NCBI GenBank assembly: GCA_027920525.1
Contig: CP115858.1
Span: 2,356,001 to 2,420,000 of the forward strand
From: Chryseobacterium daecheongense
Lineage (GTDB): Bacteria > Bacteroidota > Bacteroidia > Flavobacteriales > Weeksellaceae
Length of the DNA: 64,000 nt
Reading direction: 5' to 3'
The position numbers and the translations under genes were made by a program. This document shows, one piece after another, positions 1 through 64,000 of this stretch; position 1 is the first letter of the stretch, and the number at the start of each line of letters is the position of its first letter. The notes under the pieces were generated by a model, which worked only from the letters and a program-made list of their open reading frames with translations, was not told the DNA's origin and did not search any database.

Positions 1-1347
1 AACAGGATCAATGCTTCCCATCTTCCAAAATATGTAAGCGGTGGTGTAAACAATGATAATACGACCAATGCTGTAACGGCATCCGAAATTACAGCCCTGG
101 GAATGTGGGATACCAGCAAGTATTATAATATTTATGTGGTAAAAAAGTTAGCCTCTAATTCAGGGACCCTTAATGGCTTTGCCTATTACCCGGGTGGCAG
201 CAATGATTATGCATTTATGTCTACAAGTGCATCATCTGTAAATGCGCAAACACTGGCACATGAATTCGGACATGCGTTAGGACTCCGTCACACCCATGAA
301 GGATTCAACGACTCTACCGGGGCCTGTCCTGCTAATACCGATTGTACATTACAAGGAGATCTGGTATGCGATACAGAACCCATGAAAAGCCTTTACCACT
401 CCTCCGTTCCCTATACATGTCAGACCGGTCAGATCAACCCATGTACAAGCGTTACCTATGCAGGAGGTGAAAGAAATGTAATGTCTTATACTTTCTGTTT
501 CAGAGATCTCTTTACCCCGGGACAATCCGACAGAGCTACAGCCCAGCTTTTACAGTACAGACAATCTTTAATCAATTCTCCGGTCGCAAGTAGCACTACA
601 CCTAACAACAATACATCTTTAACCACAGCTTGCACCCCAACAACAATAACGAATCCAGGAAATTACAACATAGGAATCACTTCTGTCAAATTTGGAAGCA
701 TTAATAATTATTCAACCAATTATAAGGCTGCCACTAATAATTTCTACGAAAATTTTACGGGAAATTATTGTCTGGGAATTTCCAAAACCACAATACCTTC
801 GGGCACCTCAACGACCCTTACCATTACTCCCGGAACAAACAATCCTCATATTATAAAAGCATACATCGATTACAACAACGATGGACAATTTAATGAAACA
901 ACGGAGCTGGTTCTGAACCAAAGCAATATAGCAGCAGGTTCCACTGCAACAGCATCAGTAACTCCACCTTCAAATGCTGTAGCCAATACTCCTTTAAGAA
1001 TGAGGGTAATTGGTGAATATAACGGAACAACCGTTACCGCTTGTTATATTCCTAAATACGGGCAGATAGAAGATTATTCAGTGATCATTGAACCAAGAAC
1101 CCTGTCCGCTAAAAATGCAATTGAAAACAAAACCTTTATTACACAGGCAGAAAATTCAGTGTACATAAAAAGTGACCTGCAAATTACCTCGCTAGTGATC
1201 TATGATGCCTCAGGAAGAATTCTGGTGAACCAAACCAATATGAAATCTACAGAAATTACCGCTCCATTAAATGCCAAAAATGTAGTAGTAACAGTCCGGG
1301 CAACATTGGAAAACGGAAAAGTGATCACCCAAAAACTAAAATTCTAA
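1..1347 (+). CDS. Secreted M43-type zinc metalloprotease with T9SS sorting domain (5' truncated)
   Basis: The reading frame is open from the first base, so the N-terminus (signal peptide, propeptide) lies outside the window; the ATG at 103 is internal. The zinc site HEFGHALGLRH is followed by Cys-rich loops and a Met-turn-like stretch (NVMSYTFC), as in pappalysin/M43 family peptidases. A GEVED-type beta module follows (YIDYNNDGQFNETTEL). The last ~70 residues look like a type A T9SS C-terminal domain (SLVIYDASGRIL, ending QKLKF). The product should be exported by Sec, moved across the outer membrane by T9SS, and cut or anchored there. Function is inferred from family; the substrate is unknown. 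It is followed directly by a terminator. Confidence 0.85.
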   Translation, partial: NRINASHLPKYVSGGVNNDNTTNAVTASEITALGMWDTSKYYNIYVVKKLASNSGTLNGFAYYPGGSNDYAFMSTSASSVNAQTLAHEFGHALGLRHTHEGFNDSTGACPANTDCTLQGDLVCDTEPMKSLYHSSVPYTCQTGQINPCTSVTYAGGERNVMSYTFCFRDLFTPGQSDRATAQLLQYRQSLINSPVASSTTPNNNTSLTTACTPTTITNPGNYNIGITSVKFGSINNYSTNYKAATNNFYENFTGNYCLGISKTTIPSGTSTTLTITPGTNNPHIIKAYIDYNNDGQFNETTELVLNQSNIAAGSTATASVTPPSNAVANTPLRMRVIGEYNGTTVTACYIPKYGQIEDYSVIIEPRTLSAKNAIENKTFITQAENSVYIKSDLQITSLVIYDASGRILVNQTNMKSTEITAPLNAKNVVVTVRATLENGKVITQKLKF

Positions 1348-1351
1348 AAAC

Positions 1352-1383
1352 AAAAAAGAGAGCAACTTCAGCTCTCTTTTTTA
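1352..1383. terminator. Bidirectional intrinsic terminator
   Basis: A 7-bp stem AGAGAGC/GCTCTCT with loop AACTTCA is flanked by an A-run on the left and a T-run on the right. It can therefore end both the metalloprotease on the plus strand and the ABC transporter on the minus strand. Confidence 0.8.
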
Positions 1384-1405
1384 TTTCTGTTATCTATGAC
1401 GATTA

Positions 1406-3169
1406 TTATTTTGACGCCCGGTTTTCTTCTTCCATTTCTACTTCATGTCTCAGCTGTGCTTTATACAATGTGGAATAATACCCATTTTGATCAAGCAACT
1501 CCAAATGCTTTCCTTCTTCTACAATTTTACCATGTTCCATTACGATAATCTTATCCGCTTTTTCAATGGTTGAAAGCCTGTGTGCAATAATAATCGAAGT
1601 CCTGTTTTTCGTGATTTTCTCCGTAGCCCTCTGAATCAGTTTTTCACTTTCATGATCAATTGAAGAGGTAGCTTCATCCAGGATCAAAATTTTCGGATCG
1701 GACAGATAAGCTCTTAAGAAAGACAATAACTGCCTTTGCCCTAATGAGATCGACGAGCCTCTTTCACTGACTACATAATCATAACCACCCGGAAGCTGCT
1801 GAATGAATTCATCCACTTCAATTTCTCTGGCCCCTGCTTTTATTTTATCCAGGGTAATACCTTCATCTCCAAAAGAGAGATTTTCAAAGATACTTCCATG
1901 GAAAAGGAAAACATCTTGTAATACCACCCCAATATGACTTCTGAGATTATATAATTCATAATCTTTCAGCTCTACATCATCAATAAAAATCTCTCCGGAA
2001 TTGATATCATACAGCCTCGTGATCAGACTGATGATCGTAGATTTACCTGCTCCTGTAGCTCCCACAATAGCAACTGTTTCTCCCGGATTCACTTTGAAAT
2101 TGATTCCTTTCAGTACTTCCTGCTTTTCATCGTAAGCAAAACGAACATCCCTGAATTCAATTTTACCATTGAAGTGATCTTTTTTTACTGTTCCGTGATT
2201 AGGCATCGCATAATCCTCATCCATTAATCCCAGTACCCTTTCTGCACCTACAATTCCACGCTGGATATTATTAAATCGGTCTGCGATCTGGCGTAAAGGT
2301 CTGATCAGCATTGAAATATACTGGATAAAAGCAATAACCACCCCCGCACTAATGGTAATATATCCTCCATAGAAAAGGATAAACCCAATAAATAGGGATG
2401 AAATAAGTTCTACTACAGGAAAAAATAATGAAAAGATAAAAACGGTTTTCAGCAATGCAGCCTTTAGGGTAATATTGATATCATCAAACTTTTTAAATTC
2501 AGCTTCCTGTCTGTTGAACACCTGTATAATTGGCATTCCGGCTAATCTTTCCTGAACAAAGGAATTCTGATTCGCCGTCCAGGTTCTTTCATCTCCAAAT
2601 GCTTTTTTCAGCCTCTTTTGAAAAAAACGGGTAATAACCACCATCAAAGGAAGTATAGCCAGTGTAATATAGCTCAGATGAACATTAGTACTGAACATCA
2701 TCACTAATACAAAGACGATTCTCAAAATATCCCCGAAAACCATAAGGAATCCGTCCGTATAAACTGTAGCAATGGTTTCCACATCCCCAACGGCACGTGT
2801 TACCAGTTGTCCTATAGGTGTTTTATCAAAAAATGATGTCCTGAAATAAATAAGTTTAGAATACAACCTCTCTCTGATATCCCTGATTACATTCTGAGAA
2901 ATATAATTGGAGAAATAGACCAGGAAAAAGTTTAAAACAGTTTCTGCAACAACCAATCCTACCAAAATGTAGATATGCTTCATCATCAGAGCTTTATCCT
3001 GCAGCCTGGTGATATCATTATCTACAACCTCCATGGTAAGGTAAGGTCTGTAAGTAGAAACGATGGATAGTAAAACGGAAATGATTAAAGTAAGGATAAA
3101 CCAGGACCGGAATTTCATTCCGATAAAGAAAAGCCTTTTAATAATTCCCCAGGTATCTTGTTTTTTCAT
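1406..3169 (-). CDS. ABC exporter, MsbA/multidrug type (fused TMD-NBD half transporter)
   Basis: This 587-aa protein has six predicted membrane helices in the first ~320 residues (ABC type-1 exporter fold) and a nucleotide-binding domain with Walker A GATGAGKST near residue 370, a signature-like SLGQRQ near 475, Walker B ILILDEATSSID near 490-500 and an H-loop (IIAHRLST). It should work as a homodimer exporting lipids or hydrophobic compounds. The length is normal for a half transporter. The start is ATG at 3169; a -7 box lies at 3208-3215. The exact substrate cannot be told from sequence. Confidence 0.9.
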   Translation of the reverse strand: MKKQDTWGIIKRLFFIGMKFRSWFILTLIISVLLSIVSTYRPYLTMEVVDNDITRLQDKALMMKHIYILVGLVVAETVLNFFLVYFSNYISQNVIRDIRERLYSKLIYFRTSFFDKTPIGQLVTRAVGDVETIATVYTDGFLMVFGDILRIVFVLVMMFSTNVHLSYITLAILPLMVVITRFFQKRLKKAFGDERTWTANQNSFVQERLAGMPIIQVFNRQEAEFKKFDDINITLKAALLKTVFIFSLFFPVVELISSLFIGFILFYGGYITISAGVVIAFIQYISMLIRPLRQIADRFNNIQRGIVGAERVLGLMDEDYAMPNHGTVKKDHFNGKIEFRDVRFAYDEKQEVLKGINFKVNPGETVAIVGATGAGKSTIISLITRLYDINSGEIFIDDVELKDYELYNLRSHIGVVLQDVFLFHGSIFENLSFGDEGITLDKIKAGAREIEVDEFIQQLPGGYDYVVSERGSSISLGQRQLLSFLRAYLSDPKILILDEATSSIDHESEKLIQRATEKITKNRTSIIIAHRLSTIEKADKIIVMEHGKIVEEGKHLELLDQNGYYSTLYKAQLRHEVEMEEENRASK

Positions 3170-3207
3170 TGTACAAATTGAAAGAAAAGAATTAAATAAA
3201 TTCCATG

Positions 3208-3215
3208 CAAAAATA
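3208..3215 (-). promoter_or_regulatory. Predicted -7 box for the ABC exporter
   Basis: On the minus strand this reads TATTTTTG, matching the Bacteroidetes TAnnTTTG consensus. The predicted start site is near 3201, about 32 nt before the ATG. Confidence 0.5.
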
Positions 3216-3305
3216 ACACTTTATAATTTGAAAGCGAGAACAACTTATCCAAATACCAATAGAAAATAACGGATATTAATTATTTAAAATATGAATATCC
3301 TATTG

Positions 3306-3650
3306 TTATACATTTTCTTTGCTACCTATCTCCTCAATTTCCAGGCTTGGTTTATGGATGGTTTCTTTTGTAAACTTTTTTTCAAGAAACTGGTAAATTC
3401 CCCACACAACAGCTATTGCACATAGCCAGCTTATTACATTCACGAGGCTATATCCGGTATAATCGTTATCCTGTAAAGAACCTGGGTTAGTAAGTGCGAT
3501 ATAGAAACCATAGCAAAATAAAAACGCAACCTGAAACCCCAGATAGATCACTATACCCAACAGTCCAAAATGCCATTTGGTTTTCCCAAATCTTTCTGCC
3601 AGTGCAGCATAGTATCTGTACGCTCCAATCAGGATAAAAATAGACATCAT
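3306..3650 (-). CDS. Small multi-pass membrane protein of unknown function
   Basis: This 114-aa protein has two or three hydrophobic helices (roughly residues 1-12, 30-52 and 70-88) and a charged C-terminal tail (KKFTKETIHK...EEIGSKENV). I do not recognise the family. It starts 23 nt after the truA stop on the same strand, so the two are probably cotranscribed. ATG ATG at the start leaves a choice of two adjacent initiators. A weak inverted repeat (GGATATT/AATATCC, 3271-3300) lies just downstream, without a T-run. Confidence 0.7.
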   Translation of the reverse strand: MMSIFILIGAYRYYAALAERFGKTKWHFGLLGIVIYLGFQVAFLFCYGFYIALTNPGSLQDNDYTGYSLVNVISWLCAIAVVWGIYQFLEKKFTKETIHKPSLEIEEIGSKENV

Positions 3651-3673
3651 AATGATTATAGTTTTTTGTTTTT

Positions 3674-4405
3674 TTAAAATTCGTAGCCTACATCTACGAG
3701 AAATAATCCTTGTGCCGGAGCAGAAGTGCCGGCCGAATTACGGTTTTTATTTTCAATAACTTTTCTCAGATCTTCGGGCTTCATTTTTCCTGCACCGATT
3801 TCCACCATTGTTCCCACGATTGCCCGTACCATATTCCTGAGAAAACGGTTGGCAGAAACGGTAAATTTAAGTTCGCTTCCTTCCTGTTCCCACTCTGCTT
3901 TGTAAATGTGGCAGATATTGGTCTTATTATCTGTTTTCAATTTGGCAAAACTCGTAAAATCCTCATACTCGAATAAAATTTTACAGGCTTCATTCATTGC
4001 ATCGATGCTCAAAGGTCTTTTCCAATGTTGCCATGCAGATTCCAGTGTAAATGGATTTTTTTCTAAAGAAATATAATATTCGTATGTTCTGTAGGTGGCA
4101 TCAAACCGGGCATGAAAATCATCTTTTACAGGAAAAATCCTCTTAACAGCAATATCAGGCGGAAGAAAGCTGTTCAGCCTGTGACTGAGCTGATCATTAA
4201 ATGCCACCTGGGTATCAAAGTGGGCGAATATTTTTTTTGCGTGAACACCGGTATCCGTCCTTCCGGCTCCTGTAATTTTAATCTCTTCCCGTAAAATAGT
4301 GGATAGTGCTTTTTCCAATTCTTCCTGTACAGAATTGGCGTCCGGCTGGATCTGATAACCGAAATAATTTTTACCGTTGTAAGAAAACTCTATAAAGTAC
4401 CTCAA
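3674..4405 (-). CDS. truA: tRNA pseudouridine synthase A (TTG start preferred)
   Basis: Isomerises uridines 38-40 in the tRNA anticodon arm. The catalytic Asp lies in GAGRTDTGVHA, and the family motif RFLRNMVRAIVG is present. The frame is open from an ATG at 4465, but family members normally begin with the stretch after LRYFIEFSYNG. Here that leucine is a TTG at 4405, giving 243 aa, the usual TruA size. A minus-strand TATTTTTG promoter box at 4424-4431 would put the transcription start downstream of the ATG at 4465, which supports the TTG. The function is secure; the start is moderately so. Confidence 0.9.
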   Translation of the reverse strand: MRYFIEFSYNGKNYFGYQIQPDANSVQEELEKALSTILREEIKITGAGRTDTGVHAKKIFAHFDTQVAFNDQLSHRLNSFLPPDIAVKRIFPVKDDFHARFDATYRTYEYYISLEKNPFTLESAWQHWKRPLSIDAMNEACKILFEYEDFTSFAKLKTDNKTNICHIYKAEWEQEGSELKFTVSANRFLRNMVRAIVGTMVEIGAGKMKPEDLRKVIENKNRNSAGTSAPAQGLFLVDVGYEF

Positions 4406-4423
4406 TGTAGTATAATAACTCCA

Positions 4424-4431
4424 CAAAAATA
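4424..4431 (-). promoter_or_regulatory. Predicted -7 box for truA
   Basis: On the minus strand this reads TATTTTTG (TAnnTTTG). It lies inside the longest possible truA frame but 19 nt upstream of the TTG start, and so bears on the start choice. Confidence 0.45.
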
Positions 4432-4499
4432 CTTTAATTTTATGAAATATTTGTTGAAAAGTCATTGAGAATATTCAGCCAAATCCTCTTAAAAATTAC

Positions 4500-4507
4500 T
4501 ATTTTTG
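4500..4507 (+). promoter_or_regulatory. Predicted -7 box for lpxK
   Basis: TATTTTTG lies only 7 nt before the lpxK ATG (4515). If it is used, the mRNA would be leaderless or nearly so. It is divergent to the truA promoter. Confidence 0.4.
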
Positions 4508-4514
4508 CAATCGT

Positions 4515-5540
4515 ATGAAAAGATGGTACCTTTATCCCTTCTCTGTAGGTTATCATTTGGTAACGGGTATCCGAAACACAATGTATGATCTGGGGATCTT
4601 TAAATCTACGAAATTCAAAACGCCGATCATCAATGTCGGCAATTTGTCCGTTGGCGGAAGTGGAAAATCGCCAATGGTGATGTACCTTGCTCAGTTTTTA
4701 TCCAAACATTACAGAACCGGTGTCCTTTCCCGAGGTTATGGAAGACTTACAAAAGGTTATGAGGTGACCAATTATGACAGCAACTACAAAATGGTAGGTG
4801 ATGAAGCGATGCAGCTTTTTGAACGTTTTAAGAACCGTTTCGTTATTGCCGTTTCTGAGGAAAGAGTGCCTGGAGCCAAAAAAGTCATTGATGACATGGA
4901 CCTGGATGTTCTGGTACTGGACGATGCTTTTCAGCATAGAGCGATCAAAGCAGGATTTAATATTCTGATGACGGATTTTAATGACCCGTATTTTAAGGAC
5001 CACCTTCTTCCGGCAGGAGATCTCAGGGAATCAAGAGCCGGGGTAAAAAGAGCCGATCTTATTATGGTCAGCAAATGTCCTGATGAACTGACGGAGGAGA
5101 CCAAACAGTATTATATTTCCAGAATAAGACCTGAACGTCACCAAAAAGTATTCTTTTCATCTATCGGATATGACGAAAATGTATACGGAAGAGAAAAAAT
5201 GCTTCCCGATAACAACCTGAATTATTATGACATTCTTTTAATTACAGGAATTGCCAATCCAAAACCATTGCTGGAACATCTGGCAAAATTTTCACATAGA
5301 GTAAAACACCTTAAATTCAGGGACCATCATAATTTTTCTGATGACGACATCAAAAAAATAATTGCTGAATATAAGAAACTGGGCGAATATAAACTGATCT
5401 TAACAACCGAGAAAGATTATGTTCGTTTAAAAACCTTTGACTATCTTAGAGATATTGTTTATTACTGGCCTATCAATGTAATCATTGACAAAAAGGAAGA
5501 GTTTAATCAAATCATCTCGGATTATGTTAGGAAAAATTAA
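4515..5540 (+). CDS. lpxK: Tetraacyldisaccharide 4'-kinase
   Basis: Phosphorylates the 4' position of the lipid A disaccharide precursor at the inner membrane, the sixth step of the Raetz pathway. The P-loop-like motif NVGNLSVGGSGKS is at residues ~40-52, and the family stretches LSRGYGR, VLDDAFQHR (catalytic region) and TTEKDYVRL are present. The 341 aa is the usual size. The 3' end overlaps the start of punA by 17 nt, so translation is probably coupled. Confidence 0.93.
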   Translation: MKRWYLYPFSVGYHLVTGIRNTMYDLGIFKSTKFKTPIINVGNLSVGGSGKSPMVMYLAQFLSKHYRTGVLSRGYGRLTKGYEVTNYDSNYKMVGDEAMQLFERFKNRFVIAVSEERVPGAKKVIDDMDLDVLVLDDAFQHRAIKAGFNILMTDFNDPYFKDHLLPAGDLRESRAGVKRADLIMVSKCPDELTEETKQYYISRIRPERHQKVFFSSIGYDENVYGREKMLPDNNLNYYDILLITGIANPKPLLEHLAKFSHRVKHLKFRDHHNFSDDDIKKIIAEYKKLGEYKLILTTEKDYVRLKTFDYLRDIVYYWPINVIIDKKEEFNQIISDYVRKN

Positions 5541-6339
5541 AGAAACCGCAGCCTTCATCAAAAACATCATTCAGGATACACCTGATTTTGCAATCGTATT
5601 AGGATCCGGCCTGGGAAAACTGAAAGATGAAGTTCAGCCAATACACATATTGGAATATAAAGACATTCCTAACTTTCCTCAAACAACAGTGGCTGGTCAT
5701 GGAGGTCAGCTGATATATGGTATTTTAGAAGGTAAAAAGATATTGATAATGAGTGGACGCTTTCATTATTACGAAGGCCATTCTATCGAAACTGTGGTAT
5801 TTCCTGTAAGGGTTTTTCATTTGATAGGTATTAAAAACTTACTTCTTTCCAATGCCTGCGGAGGAGTAAATCCTGAATTCAGGGTCGCTGACATTGTAAT
5901 TCTGAAAGATCACATCAACATGATGCCTGAACATCCTCTTCGTGGTAAGAATATAGAAGAACTAGGCCCGAGGTTTGTCGATATGAGCGAGCCTTATAAT
6001 AAAAAAATGATCAGTATCGCAGAACGCACTGCTTCAGAAAATAACATCAGAATTCATCAGGGAATCTATGTCGCATTACAGGGACCTACCTTTGAAACAC
6101 CCGCAGAATATGGAATGATAAAAGCTATAGGTGGTGATATGGTAGGAATGAGTACTGTTCCGGAAGTTATTGTGGCCCGTCATATGGATATGGATGTTTT
6201 TTGTATATCAGTTATTACGGATCTTGGCGGACCCGATATTGCATTAGCCGTTTCTCACGAAGAAGTTCTTAATGCAGCCAATAAAGCAATGCCCAACGTA
6301 ATCACGGTAGTAAAAGGTCTTGTTAAAAATTATCAGTAG
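5524..6339 (+). CDS. punA: Purine-nucleoside phosphorylase (trimeric PunA/PNP-I type)
   Basis: Cleaves inosine and guanosine with phosphate to the base and ribose 1-phosphate in purine salvage. Motifs are VLGSGLGKL (phosphate binding), TTVAGHGGQL, GRFHYYEGH, SNACGGVNP, ALQGPTFETPAEY and GMSTVPEVIVARH. The frame is open from 5485, but that start is far inside lpxK. ATG 5524 (MLGKIKETA) gives 271 aa and a 17-nt overlap, and matches homologues. No terminator is obvious in the 94 nt after the stop. Confidence 0.92.
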   Translation: MLGKIKETAAFIKNIIQDTPDFAIVLGSGLGKLKDEVQPIHILEYKDIPNFPQTTVAGHGGQLIYGILEGKKILIMSGRFHYYEGHSIETVVFPVRVFHLIGIKNLLLSNACGGVNPEFRVADIVILKDHINMMPEHPLRGKNIEELGPRFVDMSEPYNKKMISIAERTASENNIRIHQGIYVALQGPTFETPAEYGMIKAIGGDMVGMSTVPEVIVARHMDMDVFCISVITDLGGPDIALAVSHEEVLNAANKAMPNVITVVKGLVKNYQ

Positions 6340-6433
6340 TTCTTTTTTATCGAATTTTTCGATTTCTTAAATTTTTGCCAATTAATCCAAAAAGCAATTC
6401 ATAACTTCGTTTCATTGTTTAGATTTGTAAAAA

Positions 6434-6961
6434 ATGAAATTGAAAATGAAAAAGCTATTCATATTTTTTATGCTTGGAACATTTGGGACATTTTATTCTC
6501 AGGAGGTTCCTAAAGTACTTAAAACCAGTTTTTCCAAAGAAGCTTTGCAACAGAAGCTTGAAAATGAAGAGGGAAAGAGCATTACTATACAGGAAATTCT
6601 TAACCAGCACAAAGGAAAAGTGGTGGTCATTGATTTTTGGGCCGGTTGGTGCAGAGATTGCCTGAAGGCACTTCCAAAAGCACAGGAACTCGAAAAAAAT
6701 AATCCGAACATAGACTTTGTATTTCTTTCTCTGGAAAGATCGAAAGAAGGTTTCGATAAAAGCCTTGAAAGATTTGATATGAAAGACAAAGATAATTATT
6801 GGTTTGCATCAGGATGGAAAAATGACTTTAATAATTATATTGACCTCAACTGGATTCCGAGATACATGGTGATCGACCAGAAATCAGCTATTGCAAAATA
6901 CTACGCCATCTCACCGGAAGATCCTGAAATACAAGCCACCATCAATAAACTTTTACAATAA
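6434..6961 (+). CDS. TlpA-like periplasmic thioredoxin-fold protein
   Basis: This 175-aa protein has an N-terminal signal peptide (KKLFIFFMLGTFGTFYSQ) and a thioredoxin fold with active site WAGWCRDC (CxxC, ~residues 70-77) inside the TlpA/ResA-type block VVVIDFWAGWCRDCLKALP. The cis-Pro segment WIPRYMVID is present. It probably acts as a disulfide reductase in the periplasm. Translation could also begin at ATG 6446 (MKKLFIFF), which gives a cleaner signal peptide. It lies 1 nt before the GNAT gene and is probably in the same operon. Confidence 0.85.
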   Translation: MKLKMKKLFIFFMLGTFGTFYSQEVPKVLKTSFSKEALQQKLENEEGKSITIQEILNQHKGKVVVIDFWAGWCRDCLKALPKAQELEKNNPNIDFVFLSLERSKEGFDKSLERFDMKDKDNYWFASGWKNDFNNYIDLNWIPRYMVIDQKSAIAKYYAISPEDPEIQATINKLLQ

Positions 6962-6962
6962 T

Positions 6963-7421
6963 ATGGTAACTTTAAGAGAAGCAACAAAAGAAGACCTGAA
7001 AACTCTTCTTGAATTCGAACAAGGTGTAGTTACTGCAGAAAGGCCCTATAATCCTACCCTTATTAACGGTACCATTCATTATTATGATTTAGTTTCTTTG
7101 ATTGAGTCTGAAGATGCTACCCTTATTGTAGCGGAAAAGGATCATGAAATCGTTGCGTCGGGATATGCGATGATTAAAAAAGCGGAAAAGGATTATTTTA
7201 ATTTCAAAGAGTACGCATATCTGGGATTTATGTATGTAAAACCGGAACACAGGGGACAGGGAATCAATCAATCCGTTATAGACAGACTCATAAAGTGGTC
7301 AGAAGAAAGGGGAATGAAAGAAATAAGATTAGATGTTTATGATCAGAATGAATCTGCTGTAAAAGCTTATGAAAAAGTAGGATTTGAACCTGTGCTCCTT
7401 ACCATGAGATTGAAAAAATGA
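6963..7421 (+). CDS. GNAT family N-acetyltransferase
   Basis: This 152-aa protein has the acetyl-CoA site YVKPEHRGQGINQSVIDRL (motif A, R/Q-x-x-G-x-G/A) and the C-terminal LDVYDQNESAVKAYEKVGFEPV typical of GNATs. The start is ATG 6963, 1 nt after the thioredoxin-like stop; an in-frame upstream TTG would lie inside that gene. The substrate is unknown. Confidence 0.88.
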   Translation: MVTLREATKEDLKTLLEFEQGVVTAERPYNPTLINGTIHYYDLVSLIESEDATLIVAEKDHEIVASGYAMIKKAEKDYFNFKEYAYLGFMYVKPEHRGQGINQSVIDRLIKWSEERGMKEIRLDVYDQNESAVKAYEKVGFEPVLLTMRLKK

Positions 7422-7452
7422 TATTAATTTATTGAAATATAGAAATAAATGA

Positions 7453-7475
7453 ATCCATATCTTTGTGATATGGAT
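7453..7475. promoter_or_regulatory. 9-bp inverted repeat over the dinB promoter and start
   Basis: Arms ATCCATATC (7453-7461) and GATATGGAT (7467-7475) are perfect complements with a 5-nt spacer. The left arm and spacer contain TATCTTTG (7458-7465), a TAnnTTTG -7 box, and the right arm covers the dinB ATG (7470). It could be an operator or an RNA hairpin hiding the start codon. Confidence 0.5.
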
Positions 7476-8564
7476 TTTTCTTTTCCCATTCGCAAAATTA
7501 TACATGTAGATATGGATGCATTTTATGCTTCTGTGGAACAGCATGATAATCCTGCGCTTAGAGGAAAACCAATTGCCGTGGGAGGAGAGCATCGGGGTGT
7601 AGTTTCAGCTGCCAGTTATGAAGCAAGAAAATTCGGTGTCCGTTCTGCCATGCCAAGTAAAACAGCAAAAGAAAAATGCCCGCATCTCATTTTTGTTCCC
7701 CCCCGCTTCGCCCGTTACAAAGAAATTTCCAGAAAGATAAGAGAGATCTTTCATGAGTATACCGACCTGGTAGAGCCATTGTCCCTGGATGAAGCTTATC
7801 TGGATGTGACTGAAAACAAAAAAGGAATAGAATCCGCCAATGATATTGCGAGAGAAATCCGCAAAAAAATCTTTGAACAAACAGGTCTTACTGCCTCAGC
7901 CGGTATTTCAGTTAATAAATTTTTAGCAAAGGTAGCTTCGGATATCAATAAACCGAACGGACAAAAAACCATTCACCCCGACAAAATTGAAAGTTTTCTG
8001 GAAGAACTACCCGTTGAAAAATTCTACGGAGTAGGAAAAGTTACGGCCAACAAAATGTTTACGCTGGGGATTTTCAAGGGAAAAGATTTAAAGAAAAAAA
8101 CATTACAGGAATTAGTAAGCCTGTTCGGAAAATCAGGAAGCTACTATTACAATGTTGTTCGTGGAATTCATCATTCAGAAGTTAAACCTCATCGCATCCA
8201 GAAAAGTGTAGCTGTAGAAAGGACTTTTTTTGAAGATCTCTATGATGAACAGCAAATCAATGAGAAACTGGAAAGCTTAAGTGCAGAACTACATCAAAGG
8301 TTACAGAAAAATAATATTCTGGGCAGATCCCTTACTTTAAAAATAAAGTATAAAGATTTTTCACTGTTTACCAGGAGCATGACAAAAGAAGATTATTATA
8401 TTTCTGAAGAAGAATACTACAAAACCTCCAAAAAGCTTTGGGAACTAAGACCCTTTGATAAACCTGTCCGGTTATTAGGCTTATCCCTTGCCCACCTTAA
8501 TACTGAGGAAAAAAAGCAGGTTTCCGTTCAACTAAAAATACCGTTTCAGGAGTTTGGCCATTAA
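7470..8564 (+). CDS. dinB: DNA polymerase IV (Y-family translesion polymerase)
   Basis: Error-prone lesion bypass polymerase. The Y-family motif I HVDMDAFYASVE, steric-gate region, YEARKFGVRSAMPS and the catalytic SLDEAYLDVT (two acidic residues, ~104-111) are present, as are the HhH thumb (FYGVGKVTANKM) and little-finger domain. ATG 7470 (MDFSFP) gives 364 aa; an alternative ATG at 7449 would precede the predicted -7 box. There is no obvious C-terminal beta-clamp motif, except that the tail LKIPFQEFGH may act as one. Confidence 0.93.
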   Translation: MDFSFPIRKIIHVDMDAFYASVEQHDNPALRGKPIAVGGEHRGVVSAASYEARKFGVRSAMPSKTAKEKCPHLIFVPPRFARYKEISRKIREIFHEYTDLVEPLSLDEAYLDVTENKKGIESANDIAREIRKKIFEQTGLTASAGISVNKFLAKVASDINKPNGQKTIHPDKIESFLEELPVEKFYGVGKVTANKMFTLGIFKGKDLKKKTLQELVSLFGKSGSYYYNVVRGIHHSEVKPHRIQKSVAVERTFFEDLYDEQQINEKLESLSAELHQRLQKNNILGRSLTLKIKYKDFSLFTRSMTKEDYYISEEEYYKTSKKLWELRPFDKPVRLLGLSLAHLNTEEKKQVSVQLKIPFQEFGH

Positions 8565-8610
8565 TAATTAGAAATTTTCACTACATTGTAGTAACCAAAT
8601 TCTATAATGT

Positions 8611-10083
8611 ATGAACCCAACGATGATTCAGTTTTTCCACTGGTACTCAGACGGAAACCAAACACTCTGGAAGGAGGCTCAAAAACAATCTGCTTATTTA
8701 GCCGAACTTGGTATAACTTCAGTTTGGTTCCCACCTGCTTACAAGGGAACTAGTGGAGGTTATTCAACAGGATATGATGCTTATGACCTTTTTGACCTGG
8801 GAGAATTCGACCAGAAAGGAAGTATTCCCACAAAGTATGGAACCAAAGATGATTACTTAAAAGCAATAAAGGCTTTAAAGGAACAAAATATCCAGGTTAT
8901 TGTAGATGTTGTATTAGGGCATAAAGCCGGTGGTGACGAGCTGGAAACGATGAAAGCAGTAAAAGTGGATGAAAATAACAGGGAAAAGGTAATTTCAGAT
9001 GTTATCGAAATACAGTCCTATACCAAGTTTACTTTTCCTGGAAGAAATAAAAAATATTCTGACTTTGAATGGAATGCAACTTGTTTCAGTGGCGTAGATT
9101 ATGCCGAAGGAATGGATTCGCATATCTTCAAAATACAATCTGAATATGGAAACGACTGGGAAGAGATGATTGATGATGAAAAAGGCAATTATGATTATCT
9201 GATGTATAATGATATTGAGCATCGCAATCCATTTGTTCGTGAAGAACTCAACGCATGGGCCAAATGGTATTTTGATCAGACCGACTTTGATGGGGTAAGA
9301 CTGGATGCTTTAAAACATATTTCTTTTGATTTTTATAAAGAATGGCTAACACTTATCCGTTCTAATTCAGGCAAAAATATCTTTGCCGTTGGAGAATACT
9401 GGGCACCTGGATATTTGAATTTACTCCAAAAATATATTGAAGTTACGGAAGGGTGCATGAGTTTATTTGACAGCTCTCTTCAAAATAATTTCCACAATGC
9501 TTCCAAAGAGGGAGGATCTTATGATCTGAGAAGGATTTTTGATGGCACTCTTACTCAGGCTGATCCGCTGCATTCCGTAAGTCTTGTTGATAATCATGAT
9601 ACCCAACCTTTACAAGATCTTGAAGCTCCTGTAGAAGAGTGGTTCAAACCTCTTGCCTATGCTTTGATCCTCCTCAGGGAAGACGGCTATCCTTGTGTAT
9701 TTTATCCCGATTTGTACGGAGCCCATTACGTAGATAAGGACCGGGAGGGAAATGATCAGGAAATTTTCCTGAATAAAATAAATGGAATTGAAGAACTGCT
9801 GAAGGCCCGGAAAGAACATGCCTACGGAATCCAGAAAGATTATTTTGAAGATGCTAACTGCCTGGGATGGGTTCGTGAAGGAGATGACGAGCACACGGGC
9901 TGTGCCGTTGTCTTAAGTAATAAAGATGCTTACAATAAACCCATGGAAATGGGGGAAAAGTATTCGGGGCAAAGTTTTTATGATCTGCTTGGAAGATTCG
10001 AAGACAAAGTAGTTATTGATGAAAAAGGCTGGGGAAATTTTCCTGTTCCTGCTGGAAATGTAAGCGTCTGGGTTCCTGAATAG
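8611..10083 (+). CDS. Cytoplasmic alpha-amylase, GH13 subfamily 5-like
   Basis: Hydrolyses alpha-1,4 glucans. The four GH13 regions are in order: VIVDVVLGHKAGG (~97-105), GVRLDALKH with the nucleophile Asp (~231), FAVGEYW with the acid Glu (~262) and LVDNHDTQ (~327-332). There is no signal peptide, and the 490 aa matches the intracellular AmyA-like group. Family members often have N in region I where this one has G (DVVLGH). It stands alone downstream of dinB; the gap of 46 nt shows no strong promoter. Confidence 0.92.
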   Translation: MNPTMIQFFHWYSDGNQTLWKEAQKQSAYLAELGITSVWFPPAYKGTSGGYSTGYDAYDLFDLGEFDQKGSIPTKYGTKDDYLKAIKALKEQNIQVIVDVVLGHKAGGDELETMKAVKVDENNREKVISDVIEIQSYTKFTFPGRNKKYSDFEWNATCFSGVDYAEGMDSHIFKIQSEYGNDWEEMIDDEKGNYDYLMYNDIEHRNPFVREELNAWAKWYFDQTDFDGVRLDALKHISFDFYKEWLTLIRSNSGKNIFAVGEYWAPGYLNLLQKYIEVTEGCMSLFDSSLQNNFHNASKEGGSYDLRRIFDGTLTQADPLHSVSLVDNHDTQPLQDLEAPVEEWFKPLAYALILLREDGYPCVFYPDLYGAHYVDKDREGNDQEIFLNKINGIEELLKARKEHAYGIQKDYFEDANCLGWVREGDDEHTGCAVVLSNKDAYNKPMEMGEKYSGQSFYDLLGRFEDKVVIDEKGWGNFPVPAGNVSVWVPE

Positions 10084-10096
10084 ATACAATTAAATT

Positions 10097-10139
10097 AAAT
10101 GTACATAACCAGGAAAGCATCATCCGGTTATGTACATTT
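10097..10139. repeat. 14-bp perfect inverted repeat between convergent genes
   Basis: The arms AAATGTACATAACC and GGTTATGTACATTT flank a 15-nt loop. No T-run follows on either strand, so it is a poor intrinsic terminator. It probably still separates or stabilises the convergent amylase and peptide transcripts. Confidence 0.5.
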
Positions 10140-10163
10140 GAAATGTCTTTATACTGTTGGCTT

Positions 10164-10337
10164 TTAGCAGTAGATATATCTGCAATTCCATATATCACTT
10201 GCCCATTCACAGCATTGGTTGTCTTCATTTGAAGTACAGCATACTCTGTCACGGATAATTCCTCCGGCTTTTAAAGCTTTAAGTTCCTGCCTCTCTATTT
10301 TTCTTATACGGCCTGCTGGTAAATTAGTTTTTTTCAT
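10164..10337 (-). CDS. Small Cys-rich peptide with GG-type leader (bacteriocin-like)
   Basis: This 57-aa product starts at ATG 10337. Its N-terminal half resembles a double-glycine leader (RKIERQELKALKAGG), with a predicted cut after GG giving a ~30-residue core with six cysteines in the pattern CC..CC..C..C. Similar short Bacteroidetes proteins are annotated as bacteriocin-like or natural-product precursors. No transporter or modification enzyme lies next to it. The frame is open from 10367, but that start would sit against the upstream stop. Function is inferred only from form. Confidence 0.6.
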   Translation of the reverse strand: MKKTNLPAGRIRKIERQELKALKAGGIIRDRVCCTSNEDNQCCEWASDIWNCRYIYC

Positions 10338-10359
10338 TTTGTAAAATATTTGATTAAGT

Positions 10360-10653
10360 TTAGTCACTAAAACAAGTATATGGACATGGATCAGAAGTTA
10401 CATACGAGTAAGTTCCGCAGTAACAGGTATGCGTTGGACCTGTCGGCCCTCCCCCTGTTCCACCTCCGGTACTTCCGCCACCGGAAGGGTTATAAGGAAC
10501 ACACTTCCCATTCTCACATATATAACCCGGGTTGCATCCCCCTTCTCCCGGACCCGTATCCGAAACACAATAAGCAGGTTCCCCAGGAGATCCAGCCAGT
10601 AAGTTTTTGAGTACTTCCCGGCTCAATTCATTCCATTGAAATTTTGTTTTCAT
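10360..10653 (-). CDS. Gly/Pro- and Cys-rich small secreted-type peptide with leader-like N-terminus
   Basis: This 97-aa protein begins with a leader-like stretch (ELSREVLKNLLAGS) similar in pattern to the next gene's leader (ERQELKALKAGG). It then has a toxin- or EGF-like Cys module (CNPGYICENGKC), a Gly/Ser/Thr/Pro linker (~residues 55-72) and a C-terminal Cys cluster, eight cysteines in all. It ends 22 nt before the ATG of the second peptide, so the pair probably shares one mRNA. I do not recognise a named family. Disulfide bonding outside the cytoplasm is likely. Confidence 0.6.
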   Translation of the reverse strand: MKTKFQWNELSREVLKNLLAGSPGEPAYCVSDTGPGEGGCNPGYICENGKCVPYNPSGGGSTGGGTGGGPTGPTHTCYCGTYSYVTSDPCPYTCFSD

Positions 10654-10998
10654 AATTGCTTGGTTTTATATGGTTAAAAGATTTTAGTCTTTAATTGTCT
10701 CTCTCACCGCCTTACCGTTTCAGCATTTATTTTATTAATAATTTGTGAAAATATTTTCCATAATTATTACATTCCAGGGATTAATAACTCAAATATAACA
10801 AAATAACACACACAATATTGAATAAAAAATACCAAATACTGGATTTCACATATGAAAACACAAAACCAAAGCAATAAAAATAAGTGGTAACAAGGAATGA
10901 AGTAGCCATACCCCCGCCTTACATAATTTTCACATAGATAAAAAAAATTGAGCACCTAAATGATAAAAATATTTAGTGATACGAAGGTCGGAACCAAA
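10654..10998 (-). promoter_or_regulatory. Intergenic region with predicted promoter for the peptide pair
   Basis: This A+T-rich 345-bp stretch has no credible gene. On the minus strand TATATTTG at 10790-10797 matches TAnnTTTG, which predicts a ~130-nt leader before the 97-aa peptide. The only open frame here (10767-10955, minus) encodes a Phe/Tyr/Cys-rich product typical of noncoding A+T-rich DNA. Confidence 0.4.
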
Positions 10999-12333
10999 CT
11001 ATATTTTTCTCAATTCCAAAATATCGGGTTTCAATGATTCTCCGGATATCCTTCCAGTTCTTGAAAACTCTGCCCACACAGCTCTTAATTTTCTTCCATT
11101 ATGATGGATATACTCCCAGGGAATGTTTTTTATAAGCCCTGCAGACTGCCATGCTTCTTCATTACCAAAAAGCAAAGGAAGATCAATACTGTGCGCAGCT
11201 CCTATTTCATTATCCGTAATTCTGGAATAGATCCTGAACAAATAAACATTACCTCCGGCTTTAGCATAATTTTCAGCAAAAAGTTCTGCAGGTTTCCCAT
11301 AGATTTTTTCTGTAGTCAGCTGAACTGTTTTATTAATGATCTTCTGACCAAAACCTTTACCAAAATAAGTATTGAGTGCCTCGGAAGTTTTTAGATAAAA
11401 TGCAGTTTCATCATTATTGAGTCCAATTAAAACATCAATTTTTCCAGCACTTGCTTTCCATCTTTCCTCTGACTCATCTTCATTACATAAAGGAGGAAAT
11501 CCATATTGAATACCAAAAGGCATCACTGCTTTTAATCCGTATTTAATAACAGAAGGAATCCTTTTTTTGTATTCTTCCATCATCTTTAAGACATCGGTTT
11601 CATGTTTTATTGAATCCGTATTTTTAAGAAATTCGGCTGACATTTTTTGTCTTTTGTGGCGAAGACCTAACGGTGCACTTTGAATGATCACTCTTTTGAA
11701 AAGGCCTTCAGCGTCTTCTGAAATCATCAGATGGGCGATCGCATCTCCGCCGGATGATTGCCCCAGAAGTGTAATATTTTCAGGGTTTCCTCCAAAGCTT
11801 TCTATATTCGTTTGAATCCATTTTAATGCTTCAATAATATCAAATAACCCCAGATTAGCAGGCCTTTCTTCATCGCCTCCTAAAAAACCGAACAACCCCA
11901 GGCGATAGGAAACCGACACTACAATGATATCTTGTTCCTTCACCCAATTGCTCGCATCTGATGTGGAAAGATCCCCACACCCTATTTCATGAGAGCCTCC
12001 ATGTATCCAAACAATCACAGGCAAACTGGTATGTTCATTATCGGGACGAATAACCGAAAGAAATTGAGTAGATTCTTCAATCTCAAAACCATTAAGATCC
12101 GTGGGGCCAATCATTTTTTCAATTAAAGGGCTTATACTTTGTGGGCACACCGGTGTTTTATCCGGAAAAAGAAGTTCCGAGGATGACGGCTGTACAGGAA
12201 TGGGTTTTTGAAATCTTACAGACCTGGCATAGCGAATACTTTTGGCTTTGATAACACCATTTTCTTTTAAAGCAATAATTTTCGCGAACGGGGTTTGAAA
12301 AATATGAGTGCCAATATTCTGCTGTGATTTCAT
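10999..12333 (-). CDS. Type B carboxylesterase
   Basis: Alpha/beta-hydrolase of the carboxylesterase/cholinesterase family, 444 aa. The oxyanion hole is WIHGGSHEIG (~109-116), the nucleophile elbow is GQSSGGDA (catalytic Ser ~190) and the His is in GAAHSIDLPLLFG (~380). The elbow reads GQSSGG instead of the more usual GESAGG. There is no signal peptide, so it is probably cytoplasmic. The AraC-type regulator directly upstream on the same strand may control it. Confidence 0.9.
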   Translation of the reverse strand: MKSQQNIGTHIFQTPFAKIIALKENGVIKAKSIRYARSVRFQKPIPVQPSSSELLFPDKTPVCPQSISPLIEKMIGPTDLNGFEIEESTQFLSVIRPDNEHTSLPVIVWIHGGSHEIGCGDLSTSDASNWVKEQDIIVVSVSYRLGLFGFLGGDEERPANLGLFDIIEALKWIQTNIESFGGNPENITLLGQSSGGDAIAHLMISEDAEGLFKRVIIQSAPLGLRHKRQKMSAEFLKNTDSIKHETDVLKMMEEYKKRIPSVIKYGLKAVMPFGIQYGFPPLCNEDESEERWKASAGKIDVLIGLNNDETAFYLKTSEALNTYFGKGFGQKIINKTVQLTTEKIYGKPAELFAENYAKAGGNVYLFRIYSRITDNEIGAAHSIDLPLLFGNEEAWQSAGLIKNIPWEYIHHNGRKLRAVWAEFSRTGRISGESLKPDILELRKI

Positions 12334-12469
12334 TATCCGGAAATTTCTTCCTTAAAAATAATTCACTTTTCGGAAAAACCCGAATCTATTTGAAAGAAAT
12401 TACCTATCCTGATGATTCGTTTAAACGCAAGTGATAGAAATCTATAAATAAACTTCGACGATAATTCAA

Positions 12470-13372
12470 TCAATTTAAAGTTTTGTATTCACTTGGTGAT
12501 ACTCCGACTTTTGCCTTAAACAACCTTGTAAAATGCTGGGGATACTTAAAACCCAGGTCATAAGAAATCTGGCTGATTGATTTCGATGGATTATAAATTT
12601 CCTCTTTTGCAACATCAATCAGTTTATTATGGATAAATTCCTGGGCAGAAACTCCTAATTCTTTTTTAATTAAATCACCAAAATAATTCGCCGAAAGATT
12701 AAGTTGTTCAGCAAAATAATTGACCATTGGAAATCCAATATTCTTGGGTTTATCGGATTTCAGGTAATCATTCAGAAGATTTTCAAACTTCCCGATAACG
12801 CCTTGATTTACATGATCACGGGTAATAAACTGCCGATCATAAAAGCGCAAACAATAGTTGAGAAATAATTCGATATTGTTTACGATCAGGGATTTACTGT
12901 GTTTATCAATGGATTGCTCCAGTTCAAGCCTTATATTTTTAAAGCATTCCAGGATAATTTCTCTTTCTTTTTCGGAAAGGTGTAAAGCTTCATGAACATC
13001 ATAAGAAAAGAAAGAATAATCTTTAATATTTTTCCCCAGATTAGTTCCTTTGATAAGATCGGGATGAAATATCAGAGCATATCCTCCTGGTTGCACATAG
13101 GTCCCGTCATTACTCATCCCATACACTTGCCCCGGTGCTATAAAAACCAGCGTCCCTTCCTGATAATCGTAATTGTTCTTTCCGTAATACATATCTCCAC
13201 ACATTACATCTTTCAGAAATACTGTATAAAAACCATAGCTCCTTCTATATTGGGAAATAGGATTGGACTTAGAGAAGTCAATAATGCTCACCAAAGGATG
13301 CAAGGTTTCATGATTCATCATTTTATTATATTCAGAAACACTGTTGATTATTTTAATATCCTGATTTTCCAT
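12470..13372 (-). CDS. AraC family transcriptional regulator
   Basis: This 300-aa protein has an N-terminal cupin-like sensing domain (FIAPGQVYGM) and a C-terminal double HTH (~residues 205-300): LNLSANYFGDLIKKELG for the first helix pair and ISQISYDLGFKYPQHFTRLFKAKVGVSPSEY for the second, the most conserved AraC block. It lies 136 nt upstream of the esterase on the same strand. The effector is unknown. Confidence 0.92.
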   Translation of the reverse strand: MENQDIKIINSVSEYNKMMNHETLHPLVSIIDFSKSNPISQYRRSYGFYTVFLKDVMCGDMYYGKNNYDYQEGTLVFIAPGQVYGMSNDGTYVQPGGYALIFHPDLIKGTNLGKNIKDYSFFSYDVHEALHLSEKEREIILECFKNIRLELEQSIDKHSKSLIVNNIELFLNYCLRFYDRQFITRDHVNQGVIGKFENLLNDYLKSDKPKNIGFPMVNYFAEQLNLSANYFGDLIKKELGVSAQEFIHNKLIDVAKEEIYNPSKSISQISYDLGFKYPQHFTRLFKAKVGVSPSEYKTLN

Positions 13373-13890
13373 AGCATCCGTTTTAAATCTTATTCAAAAT
13401 TACCACTTTCTGTTTTACTTTTAATAGAGTCTGTAATATTGGTAAATGTTTCTGTAATCTGTATAAGTGCTGTTTAACGAAAAGAATCGACTTTTGCATT
13501 GTAATGATAATATTAGAAAACAAAAAGATGTTTGCCGGATAAGAAAGTCAATTGGATACTTTCCCCGAGGAATTAACCGGGTACGTATCTTAAACCCTTA
13601 AAGTTATACCAGACCAAAAAGGTAATGCGAAGAGATAACGACATTCTTATGCCTGAGACTGATCTTAATAACAAGAAACTTTCTATCATCCTGAAAAAGG
13701 ATAGTATGTATGGATTTCTGAACCCTGAGGCTATCATCAACATTTTCCAGGTAGTTACTAGTCCGGAAGTAAATTTACAAATAGTAACATCAACCCGAAT
13801 ACTCCAAACGGTATTATTAAATATACGGATCCGGTGATTGAGAAGAATACAATTTATAAACAAAAACACTAACTTAAAATTTAAAAACAA
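13373..13890. other. 518-bp gap between AraC and ADH genes
   Basis: The gap holds no intact gene. The first ~240 bp should carry the AraC gene's promoter. The part from 13625 has coding-like composition and is listed separately as a possible gene remnant. A minus-strand frame that runs through here into the ADH gene is a shadow. Confidence 0.4.
13625..13872 (+). pseudogene. Possible gene remnant with a frame change
   Basis: A plus-strand frame from ATG 13625 reads plausibly (KDSMYGFLNPEAIINIFQVV), then turns into Ile/Arg-rich text. In another frame from 13762 a sensible tail appears (NINPNTPNGIIKYTDP...) that ends at TAA 13870-13872. This looks like one short gene split by a frameshift, perhaps a transferred or decayed fragment. 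I cannot assign a family, and chance is not excluded. Confidence 0.25.
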
Positions 13891-14943
13891 ATGAGCACAT
13901 TCACAGTAAAAGCGTACGGAGCAGAGTCTACCACAGCGGACCTGAAAGAAATGAATATTGAAAGAAGGGAACCAACTCCTAATGATGTGGAGATTGAAAT
14001 ACTTTATTGCGGAGTTTGCCACTCTGACCTTCACACAGCAAGAAACGACTGGGGAGGAACGATCTACCCTGCAGTTCCCGGACATGAAATTATAGGGAGA
14101 ATTACTAAAATCGGAAATGAAGTTACAAAATTCAAAGTCGGAGACCTTGCAGGTGTTGGATGTATTGTGGATTCATGTGGGACATGCGAGAGCTGTAAAC
14201 ATGATCTTGAACAATATTGTTTAAATGGTTTTACAGGAACTTATAACGGAAAAGACAAACATTTGGGAGGACATACTTTTGGTGGTTATTCACAGAAAGT
14301 GGTTGTAGATTCCGACCACGTTTTAAGAATTCCTGAAAATCTTGATCTAGCAGCAGTGGCTCCGCTTCTTTGCGCAGGAATTACAACATGGTCTCCACTA
14401 AGACATTGGAATGTAGGACCAGGATCAAAAGTTGCTGTTATCGGATTGGGAGGATTAGGACATATGGCAATTAAACTGGCTAAAGGATTAGGGGCTGAAG
14501 TAACTCTTTTCTCAAGAACTCCCGGAAAAACAGAAGATGCCAAACAATTAGGAGCTGATCATGTAGTTATTTCTACAGAGCAGGCAGAAATGGATTCTGT
14601 AAAGGGAAAATTTGATGTGATCATCGATACCGTTCCTTATGTTCATGACGTTAACCCTTATATTACAACATTAAATATCAGCGGAACATTGGTTCTTGTA
14701 GGATATCTCGGAGGTCTTGAACCTATCCTTCAAACGGTTCCAATGATCATGGGGAGAAAATCTGTAGCAGGCTCTGTAATCGGGGGAATTGCTGAGACAC
14801 AGGAGATGCTTGATTTCTGCGGGAAACATAATATTGTTTCTGAAATTGAAATCATCAAAATGAACGAAATTAACGAAGCTTATGAAAGGATGTTAAAAAG
14901 CGACGTAAGATACCGCTTTGTGATTGATATGCAGACTTTATAA
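13891..14943 (+). CDS. Zinc-dependent NAD(P)-alcohol dehydrogenase (YahK/cinnamyl-ADH type)
   Basis: Medium-chain dehydrogenase of 350 aa reducing aldehydes or oxidising alcohols. Catalytic zinc ligands are C43 in GVCHSDLH and H65-E66 in PGHEIIG. Structural zinc cysteines are C96, C99, C102 and C110. The Rossmann fold GLGGLGHMAIKLAKGLGAEVTLFSRTPGK, with Ser-Arg after the second strand, favours NADPH. It is followed by a terminator and is a monocistronic unit. Confidence 0.92.
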   Translation: MSTFTVKAYGAESTTADLKEMNIERREPTPNDVEIEILYCGVCHSDLHTARNDWGGTIYPAVPGHEIIGRITKIGNEVTKFKVGDLAGVGCIVDSCGTCESCKHDLEQYCLNGFTGTYNGKDKHLGGHTFGGYSQKVVVDSDHVLRIPENLDLAAVAPLLCAGITTWSPLRHWNVGPGSKVAVIGLGGLGHMAIKLAKGLGAEVTLFSRTPGKTEDAKQLGADHVVISTEQAEMDSVKGKFDVIIDTVPYVHDVNPYITTLNISGTLVLVGYLGGLEPILQTVPMIMGRKSVAGSVIGGIAETQEMLDFCGKHNIVSEIEIIKMNEINEAYERMLKSDVRYRFVIDMQTL

Positions 14944-14966
14944 TTCTTCGGATATTTTTTTAATAG

Positions 14967-14994
14967 AAAGGCCCTTCAGATGAAGGGCTTTTTG
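14967..14994 (+). terminator. Intrinsic terminator of the ADH gene
   Basis: The 8-bp stem GCCCTTCA/TGAAGGGC has a 2-nt centre and is followed by TTTTTG on the plus strand. Confidence 0.75.
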
Positions 14995-15018
14995 TTATGT
15001 TGTATTTTAAAATATGTA

Positions 15019-15393
15019 TTAAACAGGTTTCCAGTTATGCTGTCCCTTCATATCCTGAAAAGCCCAGTCTGCCATAGCATCGATTACAGGAGCAAGCTTA
15101 TTCCCTGCTTCACTAAGTTCATAGGTCACATGAGGAGGCACCACAGGCTTTGCAGTTCTGATGATCAAACCATCGGCTTCCAATTGTTTTAAATGCTGGA
15201 TGAGCATTTTTTCTGTGACTTCCGGGATTGCCCTTTTTAACTCACTGTAACGTTTCCCTCCTGTCGACAACTGAAATAATATAATCGGTTTCCAGAAACC
15301 TCCGATTTTTTCCATAACGTACATTACCGGGCACTGGTCCAGTATATTCTTTTTGTTTTCCTGAATTGTAGAACTTTCTTTAATTGCTGTCAT
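15019..15393 (-). CDS. HxlR family transcriptional regulator
   Basis: This 124-aa winged helix protein has the family signature CPVMYVMEKIGGFWKPIILFQL (Cys21, often redox or electrophile sensing), followed by RYSELKRAIPEVTEKMLIQHLKQLEADGLI and a C-terminal YELSEAGNKLAPVI. It is divergent from the NmrA-like gene, with overlapping promoters and a GTACTT/AAGTAC operator between them. It probably represses both itself and its neighbour. Confidence 0.93.
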   Translation of the reverse strand: MTAIKESSTIQENKKNILDQCPVMYVMEKIGGFWKPIILFQLSTGGKRYSELKRAIPEVTEKMLIQHLKQLEADGLIIRTAKPVVPPHVTYELSEAGNKLAPVIDAMADWAFQDMKGQHNWKPV

Positions 15394-15409
15394 GACACAT
15401 ACTTTAGGG

Positions 15410-15447
15410 TAAGTACTTGTATAAAAGTAAGTACAAATATAACTTTG
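15410..15447. promoter_or_regulatory. Divergent overlapping promoters with candidate HxlR operator
   Basis: Repeats of the form AAGTACTT (15411-15418) and AAGTAC (15429-15434) give an inverted GTACTT-N10-AAGTAC. The minus-strand -7 box TATATTTG (15434-15441, HxlR gene) and plus-strand TAACTTTG (15440-15447, NmrA-like gene) overlap back to back. The operator covers the -33 side of one promoter and the start site of the other, as expected for joint repression. Confidence 0.55.
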
Positions 15448-15488
15448 TTCTCAGAAATAAAAAAATACAAACAATAAAAAATTTACAT

Positions 15489-16385
15489 ATGAAAATCATC
15501 ATCACAGGTTCATTAGGAAATGTTGCCCAACCATTAGCTCAGCAACTTATTGCTGAAGGGCATGATATTACCGTTATCAGCAGCAGCGAATCTAAAAAAA
15601 ATGAAATACAATCTTTAGGAGCAAAAGCAGCCATCGGATCCATTACAGATCTGGACTTTTTAATTAAAACATTTGAAGGTGCAGATGCCGTATTTGTAAT
15701 GACCCCACCTAATTTGGGAGCTACTCAAATCGTTGAAGATACAATCAGTGTTGGAAAAAACTATACAGAAGCCATCAGAAAAACAAATGTGAAACGCGTT
15801 GTTATGCTAAGCAGTGTAGGTGCAGCTTCTCCGATAGAAAATGGTCCGATTAAAGGTCTCCATCAGATTGAAAATCTTTATAACGGATTAGAAAACACAT
15901 CGGTAACATTCGTTCGTGCTGGTTATTTTTATAATAACTTCTTTAATGATATTCCATTGATACAAAACGCAGGAATTATAGGAGGAAATTATCCTGAAAA
16001 CACAAATATTCCTGTAGTTCACCCGGTTGATATTGCAAAAATAGCCGCTGAAGAACTGGTTAAAAATGCCGATGGAAAAAAAATAAGATATGCCGTAAGT
16101 GATATCCGTCCAGGTTCTGACTTTGCCTCTGTTTTAGGCTCAGCCATAGGAAAACCTGAATTGCCTTGGGTAGAATTTACAGATGAAGAGTATTTGAACG
16201 GAGCGCTACAAGGAGGCCTTCCTCAGGAAATGGCAGAATTATATACTGAAATGGGAAGAGGAATACGAACAGGAGTTGTCCAAAAAGATTTTGTTGAACA
16301 CGGCTCGCCTGTCACGGAAGGAACTAAATTAGAAGAGTTTGCTAAAGAGTTTGCTAAAGAGTTTGCAACTCAATTTAATTCTTAA
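15489..16385 (+). CDS. NmrA-like NAD(P)H-binding oxidoreductase
   Basis: This 298-aa atypical short-chain dehydrogenase has the N-terminal nucleotide motif ITGSLGNVAQPLAQQL, then GADAVFVMTPP and VKRVVMLSSVGA, as in NmrA/QOR2-type proteins. ATG 15489 fits the family start; the frame is open further upstream (15417) but that lies in the promoter. The C-terminus has an in-frame triple 12-nt repeat (EFAK EFAK EFAT). It is under likely control of the divergent HxlR protein. Confidence 0.88.
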   Translation: MKIIITGSLGNVAQPLAQQLIAEGHDITVISSSESKKNEIQSLGAKAAIGSITDLDFLIKTFEGADAVFVMTPPNLGATQIVEDTISVGKNYTEAIRKTNVKRVVMLSSVGAASPIENGPIKGLHQIENLYNGLENTSVTFVRAGYFYNNFFNDIPLIQNAGIIGGNYPENTNIPVVHPVDIAKIAAEELVKNADGKKIRYAVSDIRPGSDFASVLGSAIGKPELPWVEFTDEEYLNGALQGGLPQEMAELYTEMGRGIRTGVVQKDFVEHGSPVTEGTKLEEFAKEFAKEFATQFNS

Positions 16386-16434
16386 AATTAACTTTTCAGA
16401 AAATGATGCGGAAGAATCACAATCTTAATCATAG

Positions 16435-16473
16435 AAAAAGTTTCGGCGCACCTTTGGTGCGCCGAAACTTTTT
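16435..16473. terminator. Strong bidirectional terminator
   Basis: An 18-bp perfect stem (AAAAAGTTTCGGCGCACC with its complement) around a TTT loop lies between convergent genes. A-run and T-run flanks serve both strands. Confidence 0.85.
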
Positions 16474-16488
16474 ATTAAGAAGTAAACT

Positions 16489-17769
16489 CTAATTATCTTT
16501 TAAAGTTCCTTTCAGAACTTTTAGTTTTCCGTCAATTGGCTGATCATTTTTTAAACCCAAGATTTCTGCTACTAAAGGATAAACATGAACATTTGCAAAT
16601 TCATCAATCACCACATTACTTTTAAATTGCGGCCCCCAGGCTAAAAATGTTGCTTTCATTTCTGGTACAAGCCTTGGATTATATCCATGCTTTCCAACGG
16701 AAGTCGTTTTTCCTTTTTCCAAAAATATCTTGGGTGCTTTTGGTATCAAAAGAATCTGTCCGATTCTATGGTATTGATCATCTCTGGTTCCAAAATGCAG
16801 GTATTTTGGAAGCCTTTTATCTAAATACACGTCATAGTCGTCTGTCTTACCGGCTTTGAGTTCATTGTAAACAGTTTTAGTTTCTTCAGGATTCTTTACC
16901 ACAACCCTCAATAACGTCTGGGAATTATAGAAATCAAACCTACTTTTATCGAACAGCATTTTAGGAATTTCCAAAGGGGTTCCCCTATCTACTTTGATCA
17001 TTCCATGGTCTGAAACAAAAATGAAATTCACATTTTTCAGTCCTAAGTTATTTACTTTCTGAACAAGCTCTCCGATGGCTTTATCTATCAAATGTACGGC
17101 ACCTTCAGTTTCTTTTGAATCCGGTCCGAAATGATGGCCGCTCCCGTCTACTTCAGGGAAATACAATGTAATAAAATGAGGTCTTTTATCCATGGGTAAT
17201 TTCAGCCAGTTCACCACCTTATCTACTTTTTCAGAAGGAGTAAATTGGTCGTGATAAGCATAATAATAAGTAGGTCTTTCTCCACCGGCATCACTTGCTG
17301 AGCCTACCCACATCATTGTCGCAGAAATCATTCCCTGTTTTTCTGCCAGCCCCCAAAGAGGAAGCCCTCCATACCAGCTCCCGTCTTCAGCATTTTTCTT
17401 GTCACTCATTGCATAAAATTCCTTTCTCTTGTAATCATAGAAGAAGTTATCAATCAATCCATGATGGGCAGGATATAATCCTGTGATCAGGCTCCAATGG
17501 TTAGGAAATGTGATACTCGGATAACTTGGAATCATTGCTTTTGCCTGAACCCCGTTATTGGATAAGTTTAAAAGATTTTCAGCATGATATTTTTTAGCAT
17601 AATCATATCGGAAACCATCTGTAGAAATCATGATCACATATGGTTTGGTTTGAGCATCAACGCTGTTGTATCGGTTTGGAGTTATGATCTGCGTGGTATC
17701 AACAGGAGCTTTCTGAGCCCACCCTATCATAGAAATAAACAGAAGTAAAATTTGTATTCCGCGCTTCAT
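16489..17769 (-). CDS. Secreted nucleotide pyrophosphatase/phosphodiesterase (alkaline phosphatase superfamily)
   Basis: ATG 17769 gives 426 aa with a signal peptide (MKRGIQILLLFISMIGWAQ). The metal and nucleophile motifs of NPP enzymes are present: ISTDGFR (Asp ~51), PSITFPNHWSLITG with the nucleophile Thr ~87, DGSGHHFGPDS, FVSDHGM and a late GKHGYNP (His). It hydrolyses phosphodiester or pyrophosphate bonds in the periplasm. The frame is open to a TTG at 17787, but that codon lies inside the -7 box at 17785-17792, so the ATG is preferred. Confidence 0.9.
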   Translation of the reverse strand: MKRGIQILLLFISMIGWAQKAPVDTTQIITPNRYNSVDAQTKPYVIMISTDGFRYDYAKKYHAENLLNLSNNGVQAKAMIPSYPSITFPNHWSLITGLYPAHHGLIDNFFYDYKRKEFYAMSDKKNAEDGSWYGGLPLWGLAEKQGMISATMMWVGSASDAGGERPTYYYAYHDQFTPSEKVDKVVNWLKLPMDKRPHFITLYFPEVDGSGHHFGPDSKETEGAVHLIDKAIGELVQKVNNLGLKNVNFIFVSDHGMIKVDRGTPLEIPKMLFDKSRFDFYNSQTLLRVVVKNPEETKTVYNELKAGKTDDYDVYLDKRLPKYLHFGTRDDQYHRIGQILLIPKAPKIFLEKGKTTSVGKHGYNPRLVPEMKATFLAWGPQFKSNVVIDEFANVHVYPLVAEILGLKNDQPIDGKLKVLKGTLKDN

Positions 17770-17784
17770 TATAAAAATTTTCCG

Positions 17785-17792
17785 CAAAGTTA
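17785..17792 (-). promoter_or_regulatory. Predicted -7 box of the phosphodiesterase gene
   Basis: The minus strand reads TAACTTTG (TAnnTTTG) 16 nt before the preferred ATG. It decides against the upstream TTG start. Confidence 0.5.
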
Positions 17793-17862
17793 CACCCTAT
17801 CTTCTTCCCGGGAAAGTTTAATGGATTAAAACTATATTAAAGAAATTGAAAACTCATGAAAT

Positions 17863-18723
17863 TTATACACAATAATTAAAAAGTTGACTATTCTCCATCT
17901 CAAACTGCGACACCCAATTTTCAAGCCCCATCGCATTAAGAAATTTAGCGGTAGATTCAGAAGAATCATCAACATTATTTATACTTATTATCTTTCCTTT
18001 ACTCTTCTCAGCAATACCCCTTAAAAGATCCGTTCCAATTCTATTTCTCCTATGCTCTCTACTTACTGCTATCTGATATACTTTTCCGGTTACGGGATTA
18101 AAAATAGAGTACCCTATTAACTCATCTTTTTTATATGCACCGAGAATTATCAAGTCTTCACGCATTTTTTCAAGTACCATGACGGAACTTTGCCAGGAAG
18201 GTTGAATATCCCAGAAAGACTTAAATACTTCCCATTGAAAACTGTTTAACTGCTGTATAGTAATATCAGGTCCTATCTCTGCAGGCTTTATATTTCCTTT
18301 ATAACAATCTAATCTTCGGGTAGTCTTGAATCCCAGATGAATATAGGCACGGATAGCAGGCTCATTTCCATTAATGACTTCAAGCATTATCAGATCTATT
18401 TTTCTTTCCTGAAGTACAGGAAAAATATAATCATACATTTGTCTCACCAATCCTTTTCCGCGAAAATCAGGTACAACTCCGGTTCCGGCATTGTATATCA
18501 CCCGCTTTCCATCTTCTGTTTTTTCGGCATGCAGAATAAAAGCCACGATCTGACCTTCCTTAAAGGCACCAACTGAAAGATCCATCTCTATTTTCTCTGT
18601 ATGAATCTTTGAAGAGAGCTGTTCTTGTGTTAAATGGAAAGGGACAAGGTAATCAGAAAAAGAAAGATTAAATACATCTAAAAGGTCCGTAAAAGTAAGG
18701 TCTGCTAAATTTCTGAATTCCAT
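17863..18723 (-). CDS. Tandem-domain GNAT acetyltransferase
   Basis: This 286-aa protein (ATG 18723, MEFRNLADLT) has two GNAT domains. The first has VVPDFRGKGLVRQMYDYI and NEPAIRAYIHLGFKTTR; the second has IAVSREHRRNRIGTDLLRGI and a shorter C-terminal part. The frame runs upstream to 18804 through the neighbour's terminator, so that extension is not credible. The substrate is unknown. Confidence 0.85.
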   Translation of the reverse strand: MEFRNLADLTFTDLLDVFNLSFSDYLVPFHLTQEQLSSKIHTEKIEMDLSVGAFKEGQIVAFILHAEKTEDGKRVIYNAGTGVVPDFRGKGLVRQMYDYIFPVLQERKIDLIMLEVINGNEPAIRAYIHLGFKTTRRLDCYKGNIKPAEIGPDITIQQLNSFQWEVFKSFWDIQPSWQSSVMVLEKMREDLIILGAYKKDELIGYSIFNPVTGKVYQIAVSREHRRNRIGTDLLRGIAEKSKGKIISINNVDDSSESTAKFLNAMGLENWVSQFEMENSQLFNYCV

Positions 18724-18790
18724 TGATTTTATTTTGTGGGTACTAAAATTATTGAAATAATCCGGATTCGAAGCGGGTTTTATATATAAT

Positions 18791-18820
18791 AAAAATACCT
18801 CCATTTCTAGAGGTATTTTT
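18791..18820 (-). terminator. Terminator of the DUF5777-DOMON operon
   Basis: The 11-bp stem AAAAATACCTC/GAGGTATTTTT with an 8-nt loop lies 19 nt past the stop of the DOMON/T9SS gene. A T-run follows on the minus strand. Confidence 0.8.
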
Positions 18821-18838
18821 TAGCTTTAAAATTTTTTC

Positions 18839-19600
18839 TTATTCCCTGATCAGTTTTTCAAAAGATAAAGTCCCGTCTTTCAATGTGATTTCAAAATAAT
18901 AGTTTCCGGATTTTAAATCAGAAACAATGATATTCTCACCGTTTAATTTTACAGATCTTACTTTTCTTCCCGTTGCTTCATAAATATCGACCGATTTTAT
19001 TTTATCAGCATTTTTGAAGTTTACAGTTTCTTTTGCAGGATTAGGATAAAGAACCACCTTATTATTTTGAGCAATAACCTCACCGGTTGATAAGGCTCCA
19101 GCCATGTTTAATGTTGCATAACCTCTGTTTGCACCACCGTGGTAACTCAAGTTCAACGTGTTATTTCCTTTTGCGTAAAAAATGTTAATCGAACCCGCAG
19201 CATTTGAAATAGCAAAATCTTCCGCTCCTCCTGTTAGAGATCTGGTAGCAACAACAGTTCTTACACCACCACTTGTCGTATTGGATGTCATTGTCCAATT
19301 CTGTGTAGTATCCGGAGAAATAGAGCCAATTCCACCAAAGGTATAATCTAAATTTGTATTCGCTGTAGAATTTGCATTATAAACAAACCCGTCAGCCCCA
19401 TTAGCCATACCAACGTTTCCAAAACCTATTCCCAAAAAAGTTGTATCCGGTCCCTTTAGGGTTATTGTAACCAAACTTGGTGAAGTATCTAATTTTACAC
19501 TCATTCCGGTTGATCCCAGGTTTACAGTACCTGATGAAAAAAACTGTGCCGAGACCATACTCGCCATTATAAGGCCTAATGTTAGTAAAACTTTTTTCAT
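18839..19600 (-). CDS. DOMON-like secreted protein with T9SS type A sorting domain
   Basis: This 253-aa protein has a signal peptide (MKKVLLTLGLIMASMVSAQ). Residues ~25-165 have the DOMON pattern: a FLGIGFG strand, a QNWTMTSN...GVRTVVATRSL block and LSYHGGANRGYATLN near the end, where DOMON proteins often bind heme or sugar. A ~75-residue T9SS domain follows (VVLYPNPAKETVNF ... GNYYFEITLKDG). It is the last gene of a five-gene operon that includes a c-type cytochrome, so a heme-related surface role is plausible. The DOMON call is by eye. Confidence 0.7.
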   Translation of the reverse strand: MKKVLLTLGLIMASMVSAQFFSSGTVNLGSTGMSVKLDTSPSLVTITLKGPDTTFLGIGFGNVGMANGADGFVYNANSTANTNLDYTFGGIGSISPDTTQNWTMTSNTTSGGVRTVVATRSLTGGAEDFAISNAAGSINIFYAKGNNTLNLSYHGGANRGYATLNMAGALSTGEVIAQNNKVVLYPNPAKETVNFKNADKIKSVDIYEATGRKVRSVKLNGENIIVSDLKSGNYYFEITLKDGTLSFEKLIRE

Positions 19601-19604
19601 ATTC

Positions 19605-20132
19605 TTAATTTTTTAAAAGGTTAATGATGTCTTTATTGTTTGTTTGTAAGGCATATTCAAATGGTGTCATCCCCATTGAATCTTTGATTTGTTTATCAGC
19701 TTTATGCTTTAATAATAATTCTATTAGTTCTTTATTTCCGAACTTTACGGCCCAGAAAAGAGGCGTTGATCCGGTTGAATCCTGAATATTAGGATCTGCA
19801 TTTTTCTTTAATAAAAGCGCTACCAATTCCTTATTATATTTAACAGAAAGACCCGCAAGGGCCGTTCCTTCACGGCTCTTATAATTAACATCTTTTACAT
19901 TTTCAATGAGGAATTTAGCTACTTCAAGATTCCCTCTGTAACAAGCTAAAATAAGAGGAGAAAAACCACTTTCATTTGTCTTATTAATAACATCCGGGTC
20001 TTGCTTCATCAACTCTTTAACCTCAGCAACAGTTCCGCTTCTGGCAATATCAAAAATTGATTTTGCTTTTTCCTGGGCAGATGTCAATGAAAAGCTCAGG
20101 AACATACTTACGATCAGAATTAAGTTTTTCAT
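19605..20132 (-). CDS. Exported ankyrin repeat protein
   Basis: This 175-aa protein has a signal peptide (MKNLILIVSMFLSFSLTSAQ) and about four ankyrin repeats, recognised by repeated units such as SGFSPLILACYRGNLEVAKFLI and TGSTPLFWAVKFGNKELIELLLK. It is probably a periplasmic protein-interaction module. It overlaps the upstream yceI stop/start by 4 nt (ATGA) and lies 4 nt from the DOMON gene. Small periplasmic ankyrin proteins are known near catalases and cytochromes in other bacteria. Confidence 0.88.
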   Translation of the reverse strand: MKNLILIVSMFLSFSLTSAQEKAKSIFDIARSGTVAEVKELMKQDPDVINKTNESGFSPLILACYRGNLEVAKFLIENVKDVNYKSREGTALAGLSVKYNKELVALLLKKNADPNIQDSTGSTPLFWAVKFGNKELIELLLKHKADKQIKDSMGMTPFEYALQTNNKDIINLLKN

Positions 20133-20683
20133 TGTTTTACCAGGATATAATTGTATTCAACATTAATATTCTCAGCAATCTTTTTGGTCACCATCTTTGG
20201 AATGGTCACATTAAAATCAGCGGGTCTTGCTACAAATGTCCCCTGCATATATATTTTGCCATCCTTGGAAGAAATACTTGCTGTGGAGGTAACAGGTTTA
20301 TTAACTCCATGAAAGTTTAATGTTCCCTGTACTGTATATTTCTGTGGGGTTGCAGAAAGTTTGCTTTTATCAAAATTTGCAATTTTTCCGGTAAAGGTTG
20401 TCTTTGGATATTTGGCTGTTTCGGCATAGCTTTCATTAAAGTGTTCTTCCATAAGCTTTACTTTGAAATGAAAGTTCTTTACAACCGAAATGGATGCTAT
20501 ATCCCCGGTGTCTGCATTGATTACTGCTACATTATTATCATCCTGGGCATACACATCTTCAAATAACGGTACCGATGCTTCAAAGGTTACCTTACCCGTT
20601 TTAGAGCTGTATTTCTGAGCCAGAACAAGGTTGCCGGATAGCAAGGCAATTATTAATACTACTAATTTTTTCATTTTTTTCAA
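20129..20683 (-). CDS. YceI family periplasmic protein
   Basis: This 184-aa protein has a signal peptide (MKKLVVLIIALLSGNLVLAQ) followed by the YceI beta-barrel: TGKVTFEASVP, KNFHFKVKLMEEHFNESYAETAKYPKTTFTG and YTVQGTLNFHGVNKPV. YceI proteins are lipocalin-like and bind isoprenoids such as polyprenyl quinone-type molecules. Here it is second after a cytochrome c lipoprotein, which fits a role near quinone or electron carriers. ATG 20683 or the near second Met could start translation. Confidence 0.92.
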   Translation of the reverse strand: MKKMKKLVVLIIALLSGNLVLAQKYSSKTGKVTFEASVPLFEDVYAQDDNNVAVINADTGDIASISVVKNFHFKVKLMEEHFNESYAETAKYPKTTFTGKIANFDKSKLSATPQKYTVQGTLNFHGVNKPVTSTASISSKDGKIYMQGTFVARPADFNVTIPKMVTKKIAENINVEYNYILVKQ

Positions 20684-20685
20684 TT

Positions 20686-21036
20686 TTAATTTTCGACAAG
20701 CCCATCAGCTTTCCATTTGATAAATAAATTAATCTGAGTCGCGGAAAGTGATCCGCCCTGTGGCATCTTCCCGGGATCTCCGTTAGGTCTCTGTATTCGA
20801 TCTATTATTTTATCAATATTATTCTTCACCTGATTATAATTGGTTAGAGGTTGAAAAGAGCCCGGTCCGTTTGCAGAATGACAACTAATACAATTGGCAT
20901 CGATAATCGGTTTTATGTCGGCTATAAACTTTACCTGTTGTGTAATAGGCGTATGATCTGAAATCTCATCATAGGTTCTGCTTTCACACGAGATCAGTAA
21001 AACGGCCGAGGATACGATGTATAATAATTTCTTCAT
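20686..21036 (-). CDS. c-type cytochrome lipoprotein
   Basis: ATG 21036 gives 116 aa with a lipoprotein signal (LYIVSSAVLLISC, lipobox Cys ~16). It has a single heme c site CISCH and a likely Met axial ligand in GKMPQGG. It is probably an outer- or inner-membrane anchored electron carrier in the periplasm. The longer frame (21102) would overlap the DUF5777 gene by 65 nt and has no signal peptide, so it is rejected. The start is 1 nt beyond the upstream stop. Confidence 0.85.
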   Translation of the reverse strand: MKKLLYIVSSAVLLISCESRTYDEISDHTPITQQVKFIADIKPIIDANCISCHSANGPGSFQPLTNYNQVKNNIDKIIDRIQRPNGDPGKMPQGGSLSATQINLFIKWKADGLVEN

Positions 21037-21037
21037 T

Positions 21038-21880
21038 TTAAAAAACTCTGTAAAGATTAAACCCAAAATAAATATGCCCTTTGCCCCAATTTCCCACAGC
21101 ATTGGAAAGATAGCCTATATCAGAATTAAGTTGCGAATTACTGAATACAAGCTGAAATACATGACCTCCGGTCTCTATATCCATCCCTACCGATAAAGGA
21201 TTTTTATAAAAACTATGGTTATCAAAATTCACGAAATATTCAGCATTCACAGAGATTCTTTTAGAGATCTTATAACGCCCCCCAAGCCCCGTTAAGAATT
21301 GATTTTTATCTTCAATATTCTGGTCATAAAGATTTTTATGGATATAAGAAGGAGTAAGCTGAAGAGACAAACGGTCATCAAATCTTCTCGAAATCAACGC
21401 CTGAGTAAGATAAGAAAGCCTGTCGCTAAAACGAAGATTTGGATAATTATCCTTATCCAAATCCGTATTCAAAGCCAAAACATTATATCCTACGACATCG
21501 ACCGGAAAGTTTTCATTTTGCTTGAGAAGCTTATATTTCGCTCCAACCTCAAATGTTTTTTGGTTGGTCTCCCTTGACAGGTTTAAAGATAGCCAATCAG
21601 TTACACCATAGATTGCTCCCAATTTGGTAGAAGCATCATCTAAGCCAAAGAAGTTTTTAAACCCGGTACTGATGTCACCGAAACGGTGCGCGACTACAAT
21701 ATACCATTCATTTTTAGCAGCAAGTTTGGTGGACTGTCCTGTGACAATCTGGAGCGCCTTAAAGGCGGGTTGAGAATTTTCAGTATTTGTTTTAATGGTG
21801 TCAATGTCCTTCAACAAATCTTCCTGTGAATAGGCAAGAGTTGAAGCTAACACTGACAAAAATAGGAGAGTTTTTGCCAT
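21038..21880 (-). CDS. DUF5777 family outer membrane beta-barrel protein
   Basis: This 280-aa protein has a signal peptide (MAKTLLFLSVLASTLAYSQ). The body consists of alternating amphipathic strands (KLGAIYGVTDWLSLNLSRE, EVGAKYKLL, GGRYKISKRISVNAEYFV) and ends in an aromatic residue (NLYRVF), typical of outer-membrane barrels. I recognise the DUF5777 pattern. It is the first gene of the five-gene redox-like operon, preceded by a promoter and a CRP-type operator. Confidence 0.82.
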   Translation of the reverse strand: MAKTLLFLSVLASTLAYSQEDLLKDIDTIKTNTENSQPAFKALQIVTGQSTKLAAKNEWYIVVAHRFGDISTGFKNFFGLDDASTKLGAIYGVTDWLSLNLSRETNQKTFEVGAKYKLLKQNENFPVDVVGYNVLALNTDLDKDNYPNLRFSDRLSYLTQALISRRFDDRLSLQLTPSYIHKNLYDQNIEDKNQFLTGLGGRYKISKRISVNAEYFVNFDNHSFYKNPLSVGMDIETGGHVFQLVFSNSQLNSDIGYLSNAVGNWGKGHIYFGFNLYRVF

Positions 21881-21907
21881 ACAATTCTTAATAAAATATT
21901 AGTATGG

Positions 21908-21915
21908 CAAACTTA
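21908..21915 (-). promoter_or_regulatory. Predicted -7 box of the DUF5777 operon
   Basis: The minus strand reads TAAGTTTG (TAnnTTTG). The predicted start site is near 21902, ~21 nt before the ATG. Confidence 0.55.
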
Positions 21916-21935
21916 TAGAGTTACGATTTTAAAAG

Positions 21936-21955
21936 TAGGTGATAAAAGTCACCTA
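21936..21955. promoter_or_regulatory. CRP-type operator for the neighbouring Crp/Fnr protein
   Basis: The palindrome TAGGTGA-N6-TCACCTA contains GTGA-N6-TCAC, the CRP core. Its centre (21945.5) is about 43 nt from the predicted start site, close to the class II activator position -41.5. The regulator gene is immediately upstream. Confidence 0.65.
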
Positions 21956-22010
21956 ACAAATTGTATTTATCAATTACTTTATTAAAAATAACTATTAAAA
22001 ACAATTATTA

Positions 22011-22661
22011 TTAGAATTGGCTAACATTTTCATTAACGGCAACACGTATCCCATCTTTTCCCTGCAGTATTTCTCCTTCGTTTTCAATTTTCTTAAGAAC
22101 CCTGCTCACCACTTCTCTGGATGTTCCAAGATTGTTGGCAATTTCCTTATGCGTTAATTTGATAGGATGACTTCCCGTTATTGCAATTTGTTGTTTGATA
22201 TAATTTAACACCCTCTTATCCAACCGGTGGAAAACAGCCTCATTCACCATATTCATTACGTCAATAAACCGTTTGTCATACTCCTGATAAAAAACCCTGT
22301 TAATTGCCGGAAAACGGATTAGCCATTCGTGCATTATGGCAACAGGAATCAGCAATACCTCAGAATCTTCTTCCGTAATAGCATAAATCTTACTGATATA
22401 GTTACTGAAAATAGATGAAAAAGTCATTACACAGCTTTCATTACGTCTTACGTAGTAGTAGATCAGTTCACGGCCATCGTTAAGGCAATATACTTTTACA
22501 GAACCTGAAATCATGAAAGGAATAAATTTGATTTTCTCCCCCTCACTGATCAGTTCAGTTTTTGCTTTGATCTTATCTGTGATGCCATGTTGATGAACTT
22601 CATTTATAAAATCATTGCCTAAAAACCCGAATTTATTATTAATAAATTGATGATCTATCAT
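22011..22661 (-). CDS. Crp/Fnr family transcriptional regulator
   Basis: This 216-aa protein has an N-terminal cyclic-nucleotide-like sensor barrel (~25-115), a dimer helix (~120-150) and a C-terminal HTH at 168-196 (LTHKEIANNLGTSREVVSRV). The recognition helix has R182-E183-x3-R187, as in E. coli CRP (R180, E181, R185), which reads GTGA. No N-terminal FNR-like Cys cluster is seen. It is adjacent to and probably activates the DUF5777-cytochrome operon. The 264-bp region upstream is very A+T-rich; I see no CRP-like site there. Confidence 0.92.
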   Translation of the reverse strand: MIDHQFINNKFGFLGNDFINEVHQHGITDKIKAKTELISEGEKIKFIPFMISGSVKVYCLNDGRELIYYYVRRNESCVMTFSSIFSNYISKIYAITEEDSEVLLIPVAIMHEWLIRFPAINRVFYQEYDKRFIDVMNMVNEAVFHRLDKRVLNYIKQQIAITGSHPIKLTHKEIANNLGTSREVVSRVLKKIENEGEILQGKDGIRVAVNENVSQF

Positions 22662-22872
22662 ATTTTATATCAAATTATATAAGAAAGCAAATATATAAAA
22701 TGAATTCCTTAATAAATGTTAATTTTTTATCATTTGTATTTAAATTGTGAATAATTTACTTTATTTAAAGTCATGATAAATAAAAATTCCTTTATTGATT
22801 TAATTTAAATGAATTGGCTATTTATTTCTGAGAATCATAATCATGCGAATATTTTTACTTAAAATAAGGCAT

Positions 22873-22900
22873 AAAAAAATGCCTCAATACATTGAGGCAT
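22873..22900 (-). terminator. Terminator after the DUF3467 gene
   Basis: The inverted repeat ATGCCTCAAT/ATTGAGGCAT is followed on the minus strand by a T-run. It lies 26 nt past the stop. Confidence 0.8.
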
Positions 22901-22925
22901 CCTGTTGTTTTATGTAAGAAAAATC

Positions 22926-23234
22926 TTATGCTTGTACATTGTTACCACCTAATACGAAAGGCTCAACTTCTTTGATTTCTCCGAATTGCTGCTCATAGTT
23001 AGCAATGTTCTGTTGAAGAGCAGATAATACTCTTTTAGCGTGAAGTGGAGCAAGAATGATTCTTGATCTTACTTTAGCTTGCTGAACACCTGGCATTAAC
23101 TGGATGAAATCCACTACAAATTCAGATGGAGAGTGGTTTACTAATGCTAAGTTAGCATAGATTCCAGCCGCTACCATTTCATTTAGTTCGATGTTGATGT
23201 TTCCGTCCTGTGGATTTTGATTTTGATTGTCCAT
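22926..23234 (-). CDS. DUF3467 domain protein
   Basis: This 102-aa conserved Bacteroidetes protein (INIELNEMVAAGIYANLALVNHSPSEFVVDFIQLMPG, KVRSRIILAPLHAKRVLSAL) is usually found just downstream of rpoC, as here. The function is unknown. It has no membrane segment or signal. It probably shares the rpoBC transcript and ends at the terminator at 22873-22900. Confidence 0.9.
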   Translation of the reverse strand: MDNQNQNPQDGNINIELNEMVAAGIYANLALVNHSPSEFVVDFIQLMPGVQQAKVRSRIILAPLHAKRVLSALQQNIANYEQQFGEIKEVEPFVLGGNNVQA

Positions 23235-23318
23235 GTTTTCTTTAAATATTTTTGTTTAAAAAGTTTCAGGCCTCTAATTTAGAATTTAAACTTGAATCCT
23301 GAAACTTTTATATACATT

Positions 23319-26300
23319 TTAGTTAATATCTTCGAATTCTTTTTTAGAACCTACGATAACATTCTGATACTCTTTAAGACCAGTACCTGCAGGAATTCTG
23401 TGTCCTACAATTACATTCTCTTTAAGACCGCTTAGGAAATCAATTTTCCCAGCAACTGCTGCTTCGTTAAGAACCTTAGTGGTTTCCTGGAACGATGCTG
23501 CAGACATGAATGACTTAGTTTGTAGAGCCGCTCTTGTGATCCCTTGCAATACTGGCGTAGCCGTAGCAGGAAGTGCTTCTCTTACTTCAACAAGATTTTG
23601 ATCTTCACGCTTCAATTTAGAGTTTTCATCTCTCAATTCTCTCGCTGTAATCATCTGACCTGGTCTGAATTCTTTAGAATCACCAGCATCAACAACTACT
23701 TTAAGACCAAATACTCTGTTGTTTTCTTCTAAGAAATCGTATTTATGCTCTAAAGCTCCTTCAAGGAATTGAGTATCACCTCCATCAACAATAGATACTT
23801 TTGTCATCATCTGTCTAACGATAATTTCAAAGTGTTTATCATCGATTTTCACCCCTTGCAGACGGTAAACTTCCTGAATTTCATTTACAAGATATTCCTG
23901 AACCGCTGTTGGACCTTTAATTCTTAAGATATCGTCCGGAGTGATTGATCCGTCAGAAAGTGGTGAACCAGCTCTCACGAAGTCATTCTCCTGAACAAGG
24001 ATCTGGTTGGAAAGTTTTACTAAATAAATCTTTCTTTCTCCAGTCTTAGCCTCTACAATAAGTTCACGGTTACCTCTCTTGATTTTTCCGTAAGAAACTA
24101 CTCCATCGATTTCTGTAACAACCGCTGGGTTTGAAGGGTTTCTTGCTTCGAATAATTCGGTTACCCTTGGAAGACCTCCGGTGATATCCCCTGCTTTTGC
24201 AGATTTTCTTGGGATCTTGATCAAGACTTTACCAGCCTTAATTTTCTCACCATCATTAACCATTAAGTGGGCTCCTACCGGTAAGTTATAAGCTCTTTGC
24301 TCAACACCTTTAGAATCTACCACCTTCAAGGTAGGTACGGCTTTCTTATTTCTGGATTCAGAGATTACTTTCTCTTCGAATCCTGTTTGTTCGTCAATTT
24401 CAAGTTGGAATGAAATACCCTGGATAATATCTTCATATTCTACTTTACCGGATGTTTCCGCAATGATAACCGCGTTATACGGATCCCATTTACAGATCAC
24501 ATCACCTTTCTTCACTTTATCACCAGGTTTTACAGCCAATACTGAACCGTAAGGTACGTTAGCAACCATTAAAGGAGTTCTGGATTCGTTGTCAGCAACC
24601 AATCTGAATTCCGTAGAACGAGATACTACAACTTCAGCTGTATTTCCGTTTTCATCTTCAGAAGTAATTGTTCTTACTTCATCCATTTCAACGATACCAT
24701 CTCTTCTTGCTACGATTGATGGGTTTTCTGATACGTTACCCGCAGTACCCCCTTGGTGGAAGGTTCTCAATGTTAACTGAGTTCCCGGTTCCCCAATAGA
24801 TTGTGCTGCAATTACACCTACCGCTTCACCCATGTGGATTATTTTACCTGTAGCAAGGTTTCTACCATAACATTTAGCACAGATACCTTTCTTCGCTTCA
24901 CAAGTTAATGGTGAACGAACTTCAACCGCTTCCAGTCCTGCATCTTCAATTCTTCTCGCTAACTGCTCGTTGATTACCTGATCTGCTTCAGCAATTAATT
25001 CATCTGTTTCAGGATCATAGATGTTATGAAGAGAAACTCTACCTAAAATTCTTTCAGAGATTTTCTCAACGATCTCATCATTTTTCTTAAGAGCAGTAAC
25101 TTCAGTACCTCTTAAAGTACCACAATCTACTTCTGTAACGATAACATCCTGAGCTACGTCTACCAATCTTCTTGTTAAGTAACCGGCATCAGCCGTTTTA
25201 AGAGCGGTATCCGCAAGACCTTTACGTGCACCGTGGGTAGAGATAAAGTACTCAAGGATCGAAAGACCTTCTTTAAAGTTTGCAAGGATCGGGTTTTCGA
25301 TGATTTCCGCACCGGTAGAACCTGCTTTTTGCGGTTTTGCCATCAAACCTCTCATCCCTGATAACTGACGGATCTGTTCTTTAGAACCCCTCGCACCAGA
25401 ATCAAGCATCATGTATACAGAGTTGAAACCACCTTGGTCGGTTTTCATTCTGCTCATGATCATTTCAGTTAATCCTGCGTTGGTGTTCGTCCAAACGTCA
25501 ATTACCTGGTTATAACGTTCTGTATCTGTGATAAGACCCATATTATAGTTGGCTCTAATCTCATCTACAGTTCCGATTGCCTGAGCAACCATCTGCTTCT
25601 TCTCAGCAGGAACCACAATATCCCCAAGTGAGAACGAAAGACCTCCTTTAAATGCGTTAGAATAACCTAAGTCTTTCATTGCATCAAGGAATTTAACCGT
25701 TGTAGGGAAGTCTGTATCGGCAAGAATTTTACCAATAACATTTCTCAATGACTTCTTAGTTAAAAGTTCATTGATATAACCAACCTGTTTAGGTACGATC
25801 TGGTTGAATAAAATTCTACCAACAGATGTTTCAATTAATCTTGTAACCAATTCTCCATTTTCTTTAACAGGTAATCTACATCTTACCTTAGCATTTAAAG
25901 AAACTTTTCCTTCTGCATAAGCAATTTCTGCTTCCTCCGGAGAATAGAATGCTAAACCTTCACCTTTCACTTTCATATCTTCAGTAGAGCTCAATTCTTT
26001 AGTCATGAAATAAAGACCAAGAACCATGTCCTGAGAAGGTACCGTGATTGGAGAACCGTTAGCCGGGTTCAAAATATTCTGAGAACCTAACATTAATAAC
26101 TGAGCTTCAAGGATTGCTTCAGGACCTAACGGTAAATGTACCGCCATCTGGTCACCATCGAAATCGGCATTGAAGGCCGTTGTTACTAACGGGTGTAGCT
26201 GGATTGCCTTACCTTCGATCATCTTAGGTTGGAAAGCCTGGATACCCAGTCTGTGAAGCGTAGGTGCTCTGTTCAGTAGAACAGGGTGACCTTTCATCAC

Positions 26301-27584
26301 ATTTTCAAGGATATCATAAACTACAGGTTCTTTTCTATCAATAATTCTTTTTGCAGATTTTACTGTTTTTACAATCCCTCTTTCAATTAGTTTTCTAATG
26401 ATAAAAGGTTTGTAAAGTTCCGCAGCCATATCTTTAGGAATACCACACTCGTGAAGTTGTAAGTTTGGACCTACAACAATTACGGAACGCGCAGAGTAAT
26501 CTACTCTTTTTCCTAATAAGTTCTGACGGAAACGACCTTGCTTACCTTTCAATGAATCAGAAAGTGATTTCAATGGTCTGTTTGATTCAGATTTTACTGC
26601 AGAAGATTTTCTTGTATTATCGAATAATGAATCTACTGATTCCTGAAGCATACGCTTCTCGTTTCTTAAGATTACTTCCGGAGCTTTGATCTCTAAAAGT
26701 CTCTTTAAACGGTTATTTCTGATAATAACTCTTCTATAAAGGTCATTCAAATCGGAAGTAGCGAAACGTCCACCATCCAATGGAACCAAAGGTCTTAACT
26801 CTGGTGGGATTACCGGAAGTACACGCATGATCATCCACTCAGGTCTGTTGATCATTCTTGTATTAGCACCTCTCAATGCTTCTACAACATTCAATCTTTT
26901 CAGAGCCTCAGTTCTTCTTTGCTTAGAACCTTCATTGTGAGCTTTGTGTCTCAGGTCGAAAGATAATGCATCAAGATCGATTCTTTTTAATAATTCCTCA
27001 ACAGCTTCAGCACCCATTTTAGCGATGAATTTGTTAGGATCAGAATCATCAAGATACTGGTTCTCAACAGGAAGGGTATCCATGATATCAAGGTATTCTT
27101 CTTCTGTTAAGAATTCCATTTTATCAAAGTCAGAACCGTCCAATTTTTTAGCAATACCCTGCTGGATTACAACATATCTTTCATAATAGATAATCATATC
27201 CAATTTCTTGGAAGGAATACCTAAAAGGTAACCGATTTTGTTTGGTAAAGAACGGAAATACCAGATGTGAGCGATAGGAACTACAAGATTAATGTGTCCA
27301 ATTCTCTCTCTTCTTACTTTCTTCTCCGTAACTTCAACTCCACAACGGTCACAAACGATCCCTTTGTAACGAATTCTCTTGTACTTACCACAAGCACATT
27401 CGTAATCTTTAATAGGACCGAAGATTTTTTCACAGAACAAACCATCTCTTTCAGGCTTATGCGTTCTGTAGTTAATAGTTTCCGGTTTTAGAACCTCCCC
27501 TCTTGAATCCTGAAGAATGGATTCGGGAGAAGCTAAACCGATGGTTATTTTATTAAATCTACTTGATTTATTTTTATTTGACAT
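23319..27584 (-). CDS. rpoC: RNA polymerase subunit beta'
   Basis: The largest catalytic RNAP subunit, 1421 aa, the usual Bacteroidetes length. Seen: the N-terminal zinc ribbon ([20 protein letters not shown]), the clamp, the catalytic [15 protein letters not shown] with the three Mg-binding Asp, the bridge helix/trigger loop region ([23 protein letters not shown] and [16 protein letters not shown]) and the second zinc site ([14 protein letters not shown]). It follows rpoB by 110 nt on the same strand. Confidence 0.98.
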
Positions 27585-27694
27585 AATTTTTATTTTGATT
27601 AAAAGATTAAAAGATTGAAAGATTTAAAATTACTTTCTCTCTTATCATCTCGGAGTTTATTAATTCTTTAATTTTTAGTAATTAAATCTTTAAT

Positions 27695-30600
27695 TTACTC
27701 CTCCAATCTTACGTCTAATCCAAGACCTTGTAACTCGTGAAGCAATACATTGAATGATTCCGGAATACCTGGTTCAGGCATAGACTCACCTTTTGCAATA
27801 GCTTCATAAGTTTTTGCTCTACCAATCACGTCATCCGACTTCACAGTAAGGATCTCTCTAAGGATATTGGATGCTCCGAATGCTTCAAGAGCCCAAACCT
27901 CCATCTCTCCGAATCTCTGACCTCCGAACTGAGCTTTACCTCCTAACGGCTGCTGAGTAATCAATGAGTAAGGACCAATAGAACGAGCGTGCATTTTATC
28001 ATCTACCATGTGTCCTAGTTTCAACATATAGATAACCCCAACAGTAGCAGGCTGAGTAAATCTTTCTCCGGTACCTCCGTCATAAAGGTGAGTGTTACCG
28101 AATTTAGGAAGACCTGCTTTTTCTGTGTACTCAGTAATCTGCTCAAGACTTGCTCCATCGAAGATTGGTGTAGCGAACGTCATTCCTAATTTCTGACCAG
28201 CCCATCCAAGAACTGTTTCATAAATCTGTCCGATGTTCATACGGGAAGGTACCCCAAGTGGATTCAATACGATATCTACCGGTGTTCCGTCTTCAAGGAA
28301 TGGCATATCTTCTTCACGAACAATTCTGGATACAATCCCTTTATTACCGTGACGTCCTGCCATTTTATCTCCTACATTCAGTTTACGTTTTTTAGCAATA
28401 TAAACTTTAGCTAACTTCATGATACCTGCAGGAAGCTCATCTCCGATAGAAATTGCAAATTTCTCACGGTTTTTAACCCCTTGGATATCATTGAACTTGA
28501 TTTTATAATTATGAATCAATTGCTTGATCAATTCATTTTTATCGTTATCAACAGTCCAATCTGCTCCGCTAACGTTTACATAGTCTTCAACTGAAGTCAA
28601 TAATTTATGAGTAAACTTCACTCCTTTTCCGATAATTTCTTCGTCAAGGTCATTATGAACCCCTTGAGAAGTTTTACCGCTTACAAGAGTATTTAATTTT
28701 TCAATTAAAGTATTTCTCAATTCATCAAACTTAGCCTTGTAAGTGTTTTCAATTTCTTCAAGTTTAAGTTTTTCTTCAGTTCTCTTCTTTTTATCTTTAA
28801 TATTTCTTGAGAACAATTTTTTGTTGATCACAACACCTCTTAATGAAGAATCTGCTTTTAATGAAGCATCTTTTACATCACCGGCTTTGTCACCAAAAAT
28901 CGCTCTAAGAAGTTTTTCTTCAGGAGTTGGGTCGGATTCACCTTTAGGTGTGATTTTACCAATCATAATATCACCAGGCTTCACTTCAGCACCAATTCTG
29001 ATCATACCGTTTTCATCAAGATCCTTAGTCGCTTCTTCTGAAACGTTTGGAATATCTGCTGTTAATTCTTCCATACCTAATTTGGTATCACGAACTTCAA
29101 GAGAGTATTCGTCTACGTGGATTGATGTAAACCAGTCTTCACGAACAACTTTTTCATTGATTACGATCGCATCCTCGAAGTTATATCCTTTCCAAGGCAT
29201 GAACGCAACCACCAAGTTTCTACCAAGAGCTAATTCTCCGTTTTCAGTAGCATAACCATCACAAAGTACCTGTCCTTTTTCTACTGTTTCACCTACTCTT
29301 ACGTTTGGTCTCAGAGTAATCGTTGTACTTTGGTTGGTTTTTCTAAACTTAGTTAGGTTATATGTTTTAGTAGCTGATTCGAATGATACTAAATCTTCGT
29401 CATCGCTTCTTTCATATTTAATAGTGATCTTATCTGCATCTACATACTCTACAGTACCTGTACCTTCAGCGTTGATCAAAATTCTTGAGTCTCTTGCAAC
29501 TTGTTGCTCAAGCCCTGTACCCACGATCGGAGCCTGTGGCTTCAATAGAGGAACGGCCTGACGCATCATGTTAGATCCCATCAATGCACGGTTCGCATCA
29601 TCATGCTCCAGGAATGGAATTAATGAAGCCGAAATACCAGAGATCTGGTTTGGTGCTACGTCAATAAGATTAACCTGAGAAGGTTCAACTACCGGGTAAT
29701 CTCCATCCAGTCTTGCAATAATCCTGTCTGTAACGAATTCACCGTTGTCATTCAATTCAACGTTTGCCTGAGCAATTACTTTATCTTCTTCATCTTCTGC
29801 ATTAAGATAGATAGGAGCTGCATTAAGATCAATCTTACTGTCTTCTACTTTTCTATATGGAGTTTCGATGAAACCTAAATTGTTAATCTTTGCATAGATT
29901 CCCAAAGAAGAAATCAAACCAATGTTTGGTCCTTCCGGAGTTTCAATCGGACAAATTCTTCCATAGTGAGTATGGTGAACGTCACGAACCTCGAAACCTG
30001 CTCTTTCTCTTGATAAACCACCAGGCCCTAGTGCAGATAATCTTCTCTTGTGAGTAATCTCTGACAATGGGTTAGTCTGGTCCATGAACTGAGAAAGCTG
30101 GTTGGTACCAAAGAATGAATTAATTACAGAGGTTAAAGTCTTAGCATTAACAAGATCAAGCGGTGTAAAGATTTCGTTATCTCTAACGTTCATTCTTTCC
30201 TTGATTGTTCTTGCAATTCTTGAAAGACCAACACCGAACTGACCTGCTAATTGCTCACCAACAGTTTTAATTCTTCTGTTTGATAAGTGGTCGATATCAT
30301 CAACTTCTGCTTTAGAATTTACCAATTCGATCAAATGTCTTACAATCGCAATGATATCTTCTTTAGTAAGAACTTCAGTTGTAGTAGGAATATTAAGACC
30401 TAACTTTTTGTTCAATCTGTAACGTCCTACTTCTCCTAATGAGTATCTCTGCTCAGAGAAGAATAATTTTTCAATAATTCCTCTAGCGGTCTCCTCATCT
30501 GGCGGATCTGCATTTCTTAACTGACGATAGATGTATTCTACCGCTTCTTTTTCAGAGTTGGTAGGGTCTTTTTGTAATGTATTCTGGATGATAGAGAATT

Positions 30601-31516
30601 CATTGCTGTTTTCTTTGTGAATCAAAATAGATTTCACACCAGCATCAAGAATAAGATCTAAATGTTCTTTTTCAAGAATAGTCTCTCTGTCCAGGATGAT
30701 TTCGTTTCTCTCAATAGAAACAACTTCACCCGTATCCTCATCTACGAAATCTTCGAACCATGTGTTCAATACTCTCGCAGCTAATGTTCTTCCTTCTACT
30801 TTTTTAAGAGCAGCTTTAGATACTTTCACTTCTTCCGCAAGGTCGAAAATCTGAAGAATATCCTTATCAGATTCAAATCCGATAGCTCTAAGTAGAGTAG
30901 TTAATGGTAATTTTTTCTTACGGTCGATATACGCGTACATTACGCTATTGATATCCGTAGTAAATTCCATCCAAGATCCTTTAAAAGGAATAATTCTTGA
31001 ATAATACAGTTTGGTTCCGTTTGCGTGGTAAGTTTGCCCAAAGAATACACCAGGAGAACGGTGTAACTGGGTAACAATAACTCTCTCAGCACCATTGATG
31101 ATGAAAGAACCACTAGGTGTCATATAAGGAACCGGCCCTAAATATACATCCTGAACTACTGTTTGGAAATCCTCATGCTCAGGATCTGTACAATACAACT
31201 TAAGTCTTGCTTTAAGAGGAACTGAATACGTTAAACCTCTTTCCACACACTCGTCGATTGAATAACGTGGAGAATCTACCAGATAATCTAAGAATTCCAA
31301 TACGAATTGGTTTCTTGAATCTGTAATTGGGAAATTTTCCTGGAAAGTCTTGTGAAGACCTTCTTTTTTCCTGTCTTCAGGAAGGGTATCAAGCTGGAAA
31401 AACTCCTTAAAAGACTCTAATTGGATATCCAAGAAGTCTGGAGTGATAATTTTTCCTTTTGCTGATGAGAAATTAATTCTCTGATTCCCCCTAATTGATG
31501 CTGCTGTTTTACTCAT
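27695..31516 (-). CDS. rpoB: RNA polymerase subunit beta
   Basis: 1273 aa from ATG 31516 ([18 protein letters not shown]). The frame is open to 31600, but those extra residues are hydrophobic and not part of the family. The rifampicin-binding cluster ([33 protein letters not shown]) looks wild type at S-Q-F-M-D-Q-N-H-R positions. The later motifs [12 protein letters not shown] and [16 protein letters not shown] are present. It is transcribed from a promoter ~330 nt upstream, after the rplL terminator. Confidence 0.98.
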
Positions 31517-32020
31517 AAAACTTTTAAGAAGGGTTAAAAAATATTTTGATTTATAAAAAAATATCAGAAGAAGACAAAAAGAGAGAAGAGATAAGAGCAA
31601 GAATAAGTGTGAAAATTTTGGCGCAATTATCGGTCTTTATTCTTTGTTCTTTATTCTAAAAGTCTTTAATCCAACTTCTAACTGCAACACTGGTATATCT
31701 TTTCACAGCGTAATGCAAAATATTTTTAATACTTTTGAGGCAGAAACGCCGCAATATCTATAAACATAAAATCCCTTTCATTACCATGAAAGAGTTGATT
31801 TACAATATTTTATAGATTTACAAACAATTATTAGCGCCAAAAGAGGAGCAAAGATACAAAAAGTTATCCACATTCACAACATTTATTCTATAATTTATTA
31901 ACACAAACTATATTACAGATGTCCTCAATGTAAATAAGCCGTAACAATTAGTACTCAAGCCTGCCCAATATCGCCTACAATAATCAGTTGATCAATCTAT
32001 CTACTTAATGATTCTAATCC
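31517..32020 (-). promoter_or_regulatory. rpoB promoter region and long structured leader
   Basis: There is no gene in this ~500 bp. The minus-strand -7 box TATCTTTG lies at 31849-31856, with a CAA (TTG) 20 nt further at 31877-31879. The predicted start near 31842 leaves a ~325-nt leader. In it TTTTGGCGC at the 5' end (31834-31842) is complementary to GCGCCAAAA on the same RNA at 31616-31624, and a 7-bp hairpin CTTTCAT/ATGAAAG lies between (31775-31792). This could be an autoregulatory or attenuation leader. Confidence 0.45.
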
Positions 32021-32022
32021 AT

Positions 32023-32050
32023 AAAAAAACCCGGACCGAGGTCCAGGTTT
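32023..32050 (-). terminator. Terminator after rplL
   Basis: On the minus strand AACCTGGACC pairs with GGTCCGGGTT (one U-G pair), followed by a run of T. It separates rplJL from rpoBC, unlike the read-through arrangement in E. coli, where attenuation is partial. Confidence 0.75.
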
Positions 32051-32071
32051 ATATTTGTAAGGTAAATTGAA

Positions 32072-32440
32072 TTATTTCAATTCTACTTCAGCACCAGCTT
32101 CTTCTAATTGCTTCTTAAGAGCTTCAGCCTCGTCTTTAGAGATACCAGTTTTGATTGGAGCAGGAGCACCATCTACGATATCTTTAGCTTCTTTAAGACC
32201 AGCACCAGTTAAATCTTTTACTAATTTAACGATAGCTAATTTAGAAGCACCTGCAGACTTAAGAATTACGTCGAATTCAGTTTTTTCTTCAGCAGCTTCA
32301 CCTGCACCTCCACCTGCAACTACTACTGCAGCAGCAGCTGGCTCAATTCCGTACTCATCCTTAAGGATAGCAGCTAATTCATTTACGTCTTTTACTGTTA
32401 AGTTTACTAGCGTTTCAGCTAAATTTTTTAAATCTGACAT
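32072..32440 (-). CDS. rplL: Ribosomal protein L7/L12
   Basis: 122 aa. The N-terminal dimer domain is followed by an Ala/Gly hinge ([19 protein letters not shown]) and the C-terminal factor-binding domain ([39 protein letters not shown]). The stalk protein recruits translation GTPases. It lies 48 nt after rplJ. Confidence 0.97.
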
Positions 32441-32488
32441 TGTTGTAATGTTTTTTGTTGATTATTTTATTTAATTTTTTGAGTCTAA

Positions 32489-33085
32489 TTATTCAGCACT
32501 TGGAGTTTCTTCAGTGCTTTCTGCAGCAGGAGCTTCAGGAGCTGCCTCAGCAGGAGTTTCTTCTACAGCAGGTGCAGCAGCTTCTTCAGCTTTAGCTTCT
32601 ACTGTTTCAGGTTTGTTTTGAAGAGCAGAAACAACTCTTTGAATTGGAGATTGAAGCAATCCGATGATTTCTCCGATCATTTCTTCTCTAGACTTGATAT
32701 TAGCAAGTGTACCTAGATTTTCGTCTCCAACATAGAAAGTTTCCTGAAGATAAGCAGATTTTAAAGCCGGCTTTTCTTCTTTCTTTCTGAATCCTTGGAT
32801 TAATTTTGCAGGAGCATTTGCTGTTTCAGCAATCATAATCGCAGAATTCCCTTTGAAAGTAGGGAACATTTCAGAGTAATCTACTCCGTCAATCTGCTCC
32901 ATTGCTTTTTGCAAAAGTGTATTTTTTACCACTTTTACTTTGATATTTTGTTTGAAAGCCTGTCTTCTGAAATCTGAAGACTTAGCAGCGTTCAACCCTT
33001 CTAAATCTGCTACGTATACTACTTTTGCATCCTGAAGCAAATCTTTGATCTCTTGTATTGCTACAACTTTTTGGTCTTTTGTCAT
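32489..33085 (-). CDS. rplJ: Ribosomal protein L10 with acidic C-terminal tail
   Basis: 198 aa. The L10 core (MTKDQKVVAIQEIKDLLQDAKVVYVADLEGLNAA ... KVVKNTLLQKAM ... FPTFKGNSAIMIAE) anchors L7/L12 dimers. After ~residue 160 there is a Glu/Ala/Pro low-complexity tail of about 37 residues, which makes it longer than the usual ~165-175 aa. Tails of this kind are common in flavobacterial L10, and their role is unclear. Confidence 0.96.
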   Translation of the reverse strand: MTKDQKVVAIQEIKDLLQDAKVVYVADLEGLNAAKSSDFRRQAFKQNIKVKVVKNTLLQKAMEQIDGVDYSEMFPTFKGNSAIMIAETANAPAKLIQGFRKKEEKPALKSAYLQETFYVGDENLGTLANIKSREEMIGEIIGLLQSPIQRVVSALQNKPETVEAKAEEAAAPAVEETPAEAAPEAPAAESTEETPSAE

Positions 33086-33102
33086 TGTCTTAAGGATTTA
33101 TA

Positions 33103-33795
33103 TTAGTTTACAGATTTTGTATCAATTGCAATACCCGGGCTCATTGTAGAAGACAAATAAATGCTTTTTACATATGTACCTTTAGCAGCAGTTGGCTTCA
33201 TTTTGATCAATGTCTGGATTAATTCCTGAGCATTTTCTTTGATCTTAGCAGCATCGAAAGATACTTTACCAATACCTGCATGGATAATACCATATTTATC
33301 TACTTTGAAATCAATCTTACCTGATTTTACTTCAGTTACTGCTTTTCCAATTTCCATTGTTACAGTTCCTGACTTAGGGTTTGGCATAAGACCTCTTGGT
33401 CCTAATACTCTACCTAAAGGTCCTAATTTACCCATAACAGCTGGCATAGTAACGATCACGTCAACATCTGTCCAACCATCTTTGATTTTTTGTAAATATT
33501 CATCAAGACCTACATAATCAGCTCCAGCTTCTTTAGCTTCAGCTTCTTTATCTGGTGTTACAAGAGCTAATACTTTAACATCTTTACCAGTTCCGTGAGG
33601 AAGAGATACTACACCTCTAACCATTTGGTTTGCTTTTCTTGGATCTACACCCAATCTTACAGCGATATCTACAGAAGCATCAAACTTTGCAGTGTTTACT
33701 TCTTTCACAAGAGCAGAACCTTCTTCAAGATTGTAAGCTCTTCCTTTTTCTACTTTGCTTAAAGCTTCCTTTTGCTTTTTTGTTAATTTTGCCAT
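33103..33795 (-). CDS. rplA: Ribosomal protein L1
   Basis: 230 aa, full length. Family motifs are present: [46 protein letters not shown] and [24 protein letters not shown]. It forms the L1 stalk and in many bacteria represses its own operon. It lies 11 nt after rplK. Confidence 0.98.
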
Positions 33796-33806
33796 TTCTC
33801 TAAGTT

Positions 33807-34250
33807 TTAAGCGTTAGTTGGTTTAGCTCCTGTTACTCTCAATCCCATAGATCTAGCAGTACCTGCAACCATAGAAAGAGCAGAGTCCAATGTAAAACAG
33901 TTAAGGTCTACCATTTTGTCTTCTGCGATTTTCTTTACCTGATCCCAAGATACAGAACCTACTTTGTTTCTGTTTGGTTCTCCGGAACCTCCTTTAATTT
34001 TTGCAGCATCCATTAACTGAATTGCAGCTGGAGGAGTTTTAATTACGAATTCAAAAGATTTGTCTTCGTATACAGTAATTACTACTGGCAAAACTTGCCC
34101 AGGCTTATCCTGAGTTCTTCCGTTAAATTGTTTACAAAACTCCATGATGTTTACACCGGCAGAACCTAATGCAGGACCTACTGGTGGAGACGGGTTTGCA
34201 GCCCCTCCCTTCACCTGAAGCTTTACCATTTTAAAGACTTTTTTAGCCAT
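33807..34250 (-). CDS. rplK: Ribosomal protein L11
   Basis: 147 aa with the usual N-terminal Pro-rich [29 protein letters not shown] and the rRNA-binding C-terminal domain ([33 protein letters not shown]). First gene of rplK-rplA-rplJ-rplL. It has its own promoter because a three-gene cassette separates it from nusG. Confidence 0.98.
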
Positions 34251-34347
34251 TTTTTGTTTTTTAAATTTGAATAATTAATGAGTTTGGAAGCATTTATTAT
34301 TCAGCAGGTTACCGCACTCACATATAGTAAACCTACTTTTCGGACTG

Positions 34348-34377
34348 CAAAATTATAAAATATTTTTGAAATAGCAA
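34348..34377 (-). promoter_or_regulatory. Predicted rplKAJL promoter
   Basis: The minus-strand -7 box TAATTTTG (34348-34355) has a -33 TTG (34375-34377) with a 19-nt spacer. The predicted leader is ~90 nt. Confidence 0.55.
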
Positions 34378-34462
34378 ATGGAATCGATTGATTTTTAGAA
34401 AGTTTTTACAGAACTTTCAAGAATAAAAAATTTTATTTCTGACTGTAACCCATATCAATAGA

Positions 34463-34497
34463 AGAAAAAAACCATATCCTTTACTAGAATATGGTTT
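34463..34497 (-). terminator. Terminator of the three-gene paralog cassette
   Basis: The stem AAACCATAT/ATATGGTTT with an 11-nt loop lies 23 nt past the stop of the last cassette gene and is followed on the minus strand by a T-run. The 269-bp gap 34251-34519 holds only this and the rplK promoter. Confidence 0.8.
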
Positions 34498-34519
34498 CTT
34501 ATTTTAAAATTATTTTTTT

Positions 34520-35188
34520 CTAAAACCCTGATGGTTTATTAATTGTTTGTGCAGATCCATTTGTTCCGCCAAGATCAGTATTAATATCGCCGATATTCTG
34601 CTTAGTGATTAATCTCTTGTAAACCATTAAATAAAACTCTACAGTAAAGTTATTATAAGTTCTGGAAGGATTAGCTGATGTAAAAGCAATTAACTTGCTG
34701 TCTGTAAATCCGGCCTTCAAATGCCAGGTACCATTGCTTTTAAATGCAACCACATTAGGAGACCCCTGTGCATTATCATTAATACCATTATCTTTATAAT
34801 CCAAAGCAACACTGGTTGTTCCGTCATTAAGCTTAAATGAATAGTTGTGAGGAACCAAAAGGAAATTATCGGCATCGATCTTTGTATCATAATCCGTAAT
34901 TCCTGCACCTGGTACACCTGTAAGAGTAAGTTTAATATAATTAAACAATCCGCTGCTCTCCAGATTAGGATCATATAACTGCAATGAATTTTGTGAAGTA
35001 GCCAGAAAGTGACCTCCCGTAGTGGTTGGTTCTCCCGGATTTCTCATATATAAGGAATTTGTAAAGGAATTCCCGTTTACGTCCAGTGTTTCTGTCGGAG
35101 TTGTTGTTTTGATTCCTACATTTCCGGTTTGGGCATGCATGATTATTCCCATGCAAGCCATAATGATGATATACAATTTCTTTTTCAT
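34520..35188 (-). CDS. Secreted VGIxTxxPxxxLDVNG-type protein (cassette gene 3)
   Basis: This 222-aa protein has a signal peptide (MKKKLYIIIMACMGIIMHAQ). Directly after it is the motif GNVGIKTTTPTETLDVNG, which flavobacteria share across many surface proteins and which resembles the start of tail-fibre or trimeric adhesin head repeats. The remainder is beta-rich and ends SGF. There is no T9SS domain. It is a paralog of the two genes upstream. The function is unknown. Confidence 0.75.
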   Translation of the reverse strand: MKKKLYIIIMACMGIIMHAQTGNVGIKTTTPTETLDVNGNSFTNSLYMRNPGEPTTTGGHFLATSQNSLQLYDPNLESSGLFNYIKLTLTGVPGAGITDYDTKIDADNFLLVPHNYSFKLNDGTTSVALDYKDNGINDNAQGSPNVVAFKSNGTWHLKAGFTDSKLIAFTSANPSRTYNNFTVEFYLMVYKRLITKQNIGDINTDLGGTNGSAQTINKPSGF

Positions 35189-35195
35189 AAGTTTT

Positions 35196-35843
35196 TTATT
35201 GAAGTCCTGCTGGGGTGTTAGTTGATACTCCTGAATATCCTGGTGAAGCCGAAGCTGAAACCGATCCGGTAAATGTGCCCCAGTCTTTAATCAATGATCT
35301 TTCGTATACATTCAAAGTTAGTGTCCATGTTCCATTTTTAGAAGACACAGTTCCTGCACCTTTAAAAGAAAGGTTAATGCCGTGATAAGTATTGGCTCCG
35401 CTCACAACCTTAGTTATCTCTGTAGAATAGGCTCCATATGATTTTGGAGTTGTGGAAGTATTTGCTGCTGAAACAGCGTCACTAAATACGGCACCAGTAA
35501 TAGCGACTACATATTTATTAGCATCCAATCCAGTATTCAGGTTAACAACTTCATCTTGTTTCACATTTTTCAGGATAACATTGTATGTGTTTACGGGAGC
35601 TACATCTCTCAGTGAAATATCAAGCATCTTAACTTTACCAACAGGCGTGCTATCCTTTGACCTTGTAAGAAGAAAATAATTTCCTGTCGCAGGAGAATTC
35701 GTGGTATCTATAATATAAGATTCAACCAGTGTTCCTCCTACAACATCTAAAGTTCCCTGAGGATTGCTTGTATTGATTCCCACCTGGGCTTTGGTAGCCA
35801 TGAAGGCATAAGCCATAAAAAATAGTATGGTGATTTTTTTCAT
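35196..35843 (-). CDS. Secreted VGINTxNPxGTLDVxG-type protein (cassette gene 2)
   Basis: This 215-aa protein has a signal peptide (MKKITILFFMAYAFMATKAQ), then VGINTSNPQGTLDVVGG. Mid-region strands such as NGTWTLTLNVYERSLI correspond to NGTWHLKAGF and NGTWKLKADY in the two neighbours, supporting common descent by tandem duplication. It lies 7 nt before gene 3. Extracellular or outer-membrane location inferred. Confidence 0.75.
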   Translation of the reverse strand: MKKITILFFMAYAFMATKAQVGINTSNPQGTLDVVGGTLVESYIIDTTNSPATGNYFLLTRSKDSTPVGKVKMLDISLRDVAPVNTYNVILKNVKQDEVVNLNTGLDANKYVVAITGAVFSDAVSAANTSTTPKSYGAYSTEITKVVSGANTYHGINLSFKGAGTVSSKNGTWTLTLNVYERSLIKDWGTFTGSVSASASPGYSGVSTNTPAGLQ

Positions 35844-35856
35844 TATGTAAATGTTT

Positions 35857-36489
35857 TTATTGGATTAAAGGAGATGATGCAGATCCTGTAGTGGAAGCAC
35901 CCATCGCTTGTGTTTTATTGATTTCCTTAGCATAAGCTCTGTCGAATACCAGTAAGTTAAGAGTCCACTCTCCTGCCGGCAAATTGGAAGCGGGAGCAAA
36001 ACCTTGGTAGTCCGCCTTTAATTTCCACGTTCCATTATTATAGTAAGCATATATCTGGGGAACCGGAGTTATCCAGTCCGGACTATTGGTTCGTACCGGT
36101 TGCGTAAAACCAAAAGAAGAGATAACCACCAGAAACTTATCTGAATTGATCTTCGTATCATACTGGTTAACCCAATCCTTATCTCTCGGATCACAGGCTA
36201 TCTTATACTGGATAAGATTAATTGGTGCCGGTGAATTGGGTACAAAAGAATCATTGTATGCAGTAATCTTGTTTTCAGGAGCGGGAGACTTAATGATAAA
36301 AGTATAGTTTTCAGTGGCTCCTAATTTCTCTATCGGATCTTTAAAAAACATTCCGGATGTTTTCATTGTTCCGTTTACAGATAGTTCTTTTTCGGGCGTT
36401 TTAGTATTAATACCTACTTTTCCTGTAGCCTGTGCATTCATCAGTACAATGGTACTTGTACAAAGTACCATCGAAATAATTTTCGTCAT
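35857..36489 (-). CDS. Secreted VGINTKTPEKELSVNG-type protein (cassette gene 1)
   Basis: This 210-aa protein has a signal peptide (ISMVLCTSTIVLMNAQ), then KVGINTKTPEKELSVNGTM. It shares with gene 3 the block KINSDKFLVVISSFGF (there KIDADNFLLVPHNYSF). It is first in the cassette, 13 nt before gene 2, with a minus-strand TAAGTTTG box at 36713-36720 as the likely promoter. The function is unknown. Confidence 0.75.
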   Translation of the reverse strand: MTKIISMVLCTSTIVLMNAQATGKVGINTKTPEKELSVNGTMKTSGMFFKDPIEKLGATENYTFIIKSPAPENKITAYNDSFVPNSPAPINLIQYKIACDPRDKDWVNQYDTKINSDKFLVVISSFGFTQPVRTNSPDWITPVPQIYAYYNNGTWKLKADYQGFAPASNLPAGEWTLNLLVFDRAYAKEINKTQAMGASTTGSASSPLIQ

Positions 36490-36822
36490 TGAATTAGTGT
36501 TTAAATTAGTGTTAAAAAAAACAATCCAGGAATTCAGAACAATGATCCCAACCTAGTATAAGGTTAAAAATCAACGCATTAGAAAGCCATTTATGTTTTT
36601 CGGAGATATACTTCACAATAAGTATGCCACATAATTTATTTTTTAATCTAAACATTTAGTTTTAATTAAATAACTATGTGAAACATGCCTGGATAAAGCA
36701 TAAAATAAACAACAAACTTATTTTAACTTAAAACAACATTATTTCTGAGAATCTATAAATACCTGAAATAAACAAAAAAAGCCACTCTAGATCTAGAGTG
36801 GCTTATATATTATAAGTATTTA
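36490..36822 (-). terminator. nusG terminator and cassette promoter region
   Basis: A 26-bp perfect palindrome (AAGCCACTC..., 36779-36804) followed by T7 on the minus strand ends the nusG transcript. The rest of this 333-bp gap is A+T-rich and holds a TAAGTTTG promoter box (36713-36720). I see no gene. Confidence 0.7.
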
Positions 36823-37365
36823 TTATACTTTTTCTACTTGCATGTAGCTAAGTTCCATTGGAGTTTTTCTACCAAAGATTAAAACAGAAACTTCAATTTT
36901 CTTTTTATCTTCCAGAATTTTTTCAACTGTCCCATTGAATCCGTTGAAAGGTCCGTCAATTACTTTAACGTTCTCTCCAACTACATATGGAATTTCAAGG
37001 TCGGTAGCAAATTCTGATAGCTCATCCATTCTTCCAAGCATTCTGTTAACTTCAGACTTTCTCATGGGAACAGGGTCTCCCCCTTTAGTTAAGCTTAAGA
37101 ATGATATTACCCCTGGAATATTCTTAATAATGTGAGGTATTTCCCCCATTAAATCTGCTTCAACCATTAAGTAACCAGGATAGTAAGGTCTTTCTTTAGG
37201 AACCTTTTTTCCATTCCTAAGTTGAATAACCTTTTCCATAGGAATCACCACCTGAGTAACGTACTGCTCAAAGCCTAAGCGTTTGATTTCTGTCTCAATG
37301 TAGTTTTTCACTTTATTTTCCTGTCCGCTGATTGCTTTCAGCACATACCATTTCAATTCGCTCAT
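36823..37365 (-). CDS. nusG: Transcription elongation/antitermination factor NusG
   Basis: 180 aa. N-terminal NGN domain (LKWYVLKAISGQENKVKNYIETEI ... PYYPGYLMVEADL) and C-terminal KOW domain (VGENVKVIDGPFNGFNGTVEKILEDKKKIEV). It binds RNAP and couples to S10 or Rho. It lies 17 nt after secE. Confidence 0.98.
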   Translation of the reverse strand: MSELKWYVLKAISGQENKVKNYIETEIKRLGFEQYVTQVVIPMEKVIQLRNGKKVPKERPYYPGYLMVEADLMGEIPHIIKNIPGVISFLSLTKGGDPVPMRKSEVNRMLGRMDELSEFATDLEIPYVVGENVKVIDGPFNGFNGTVEKILEDKKKIEVSVLIFGRKTPMELSYMQVEKV

Positions 37366-37382
37366 TATGGGAAAATACTTTT

Positions 37383-37589
37383 TTAGTTGAACACGTTAAT
37401 TAGCATTCCTATTATGTTGCTTATTGCTTTTGAAAACAATTCGTCAACTCCAAAGGTAAATAATGCCAGAATAACTGTTGCAATAGTAACTACAATTGTA
37501 GATGATTGCAGATCAGCCCATTTTGGCCATTCAACTTTATGTCTGAATTCGTTATAAGAACCTTTTAAAAAATCGATAAATGAACTCAT
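37383..37589 (-). CDS. secE: Preprotein translocase subunit SecE
   Basis: 68 aa from ATG 37589 (MSSFIDFLKGSYNEFRHKVEWPKWADLQSS). The single C-terminal membrane helix and the amphipathic EFRHKVEWPK segment are typical. The frame is open further upstream, but that part is the antisense of tRNA-Trp and is not translated. Confidence 0.96.
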   Translation of the reverse strand: MSSFIDFLKGSYNEFRHKVEWPKWADLQSSTIVVTIATVILALFTFGVDELFSKAISNIIGMLINVFN

Positions 37590-37601
37590 AATTATTATTT
37601 G

Positions 37602-37672
37602 CACGGGCACAAGGATTCGAACCCTGATCAACGGTTTTGGAGACCGGTATCCTACCATTGGACGATGCCCGT
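37602..37672 (-). tRNA. tRNA-Trp (CCA)
   Basis: Cloverleaf with a 7-bp acceptor stem (ACGGGCA/TGCCCGT), D arm, anticodon loop CTCCAAA and T loop TTCGAAT. The closing pair of the anticodon stem is C-U, a small irregularity. The 3' CCA is not encoded. It sits between tuf and secE. Confidence 0.93.
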
Positions 37673-37677
37673 AGATT

Positions 37678-37711
37678 AAAGCTCCGTAAAGAAATTCCTT
37701 ACGGAAGCTTT
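37678..37711 (-). terminator. Hairpin between tuf and tRNA-Trp
   Basis: The stem AAAGCTCCGTAA/TTACGGAAGCTTT has one bulged A. The T-run on the minus strand is weak (TTTAATC), so it may be a partial terminator or an RNA-processing site within a tuf-tRNA-secE transcript. Confidence 0.5.
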
Positions 37712-37725
37712 ATTTATTTAAGATA

Positions 37726-38937
37726 TTAATCTAAGATTTCAGTAACCTGACCAGCACCAACTGTTCTACCTCCTTCTCTGATCGCAAATCTAAGACCTAC
37801 GTTAAGAGCGATTGGTTGTAACAATTCTACAGTGATTGTTAAGTTATCACCAGGCATTACCATTTCTACACCTTCTGGTAAGAAGATCTCACCTGTAACG
37901 TCAGTAGTTCTTACGTAGAACTGAGGACGGTATTTGTTGTGGAATGGAGTGTGACGTCCACCTTCTTCTTTAGAAAGGATATAAACCTCAGCTTTGAATT
38001 TTTTGTGTGGCTTAACAGAGTCTTTCTTAGCGATAACCATACCTCTCTTGATGTCAGTTTTTTCAATACCTCTCAACAATAGACCTACGTTATCACCAGC
38101 TTCACCTCTATCTAGGATTTTTCTGAACATCTCAACCCCTGTAATTGTAGAAGTTAATTTTTCATCACCCATACCAACGATATCTACAGGATCACCTGTG
38201 TTGATAACACCAGCCTCGATTCTACCAGTTGCTACAGTACCTCTACCTGTAATAGAGAATACATCTTCAATTGGCATCAAGAATGGCTTATCCTGATCTC
38301 TTACAGGAAGCTCGATCCAAGTATCAACAGCATCCATTAATTCTTCTACAGTTTTGAACCACTGATCATCAGTTTGAGGAGTAGCAGCTGTAGCAGCAGT
38401 AAGAGCACCAAGAGCAGAACCTTGGATTACTGGAGAGTTATCTCCGTCATATTCGTAAGTAGATAATAGATCTCTAAGTTCAAGCTCAACAAGCTCTAAC
38501 AACTCAGCATCATCCACCATATCAACTTTGTTCATGAACACAACAATTCTAGGTACGTTTACCTGACGGCAAAGTAGGATGTGTTCTCTTGTTTGAGGCA
38601 TTGGTCCATCAGTTGCAGCACATACTAAGATAGCTCCATCCATCTGAGCAGCACCAGTTACCATGTTCTTTACGTAATCCGCGTGACCTGGACAGTCAAC
38701 GTGAGCATAGTGTCTGTTTGCAGTTTCGTATTCGATGTGAGCAGTATTAATAGTGATACCTCTTTCTTTTTCTTCTGGAGCAGAGTCAATTGCAGAGAAG
38801 TCTTTTTTCTCAGCAAGACCTTTACTAGCCAATACAGCACTGATCGCTGCAGTAAGAGTAGTTTTACCATGGTCAACGTGACCAATAGTACCAATGTTCA
38901 AGTGTGGTTTGTTACGATTAAACGTTTCCTTTGCCAT
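37726..38937 (-). CDS. tuf: Elongation factor Tu
   Basis: 403 aa. G motifs are [34 protein letters not shown] and SALGAL. EF-Tu is normally ~395 aa; the extra residues fall in the segment [25 protein letters not shown] between the G domain and domain 2. It carries aminoacyl-tRNA to the ribosome. It is preceded by A+T-rich DNA rather than by the tRNA operon as in the ancestral order. Confidence 0.98.
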
Positions 38938-39354
38938 GATTTAAATTATTTATTTATTGTTTATTCAAATTTTCGGTGTGCAAATATAATGAATTTTTAA
39001 ATACTAAAATCTTTTTTCTCAAAAATTTTAATATTCAAATCCAAAGAATTACAAACCTAACTATACTTCGATGTATTGAAGTGCAAATTTACACAAATTT
39101 CTCGATTGAAAAAATCCTCACAACCGTTTTCTTTAAAATCTCAACTATCTGATTAATTCTGAATATTATAGCAGATTAAAAATAATGAATAGGCGAGTAA
39201 ATAAGAAAAAGATTTCATATAATTTTAGATTCTGGTTGGTGAAAAAATCACTCAAGAATATCGTAAAAAAGATTCTTATCAATTTATTGACAATAAGAAA
39301 TCCCGGAAGGTTCATTCCGGGACTTTTTAAATTTTATGTAAAACCTGAAAAATA
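38938..39354 (-). promoter_or_regulatory. tuf upstream region
   Basis: This 417-bp gap holds two minus-strand -7 boxes, TATATTTG (38981-38988) and TAAATTTG (39084-39091), both candidates for tuf. A hairpin TCCCGGAA/TTCCGGGA (39301-39322) followed by CTTTTT on the plus strand lies next to the stop of the HTTM gene and probably serves as its terminator. The 60-codon plus frame at 39185 overlaps that hairpin and looks spurious. Confidence 0.45.
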
Positions 39355-40461
39355 TTATCCTTTGTAACCTTTTTTATCAGACATAATTCTCAACGACCGG
39401 ATAAAAAGATATCCCCCAAAAAGGAAAGATCCTCCCAAAATAATTAAAGATGAAGCATAAGCAGACCCAAACAGGCTAAAGAATTGATTAAAAATGTAAT
39501 TGATCGCATTACAATCAAAAAAGATAATAAGTAAAAAGTATAGAATCACAAATGCAATTCCCAACAACTTATAGTTAGGCCGGAATACAGCCTGCAAAAA
39601 GTTTTTGATTTTCATTTTAAATGTTGAAGGTAATACCCTTGTGGGAATAAACAACGCATAGAATCCTACAGCATAGGTAAATGCTATATTAAACATCAAA
39701 AGAACATTTAAATGAAAAAACAAAGTTATTAATATCATCAATCTGAAAAACTTCGGCTTTAAAAAAGCAATAATAAAAACTGATTCAAAAATTACAGTAC
39801 TATAGTCCAGAAATTCCCAGAAAAACCGGGAGTTGATCTTATCAAACGTATCAGACATCAAATCATGCCACCCTACTCCATATCGGTATTGATAGAAAAA
39901 TATCTGTGTGCTCTGTATATCCGTATTAAGCCAGCCTCCTAAAATTTTAGCAAGGCCAGCCGTAAAAATTCCAAATCCTAAAAACATGCTAAGCAGAAAC
40001 ATTGGCCAGGATCTCGAAAGTATATCGGTTTCTTTTTCAGGCTCCGGAAAAAAACTATAAGTAGTATTCCATGGTGAAAAAGCCATCACAACAATAGGTA
40101 GGGCATAAACAAAAGTATGGTCAATTTTACCAAAAGAAAAAGCGTAATTACTGGTTATAAGGTAAATGACCATATAAGTTATGGCAAATCCCCTTGGCTT
40201 AAAGCCTATTAAAATAAGTAACAGGCACAGATACATGCCGTAATAACAAACCGTAAAAAACCATGACGCGGGAACAGTATCCGTAAAAGATAAAATGCTT
40301 ATTGGTGGCTGCATCGCACTAGCAGGAATATAAGATACCCAATCTGCATTGGAAATCCCCATCCATAATAAGTACAAAGAGAAAAAAATTCTGTAAAAAG
40401 CTAAAAATTCGTAACTAGGCTTATAGCTTGTAAAGACCAGTTTTTTAATTTTTTCAATCAT
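39355..40461 (-). CDS. HTTM-like multi-pass membrane protein
   Basis: This 368-aa protein has about eight hydrophobic helices. The N-terminus YEFLAFYRIFFSLYLLWMG and the middle GIFTAGLAKILGGWLNTD resemble the HTTM family (membrane domain of vitamin K-dependent gamma-carboxylase relatives). The His residues expected in a carboxylase are not clearly seen. It lies 8 nt after a partner gene of unknown function, so both probably form one operon. Confidence 0.7.
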   Translation of the reverse strand: MIEKIKKLVFTSYKPSYEFLAFYRIFFSLYLLWMGISNADWVSYIPASAMQPPISILSFTDTVPASWFFTVCYYGMYLCLLLILIGFKPRGFAITYMVIYLITSNYAFSFGKIDHTFVYALPIVVMAFSPWNTTYSFFPEPEKETDILSRSWPMFLLSMFLGFGIFTAGLAKILGGWLNTDIQSTQIFFYQYRYGVGWHDLMSDTFDKINSRFFWEFLDYSTVIFESVFIIAFLKPKFFRLMILITLFFHLNVLLMFNIAFTYAVGFYALFIPTRVLPSTFKMKIKNFLQAVFRPNYKLLGIAFVILYFLLIIFFDCNAINYIFNQFFSLFGSAYASSLIILGGSFLFGGYLFIRSLRIMSDKKGYKG

Positions 40462-40469
40462 TATGTTTG

Positions 40470-41033
40470 TTAGAACTTGAAGTTGATCAATGTGTCTTTT
40501 GTTATCCGGTTAGTAAGCTGTTTCGTCGCAATGTCAAAATCCTTATTTTCATTGGTAACGAGGATCTCCGTGACCTCTTTATCCGGAAAATTTTCTTTCA
40601 ATTTTTTGATAACAAAAGCCTTACTTTCTTCCAAATTAACTTTTTTAATATTTCTGTTAAGAATAGATTTTTTGAGTAAATACAATTCCTTTTTATAAGT
40701 TGGTAAAGAATTGATTCGTGCATCAAGTATCGGATATTCTTTGGGAAAAAGCAGATTTTTAATCAATGTAACCTGAATGGTTCTTGGAATTTTCTCTCCC
40801 AGATAACTATTTTTCACTAAAACAGTATTCGTTCCGTCTTTAAAAAAAACCTGAGCAGTGGTTTTTGTAAATGTAATATATCTTTCTTCTTTAACCGGAA
40901 GAGAAGCAAACCCAGGAAAGTTAAATGACGGATAGGGTTCTTCCAGACTTATTTTAAAAAATAATTGAAGAGGTAGAAGTATACCAAAGAATCCAAACAA
41001 CAGGAGTATATTATTCTGATAACGTTTCATCAA
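40470..41033 (-). CDS. Membrane-anchored protein of unknown function
   Basis: This 187-aa protein has an N-terminal membrane helix (NILLLFGFFGILLPLQLFF) and a soluble, Lys-rich remainder predicted outside the cytoplasm (FTKTTAQVFFKDGTNTVLVKNSYLG). I recognise no family. It is coupled to the HTTM-like gene. A minus-strand TATATTTG box (41078-41085) lies 45 nt upstream of the ATG. Confidence 0.65.
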   Translation of the reverse strand: MMKRYQNNILLLFGFFGILLPLQLFFKISLEEPYPSFNFPGFASLPVKEERYITFTKTTAQVFFKDGTNTVLVKNSYLGEKIPRTIQVTLIKNLLFPKEYPILDARINSLPTYKKELYLLKKSILNRNIKKVNLEESKAFVIKKLKENFPDKEVTEILVTNENKDFDIATKQLTNRITKDTLINFKF

Positions 41034-41112
41034 GGGGATTATCGTGTTTTAATGAGGGAATGTGTTTATTATGTTTGCAAATATAATTTTTTTTTCAATT
41101 CGTCGAAGTAAA

Positions 41113-41148
41113 TTGAAGCCTGTAAAACATATGTTTTACAGGCTTCAA
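41113..41148. terminator. 36-bp perfect palindrome after czcA
   Basis: TTGAAGCCTGTAAAACAT directly abuts its reverse complement. It lies 28 nt past the czcA stop and probably terminates or insulates the efflux operon, although the T-runs are short. Confidence 0.6.
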
Positions 41149-41175
41149 ATATTTTACATCATATTCAGCAGTCAA

Positions 41176-44100
41176 TTAAATTGACGTTGATTTTTTAGTT
41201 CTGTTGAAAATCCAGAAAATAATTGGAAAAATAAGTAAAGTAAGTACCGTAGCTGTAATTAATCCTCCAATAATAACAATCGCCAGTGGTTTCTGAGATT
41301 CAGAACCAATACCTGTAGATAAAGCTGCAGGTAAAAGACCTATAGAAGCCATCAAAGCGGTCATGATGACTGGTCTTGTCCTGGATTTCACTCCGGTCAT
41401 TATTGCTTCATCCAATGCCAGACCATTTTTAATATTTTGGTGGAATTCACTAATAAGGATTACTCCATTCTGTATACAAATTCCCAAAAGTGCAATCATA
41501 CCCACACCTGCAGAGATCCCAAAGTTCATTCTCGTTACATGAAGTGCTATGATTCCACCGATTAATGCAAACGGTACATTAGCAAGTACCAAAAGAGAAT
41601 CTTTTATGTTTCCGAAGAGTATAAACAACAGGAAGAAAATCATGAGGATACTCACAGGAACTACCTGTGCCAGGCGATGAGAGGCTCTTTGCTGATTTTC
41701 AAACTGCCCGGTCCATCCTATAGAATATCCTTCTGGAAGCTCTATTTTAGCTACCTTTTTCTGAGCATCGGCAATTGTACTTCCCAGGTCACGGTCGCGG
41801 ATAGAAAATTTTACACCAATGTATCGTTTGATATCATCCCTGTAAATGAATGCTGCCCCATTATTCTTAACAATATTACTTATTTCCTTTAGCGGTATTT
41901 TTGCCCCATCTTGTGTAGGAACCATCAATGAAGCAATATCATTTTCATCTTTTCTATACTCCTGGGAATATCTCAATCTTATTGGAAATTTACGCTCTCC
42001 ATCAAACATTTCGGAAGCTGTTTTACCTCCAAAAGCCATCTCAAGAACAGCCTGTGCGTCAGCAGGCATTACACCGTAGGCTGCCATTTTATCTCTATCC
42101 AACACCACACTTACCTCCGGCTGGCCTATATTCTTTATGATTCCCGGATCTTTTACTCCATCTACATTTTTTATTTCTTTCAGAACCTCTTCAGCCAATC
42201 GATCCAAAGTCTGAAGATTATCCCCATAAATCTTGATCCCGTTTTCGGCTTTGAAGCCGGCTACCGCCTCTGCAACATTATCAGAAATAGGCTGTGAATA
42301 ATTAAATGTGATTCCCTGATAATTTCTTAGTTTATTATCAATCTCTTTGATCAGTTCATCGTATGAAATTTTCCGCTTCCATTCTTCCCGGGGTTTCAGA
42401 TTTACAGCGAATTGAACAAAACCAAATCCATTAGGATCTGTTCCGTCATTACTTCTCCCAGTTTGTGCAAGAACATCCGTAACTTCCGAAAAGCTCATAA
42501 TATCTTTCTTCAAAAGATCTGCGGTCTTTAAGGATTCTTTCAGAGAAGAGCTCATTGGCATTTCGGCGGTGATCCATAAAGATCCTTCATTAAGCTGTGG
42601 CAAAAATTCAGTTCCCAGAAATTTCCCCGAAAACAAAGTAACGACCAAAAATGAAATGGCAACGATTAAACTCATCTTCTTATGTTTAAAAGTATAGCGA
42701 AATCCTTTTAAAACAATCCGGTCCCAGAAGTTTACAAAAGGATTATTTTTTTCTTTTACATTCTTATTTAAAAGGATATGGGTAAGAACGGGTACTAATG
42801 TTAAAGTAAATATTAATGCTCCTGTCAAAGCAAATCCCAATGTAAATGCGAGAGGTGAAAACATCTTACCTTCCACTTTCTGGAATGAGAAAATAGGGAT
42901 CAGAGAGGTAATGATAATAAGTTTGGAAAAGAATATCGCTTTACCCAAACCTGTTCCTGTTTGTTTTATCCATCCTCCTTTAGCGAGTTTATTGAACTTC
43001 TCCATTCCATATTTATGGGCTTTATGATCAAGCATTACAAAAATACCTTCTACCATGACGACGGCTCCATCAATAATAATCCCAAAATCCACAGCACCTA
43101 ATGAAAGAAGGTTCGCACTCATTCCCGCAAGCTTCAGACATAAAAACGCAAATAATAATGACAATGGAATAATAATAGAAACGATCAACGTAGTTCTCCA
43201 ATCTGCCATAAAGATCAGAACCATTACAGTAACAAGCACAATTCCTTCGATAAGGTTATGCATTACGGTACGGGTTGTGAAATCCATCAGGTTATCCCTG
43301 TCATAGAATGTAACCATCTTCACATCTTTCGGAAGAATTTTCTCATTAAGCTCTTTGATCTTGGCTTTTACACCTACCAAAACTTCACGCGGATTTTCAC
43401 CTTTTCTCATTACGACAATACCTTCCACTGTGTCTTCGTGGTTATTCAGTCCTGCCTGTCCTACTCTTGGCATTGAGCTTTCATGAACATCAGCGACATT
43501 TTTTACCAAAACAGGGTTACCGCTATCATTTTCAATCGTAATATTTCCAATATCAGCTACCGATTTAACCAAACCGATTCCCCGTACTACATAAGCCTGT
43601 CCGTTCTTTTCAATAACATCTCCTCCCACATTCAAATTGCTCTTTGTAACAGCATCGTAGACCTGAAGCGGGGTCAGGTTGTATTTATCCAATGCCCTCG
43701 GATCAATACTTAATTCAAAAACTTTATCCTGTCCACCAAAAACATTAATATCAGCCACACCTGGTACTCCTCTTAAAGCACGATCCACTACCCAGTTTTG
43801 CAGGGTTAATAGTTCCCGGGAATCTTTATTTTTACTCTCCAGTGTGTACCTGAAAATCTCACCGGTTGGTCCGTAGGGTGGTTGTACTTCGGGATCTACC
43901 GCATCAGGAAGGCTTATAGTTCGTAGTTGGTTATTAACCTGATTTCTGGCAAAAGTATCGTCCACCCCATCATCGAACAGAATTTTTACAATCGAAAGAC
44001 CAAACATGGTGGTACTTCGTACACTTGTCTTTTTCTGAACCGGACTCATTGCCAATTCTATGGGTGTCGTTACAAAACGTTCTACTTCTTCTGCGCTTCG

Positions 44101-44274
44101 TCCGTTCCATTGGGTGATAATCACAATCTGGGTATTGGTTACGTCCGGAAATGCTTCAATCGGCATATTTTTGAAACTGATAAAACCCGAAATGGCCAAA
44201 ATTGCGACCCATATGAAGGTGAACGCTTTATTTTTAAGCGAAAAAGCAATTATATTTTTAATGAATTTATTCAT
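41176..44274 (-). CDS. czcA: Heavy-metal efflux RND pump (CzcA/CusA family)
   Basis: This 1032-aa protein has 12 membrane helices and two large periplasmic loops, as in HME-RND pumps. It imports protons and drives metal out through the CzcB-type adaptor and CzcC-type channel encoded upstream. The TM4 motif is DFGIIIDGAVVMVEG (~391-405). The DFG-x3-DGA form is that of divalent-cation (Zn/Co/Cd/Ni) pumps; Cu/Ag pumps have Ala at the first position. The usual final N of VEN is G here. Specificity is inferred, not proven. Confidence 0.9.
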   Translation of the reverse strand: MNKFIKNIIAFSLKNKAFTFIWVAILAISGFISFKNMPIEAFPDVTNTQIVIITQWNGRSAEEVERFVTTPIELAMSPVQKKTSVRSTTMFGLSIVKILFDDGVDDTFARNQVNNQLRTISLPDAVDPEVQPPYGPTGEIFRYTLESKNKDSRELLTLQNWVVDRALRGVPGVADINVFGGQDKVFELSIDPRALDKYNLTPLQVYDAVTKSNLNVGGDVIEKNGQAYVVRGIGLVKSVADIGNITIENDSGNPVLVKNVADVHESSMPRVGQAGLNNHEDTVEGIVVMRKGENPREVLVGVKAKIKELNEKILPKDVKMVTFYDRDNLMDFTTRTVMHNLIEGIVLVTVMVLIFMADWRTTLIVSIIIPLSLLFAFLCLKLAGMSANLLSLGAVDFGIIIDGAVVMVEGIFVMLDHKAHKYGMEKFNKLAKGGWIKQTGTGLGKAIFFSKLIIITSLIPIFSFQKVEGKMFSPLAFTLGFALTGALIFTLTLVPVLTHILLNKNVKEKNNPFVNFWDRIVLKGFRYTFKHKKMSLIVAISFLVVTLFSGKFLGTEFLPQLNEGSLWITAEMPMSSSLKESLKTADLLKKDIMSFSEVTDVLAQTGRSNDGTDPNGFGFVQFAVNLKPREEWKRKISYDELIKEIDNKLRNYQGITFNYSQPISDNVAEAVAGFKAENGIKIYGDNLQTLDRLAEEVLKEIKNVDGVKDPGIIKNIGQPEVSVVLDRDKMAAYGVMPADAQAVLEMAFGGKTASEMFDGERKFPIRLRYSQEYRKDENDIASLMVPTQDGAKIPLKEISNIVKNNGAAFIYRDDIKRYIGVKFSIRDRDLGSTIADAQKKVAKIELPEGYSIGWTGQFENQQRASHRLAQVVPVSILMIFFLLFILFGNIKDSLLVLANVPFALIGGIIALHVTRMNFGISAGVGMIALLGICIQNGVILISEFHQNIKNGLALDEAIMTGVKSRTRPVIMTALMASIGLLPAALSTGIGSESQKPLAIVIIGGLITATVLTLLIFPIIFWIFNRTKKSTSI

Positions 44275-44324
44275 AATAGTTTAAATTGATGACTCGAAAA
44301 GCCGTTTAAAAAAATGACTTTGAT

Positions 44325-45407
44325 TTAGTTATTAAGAGAACGATAAATCAGCAATTGATTCTCGGTAATTACCTGTTCCCCCTCAACTAATCCATCAGAT
44401 ATATATGTTGTATCGCCTACTTGCTTCAAAACCTTAACTTCTTTAACCTTAAGATTAGTTCTGGATTTAAAAACCACCACAAAACTTCTGTTATCATCAA
44501 AAATAACCGCCTTGGAAGGAACCGTTAAAGCCATATCATTTTCGGAAGTTGAAACTTTGATTGTGGCTTTACTATCAGGAATCAGCAGCCCGCTTGCATT
44601 GTCCAAAACAACTCTCGCCTGCATGGCGTTGGTCTGAGGATCGATAATTTTAAATATTTTATCAATTTTCCCATAAAACACCTTGTCAGGATATGACAAT
44701 GTAGAAACTTCAGCCTTCATTCCAAGACTTATTTTATCAATATCCGATTCATTAACGTTCATAATTGCCCATACATTGGTTGTATTGGCTACGTCAAAAA
44801 TATTATCACTCCTATCTGTTCTAAGCTGCATATCCTTATTGATATTTTTTTGAACAATGTATCCACTGATAGGAGCTAAAACATTATAGATATTTCCTTT
44901 TTTCACATTATAAACCGTACTTATCGCACTCGCTCTCTGCAGTTGGTCCTGTGCCTTTTGCAGCTGGCTCTTGGCTTCCAGAACATCTCTTTCAGTATTA
45001 AGCTTACCTTCGTACATTTCCTTGGCAACACGAAGATTGTTCTGAGCAACGACCAGATCCGTTTTTGCATCACTTACATCTTTCTGTACCTCAGCAAGCT
45101 CAGTACTCCTGATTGTCGCCAAAACCTGCCCCTTCGTTACATGATCACCCAATTCCACATTGACACTTAAAACATTTCCTCCTACCAAAGGATATACATC
45201 GATGTAACTGTTTTGATCTGCGGATATTTTACCGTAAAAATTATAATTATCTTCAATATACTTCTTCTCAACTTTTGCAAGGACGATAGATTTAAGCATG
45301 GTATTGCTTAGTTCAAAACCTTTCGGCATTGTCACTTTCTGTTCTTCTTTTTTTGAGCAGGACAATAATGCAATGGCTACCAATAATACAATTATATATT
45401 TTTTCAT
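44325..45407 (-). CDS. czcB: Efflux RND periplasmic adaptor subunit
   Basis: This 360-aa lipoprotein (lipobox LLVAIALLSC at the N-terminus) has a barrel-sandwich domain (YPLVGGNVLSVNVELGDHVTKGQVLATI), an alpha-hairpin coiled coil (~100-160) and beta-barrel and membrane-proximal domains. It links the RND pump to the outer-membrane channel. No C-terminal metal-binding extension is seen. It lies 4 nt after the tolC-like gene. Confidence 0.9.
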   Translation of the reverse strand: MKKYIIVLLVAIALLSCSKKEEQKVTMPKGFELSNTMLKSIVLAKVEKKYIEDNYNFYGKISADQNSYIDVYPLVGGNVLSVNVELGDHVTKGQVLATIRSTELAEVQKDVSDAKTDLVVAQNNLRVAKEMYEGKLNTERDVLEAKSQLQKAQDQLQRASAISTVYNVKKGNIYNVLAPISGYIVQKNINKDMQLRTDRSDNIFDVANTTNVWAIMNVNESDIDKISLGMKAEVSTLSYPDKVFYGKIDKIFKIIDPQTNAMQARVVLDNASGLLIPDSKATIKVSTSENDMALTVPSKAVIFDDNRSFVVVFKSRTNLKVKEVKVLKQVGDTTYISDGLVEGEQVITENQLLIYRSLNN

Positions 45408-45411
45408 TTTT

Positions 45412-46653
45412 TTAATAGAATATTTTAGTTTGTACTAGCTGATTAAGTTGTTCAGCCGATTGGATAATATCGTTTTTCATATCATAGATCTGAAGGGCTG
45501 TTTGTCTGTAACTTTCCATAAAGTCAGTAAACTCAATAAGGCTTACATTTCCCTTTCTGAAATTGTTTAACATCCCATTATAAACAAGATCCAGATTATT
45601 GAGATCTGTTGCTTTAATTTCTGCTAATTGATCATATTGATTTTTCCATGTCCTGTACAAGGATTGTACTTTTGTTTCCAAATTGAGTTTTTGATACTCT
45701 GCATTTTTTTGGTTCTGTTGGATAGCGTAATTTGCTTTTTCAACATTTCCCTGATTGCTTTTCCATAAGGGTAATGGAATTCCTACCATTAAATTGATCT
45801 CATTTCTGAATGTTCCTCCATTCTGATCCCATCCGGCTCCCACATTAATATCCGGAACATTTAAAGATTTCTGCCATTGAGCATAGAGTTTGCTATTATC
45901 AATTAACTTCAAGTTATATTGATAATCTGCATTATTCTCCAATGCTTTTCGCTTCAGATCTTCTTCATCTCCGATGGGTTGGGTAGCCAAAATTTCCCGT
46001 GCCTCAGCCTCAGAAAGTTCAGGTTCTATATCTTCCGTAATTCCGGTTAAAACTTTTAAATTTTGTTCAACATCCAGAATATTTTTATTGATTTCTACTT
46101 TGTCGTTATTTAGCTGAATTACAATACTCTGCAGCCTCACCTCATCTTTAAGCGATACATTTCCCTTTGCAGACTGGACCTTATAAGCGCTTAAAAGCTC
46201 TTTCATATAACCCAATTGCTTGTTGATATTTTCCAGCTTTAATTTTTGGAAGTAGAGATTGTAATAAGTAGTATGCAATTGTGTTTTGAGGTCAACGAGA
46301 AGTTGGGAAAATTGAAGTTGAGCCAGTTCTTTATTAGATTTTGCAAATGCAATCTCATTTTTCTTTTTTCCACCCATATGAATGAGCTGTGTAACCTGTG
46401 CTCCCTTTGCGTGTCCAACATCAAACACTTTCTTACCTTCAGGATTATAAGCATTGATCTGCCCGCTCAATTGTGGAAGATCCCAGATCTTAGCCTGTAA
46501 AATATCAGCATCGGCCATGTTGATATTATACTGCTGGGCGAGCAGCTGAAGGTTGTTCGTCTGGAAAGCTTTTTCACAATCCAGAAGAGACATTTGCTGT
46601 TGTGCTGTCATGAATGAGGAAATGACAACAAACAGTCCTGCAATTTTGTTCAT
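45412..46653 (-). CDS. czcC: TolC family outer-membrane efflux protein
   Basis: This 413-aa protein has a signal peptide (MNKIAGLFVVISSFMTAQQ) and paired OEP repeats with long coiled-coil helices (KLENINKQLGYMKELLSAYKVQSAKGNVSLKDEVRLQ and the matching C-terminal half). First transport gene after the two-component genes, 71 nt from the histidine kinase, so the pump operon is probably continuous with its regulators. Confidence 0.88.
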   Translation of the reverse strand: MNKIAGLFVVISSFMTAQQQMSLLDCEKAFQTNNLQLLAQQYNINMADADILQAKIWDLPQLSGQINAYNPEGKKVFDVGHAKGAQVTQLIHMGGKKKNEIAFAKSNKELAQLQFSQLLVDLKTQLHTTYYNLYFQKLKLENINKQLGYMKELLSAYKVQSAKGNVSLKDEVRLQSIVIQLNNDKVEINKNILDVEQNLKVLTGITEDIEPELSEAEAREILATQPIGDEEDLKRKALENNADYQYNLKLIDNSKLYAQWQKSLNVPDINVGAGWDQNGGTFRNEINLMVGIPLPLWKSNQGNVEKANYAIQQNQKNAEYQKLNLETKVQSLYRTWKNQYDQLAEIKATDLNNLDLVYNGMLNNFRKGNVSLIEFTDFMESYRQTALQIYDMKNDIIQSAEQLNQLVQTKIFY

Positions 46654-46724
46654 TCTTTCAATTTTATGAAAACAAAAGTGCTAAGACATGATTAAAACGA
46701 ACTTAAATGAGCCTTAAAAAAAAA

Positions 46725-48092
46725 TTAAATTTTAGAAAATACCACACTAAACTTGTTAATATTTTCCGATGGCGAAGAGTAAATAATATCTGCACCATGG
46801 TATTCTAAAATTCTTTTTACAATCCGAAGTCCCAATCCGGAACCCGAAATATTCTGTGCATTATTCCCCCTCATAAAAGCCTCAAATAATTTCGACTGTT
46901 CATTCTCAGAAATTGTACTTCCCTGAGAAATAACATCCACAATCAGTTTTGAAGCAGTTTCAGTAATGAGAACATCTACTTCAATATTATCCGAATAAAC
47001 CGCCGCATTTTTGAACAGGTTAATAAATACGATGTCCAGCAATGATTGTATTCCTTTTATAGTTAATAATGCTTGTTCTGAAGTTTCTTCAGAAATTAAA
47101 AAATCCATTTTCAGATCCGGATAACTTTTTTCTACTGTTTCGAAGGAACTGAATATAACTTCATCAATCCTTACTTCTTCATATAAACTTTGAATGTTCT
47201 CTTTGTCAAATTTAGTCAGAAGCAGCAGGGAATTAGTCAGGTCAGATAATTGATAAACATCTTTCTGAATCTGCTTTAATGAAGATAAGGTCTCCGGAGA
47301 ATGCTGTTCGAACTTGATCAGATTCTCCAACTGGAATGCCATTCTTGTAATAGGCGTTCGGATCTCATGCGAGGCACTCGCCGTGAAATCTTTTTGCGAT
47401 TGAAAAACATCGTTCAACCGTACAATCATGGTGTTAAATGATTGTGCTAATATACTAATTTCATCTTGTGATTGTTGTACGGGCACTTGTGTAGTTAACT
47501 TATGTGCGGTAACCTCTGAAATCTCTTTATTAAGATCTTCCAGGGGACGTAGAAACTGCCCCATAAAATAATAACTGAAAAGCCCAATGAGAAGCGTACT
47601 CATTACATAAGCCGTAACAAGCAAATATTTTAAATAAGATAATTTGGATTTTCCATTGCTGTCGTAGGCACTGGTTAGAATATAGTAGTTTTCTCCTTTT
47701 ATATTTTTAAGTGCAGCATATATTTCGGGAATGGTTTTCTCGGTGTATATCGTTTTTCTTTGATCCAGCTCTTTTAATAAGGCAGCATCCCAGGTAACAT
47801 TCCGGTCTTTTATTGTACTATAGATTAATTCTTTGTCTGCATTAAATATCAAGATTTTCTCATTGAGAAGGATATTATCTGCATTTTCATTGAAAAAAAG
47901 AGGAGCTTCAGCTTCGAAGTTTTTAGATTCGGAGATAAAATGAGAGGTAAACTCGAGTCTTTGGCGAAACCTTTCTTTAAATTCATCTCTTCTAAAATCA
48001 TTAAAAGACATATATATAATCATCATCACTATACCAAAAAGTAGTGAGAAGGCAATACTTAAATTTAAAGCAATCTTCCTTTTTAATGACAT
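46725..48092 (-). CDS. Sensor histidine kinase (metal two-component system)
   Basis: This 455-aa protein has two membrane helices (~10-30 and ~155-180) flanking a periplasmic sensor of ~125 residues, then HAMP, HisKA with the phospho-acceptor in SHEIRTPITR and a HATPase domain (N box NLFKNAAVYS, G box GSGLGLRIVKRILEYHGA). The gene begins immediately after the response regulator stop. By position it should sense the metal exported by the Czc-type pump. Confidence 0.92.
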   Translation of the reverse strand: MSLKRKIALNLSIAFSLLFGIVMMIIYMSFNDFRRDEFKERFRQRLEFTSHFISESKNFEAEAPLFFNENADNILLNEKILIFNADKELIYSTIKDRNVTWDAALLKELDQRKTIYTEKTIPEIYAALKNIKGENYYILTSAYDSNGKSKLSYLKYLLVTAYVMSTLLIGLFSYYFMGQFLRPLEDLNKEISEVTAHKLTTQVPVQQSQDEISILAQSFNTMIVRLNDVFQSQKDFTASASHEIRTPITRMAFQLENLIKFEQHSPETLSSLKQIQKDVYQLSDLTNSLLLLTKFDKENIQSLYEEVRIDEVIFSSFETVEKSYPDLKMDFLISEETSEQALLTIKGIQSLLDIVFINLFKNAAVYSDNIEVDVLITETASKLIVDVISQGSTISENEQSKLFEAFMRGNNAQNISGSGLGLRIVKRILEYHGADIIYSSPSENINKFSVVFSKI

Positions 48093-48776
48093 TTATAGTG
48101 GACTTAAATAATATCCAAAGCCTGATCGGGTATGAATAAGTTTAACTTTAAAATCTTTATCGATTTTCTTTCTTAGAAAATTAATATATACCTCAACAGT
48201 ATTTGTATTTGTATTAAAATTGTGTTCCCATACATTCTCCGTAATCTGTTGTTTGGATACCGTTCTTCCCTGGGCTTCTGCCAGGTAAGCTAACAATTGA
48301 AATTCTTTCAGAGTTAGGGTAATTTCGTTTCCTCCTCTATAGACTTTTTGTTCAGTCTTATTGATGATGAGATCATCAATTCTTATGATTTCCTGATCTG
48401 AAGTATCTACCGGCATTTTTCTCCTCAAAAGAGAATTTACCCTTAAAAGCAGTTCTTCAAACTGAAAAGGCTTGACAAGATAATCATCAGCAAGTCTTGT
48501 AAAGGCATCTTTCTTATCAGAAAGATCTCCATATGCCGAAATAATGATGATAGGTGTATTTTTATCGAATGAACGAATGGTTTGGCAAACATCCAATCCG
48601 TTTATTTTGGGAACATTAATATCCAGTAAATAGAGATCGTACGAATTATTTTTTATCTGACGAAGAAAAGTCTCCCCATCATAAATCTTATCACATGAAA
48701 AATTGTTTGATTCCAAAAACTTACAAAGTTCCGCGGAAAGAATGAGGTCGTCTTCTAATAAAAGTATATTCATCAA
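48093..48776 (-). CDS. OmpR/PhoB family response regulator
   Basis: 227 aa. Receiver domain with acidic pocket LLEDD, phospho-acceptor in YLLDINVP (Asp ~53) and Lys in YLVKPFQ. C-terminal winged helix with EFQLLAYLAEAQGRTVSKQQI and NTVEVYINFLRKKID. First gene of the RR-HK-efflux operon. A perfect 18-bp palindrome 48 bp upstream is a candidate autoregulatory site. Confidence 0.94.
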   Translation of the reverse strand: MMNILLLEDDLILSAELCKFLESNNFSCDKIYDGETFLRQIKNNSYDLYLLDINVPKINGLDVCQTIRSFDKNTPIIIISAYGDLSDKKDAFTRLADDYLVKPFQFEELLLRVNSLLRRKMPVDTSDQEIIRIDDLIINKTEQKVYRGGNEITLTLKEFQLLAYLAEAQGRTVSKQQITENVWEHNFNTNTNTVEVYINFLRKKIDKDFKVKLIHTRSGFGYYLSPL

Positions 48777-48823
48777 AAAATATTTATACGAATTTAACGA
48801 AAATTTTTATGATTTTTAAGGAA

Positions 48824-48841
48824 AATCATCTGCAGATGATT
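48824..48841. promoter_or_regulatory. 18-bp perfect palindrome upstream of the response regulator
   Basis: AATCATCTGCAGATGATT is fully self-complementary. It could be an operator, though OmpR-type regulators usually bind direct repeats, so another protein may be involved. Confidence 0.35.
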
Positions 48842-48892
48842 GAAATGAAAAGCATCAGAAAAAAGAATATATTTTATTAACAGAAAATACAT

Positions 48893-48924
48893 TAAACAAA
48901 AAAATCCCGAAACAATTCGGGATT
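48893..48924 (-). terminator. Terminator of the tRNA operon
   Basis: The stem AATCCCGAA/TTCGGGATT with loop ACAA is followed by T-rich sequence on the minus strand. It lies 9 nt beyond the end of tRNA-Thr(GGT). Confidence 0.8.
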
Positions 48925-48932
48925 AAAGCCAG

Positions 48933-49004
48933 AGCCAACTACGGGACTTGAACCCGTGACCTCTTCCTTACCAAGGAAGCACTCTACCGCTGAGCTAAGT
49001 CGGC
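48933..49004 (-). tRNA. tRNA-Thr (GGT)
   Basis: Acceptor stem GCCGACT/AGTTGGC, anticodon loop TTGGTAA, T loop TTCAAGT. CCA not encoded. Corresponds in position and anticodon to thrT before tufB in E. coli. Confidence 0.93.
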
Positions 49005-49046
49005 ATTAAGCAAAAAAATCACACTTTAATAGCATGATTTTTTTTG

Positions 49047-49119
49047 AGCGGAAGACGGGGGTCGAACCCGCGACATTCAGCTTGGAAGGCTGACGCTCTA
49101 CCAACTGAGCTACTTCCGC
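49047..49119 (-). tRNA. tRNA-Gly (TCC), copy 1
   Basis: Acceptor stem GCGGAAG/CTTCCGC, anticodon loop CTTCCAA. It is identical over the whole gene to copy 2 at 49471-49543. Confidence 0.93.
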
Positions 49120-49153
49120 AATTTTGTTTCCAAAACTATTGGTAAACGCTGTG

Positions 49154-49184
49154 CAAACTTATAAAAAACCTTTTAAATCTGCAA
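49154..49184 (-). promoter_or_regulatory. Internal promoter before tRNA-Gly copy 1
   Basis: -7 box TAAGTTTG (49154-49161), spacer 20 nt, -33 TTG (49182-49184). The duplicate at 49578-49608 keeps the same layout with TAGATTTG. Confidence 0.55.
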
Positions 49185-49206
49185 GTTTTTTTTCAAATAT
49201 AAAATG

Positions 49207-49287
49207 TGGGAAGAGCAGGATTCGAACCTGCGAAGCCGAAGCAACTGAGTTACAGTCAGTCCCATTTAGCCACTCTGGAATCTTCCC
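49207..49287 (-). tRNA. tRNA-Tyr (GTA), copy 1
   Basis: Class II tRNA with a long variable arm, acceptor stem GGGAAGA/TCTTCCC, anticodon loop CTGTAAC. Confidence 0.93.
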
Positions 49288-49306
49288 TCATGTTTATATT
49301 AAATTG

Positions 49307-49380
49307 AGCCTCCAGAGGGATTCGAACCCACGACCCCGAGATTACAAATCACGTGCTCTGGCCAACTGAGCTATGGAGGC
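49307..49380 (-). tRNA. tRNA-Thr (TGT), copy 1
   Basis: Acceptor stem GCCTCCA/TGGAGGC, anticodon loop TTTGTAA. The anticodon stem has one T-T mismatch in its middle, and both copies share it. Confidence 0.9.
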
Positions 49381-49435
49381 AATTTAAACTGTCTGAGGCT
49401 ATCCGAAGGCAATCTATCTTAAGCTGTATCAGGTT

Positions 49436-49467
49436 TAAAAAAAATCACGCCTTGTGGTGTGATTTTA
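49436..49467 (-). terminator. Terminator-like hairpin between the two tRNA repeats
   Basis: The stem AATCACGCC/GGTGTGATT with loop TTGT is followed by a T-run on the minus strand. A degenerate equivalent (49013-49044) precedes tRNA-Thr(GGT), so each repeat unit seems to end with one. Confidence 0.55.
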
Positions 49468-49470
49468 CTG

Positions 49471-49543
49471 AGCGGAAGACGGGGGTCGAACCCGCGACAT
49501 TCAGCTTGGAAGGCTGACGCTCTACCAACTGAGCTACTTCCGC
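49471..49543 (-). tRNA. tRNA-Gly (TCC), copy 2
   Basis: Same sequence as copy 1, 424 bp away. Confidence 0.93.
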
Positions 49544-49577
49544 AATTTTGTTTCCAAAACTATTGGTAAACGCTGTG

Positions 49578-49608
49578 CAAATCTATAAAAAACCTTTTAA
49601 ATCTGCAA
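49578..49608 (-). promoter_or_regulatory. Internal promoter before tRNA-Gly copy 2
   Basis: -7 box TAGATTTG (49578-49585), spacer 20 nt, -33 TTG (49606-49608). The two copies differ at the nn bases of the box but keep TA and TTTG. Confidence 0.55.
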
Positions 49609-49629
49609 GTTTTTTTTCAATATAAACAG

Positions 49630-49710
49630 TGGGAAGAGCAGGATTCGAACCTGCGAAGCCGAAGCAACTGAGTTACAGTCAGTCCCATTTAGCCACTCTG
49701 GAATCTTCCC
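49630..49710 (-). tRNA. tRNA-Tyr (GTA), copy 2
   Basis: Same as copy 1, with the long variable arm and anticodon loop CTGTAAC. Confidence 0.93.
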
Positions 49711-49726
49711 TAGTTTATATTAAATG

Positions 49727-49800
49727 AGCCTCCAGAGGGATTCGAACCCACGACCCCGAGATTACAAATCACGTGCTCTGGCCAACTGAGCTATGGAGGC
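49727..49800 (-). tRNA. tRNA-Thr (TGT), copy 2
   Basis: Same as copy 1. First tRNA of the operon. Confidence 0.9.
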
Positions 49801-49846
49801 AATTAAAAAAAGAATTCAAAAGATCACTGTTCCCTTTTTGCGAGTG

Positions 49847-49878
49847 CAAATATAGAACGGATTTTTTGAATTCTCAAA
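49847..49878 (-). promoter_or_regulatory. Promoter of the tRNA operon
   Basis: -7 box TATATTTG (49847-49854) and -33 TTTG (49875-49878) with a 20-nt spacer, 47 bp before the first tRNA. Confidence 0.6.
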
Positions 49879-49907
49879 TTTTTACGCGATTATTTTAAAC
49901 TTTTTTT

Positions 49908-50198
49908 CTAAGCTGTTTCTTTTTTCTTGATTAATAGCTTCTTAGCAGTATCAACACAAAGATCCAAACTCTCTTCAAAACTTACAGCCGTCTTTTTTAC
50001 TACGATATCGTCACCTGGAACCGCCAAAATAAGTTCAGCAGTTTTATTTGATTTATCCGAATTATTTTCAACCTTCAGGAAGATTTTGCACTCGTGAATT
50101 TTGTCATAAAACGTTTCAAGTTTGCTTACTTTTTTTTCGATGTGTGATTCCAATGGTTCGTGTGGAGTTAAACCAATTGATTGTACTGTGATCTTCAT
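49908..50198 (-). CDS. hpf: Ribosome hibernation promoting factor, short form
   Basis: 96 aa, RaiA/HPF fold (MKITVQSIGLTPHEPLESHIEKKVSKLETFYDKI ... FEESLDLCVDTAKKLLIKKK). It binds the decoding centre of idle ribosomes. It overlaps the recombinase gene by 4 nt (ATGA) and lies directly before the tRNA operon. It lacks the C-terminal dimerisation domain of long HPF. Confidence 0.9.
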   Translation of the reverse strand: MKITVQSIGLTPHEPLESHIEKKVSKLETFYDKIHECKIFLKVENNSDKSNKTAELILAVPGDDIVVKKTAVSFEESLDLCVDTAKKLLIKKKETA

Positions 50199-51085
50199 AA
50201 TTCTTCTTTTTTAGACGCTCTAGGATGAGCCTGATTAAACACTTTTTTCAATTGTTCTATATTAGCATTCGTATACACCTGCGTACTGGCTAGACTGGAA
50301 TGTCCTAATATTTTTTTTACTTTTGAGATCTCCGCCCCATTATCCAAAACGTGTGTAGCAAAGCTATGTCTTAGAATATGAGGACTTCTTTTTTGCTTCG
50401 AAGTTATAAGACTAAGGTACTTATTTACGACTACATAAACAAATTTTTCCGTGAGTTTTTTCCCCTTCTTATTAACGAAAAAACAGTTCTGAAACTCATC
50501 GAGAGGTCTTCTTAATGTTAAATAACTTCTTAATAAAACAGTCAAATCTTCAGATATGGGAACATATCTTTCTTTGTTCCCTTTACCTATAATTTTCAAC
50601 TCATTTCCATCTAAGTTTACATTCTCAAATATCAAGCCACAAAGTTCGGACTTACGGATTCCGGTCTGGTACAGAACTTCTATGATACACTGATCAAGAA
50701 TATCATGCGGCTCTTCAAAAATGGTATTATTAAGCACCTCCATTTCTTCTTGTGAAATAGGAATTTGTTTTTCGGCATAAAACTTAAGAGAGGAAATACT
50801 TTCAGTGGGCGAAACAGTAATTTCACCGATCTTTAAAAGAAAAAAATAAAAACTTCGAAGAGAGGAAAGCTTTCGGTTAATACTCCTCTTGGATATATTA
50901 TTTTCACTTAGTGCCACTATGAAATTCCTGACTACCCTTTTATCGGCTTTGGAAATATCATCGGAAGATTCTGTTTTGAGAAAAAAATAAGAAAAATCTT
51001 CCAGGTCTTTTTTATAGCTTGTAATAGTATGAGGTGAATACCTCTTTTCGAATTGTAAATATTCTAAAAATTTATTCAGCATCAT
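50195..51085 (-). CDS. Tyrosine recombinase, XerC/XerD type
   Basis: 296 aa. N-terminal SAM-like core-binding domain and C-terminal catalytic domain with Arg in GIRKSELCGL, Lys in the beta-hairpin, HILRHSFATH (His-x-x-Arg) and the nucleophile Tyr in GHSSLASTQVYTN. It is the conserved chromosomal recombinase, coupled to hpf and after rpsU as in other flavobacteria, and so is not an island integrase. ATG ATG at the start leaves two choices. Confidence 0.92.
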   Translation of the reverse strand: MMLNKFLEYLQFEKRYSPHTITSYKKDLEDFSYFFLKTESSDDISKADKRVVRNFIVALSENNISKRSINRKLSSLRSFYFFLLKIGEITVSPTESISSLKFYAEKQIPISQEEMEVLNNTIFEEPHDILDQCIIEVLYQTGIRKSELCGLIFENVNLDGNELKIIGKGNKERYVPISEDLTVLLRSYLTLRRPLDEFQNCFFVNKKGKKLTEKFVYVVVNKYLSLITSKQKRSPHILRHSFATHVLDNGAEISKVKKILGHSSLASTQVYTNANIEQLKKVFNQAHPRASKKEEL

Positions 51086-51169
51086 GGATTACATATAATA
51101 TAAAAAATTCACTCCTCAAATATAAGTATATTTAAGAAGTGAATTTAATATTTGTTTAAGAAAAATTTC

Positions 51170-51367
51170 TTAAGCTTGCTCCTCTTTGCTTAACGCTCTT
51201 TGTTTATAAGCCGCTTTTAATCTAGCTTGTCTCAAAGTTACAGAAGGCTTAACAAACTGTTGTCTCGATCTTAATTGACGAACTGTTCCAGTTTTATCAA
51301 ATTTTCTTTTATATTTTTTTAGTGCTCTATCGATGGATTCACCATCTTTTACAGGAATTATTAACAT
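51170..51367 (-). CDS. rpsU: Ribosomal protein S21
   Basis: 65 aa (MLIIPVKDGESIDRALKKYKRKFDKTGTVRQLRSRQQF). Small basic 30S protein that in Bacteroidetes helps sequester the anti-SD. Promoter: minus-strand -7 box TACTTTTG at 51391-51398 with a TTTG at 51418-51421, spacer ~20. Confidence 0.97.
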   Translation of the reverse strand: MLIIPVKDGESIDRALKKYKRKFDKTGTVRQLRSRQQFVKPSVTLRQARLKAAYKQRALSKEEQA

Positions 51368-51477
51368 ACTTTACATCTCATTTTGGATTGCAAAAGTAGA
51401 TATTTTTTTATTAATATGCAAAATTTATTTCTTTTAATTTAAAATAACTCATGTTTCAGAATTGCATACATTTTTCA

Positions 51478-51485
51478 TACCTTTG
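51478..51485 (+). promoter_or_regulatory. Predicted -7 box for the 251-aa surface protein
   Basis: TACCTTTG matches TAnnTTTG, ~43 nt before the ATG at 51528. Confidence 0.5.
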
Positions 51486-51527
51486 GGATATACGATTTTA
51501 AAAACACAGTTTAAATAACAAAAAAAC

Positions 51528-52283
51528 ATGAAAAATTATCTATCCTTAAAAGCTTTGCCTTTAGTTTTTGCTTTGACATTTCCTGTGATAACTCATGCAC
51601 AGGTTGGCATTAATACAACAAATCCCAATACTAATGCCGTATTGGATGTAAATTCGGCAAACAAAGGACTTTTACCTCCCCGGGTTGCTTTAACAGCCAC
51701 CTCCCAGCCCGCTCCTCTTACTGCACATGTAGCCGGAATGGTAGTTTATAACACAGCTTCTGTAAACGGACTATCTCCTGGCCTCTATTTAAATGACGGA
51801 ACAAAATGGGGCCAATTGAATGTAGTTTCAGAAACGGAAGGTACCGTATTGACTAAAGTAAAATACAGAGGTCGAAATCTTGACACCAATGGATATGATA
51901 AACCAACACTCAAGGTTCCTTCTATGAATATGGAGTTCAGATTTGCAACAACTTCCGGATCTACTTATCTTGAAGTAAGATTACTGTCAGCACCTGCAGC
52001 TACGATCACCTACTATGCAAATGAGCTATGGTTTGGAAACAGTACAAATGGAGGTAAACAATCGGTTACCTTTACTACAACAAACTGGGATACGTGGTCC
52101 AGAAGCCTTTCCAATGGAGTTTGGAATAATTCATGGGGGTATCAATATCAAATCTCCACAGGCAGTGGCGTAGTACCGGGAAGCAATGACTTACTAGCAG
52201 GAAATTTTTATGGCTTTAATAATTATGGAAATGGTGCAGGCCCGGATAATGAGATGTATGTACTCGCATTTGAACAGTATTAA
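51528..52283 (+). CDS. Secreted VGINTTNP-type protein
   Basis: This 251-aa protein has a signal peptide (SLKALPLVFALTFPVITHAQ), then VGINTTNPNTNAVLDVNSANKGLLPPRVALT, which is the start typical of flavobacterial proteins with tail-fibre-like repeats, plus GMVVYNTASVNGLSPGLYLNDGTKWGQLN. The C-terminal half is Trp/Asn/Gly-rich and beta-like. It is distantly related by its N-terminal motif to the 34.5-36.5 kb cassette. No T9SS domain. Function unknown. Confidence 0.8.
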   Translation: MKNYLSLKALPLVFALTFPVITHAQVGINTTNPNTNAVLDVNSANKGLLPPRVALTATSQPAPLTAHVAGMVVYNTASVNGLSPGLYLNDGTKWGQLNVVSETEGTVLTKVKYRGRNLDTNGYDKPTLKVPSMNMEFRFATTSGSTYLEVRLLSAPAATITYYANELWFGNSTNGGKQSVTFTTTNWDTWSRSLSNGVWNNSWGYQYQISTGSGVVPGSNDLLAGNFYGFNNYGNGAGPDNEMYVLAFEQY

Positions 52284-52384
52284 TCTTATAACATTATTAA
52301 AATACATTACAGTGCCGGAAAAATTTCCGGCATTTCTCATACAATAGAGTTTATGAATATGAAATTTATTTAAACAAAAAGTAG

Positions 52385-52392
52385 TATCTTTG
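52385..52392 (+). promoter_or_regulatory. Predicted ssrA -7 box
   Basis: TATCTTTG (TAnnTTTG), 17 nt before the mature 5' end of tmRNA. Confidence 0.55.
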
Positions 52393-52408
52393 CACTCACT
52401 TTATTCAT

Positions 52409-52808
52409 GGGGTTGACTGGTTTCGACAGCAAGATCAATGGGTAAGTAAGCATGCAGAGAACCGTAGCGCGATCTCTATAATCCCTTGCTACAAAATTTT
52501 AACTGGCAACGAAGAGTTCGCTCTTGCAGCTTAATATCGAAGTTTAGTAGATTCAAGCGCTTTCCCGAAGATTTTAGTAGGGAAGCAAGATATTCCACAA
52601 ATGCTCTGTTCTGCGGCGTTTGATCCTGGGATATAGGAATGCAGAAATAAGGTTTTAGATGCTTCGGCTAAAACTCGAAAACCTCAGAAGATAAGCTGGA
52701 AGTTGGGTGTCTGCTCTCTGCCTCCAGTCGAAAACCAATAGTAGAATAAGCATGTAGAAAGCTTATGTATTGCTTGTTTGGACGAGGGTTCGAATCCCTC
52801 CAACTCCA
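52409..52808 (+). ncRNA. ssrA: Transfer-messenger RNA
   Basis: The tRNA-like ends pair (GGGGTTG at the 5' end with CAACTCC at the 3' end), with the T arm GGGTTCGAATCCC and the 5' signature GACTGGTTTCGACAG. The tag frame at 52505-52534 reads GNEEFALAA-stop, so with the tRNA Ala the tag is (A)GNEEFALAA. It rescues stalled ribosomes. The 3' CCA is not fully encoded (ACA). Its 3' end is a common island attachment site, and a variable region follows here. Confidence 0.96.
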
Positions 52809-52812
52809 CAAA

Positions 52813-52848
52813 AACCCTGTAAATTATTGATTTACAGGGTTTTTTATT
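52813..52848 (+). terminator. Terminator of ssrA
   Basis: 12-bp stem AACCCTGTAAAT/ATTTACAGGGTT, 5-nt loop, then T-rich sequence. Just after it a direct repeat AGGTGCTA occurs twice (52854-52861 and 52866-52873), possibly left over from integration. Confidence 0.85.
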
Positions 52849-52934
52849 TCAAGGTGCTACTTTAGGTGCTATAATTATATACTTTAATATCTTACAATAC
52901 CGCTATATACAAAATAATCAAATTAACGAATATA

Positions 52935-55900
52935 TCACCCCATTGTGGATGGTCTGACCTTTCCAAAAGTTTCTAATTCCATAAACTTTGATTTAAACAA
53001 GGAAGATGGTATTTTCTTCTTTAATAGATTATGAAAATTTTCGTCGTGAGTGGAAAGTATTATCTGCTTTTCGTGGTTAACAACAATACTTCGTAGCAAA
53101 TCAATAGTAGACAGAATATTTATACTGTCCATTGACTGAATTGGGTCGTCTACAAATATACAGTCTATAGAATTCCCGTCATCATCTTTTGCATTAAGAG
53201 CTTTTGCTAAAAAAATACAAAGACTTAAAATATTAAGCTGAGCCTGACTAAAGTATAAATTAGGAATAATAAAATCGTCAGAATTATTCTTTCCATAGAC
53301 ACATACGTTTAGCTTTGGTTTGGCATCTTTAAAATCAGGAATAAATTTCACTTTCGTATATTCGGGATGAGGGTCAATTCTTTTATACAAATCATTGATA
53401 AGGTCTTCATAGAAGAAAGATTTTATCTGCTTTTCGATATGGGAATTTACTTTTTCTATTTCTCCCTTTAATAATTTAGTAACCTTTTTCTTTTTATCAA
53501 TATTACTTTTGATATTGTTCTCAATTTTCTTATTTTCTTCGAATTCCAAGTAAGGAAGAACATTATCCTTCAGTTCTGATAAAAGTTCTAATTGTTTTAT
53601 TTCCTCATTATAATCAGATATCTTTTTCTCGTTTTCCTCTTTGGATTTCGCAATGGAGTCATTAAAAACATCTTCATCCATCTTATCAATATCAGAATTA
53701 ATATATTTCCCAGCATTCAGTTTATAAATATCAACACCAGCAGAAATCCGAATCAAGGTTTCATTGATTTGAGTGATTTCGTCAGTTACGTTTTCCTCTA
53801 TGGATTCCTGAAGTTCAGTTTCTAATATCTTTATTGTATCTGATAAGTTTTGTATGCTATTAAGATTCTTTTGAATATTAGCACTAATATTTTCTACATC
53901 AGTATCCAACTGTTTGGAATCTATTTTCTGATTTGGATAATTTTTCAAGAAAAAATCTCTGGTTTCTTTTAAAATATCTGAGTTTTCCAATACTTGAAGT
54001 CCTGACTTTTCTGCTTCTAATTTCTTAATGATTATTTGCTGTTGCTCTCTGTCTTTTAAAAGTTTATTATTTAATACTTGAATTGTTAATTTTAACTTTT
54101 CCAATTCAGCTCTATAAGAATTGATTATTTCTTTTGCCCAAGCTTCATATTCTTCTTTGGATTTATTTTGCAATAATACTCTTTGAGAAGACAAGATTTT
54201 CATTTCACTTAGTAATTTATTCTGAAGTTCAGTAAGAGTTTTATTAATACTCAAAATGTTTTTACTAATATCTTTTTCAGCCAATTCATCCGTTGAAATA
54301 TCTTTGCCTATTATTGCAACAAGTTCCTGTACATTTTTTGACAGCCCTTCTAGAAGTTCCTGATGAGATTTTTCAATTTCATTTTTTTCATTTAAAAGTT
54401 CAGACATCCTTTGTGATAAAAGCTTATTACTTGACACAGCATTAGCCAAATTGTGATATGTTTTATAGTCCTGGTTACATAACGGGCACGAACTTGTTTT
54501 CTGTTCATTAATGATAGACAATCCTTTTGAAACAAATAATTCCAAATCTTTCTGAAAACTTTTTTGCCCTTCTATTTGAAGATTTAGAGATTGTAACTGT
54601 TTGCTTTTTTCCTCTAATAATTTTTCAGAATTTAATATCTTTTCGATATAAAGTTTATATTTTTCAAATGTACTTTCAAATTGTGACGGATAATTTTTGT
54701 TACTAATTTCTGAAAGAGCTTTTTTTAGTCCCTCAATTCGATTGGAAATTCTATTAAGTTTATTTTTTTCTTTTTCTAATGTTTCAGTAGTTTGTTTTAT
54801 ATCATCATTGACTTTGGTGATATTATTCTGACTATTCTCTATAATGTTTACTATTTCAGGAAGTTGCTCGATTTTTTTCTCAACCTCATTCAATTGGTTC
54901 TGAAAATTATCTGTTTTCGCTGTATTTTCATTTAAAGTAGACTCACTTTCGGATATTTCTTTCGCAGAACTTTCTTTTGCTATTTTTAAATCTGAAATCT
55001 CTTTTTCCTTTTGTTCTATCTGAGTAATAATTTTTGTGTAATCTGGTAAGGTTTTTAATATATCTTCTTTTCGTTTTTTTTTAGAATCAAGTTCCTTATT
55101 CTTATTCTGTATAGATTCTATCTGGTCTTTCTTCTGTTTAAGGTTTATAAATTTTGTTCTGATTATCGCTAAAGCCGACAATCTTTCTGCAAGATTCGTT
55201 TGCTCTTTTATATAGTCTCTAAAACCCCTGAAACTTAAAATTCTTTCATTCCCGGATATAAGAAGTTCAAGCTCAGTAAATACTTCTCTTAATCTACTGA
55301 TATTATGGTTTAAATCATTTTTCCTTTCAGAAATCGTGTTGGATAACTCTAAGATATCTTTACCGGAGGTATAAGTATCCACAATTCTGAACTGATTGCC
55401 CAACTCATTTAATAAATTTATTTTTTCATTGATTTTAGACAATATCTCAATATCTGCATCATATTTTAGTTTAGGTAGAATTCCCTTCAAATCATTCTGC
55501 AGAGATTTTAGAAGTTTTTCATTTTTTGTTATTAATTCATCCAAAGACTTGCGATAATTATCCAAATCCTTATCTCCAAAAAAGTCTATGAATTTTGTAA
55601 ATCTCTCATCCGGTTTGTCTTCTCTGAGAAAGCTACTTATCCAATCTTGAGAAAGAATGACTTCTCTAAAATATCCACGTTTGGTTTCATTTTCGTCAAA
55701 TTTATAATCAGCAGTATTCTTTCTTGGAGTGGGTATTTTCTTATTAAAAACATCAGAGGTGGTAGTAAGTTTAACATAGCTTTCTAAATTTGCGTCAGAA
55801 AGACGATTTCTTAATATATATTGCTTTTCACTTTTGTTAATGTTCTTTTCGGATTTTGCAACATCCTTGTTTTTATTTTTCAGTAATCTATCTATATTAT

Positions 55901-56072
55901 TTGTAATGCTATATTCTACAGCATCATAGAAGGATGTTTTACCAAACCCGTTGGGCGCATAAAGTGAGACAAAATCAGCATATTTACCATCATTGATTCC
56001 AAAATCAAATGTGCTGTTCTCTGCTTTATCATAAGCCCTGAAAGCCTGAATCTCTACTTTTTTAATTTTCAT
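52935..56072 (-). CDS. Rad50/SMC-like ABC ATPase of an ABC-three-component-type system
   Basis: 1045 aa. Walker A APNGFGKTS at 39-47, long coiled coils (~170-900) broken by a zinc-hook-like CPLCNQDY near residue 527, then the ABC signature region SQAQLNILSLCIFLAKAL (~942) and Walker B DCIFVDDPIQSMD (~970). This is the AAA/ABC arrangement of Rad50-type conflict ATPases. It is last in a four-gene operon and overlaps the middle gene by 11 nt. It probably senses foreign DNA or replication state and drives the effectors. Confidence 0.85.
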   Translation of the reverse strand: MKIKKVEIQAFRAYDKAENSTFDFGINDGKYADFVSLYAPNGFGKTSFYDAVEYSITNNIDRLLKNKNKDVAKSEKNINKSEKQYILRNRLSDANLESYVKLTTTSDVFNKKIPTPRKNTADYKFDENETKRGYFREVILSQDWISSFLREDKPDERFTKFIDFFGDKDLDNYRKSLDELITKNEKLLKSLQNDLKGILPKLKYDADIEILSKINEKINLLNELGNQFRIVDTYTSGKDILELSNTISERKNDLNHNISRLREVFTELELLISGNERILSFRGFRDYIKEQTNLAERLSALAIIRTKFINLKQKKDQIESIQNKNKELDSKKKRKEDILKTLPDYTKIITQIEQKEKEISDLKIAKESSAKEISESESTLNENTAKTDNFQNQLNEVEKKIEQLPEIVNIIENSQNNITKVNDDIKQTTETLEKEKNKLNRISNRIEGLKKALSEISNKNYPSQFESTFEKYKLYIEKILNSEKLLEEKSKQLQSLNLQIEGQKSFQKDLELFVSKGLSIINEQKTSSCPLCNQDYKTYHNLANAVSSNKLLSQRMSELLNEKNEIEKSHQELLEGLSKNVQELVAIIGKDISTDELAEKDISKNILSINKTLTELQNKLLSEMKILSSQRVLLQNKSKEEYEAWAKEIINSYRAELEKLKLTIQVLNNKLLKDREQQQIIIKKLEAEKSGLQVLENSDILKETRDFFLKNYPNQKIDSKQLDTDVENISANIQKNLNSIQNLSDTIKILETELQESIEENVTDEITQINETLIRISAGVDIYKLNAGKYINSDIDKMDEDVFNDSIAKSKEENEKKISDYNEEIKQLELLSELKDNVLPYLEFEENKKIENNIKSNIDKKKKVTKLLKGEIEKVNSHIEKQIKSFFYEDLINDLYKRIDPHPEYTKVKFIPDFKDAKPKLNVCVYGKNNSDDFIIPNLYFSQAQLNILSLCIFLAKALNAKDDDGNSIDCIFVDDPIQSMDSINILSTIDLLRSIVVNHEKQIILSTHDENFHNLLKKKIPSSLFKSKFMELETFGKVRPSTMG

Positions 56073-56619
56073 TGTCTAATCCTGTTTCAATTTTGGTTAA
56101 TAGTTCTATCAAAGTATCGTCATCAGCTTTTTTGGGATTATCTTTTATGAAATCATCAAAAATATTACCTACCAAATCATTTTTAGAAAACTCACCAACA
56201 TCTATGGATTGTACTTCAAACTGAATATCATCATTTACAATGTGTTCTGAAATAATATTGTTGATTACATCATCATTAATTAGCGGAGTTTCCATTTCAA
56301 TGACAATTTTCCTCGTGCTGAATTTATTATTCTCAATCTCATATTTTAGAGGTTTCGGAATCTCTTCTGTAACAAAAAAGATATAAGAATTCCATTTGGA
56401 AAAATCATTATCCAACTTAATAAGGTATTCAGCTGTTACCAGACTATTCAGCTCTTTCCAATGCTTTTCTAAATTATCCAAACTTTTGAATTGAACCAAG
56501 ATGACCGGAATATTACTTCCAAATGTCAAATTCCCAACAACTGTCTCTTGAACATCAAAATTATTTTTAATCTGAGTTATAATACTTTGGTTATCTTCTA
56601 TTCTATCAAATGATTCCAT
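56062..56619 (-). CDS. Small middle component of the ABC-three-component-like system
   Basis: This 185-aa soluble protein has no recognised catalytic motif (residues such as IDVGEFSKNDLVGNIFDDFIKDNPKKADDDTLIELLTKIE near the end). It overlaps both neighbours (11 nt with the ATPase, 14 nt with the protease). In ABC-three-component systems a middle component of about this size links the ATPase to the effector. The assignment rests on position and size. Confidence 0.65.
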   Translation of the reverse strand: MESFDRIEDNQSIITQIKNNFDVQETVVGNLTFGSNIPVILVQFKSLDNLEKHWKELNSLVTAEYLIKLDNDFSKWNSYIFFVTEEIPKPLKYEIENNKFSTRKIVIEMETPLINDDVINNIISEHIVNDDIQFEVQSIDVGEFSKNDLVGNIFDDFIKDNPKKADDDTLIELLTKIETGLDNEN

Positions 56620-57880
56620 CTGTTAATTCTTTAATTGTCATTTTTGAATTTACACTATTTACATTTGCCAACTGAATCGCATTATTAATAATATGATGCT
56701 GGAATTTAAAGATATTGACCAATTTCAAATCAACAAAAGGGTTTTGAACAGTATTACTAATATTCATCTCATCCAAAGGAATAGAAATATCGGGAAGGAT
56801 GCTCAGTAAATCCTCAGTAATTTCCTGTACACTTGGAACTTTTTCTTCCGTTGCACAAATAACTATACTTCCTCCTTTTTCGATTTCGGACAAGTCTGAT
56901 TTATAAATTTCTTCTAATTTTTTTATCCATACATCCGTGTCAACAATTAACATTTTCCTTTTTTTATGAATACTTTCAAAATCACCAAGGTCAACTGTTT
57001 CTTCATAAAGTTTAATTATGGTAAAAAATTCAAGCAGACATTTCCATAAAGACTTATGATAAATAATATGGTCAGGAGTTCCATTTACTAAAAACTTTCC
57101 CTTGTACTCTTTAATAATCTTATCTGGATTAGTACCATCGCATATATCCTTTGATATTTTTAATAGTGTATTCCTAATTACATCTTTTTTAATTATTAGA
57201 CTATCGAAGGGGAAAATCTCTTGTAGTAAAATATTAAAGGTACCTATATAAGGAGGAAAAAGAGGTGATAATAGGGTCTTATTTTGTTCTACAATTTCAT
57301 CAAAAAATGATAAGGGAGCAAAATGAATTCTGGAAATAGACTCTACATCGTCTTCAACAGCCATTTTCTTCTGTATTCCTGCGAGAAGAAAACAAGAATT
57401 CTCAGATTTGATAATTCCACCACCAGACTGTCCTACAATTTCTGAATGTGTGACCGCTTTCTCAATTTCAGCTTCGATATAAAGTTCAACAGGATTTTCA
57501 ATCTTAAGTTTATTTTTTCTATACGAGAAGTTCCCATTTATACGAGTTTCGGGATGTCCGCATAAATACCAATTTTCTTTTTCTATTAAATCTAAATCCG
57601 CTCTTAAAAGACCGTCAATATTATCTACTTTTTTAACTTTTATAATGGATGCATCTTTGTTAGGGTCAATATGTAAAAAAGGATTTCCAATAATTTCTAA
57701 ACTTTCGTTTTCTACTTGCCCATTTTCATTAATGTATTGCCTTATAATTTCAATATTATCATGACCATCAACAACATGTTTAGCTGTTAAAACATAACTA
57801 TATTCGGTGTCGATTGGCTGAAACAGACAACCACTTCCATCGGCTACTTTTACCGTGAAAAACTGTAAACTATCTCTCAT
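56606..57880 (-). CDS. Trypsin-like serine protease component with C-terminal domain
   Basis: This 424-aa protein has no signal peptide. The first ~200 residues form a chymotrypsin-like domain with the full triad: His35 in LTAKHVV, Asp76 in NKDASIIKV and Ser152 in GQSGGGII. Residues ~210-424 are a helical region without known motif, probably the ABC-three-component C-terminal domain that contacts the middle component. Cytoplasmic proteolysis as an effector step is inferred. It overlaps the middle gene by 14 nt and lies 2 nt after the MBL gene. Confidence 0.8.
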   Translation of the reverse strand: MRDSLQFFTVKVADGSGCLFQPIDTEYSYVLTAKHVVDGHDNIEIIRQYINENGQVENESLEIIGNPFLHIDPNKDASIIKVKKVDNIDGLLRADLDLIEKENWYLCGHPETRINGNFSYRKNKLKIENPVELYIEAEIEKAVTHSEIVGQSGGGIIKSENSCFLLAGIQKKMAVEDDVESISRIHFAPLSFFDEIVEQNKTLLSPLFPPYIGTFNILLQEIFPFDSLIIKKDVIRNTLLKISKDICDGTNPDKIIKEYKGKFLVNGTPDHIIYHKSLWKCLLEFFTIIKLYEETVDLGDFESIHKKRKMLIVDTDVWIKKLEEIYKSDLSEIEKGGSIVICATEEKVPSVQEITEDLLSILPDISIPLDEMNISNTVQNPFVDLKLVNIFKFQHHIINNAIQLANVNSVNSKMTIKELTDGII

Positions 57881-57882
57881 AA

Positions 57883-58935
57883 CTAAAATGAATCTGTACC
57901 TAAATATTTAACATTTGGAAAATCAATTCTATCTTGTCCCAAAATTATTTTTGAAATAAGATTGGGATAATTAAAGTATATTTTAGCTTCAGGATTTACA
58001 GCTACGATTCTTGCAATAGTAGCTTTATCCGGATGGTTGTGAGTATCTCCATTTGTGCTTATTATATATTTATCGGCATCAACTATTTTGAAGATTTCAA
58101 TTGGATTATTTTTTTTACTACCGTGATGTGATAGTTTTATCATATCTACTGATAGCTTATTGTTTTCGTCATATCCTAAACAATCCAGCTCTATCAGAAC
58201 TTCCGATGGATGAGAATCTCCTAAAAGCAGAAAATTTTCCTCATCTCTTTTTAGGATAAATGCTATCGAACTGCCATTATATGGGTCATCATCTTCTTCA
58301 AAACTATCTTCTTCTATTAGTTGCTTCAATGTTTTTGAATAGTCAGTTTTTCTGGAAGTATCCAGCAAGGATTCAGGTTTCTTTTTATGCCATTCCTTAA
58401 GTAGTTTACCAAGCTTTTCTTTACCGGGAGATAAAATTTGAAAGGAAATATTATTCCAGTTGAGTATATCCTTCTGAGCAATTATTCTTTCGTCCCAGAC
58501 ACCACAATCTCTTATATAATTTTCAAAATCAACACCCTGTTTTACACTAGTCAGCGTTGTAGTTTCTTTGAATTTTAAAGAATCAACTTCAGATTTAACA
58601 TCATTGAGATATTTTTTAATTGCTCTACCGGAATTGAACCAAACTTCTTTTATATATTGAATGGCATCTTTGTCTTTACCAAACCATTTTAAAAAACCAT
58701 CAATATGGTCATCATCAATATGTGTGAGAATCACCAAATCCAGAATTTCTTTTTTTTCTTTTAAGGATTCTATCAAAAGTTTTAATGCACCGTCCTTATG
58801 TTTTTTATTTTTATCCGTATAAGAATAAGTTGTAGATGTACCTCCGTCTATCAGAATGTTTTTATTACCTCCAGCATCTGTGAAGGAAATCCATATAGAG
58901 TCACCGTTAAACGCTTGCAAAAATTGAATTTTCAT
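57883..58935 (-). CDS. ComEC/Rec2-like metallo-beta-lactamase fold hydrolase
   Basis: 350 aa, MBL fold. Metal motifs are THIDDDHIDG (71-80, the ComEC form of HxHxDH), GDSHPSE, KLSHHGSKKNNP (~268) and STNGDTHNHPDK. ComEC-type MBL domains are nucleases, so it may cut DNA or RNA. First gene of the operon, starting at ATG 58935, with the half-site palindrome at 58969-58988 just upstream. No membrane part, unlike ComEC itself. Confidence 0.85.
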   Translation of the reverse strand: MKIQFLQAFNGDSIWISFTDAGGNKNILIDGGTSTTYSYTDKNKKHKDGALKLLIESLKEKKEILDLVILTHIDDDHIDGFLKWFGKDKDAIQYIKEVWFNSGRAIKKYLNDVKSEVDSLKFKETTTLTSVKQGVDFENYIRDCGVWDERIIAQKDILNWNNISFQILSPGKEKLGKLLKEWHKKKPESLLDTSRKTDYSKTLKQLIEEDSFEEDDDPYNGSSIAFILKRDEENFLLLGDSHPSEVLIELDCLGYDENNKLSVDMIKLSHHGSKKNNPIEIFKIVDADKYIISTNGDTHNHPDKATIARIVAVNPEAKIYFNYPNLISKIILGQDRIDFPNVKYLGTDSF

Positions 58936-59345
58936 AGTTTGGAAATTTAGTTTTTTTTATATGTATTGAATTACGGGAATCCGTAATTTTCTATAAAATT
59001 GATTGAAACTATATAAAATTAATCAAATTTCAAGATTAATCCAGAAATTATAAGTAAAAAAAATCCTAGAGAGGAAATTAATAGTAAGAACATTTTGCGC
59101 GAAATATTTAAGATTTCCTGTATAAATATATAGACCCGAGTCATTAAAATCTACTTCAGTAGTGATAATAACCATAGACTTTTCGGAGCGTAATGATTTT
59201 TTTGATTTATATAACAAAATCCAAAATGATAGAAAAGCTTTCAATCATAATTTCAGTCTCGTATTTGAAGTTTCTTCATTCGTTTTTTAATAAAGAAATA
59301 ATAACAAGTCATTTTTCGAAAAAAATACCGATTGTGGGCGGTATT
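58936..59345 (-). promoter_or_regulatory. Upstream region of the ABC-three-component operon
   Basis: A 410-bp A+T-rich gap. It holds the palindrome AATTACGG-N4-CCGTAATT (58969-58988) 34 bp before the MBL ATG and the XRE terminator at 59320-59347. The short minus frame at 59023-59244 has a Phe/Tyr/Ile-rich product and no start context, so I see no gene. Confidence 0.45.
58969..58988. promoter_or_regulatory. Operator-like palindrome before the ABC-three-component operon
   Basis: Arms AATTACGG and CCGTAATT with a 4-nt spacer. The ATTACGG half-site is also found in the XRE gene's operator at 59610-59631, so the XRE protein may bind here too. Confidence 0.5.
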
Positions 59346-59347
59346 TT
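59320..59347 (-). terminator. Terminator of the XRE gene
   Basis: Stem AAAATACCG/CGGTATTTT with an 8-nt loop and a T-run on the minus strand. It begins within the stop codon. Confidence 0.75.
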
Positions 59348-59579
59348 ATTCATTTAAGAGATTAAAAAATTGTTCAAGAGTAATTTTTCTTGCTTTGCAA
59401 ATTCTATAAAGTGTTTCAACAGGAATTCTGTATGTAGCATCACTCTTGATTTTTCTTACAGTACTTTCTTCGATATCGTGATTTTTAGCAAACGAGTTCT
59501 GTGACTTATTTTCTTTAAGCCAAGGAATCAACCAATTTTTAGTGATATACGAACAGATTTTCTCGTTTATGTCAATCAT
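59346..59579 (-). CDS. Small XRE-family HTH regulator
   Basis: This 77-aa protein (ATG 59579) is a single helix-turn-helix domain: NSFAKNHDIEESTVRKIKSD for the HTH and YRIPVETLYRICKARKITLEQFFNLL for the following helices. The frame continues to 59603, but the added residues are not conserved-looking. A 22-bp perfect palindrome lies 31 bp upstream, and its half-site recurs before the ABC-three-component operon. It is a candidate controller of the island genes. Confidence 0.85.
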   Translation of the reverse strand: MIDINEKICSYITKNWLIPWLKENKSQNSFAKNHDIEESTVRKIKSDATYRIPVETLYRICKARKITLEQFFNLLNE

Positions 59580-59609
59580 ATAACAAAAGAAATATTTTGA
59601 CATTGAAAT

Positions 59610-59631
59610 ATTACGGTCGTTCGACCGTAAT
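59610..59631. promoter_or_regulatory. 22-bp perfect palindromic operator
   Basis: Arms ATTACGGTCG and CGACCGTAAT around TT. It lies between the XRE start (59579) and the sigma operon promoter (-33 at 59650), so it can control both directions. Confidence 0.65.
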
Positions 59632-59649
59632 TAAATTATTTTTATTATA

Positions 59650-59681
59650 TTTGGAATAAATTATTTATAAAAGTAATTTTG
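59650..59681 (+). promoter_or_regulatory. Predicted promoter of the sigma-dCas12f operon
   Basis: -33 TTTG (59650-59653), 20-nt spacer and -7 box TAATTTTG (59674-59681). A second box TATATTTG overlaps the -33 (59646-59653). The predicted start is ~59688, leaving a ~270-nt leader before the sigma ATG. Confidence 0.5.
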
Positions 59682-59731
59682 CGATAGTTCAAAGAAATAT
59701 AGAAGCTATTGCTTAGATTCTCGACTGGAAA

Positions 59732-59820
59732 ACTGGCACTTTTCAAAAAGCAACGAGAGGATAAGTAAATGTGCCCACGACTTCGGCGTGGGCTCACTTA
59801 TCGTTGCTTGGTATGCCAGT
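59732..59820. repeat. Long imperfect inverted repeat in the sigma operon leader
   Basis: Nested complementary arms are ACTGGCA (59732-59738)/TGCCAGT (59814-59820), AAGCAACGA (59748-59756)/TCGTTGCTT (59801-59809), GATAAGT (59760-59766)/ACTTATC (59796-59802) and GCCCACG (59773-59779)/CGTGGGC (59787-59793), with small bulges. The right arm contains CGGCGTGGGCTC (59784-59795), which recurs at the 3' end of the candidate guide RNA (61946-61957). It could be an RNA structure, a regulatory target or a relic of a mobile element. The rest of the 59604-59958 gap shows no gene. Confidence 0.6.
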
Positions 59821-59958
59821 ACCACCGGTCGGTAAGATGAGTTCCACGCCTTTCTTTTGGGCAAAATGTTGTGAGTGAGTAATTTTAAATGATATAGCGA
59901 ATTCATCTTGTTAATCGAAGCAGTTCTTCAATGGATAGTCAAATCTAATTCACTGCTT

Positions 59959-60774
59959 ATGAAAAGAACAAGCTTACCACCCCGAAAACTAACTGATTTT
60001 CAGTTATACGAACTACTGAAAAAAGGTAATCCCACGTCATTAGAACATATCCATTTACGGTACAAAAGACTCCTTTTCTGGATCGGAAAACAGATGCTTG
60101 ACGATGATTTTGTCGTGGAAACACTTGTGCAGGATACATTTCTAAAATTATGGTTACACCGTGATTCCATAGAAACGCCAAATCATATTCTAGGCTTTCT
60201 GCGATTTGTTTTGAAAAGAGACTGTATATCCTATTTTACTGCTCCAAAAAATAAATTCGCTCGTTTGACAGCTTCGCTTGAAAGTTTTGAGAATTATCAG
60301 GATTATCTTATAGGATATGATCCTCTGCAAGACAAAGAACATCTACTTCAGCAGGAATCCGATCAAAAAGATTTTGATGAAGTCAATAAGGTCTTAAAGG
60401 TGATAAACCCAAAACGAAAGCATCTAATCGAGCTTTGCCTTCAATATGGCTTTCGGTACAAACCCATTGCAGAAGCAATGGGAAGCAGTGTAAAAGACAT
60501 TAGCAATGAGATAAGCAAGGCAATAGATGATCTGAGGAAAATCTTGAGAGCAAATTCTGATGAAAAGCCAGCAGTAAAATGCCAGACAGGTTCAATTCAG
60601 CCATCTGAACTTAGCAGTCAACAAATTGAAATTTTAAACAGAAGATTTGAACAGCAATCTTCATTTGCTGTCATTGCAAGAGAACTCAAACTTTCTGAAA
60701 AAGAAGTCCATCAGGAGTTTCTTTATGCTTATCAATTTTTACAGAATCGAAACAAGTCTGAAACACCTATTTGA
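59959..60774 (+). CDS. Sigma-70 family (ECF-like) factor paired with a Cas12f-like protein
   Basis: ATG 59959 (MKRTSLPPRKLTDFQLYELL) gives 271 aa; the frame is open back to 59908. Region 2 covers ~32-88 (HLRYKRLLFWIGKQMLDDDFVVETLVQDTFLKLWLHRDS), with the usual VQDTFLKLW. Region 4 covers ~143-198 (KHLIELCLQYGFRYKPIAEAMGSSVKDISNEI). After that is an additional ~50-residue HTH-like tail (SSQQIEILNRRFEQQSSFAVIARELKLSEKEVHQEF), longer than plain ECF sigmas. No anti-sigma gene is adjacent. It should recruit RNA polymerase, possibly guided by the partner. Confidence 0.85.
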   Translation: MKRTSLPPRKLTDFQLYELLKKGNPTSLEHIHLRYKRLLFWIGKQMLDDDFVVETLVQDTFLKLWLHRDSIETPNHILGFLRFVLKRDCISYFTAPKNKFARLTASLESFENYQDYLIGYDPLQDKEHLLQQESDQKDFDEVNKVLKVINPKRKHLIELCLQYGFRYKPIAEAMGSSVKDISNEISKAIDDLRKILRANSDEKPAVKCQTGSIQPSELSSQQIEILNRRFEQQSSFAVIARELKLSEKEVHQEFLYAYQFLQNRNKSETPI

Positions 60775-60775
60775 T

Positions 60776-61870
60776 ATGGAAAAATCCACAATAACACTGA
60801 CCCGAAAAATTCAATTACTAATTAATGTTCCGTCTGATCAAAAAAATGAGATATGGGAAAAACTCTATCGATATCAGAACAGATGTTTCCGAGCGGCCAA
60901 CTTAATAGCTTCCCATCTATATGTTCAGGAAATGATCAAAGATTTCTTTTATCTTACAGAAGAAATACAATATAAGTTAGCTGATGAAAAAAAAGATCAG
61001 ATGGGAATGTTTGACCGTTCGAAAACAAATAGCACAGCAAGAATGGTCTTTGACCGATTCAAAGGAGAAATCCCGACAGACATTCTGGGAAGCCTTAACA
61101 ATACGATCCAATCAACTTTCTCTAAAAACAAAGCCGATTATTGGCAGGGAACAAAATCACTTAGAAATTTTAAAAGAGACATTCCAATCCCACTTCCTGT
61201 TAAATGCATCAGTAAAATGAGATATGACGAAGAAACGAAAGCCTTTTATTTCAATATATTTGCGATACCTGTCCAAACATATTTAGGAAAAGACTATACT
61301 GATAAGCGAGTGATTATGGAACGGCTGCTAAAAAATGAGATAAAACTTTGCACCTCTCAAATCCAACTGAAAGGCAGGAAAATCTTCTGGCTTGCAGTTT
61401 TTGAATTTGAAAAAGAAGAACACCATTTAAAACCAGAAATCATTGCGGAAGCTTCCCTCTCTCTGGAACACCCCATAGTTGCAAAAGCTAACAATGTACG
61501 AATCAATATTGGCTCAAAAGAAGAGTATTTGTATCGCAGGCTCGCAATTCAGGCAAGTCAAAAAAGGATTCAAGATGGTATACCGTATGCCCGTTCAGGA
61601 AATGGAGTAAAACGGAAACAAAAGGCATTGTATAAAACAAAGAACTTGGAAAGCAGATATATAAGCAATCGTCTTCACGTGTACAGTCGACAGCTTATCG
61701 ATTTCTGCATAAAACAACAGGCAGGCACACTTATTCTTAAAAATCAAGATGACAAAATTGGGATTGCAAAAGAACAGGAATTCGTGCTTCGTAATTGGAG
61801 TTATTACGAGTTGCAAAGTAAAATAAAATACAAAGCTGAAAAAGCCGGAATAGAATTAATCATTGGATAA
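60776..61870 (+). CDS. Nuclease-dead Cas12f/TnpB-like protein
   Basis: 364 aa from ATG 60776, 1 nt after the sigma stop; the longer frame at 60647 overlaps the sigma gene. The N-terminal half has helical REC-like segments. The RuvC-I strand reads VRINIGSKEEYL (~242-253), where active enzymes have DLG, so the catalytic Asp is Asn. The bridge helix LESRYISNRLHVYSRQLIDFC is recognisable, and RuvC-II reads TLILKNQDD, where the catalytic Glu is Lys. The chain ends at ELIIG, before the zinc finger and RuvC-III Asp. It should bind RNA-guided DNA without cutting. TldR-type repressor is the alternative. Confidence 0.75.
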   Translation: MEKSTITLTRKIQLLINVPSDQKNEIWEKLYRYQNRCFRAANLIASHLYVQEMIKDFFYLTEEIQYKLADEKKDQMGMFDRSKTNSTARMVFDRFKGEIPTDILGSLNNTIQSTFSKNKADYWQGTKSLRNFKRDIPIPLPVKCISKMRYDEETKAFYFNIFAIPVQTYLGKDYTDKRVIMERLLKNEIKLCTSQIQLKGRKIFWLAVFEFEKEEHHLKPEIIAEASLSLEHPIVAKANNVRINIGSKEEYLYRRLAIQASQKRIQDGIPYARSGNGVKRKQKALYKTKNLESRYISNRLHVYSRQLIDFCIKQQAGTLILKNQDDKIGIAKEQEFVLRNWSYYELQSKIKYKAEKAGIELIIG

Positions 61871-62437
61871 AAAAATAAGAGGGTGCTTGTACACCCGCAG
61901 GGTGAGGTCTTGAACACTCACTAAATACTCTAATAGTATATACAACGGCGTGGGCTCTTTTTTTCTAGAATCGGGAACATCTTTAATTAAATTATTTTTA
62001 ATTATACAAATCTTAATAGATTGAATAAAAAAAAATCTTTTATTCTGGTTTCTGTCTTTGTCGAAGAATAAAAGAGCGCTCTTGTTAAGTTTACTTGAAA
62101 GTGAAATTTTTACCACTACTGCCGATGTTATGTAAGGGTAATCAATTTGCCTTTCAACTTTACTAAATATCCCAAAAAGTGAATCATCATATTAAATTTC
62201 GAATTCTGGATCAGTTTCTTTTCAAAAAGTCAAATAATTTTTGTTTGTAGCCTTTCCACATATTTTCGGCTTGATGCTAAGGTTTTGCACTTTGCGAAGG
62301 CGGATTTACTAAACTTGTCAGATCCACAAAGTTCAACATTTCACTGTATTAGAGGCTCACACTTTCAGAAATGACTTTGGTATTCTCCTTTTTATTAGGT
62401 CATTCTATTTCGCTTTTGATAATAAAGTTCGCAAATG
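61871..62437. other. 567-bp gap after the Cas12f-like gene
   Basis: The first ~95 bp hold the candidate guide RNA. The rest (61965-62437) is A+T-rich with a perfect 12-bp palindrome AAGAGCGCTCTT (62072-62083) and no convincing gene; the minus frame at 61856-62116 runs through the RNA element and is rejected. It may mark a junction between island modules. Confidence 0.4.
61880..61964 (+). ncRNA. Candidate guide RNA for the Cas12f-like protein
   Basis: Just after the stop codon come three stem-loops: GGGTG/CACCC (61881-61896), GTGAG/CTCAC (61902-61921) and ATACT/AGTAT (61925-61939). Next come ATACAAC, CGGCGTGGGCTC (61946-61957) and a T7 run. Cas12f repeats often end in CAAC followed by the guide, so the guide may be the ~11-12 nt after it. 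No CRISPR repeats are seen, so it would be a single-guide form. Boundaries and processing are inferred. Confidence 0.55.
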
Positions 62438-63175
62438 CTATTGGTTAATTAAAATCAATAATTTTTCTGCCTTCCTTATATCTTCGTTTTGGTCCGGATT
62501 TGATTTCTGTTCAATAGAAGCTAAATAAACTGTATCATCAATCTCGTTAAAGTAAACCCTAAGAGCTACTGGTTGATATACTCTTAATTCATAAACAGTA
62601 CACTTTTTTGAAACACTTACATCCTTTACTATTTTTGTATCGGGATAAAATCTCGTTGCGAGATTTCTATTGGATGCTTTCTCAAACTCATATTTGATGG
62701 ATTCTTGCGCATCAGCAGAAAGAGAAGCATAACTTTTTTCAAAATTCTTAGTGATTACCGAATTGCCAAGAAATGCTATCAAGTGTTCCAAATTTGTTTG
62801 ATAAAATTGAATCCAGTTTAAGTATGAGTCTGGACCTATAACTTTTTTGTGGTCTGTTATTGCTTGATTATTAAAATCAATCCCAAGAAAGCCATTAATA
62901 TTTCTTTTACAATAATTGTTTGCAGTGATTTCGTCTTGAACTTCAGCATCACAAGGACTTAACTTTGCAAAAAAATTGTATAGATTAAAAATGTCAATGT
63001 CGTGCATATTAGAAAAAATGCTATTAGTAAAATGATGAATTTGATAGCAACTATCATTTCTGAAAAAAATATGCTCTTGCTTTTTTTCAATACTCATTAA
63101 CTGAATAACACCACTTTTGAATATTTCAAAATCATCAGTATTTAACGATTGATTGTTTAAAAAGAAGTCGCTCAT
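62438..63175 (-). CDS. Unknown protein with RelE-like C-terminal domain, partner of the ATPase
   Basis: This 245-aa protein's first ~180 residues are not recognised. The last ~65 (KCTVYELRVYQPVALRVYFNEIDDTVYLASIEQKSNPDQNEDIRKAEKLL) follow the RelE/HigB toxin pattern YELR..RVYF..L..Q K....I.KAE, which in those proteins forms an RNase fold. The start codon overlaps the ATPase stop by 4 nt, so the two are made together. A toxin-type effector controlled by the ATPase is possible. No antitoxin gene lies between them. Confidence 0.6.
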   Translation of the reverse strand: MSDFFLNNQSLNTDDFEIFKSGVIQLMSIEKKQEHIFFRNDSCYQIHHFTNSIFSNMHDIDIFNLYNFFAKLSPCDAEVQDEITANNYCKRNINGFLGIDFNNQAITDHKKVIGPDSYLNWIQFYQTNLEHLIAFLGNSVITKNFEKSYASLSADAQESIKYEFEKASNRNLATRFYPDTKIVKDVSVSKKCTVYELRVYQPVALRVYFNEIDDTVYLASIEQKSNPDQNEDIRKAEKLLILINQ

Positions 63176-64000
63176 TTCTTTTTCAAGTTTAGAAGTTCCA
63201 CATAATCAATCTGTGTTTGGTCAAAAAAGCCTTTAGGCCACTCCAATAATTCACCTTTCTCATTGATATGAATTGGTTTTAGATTTGGTTGTTGTTTAAT
63301 TCCAAGGATTTTATCTTCTTGAAGTTCTTGTTTAGACTTATCTTCTTTGAAAAAATAATTTATAATAACATTCTTATAATTAATTGCTTTTCTGGCAACA
63401 GCTATTTGAATTCCGTTTATAATATGGTCGCTATGTGTTTCGACAATAATTTTAAGTCCAGAATTTGCCATTACTCCCAAAAATTCTCCCATTTTTGATT
63501 GAGCAGATGGGTGAAGATGTGCTTCTGGGTTTTCAATGATCAAGATGCTGTCCTTTTTTGCCAACAAGCAAGAAACAATTATTGGCAAAGAATAACTAAT
63601 ACCGAATCCAGTATTTGTCGGAAAAATACCTTTCCCATTTGAGTATAAATTATCTACTGATATTCTTGCAGTATGTGTTTCGCTATCCTTAACAGGAACA
63701 ATTGTCACTCCGTCAATTATTTTACTCAACCAAGCATTAACGTGATGTTGAAACTTACTCCCCTTTAAAAATTCAGGGTCGTTAAGAATTCTGTTAGGGT
63801 CTATTTTGAATTTACTTTCAATTTCAAGAGAATCCAAATCAGCAATTATTTGAGCAGTAAATTCTCCCTTAAACCCAACATTTGGGTAGTCATAAAACCT
63901 TATTCCTTGATTAATTCGCGGACCTATCCTCTCAGCATTGAGATAATAGAACTCGTGAAACATCAAGGGATTTTGAGGGAATTTAAAATCTTTTTTTAAA
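63172..64000 (-). CDS. AAA (ABC/OLD-like) ATPase with DUF3696-type C-terminus, 5' truncated
   Basis: The frame is open to the window end, so the N-terminal part with Walker A is outside; an ATG at 63963 is internal. The visible part has YLNAERIGPR, a signature-like region (NTGFGISYSLPIIVSCLLAKKDSILIIENPEAHLHPSAQSKMGEFL, with Walker B IIENPEAHLHP), the switch ETHSDHIINGI and the DUF3696 tail LLEWPKGFFDQ. Such ATPases occur in many phage-defence modules. First gene of a two-gene operon with the RelE-like protein. Confidence 0.85.
   Translation of the reverse strand, partial: LKKDFKFPQNPLMFHEFYYLNAERIGPRINQGIRFYDYPNVGFKGEFTAQIIADLDSLEIESKFKIDPNRILNDPEFLKGSKFQHHVNAWLSKIIDGVTIVPVKDSETHTARISVDNLYSNGKGIFPTNTGFGISYSLPIIVSCLLAKKDSILIIENPEAHLHPSAQSKMGEFLGVMANSGLKIIVETHSDHIINGIQIAVARKAINYKNVIINYFFKEDKSKQELQEDKILGIKQQPNLKPIHINEKGELLEWPKGFFDQTQIDYVELLNLKKK

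Follow-up and report, generated by a model that had tools for sequence, protein, structure and literature searches.

A putative RNA-guided sigma factor whose guide matches attenuator-like hairpin leaders in Chryseobacterium daecheongense

Results and discussion

Positions 59319-61964 of the window (the whole 64,000-nucleotide stretch of Chryseobacterium daecheongense DNA that was analysed) hold a unit made of a sigma factor gene, a gene for a nuclease-dead Cas12f (dCas12f) and a predicted guide RNA, which we consider probably to be an RNA-guided sigma factor directing transcription of attenuated hairpin leaders. Because exact copies of the 11-nt guide stand both in the leader of the unit itself and in that of a nutrient-uptake operon, it is likely, judging from sequence, that the sigma/dCas12f pair switches leader genes on by RNA guidance and not from an ordinary promoter. 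The first-pass annotation took the locus for an RNA-guided transcription system of sigma factor and dCas12f in a Chryseobacterium-like host, and matches to PDB chains, co-occurrence of the guide-RNA scaffold and guide-leader matches all support that view. The unit and its upstream region comprise the following features:

59346-59603, minus strand: divergent gene for a small HTH regulator, 85 aa (Pfam HTH_26, 1e-06)
59610-59632, no strand: perfect palindrome ATTACGGTCGTTCGACCGTAATT, candidate operator (role putative, from sequence)
59646-59653, plus strand: TATATTTG, a TAnnTTTG-type promoter-like motif, conserved in relatives
59698-59882, plus strand: structured leader (30 pairs in an alignment of 49 leaders, two-sided changes in 10 of them)
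59773-59779, plus strand: site B (GCCCACG), which pairs with the downstream site A in the consensus fold
59785-59795, plus strand: site A, GGCGTGGGCTC, the unit's own target and an exact match to the guide
59842-59850, plus strand: site C (TTCCACGCC), with which site A can pair instead (pairing analysis)
59851-59858, plus strand: T-rich run TTTCTTTT behind site C, terminator-like in sequence (termination putative)
59959-60774, plus strand: gene for an ECF-type sigma factor, 271 aa when started at ATG (Pfam; PDB 9n9q_C, 5.1e-82)
60776-61870, plus strand: nuclease-dead Cas12f gene, 364 aa (PDB 9n9c_A, 9.1e-158; active-site residues replaced)
61879-61946, plus strand: guide-RNA scaffold of three helices, ending in TATACAAC (alignment; occurs only with dCas12f)
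61947-61957, plus strand: predicted guide GGCGTGGGCTC, 11 nt (genome matches, relatives' copies)
61958-61964, plus strand: T-run that likely ends the guide RNA (copies cease to be similar near here)

The sigma factor and the dead Cas12f

Coordinates and profile matches confirm the arrangement first described, a sigma-70 gene followed after 1 nt by a 364-aa TnpB/Cas12f-like gene (the sigma gene ends at 60774 and the next ORF starts at 60776). The sigma factor carries Pfam domains Sigma70_r2 and Sigma70_r4_2 plus a second r4 match, and its residues 17-264 match PDB chain 9n9q_C, 'RpoE' (5.1e-82). It probably starts at the ATG at 59959 and not at the TTG at 59908, because ATGAAAA stands at this place in the aligned rows of relatives. 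Its C-terminal part, earlier called an unusual extension, is shared with 9n9q_C and is therefore not peculiar to this genome.

Residues 1-364 of the dCas12f align to PDB chain 9n9c_A (9.1e-158), and since solved homologues exist the question of its fold is settled; it also has a PADLOC Cas12f match (1.1e-51) and a match to the guided_TnpB profile NF040570 that falls below that profile's cut-off (1.7e-13). It is homologous to the Cas12f chain 9nzo_B (over residues 83-361), but unlike Cas12f nucleases it has lost the catalytic Asp and Glu: the DLG motif of 9nzo_B aligns with Ser227-Leu-Ser, and the RuvC-II Glu with Lys322. The replacement of Glu by Lys thus stands as first reported, whereas the Asp position had been misassigned to an NIG motif that aligns with GIG of 9nzo_B. 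Five aligned homologues keep Ser227 and have Leu, Ile or Met at the position of Lys322. The C-terminus falls inside the TNB/zinc-ribbon region (positions 1-20 of a 60-position Pfam profile, a weak match with E 0.068), and RuvC-III is therefore missing, as first noted. The intact RuvC active site expected of a Cas12f/TnpB nuclease is absent, and the protein is predicted to be unable to cut. A transposon TnpB was rejected in view of the replaced active site and the sigma partner, and the window sequence read around the unit contains no CRISPR array.

The dCas12f and the sigma factor each match, over nearly their full length, a chain of PDB entry 9n9q (dCas12f and RpoE), and the kind of system is therefore known. 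We take entries 9n9c, 9n9m, 9n9o and 9n9q to be the dCas12f-sigmaE RNA-guided transcription systems of a 2025 Sternberg-laboratory report, in which Bacteroidetes dCas12f and sigmaE reportedly start transcription at a fixed distance from the guide-bound site, without promoter motifs; these systems are also said to have susC targets and a 5'-G target-adjacent motif. The unit resembles them in its homologous dead Cas12f with a truncated C-terminus, its adjacent sigmaE-type gene with the matching C-terminal part, the scaffold beside dCas12f and a guide match upstream of susC. It differs in that Weeksellaceae genera keep one short guide, whose matches lie in a family of attenuator-like hairpin leaders that includes the unit's own, and in the guide arrays carried by relatives. 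Literature searches on dCas12f-sigma work and on the leader, with most subscription papers outside their reach, found nothing recognisable.

Of 43 loci with dCas12f, 41 also have a sigma gene, and of the other two one is truncated and one a fragment; the surroundings of the unit vary. In relatives the place of the divergent HTH gene is taken by small HTH-like genes from several clusters that are not related to each other (C2, C3, C6, C14), different palindromes stand where ATTACGGTCGTTCGACCGTAATT stands here, and the TAnnTTTG type to which TATATTTG belongs is a Bacteroidota promoter motif. Lamassu-like and Nsn-like genes flank the unit, but its neighbours vary among relatives (flanking genes there were named by eye) and we rejected a reading of it as a defence gene. 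The tmRNA gene is at 52409-52809 of the window, and the suggestion of an ssrA island is a reading of the unit's proximity to that gene only.

The guide RNA and its matches in this genome

A three-hairpin RNA-like element had been claimed after the 364-aa gene, and a three-helix element is indeed present there, with 16 pairs, 3 of them showing two-sided changes, in an alignment of 28 scaffolds chosen as a subset. The scaffold is found in 44 of 45 family genomes with dCas12f and in none of 152 without; the downstream RNA alone is no more stable than its shuffles (z -0.43). One short guide is common to Weeksellaceae genera, and 7 of 34 copies retain it without a recognised leader of their own. 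Automated extraction returned no guide for loci L004 and L038, and the guides of L043 and L028 were read directly from sequence.

Within the window CGGCGTGGG occurs twice against 0.02 expected. Genome-wide, the guide 11-mer has two sites outside the guide itself (0.18 expected), both in leaders: that of the unit, and one before a susC/susD/peptidase operon elsewhere, which is 79% identical to the unit's own and where the guide match is 12 nt long. Guide matches in DNA upstream of susC are seen in relatives as well as in this genome.

The leader and its alternative folds

The upstream leader is more stable than its shuffles (z -4.51; 0 of 200 equally stable). Its consensus fold contains the A-B helix, and the folds of two leader lengths differ. 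Site A can also pair with site C, with 97.2% of 392 cells paired compared with 41-67% when the pairing is slid; two-sided changes occur in 3 A-C pairs, a number reached by 26 of 500 shuffles. The leader thus has what defines an attenuator, two helices that exclude each other with one of them ahead of a T-run, and in sequence it resembles one in which the guide-matching strand can alternatively pair later, before the T-run. The 49 aligned leaders were hand-picked for diversity and the search pattern contained the apical stem but not site C, so that conservation of site A is partly imposed. Across these leaders all four bases (A, C, T, G) are found directly ahead of GGCGTGGG, and a constant G appears only when the start of the guide is moved one base downstream; with the guide taken as beginning at GG, no conserved base lies ahead of site A. 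A known RNA family was rejected, as no Rfam family matched at gathering level in four related loci and matches in the window were at chance level only.

Leaders, guides and sites in relatives

Among the 30 best leader loci in relatives, 12 precede SusC, 15 a family of 174-aa proteins, 1 both and 2 neither. Over the family, presence of a distant leader is associated with dCas12f (at least 28 of 37 genomes with it against 66 of 152 without, p 4.6e-4), but within the genus it is not (14 of 15 against 27 of 35, p 0.25); leader counts are lower bounds, with at most four candidates scored per genome. Another guide RNA acting in the genomes without dCas12f was considered and rejected: 36 places in eight such genomes yielded 30 loci read with GGCGTGRGYTYT, of which 17 were leaders and 13 had no preceding scaffold.

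In Flavobacteriaceae, CCTTCCC hairpins occur at 13 places over five of five genomes (reversed control 0), and of these, 12 stand before susC (9) or before the sigma gene of the unit itself (3); nine places were detailed, and the context of L259, L262 and L266 comes from a tblastn table. Guide sites lie 78-86 bp before the susC start codon in the six loci where the ATG was read. Across the nine of 13 places compared, guide and site share up to 12 nt, the matches being just 5-8 nt in genomes G197, G198 and G201. A shifted match of 12 nt occurs in G092. Guide and target differ jointly between clades. Over copies of the unit, matches of the guide to the own leader are imperfect in 20 of 27.

Some relatives carry guide arrays. 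Outside the guide copies, the array guide AGAGCTCCTCACAT has two sites in G118 and two in G155 (control 0), in susC-type leaders; the 'thioredoxin-like' label at array-guide loci was assigned by eye. For GGGGCGGTTTTC, TGAGCGGTTTTC and AGAGCGCCTTTC the joint pattern occurs at 60 places in four genomes, a count that includes the guide copies; the reversed control gives 49, the excess lies mainly in G118 (20 against 10), and clear leader context was absent from the 30 loci read. One GGGGCGGTTTTC lies 703 bp before an AGAGCTCCTCACAT site in G105; TGAGCGGTTTTC and AGAGCGCCTTTC remain unexplained. No convincing site was found for two array guides of genus g26, the guide of G113/G117 has no site in the stretches read, and G044 and G104 have guides and yielded no leader when searched for one.

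Proposed mechanism and alternatives

We propose that the guide RNA would be produced and bound by dCas12f, which would open leader DNA at site A and recruit the sigma factor and RNA polymerase to the leaders, with transcription likely beginning a fixed distance downstream of the guide-matched site. Most speculatively, A-C pairing before the T-run may attenuate transcripts from an ordinary, HTH-controlled promoter, and RNA-guided starts, lying past site A, may escape that attenuation. Since the guide is kept across genera, it would govern a regulon and not one gene: the own operon, susC operons and the small-protein gene family. Several observations speak against a simple form of this account: leaders persist in many genomes without dCas12f, the association of leader and dCas12f is absent within the genus, own-leader matches are mostly imperfect, some guide-site matches are short, and for several guides no good target was found.

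Retention of the leader in 66 of 152 genomes without dCas12f, and the leaders at 17 of 30 GGCGTGRGYTYT loci (13 without a preceding scaffold) in eight of them, would also fit a leader that is an independent riboregulator of susC and small-protein genes, with an HTH-controlled promoter and an attenuator, while dCas12f-sigma serves its own operon only and the susC-leader match reflects common leader ancestry. Site A would then be conserved for its A-C and A-B pairings, with no need of a guide. We judge this unlikely, given the 7 of 34 copies in which the guide persists although no own leader was recognised, the six Flavobacteriaceae loci in which guides meet sites at 78-86 bp before susC start codons, and the several guides per array. 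The guide RNA might instead act by antitermination, with or without dCas12f, pairing with nascent leader RNA at site C or B so that DNA is not the target; both sites could pair with the GGCGTGGG-like stretch of the guide, and the leader has two mutually exclusive folds. This is rather improbable to us: Cas12f relatives act on DNA, identity to site A would give a DNA hybrid of 11-12 nt compared with about 7-8 pairs with B or C, and a sigma gene stands beside dCas12f in nearly all loci.

The unit also invites comparison with TldR, a TnpB-derived RNA-guided repressor for which guides as short as 6 nt sufficed (PMC13418256). Both have a dead TnpB/Cas12f-type protein and short guides, and site A lies downstream of the promoter-like motif, where a TldR-like dCas12f could block transcription while the sigma factor acts separately. 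Tight linkage to the sigma gene, which sets the unit apart from TldR, and nearest solved relatives that belong to one PDB entry, as its dCas12f and RpoE chains, make such repression highly improbable.

Returning to RNA-guided activation, a broader scenario is possible and put forward tentatively: a horizontally spread sigma factor with a fixed guide may plug into pre-existing, genome-wide, bistable attenuator leaders and, by starting past the attenuating hairpin, jointly turn on its own operon, susC uptake operons and a family of uncharacterised small proteins, with relatives aiming guide arrays at several leader sites.

Conclusion

The leader raises a question of its own, namely its role in the many genomes without dCas12f, and the exact guide-site pairs are testable in culturable Chryseobacterium. 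If the proposed reading is true, RNA-guided sigma factors would be more than one-guide, one-gene switches: a single short guide shared across genera would define a regulon, whose targets would be structured leaders that restrain ordinary transcription.

Composition of the unit

The unit, of which this genome holds one copy, was compared with 42 relatives from other genomes, seven of which carried two each. Similarity between copies ended on the right at ~61964 in most loci and on the left at ~59319–59342 in six loci, as one stretch, or at ~59630–59700 in many others. These edges define a unit with a small, divergently oriented HTH gene, then a palindrome, a TATATTTG motif and a structured leader, followed by the sigma and dCas12f genes, a three-helix RNA, and GGCGTGGGCTC with a T-run.

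Principal features of the unit in the window
59773–59779, site B, in the leader
59785–59795, site A, the guide match in the leader
59842–59850, site C, in the leader
59959–60774, sigma gene, ECF-type (Pfam and NCBIfam profile matches)
60776–61870, Cas12f/TnpB-like gene, 364 aa, starting one base past the sigma gene
61879–61946, guide RNA scaffold
61947–61957, predicted guide

Neighbours of the relatives were varied, including restriction genes, a Cas9, relaxases, efflux genes and Rhs (named by eye). In the window, PADLOC profiles placed a Lamassu-like cluster on one side of the unit (52935–58935; LmuA metallo-beta-lactamase-fold and protease-type proteins, LmuC and LmuB) and an NsnB/NsnC-like pair on the other (62438–63966); seven tRNA genes stand in a row at 48932–49800, with a repeated Gly-Tyr-Thr triplet.

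The 364-aa protein was matched over its full length by PDB chain 9n9c_A, 'Nuclease-deactivated Cas12f' (9.1e-158), and more weakly by other Cas12f chains. Aligned to Cas12f chain 9nzo_B, its catalytic Asp position is Ser227, constant in six aligned homologues, and its catalytic Glu position is Lys322, where other aligned homologues have Leu, Ile or Met. The sigma factor, its C-terminal part included, was matched by 9n9q_C, 'RpoE', and the dCas12f sequence is also present in entry 9n9q. We take 9n9c and 9n9q to be the dCas12f–sigmaE complex of a 2025 report, and our literature search turned up no paper on that system. Judged by its sequence, the unit is a member of the dCas12f–sigma kind, as the first-pass annotation had proposed.

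Predicted guide RNA

Aligned across 28 selected copies, the RNA element 3' of dCas12f comprises three helices (16 pairs, three with two-sided changes), and its scaffold end, TATACAAC, is nearly invariant, with clade-specific sequence beyond it. Within Weeksellaceae, dCas12f was found in 45 of 197 genomes and the scaffold in 44, every one of them dCas12f-bearing; none of the 152 genomes without dCas12f had the scaffold. Of 43 loci inspected, the window among them, 34 had a GGCGTGGGYTY-like guide. In a copy from C. cucumeris, close to the end of its contig (L004, 7160–7200), the scaffold stops short of ACAAC and TGAATTAGTCAATAC follows, and in one genome (G133, loci L148 and L150) two scaffolds with GGCGTGGGTTT/GGCGTGGGTTC guides stand apart from the dCas12f genes found there. 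Partial extra dCas12f 3' ends (residues 271–364) adjoin the guide array in G118 and G155, as if arrays grew by duplication of the dCas12f gene end together with the scaffold (compare 61879–61946 in the window).

Guide matches and the leader family

GGCGTGGGYTY occurs at four places in this genome, namely the guide, site A of the unit's own leader (59785–59795), a second leader at 4469922 and GGCGTGGGTTT at 282495, with 0.18 occurrences of the exact guide 11-mer expected. The second leader shares 79% identity with that of the unit, its guide match extends to 12 nt, and it lies between a short divergent ORF upstream and genes for a SusC/RagA receptor, SusD and an S9-type peptidase downstream.

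Matches to the leader query were found in at least 109 of the 197 Weeksellaceae genomes. A short divergent ORF was present at all 30 best-matching loci, downstream of which stood a ~174-aa protein family (15 loci), SusC (12), both (one) or neither (two). This ~174-aa family, which follows the leader in 16 of these 30 loci, had no Pfam or NCBIfam match; in locus L090 it lies 306–830 bases past the target, and relatives occur among L063–L089.

Across 49 leaders, chosen for diversity and found by an apical-stem pattern that partly imposes conservation of site A, the leader is a long covarying hairpin (30 pairs, ten with two-sided changes) in which the upstream site B pairs with site A. Site C, which lies outside that pattern, is complementary to site A, starts 57 bases past the start of A and is followed by a T-rich run. 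A–C pairing was found in 97.2% of 392 cells, compared with 41–67% for a slid partner and 95.8% for shuffled columns, and none of 500 column shuffles reached the 97.2%; three A–C pairs had two-sided changes, as many as 26 of 500 shuffles reached, and all eight pairs were intact in 41 of the 49 leaders. RNA stopping after the T-run is predicted to form A–C, and longer RNA A–B. The leader has the anatomy of an attenuator, with termination predicted.

A second hairpin, AAAAGCCCcTTCC...GGGAAAGAGC, stands just ahead of the susC ATG in most of the twelve Weeksellaceae leaders of susC that were aligned (L060–L085), at the position to which Flavobacteriaceae guides are directed; no guide for this hairpin is present in the genome studied here.

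Guides and sites in other clades

Flavobacteriaceae guides start with CCTTCCC, CTTCCC, CCTCCCC, AAAGCCTT and similar sequences, and as many as four scaffolds stand in tandem. All five such genomes contain CCTTCCC...GGGAAGG hairpins, at 13 places (reversed control 0), of which nine precede SusC, three the unit's own sigma gene and one neither. At the nine of 13 places compared, G200 had the longest stretches common to guide and site (12, 12 and 11 nt), followed by G199 (10 nt); those in G197 and G201 did not exceed 8 nt, nor those in G198 7 nt. In genus g21, the guide AGCTCACTTATC of G092, shifted six bases, matches 12 nt of leader in the same genome; other g21 guides had poorer matches, or none, in the stretches read. 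The genus g26 array guide AGAGCTCCTCACAT recurs at seven sites outside guides (control 0): two in G118, two in G155 and three in G105, which lacks that guide. Two of these seven sites precede SusC, two precede thioredoxin-like proteins, and three have no ORF of ≥100 aa starting within 900 bp. No convincing site was found for two g26 array guides. For each site with an identified downstream gene, the guide sequence corresponds to the coding strand of that gene. Guides and their putative sites differ together between clades.

Proposed mechanism

Members of the dCas12f–sigma family act by RNA-guided binding, sigma recruitment and a downstream transcription start. Here, guide-loaded dCas12f would occupy site A of the leader DNA, with the sigma factor bringing in RNA polymerase and transcription starting downstream. 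A transcript starting beyond site A would be unable to form the A–C helix and would escape attenuation, and those from the HTH-controlled promoter would keep the entire hairpin.

Several results weigh against this proposal. Of the 152 genomes that lack dCas12f, 66 keep the leader, and in eight such genomes no guide-like copy with scaffold was found in the 30 loci read of 36; its retention there implies either that the leader has a role without the system or that genomes frequently lose the system and acquire it again. A distant leader was associated with dCas12f across the family (at least 28 of 37 versus 66 of 152 without it), but within the genus the association was not significant (14 of 15 versus 27 of 35). 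The guide's match to its own leader is imperfect in 20 of 27 copies. The two g26 array guides that lack a convincing site, and the second susC hairpin, which has no guide in this genome, weigh in the same direction.

The predicted wiring is one fixed short guide, a structured leader family and guide arrays in relatives, a combination that we did not find described in the literature searched. The guide match in its own leader suggests that the unit may regulate itself by feedback. Seven of 34 copies keep the guide without a recognised leader of their own, which points to the main guide sites lying elsewhere than in that leader.
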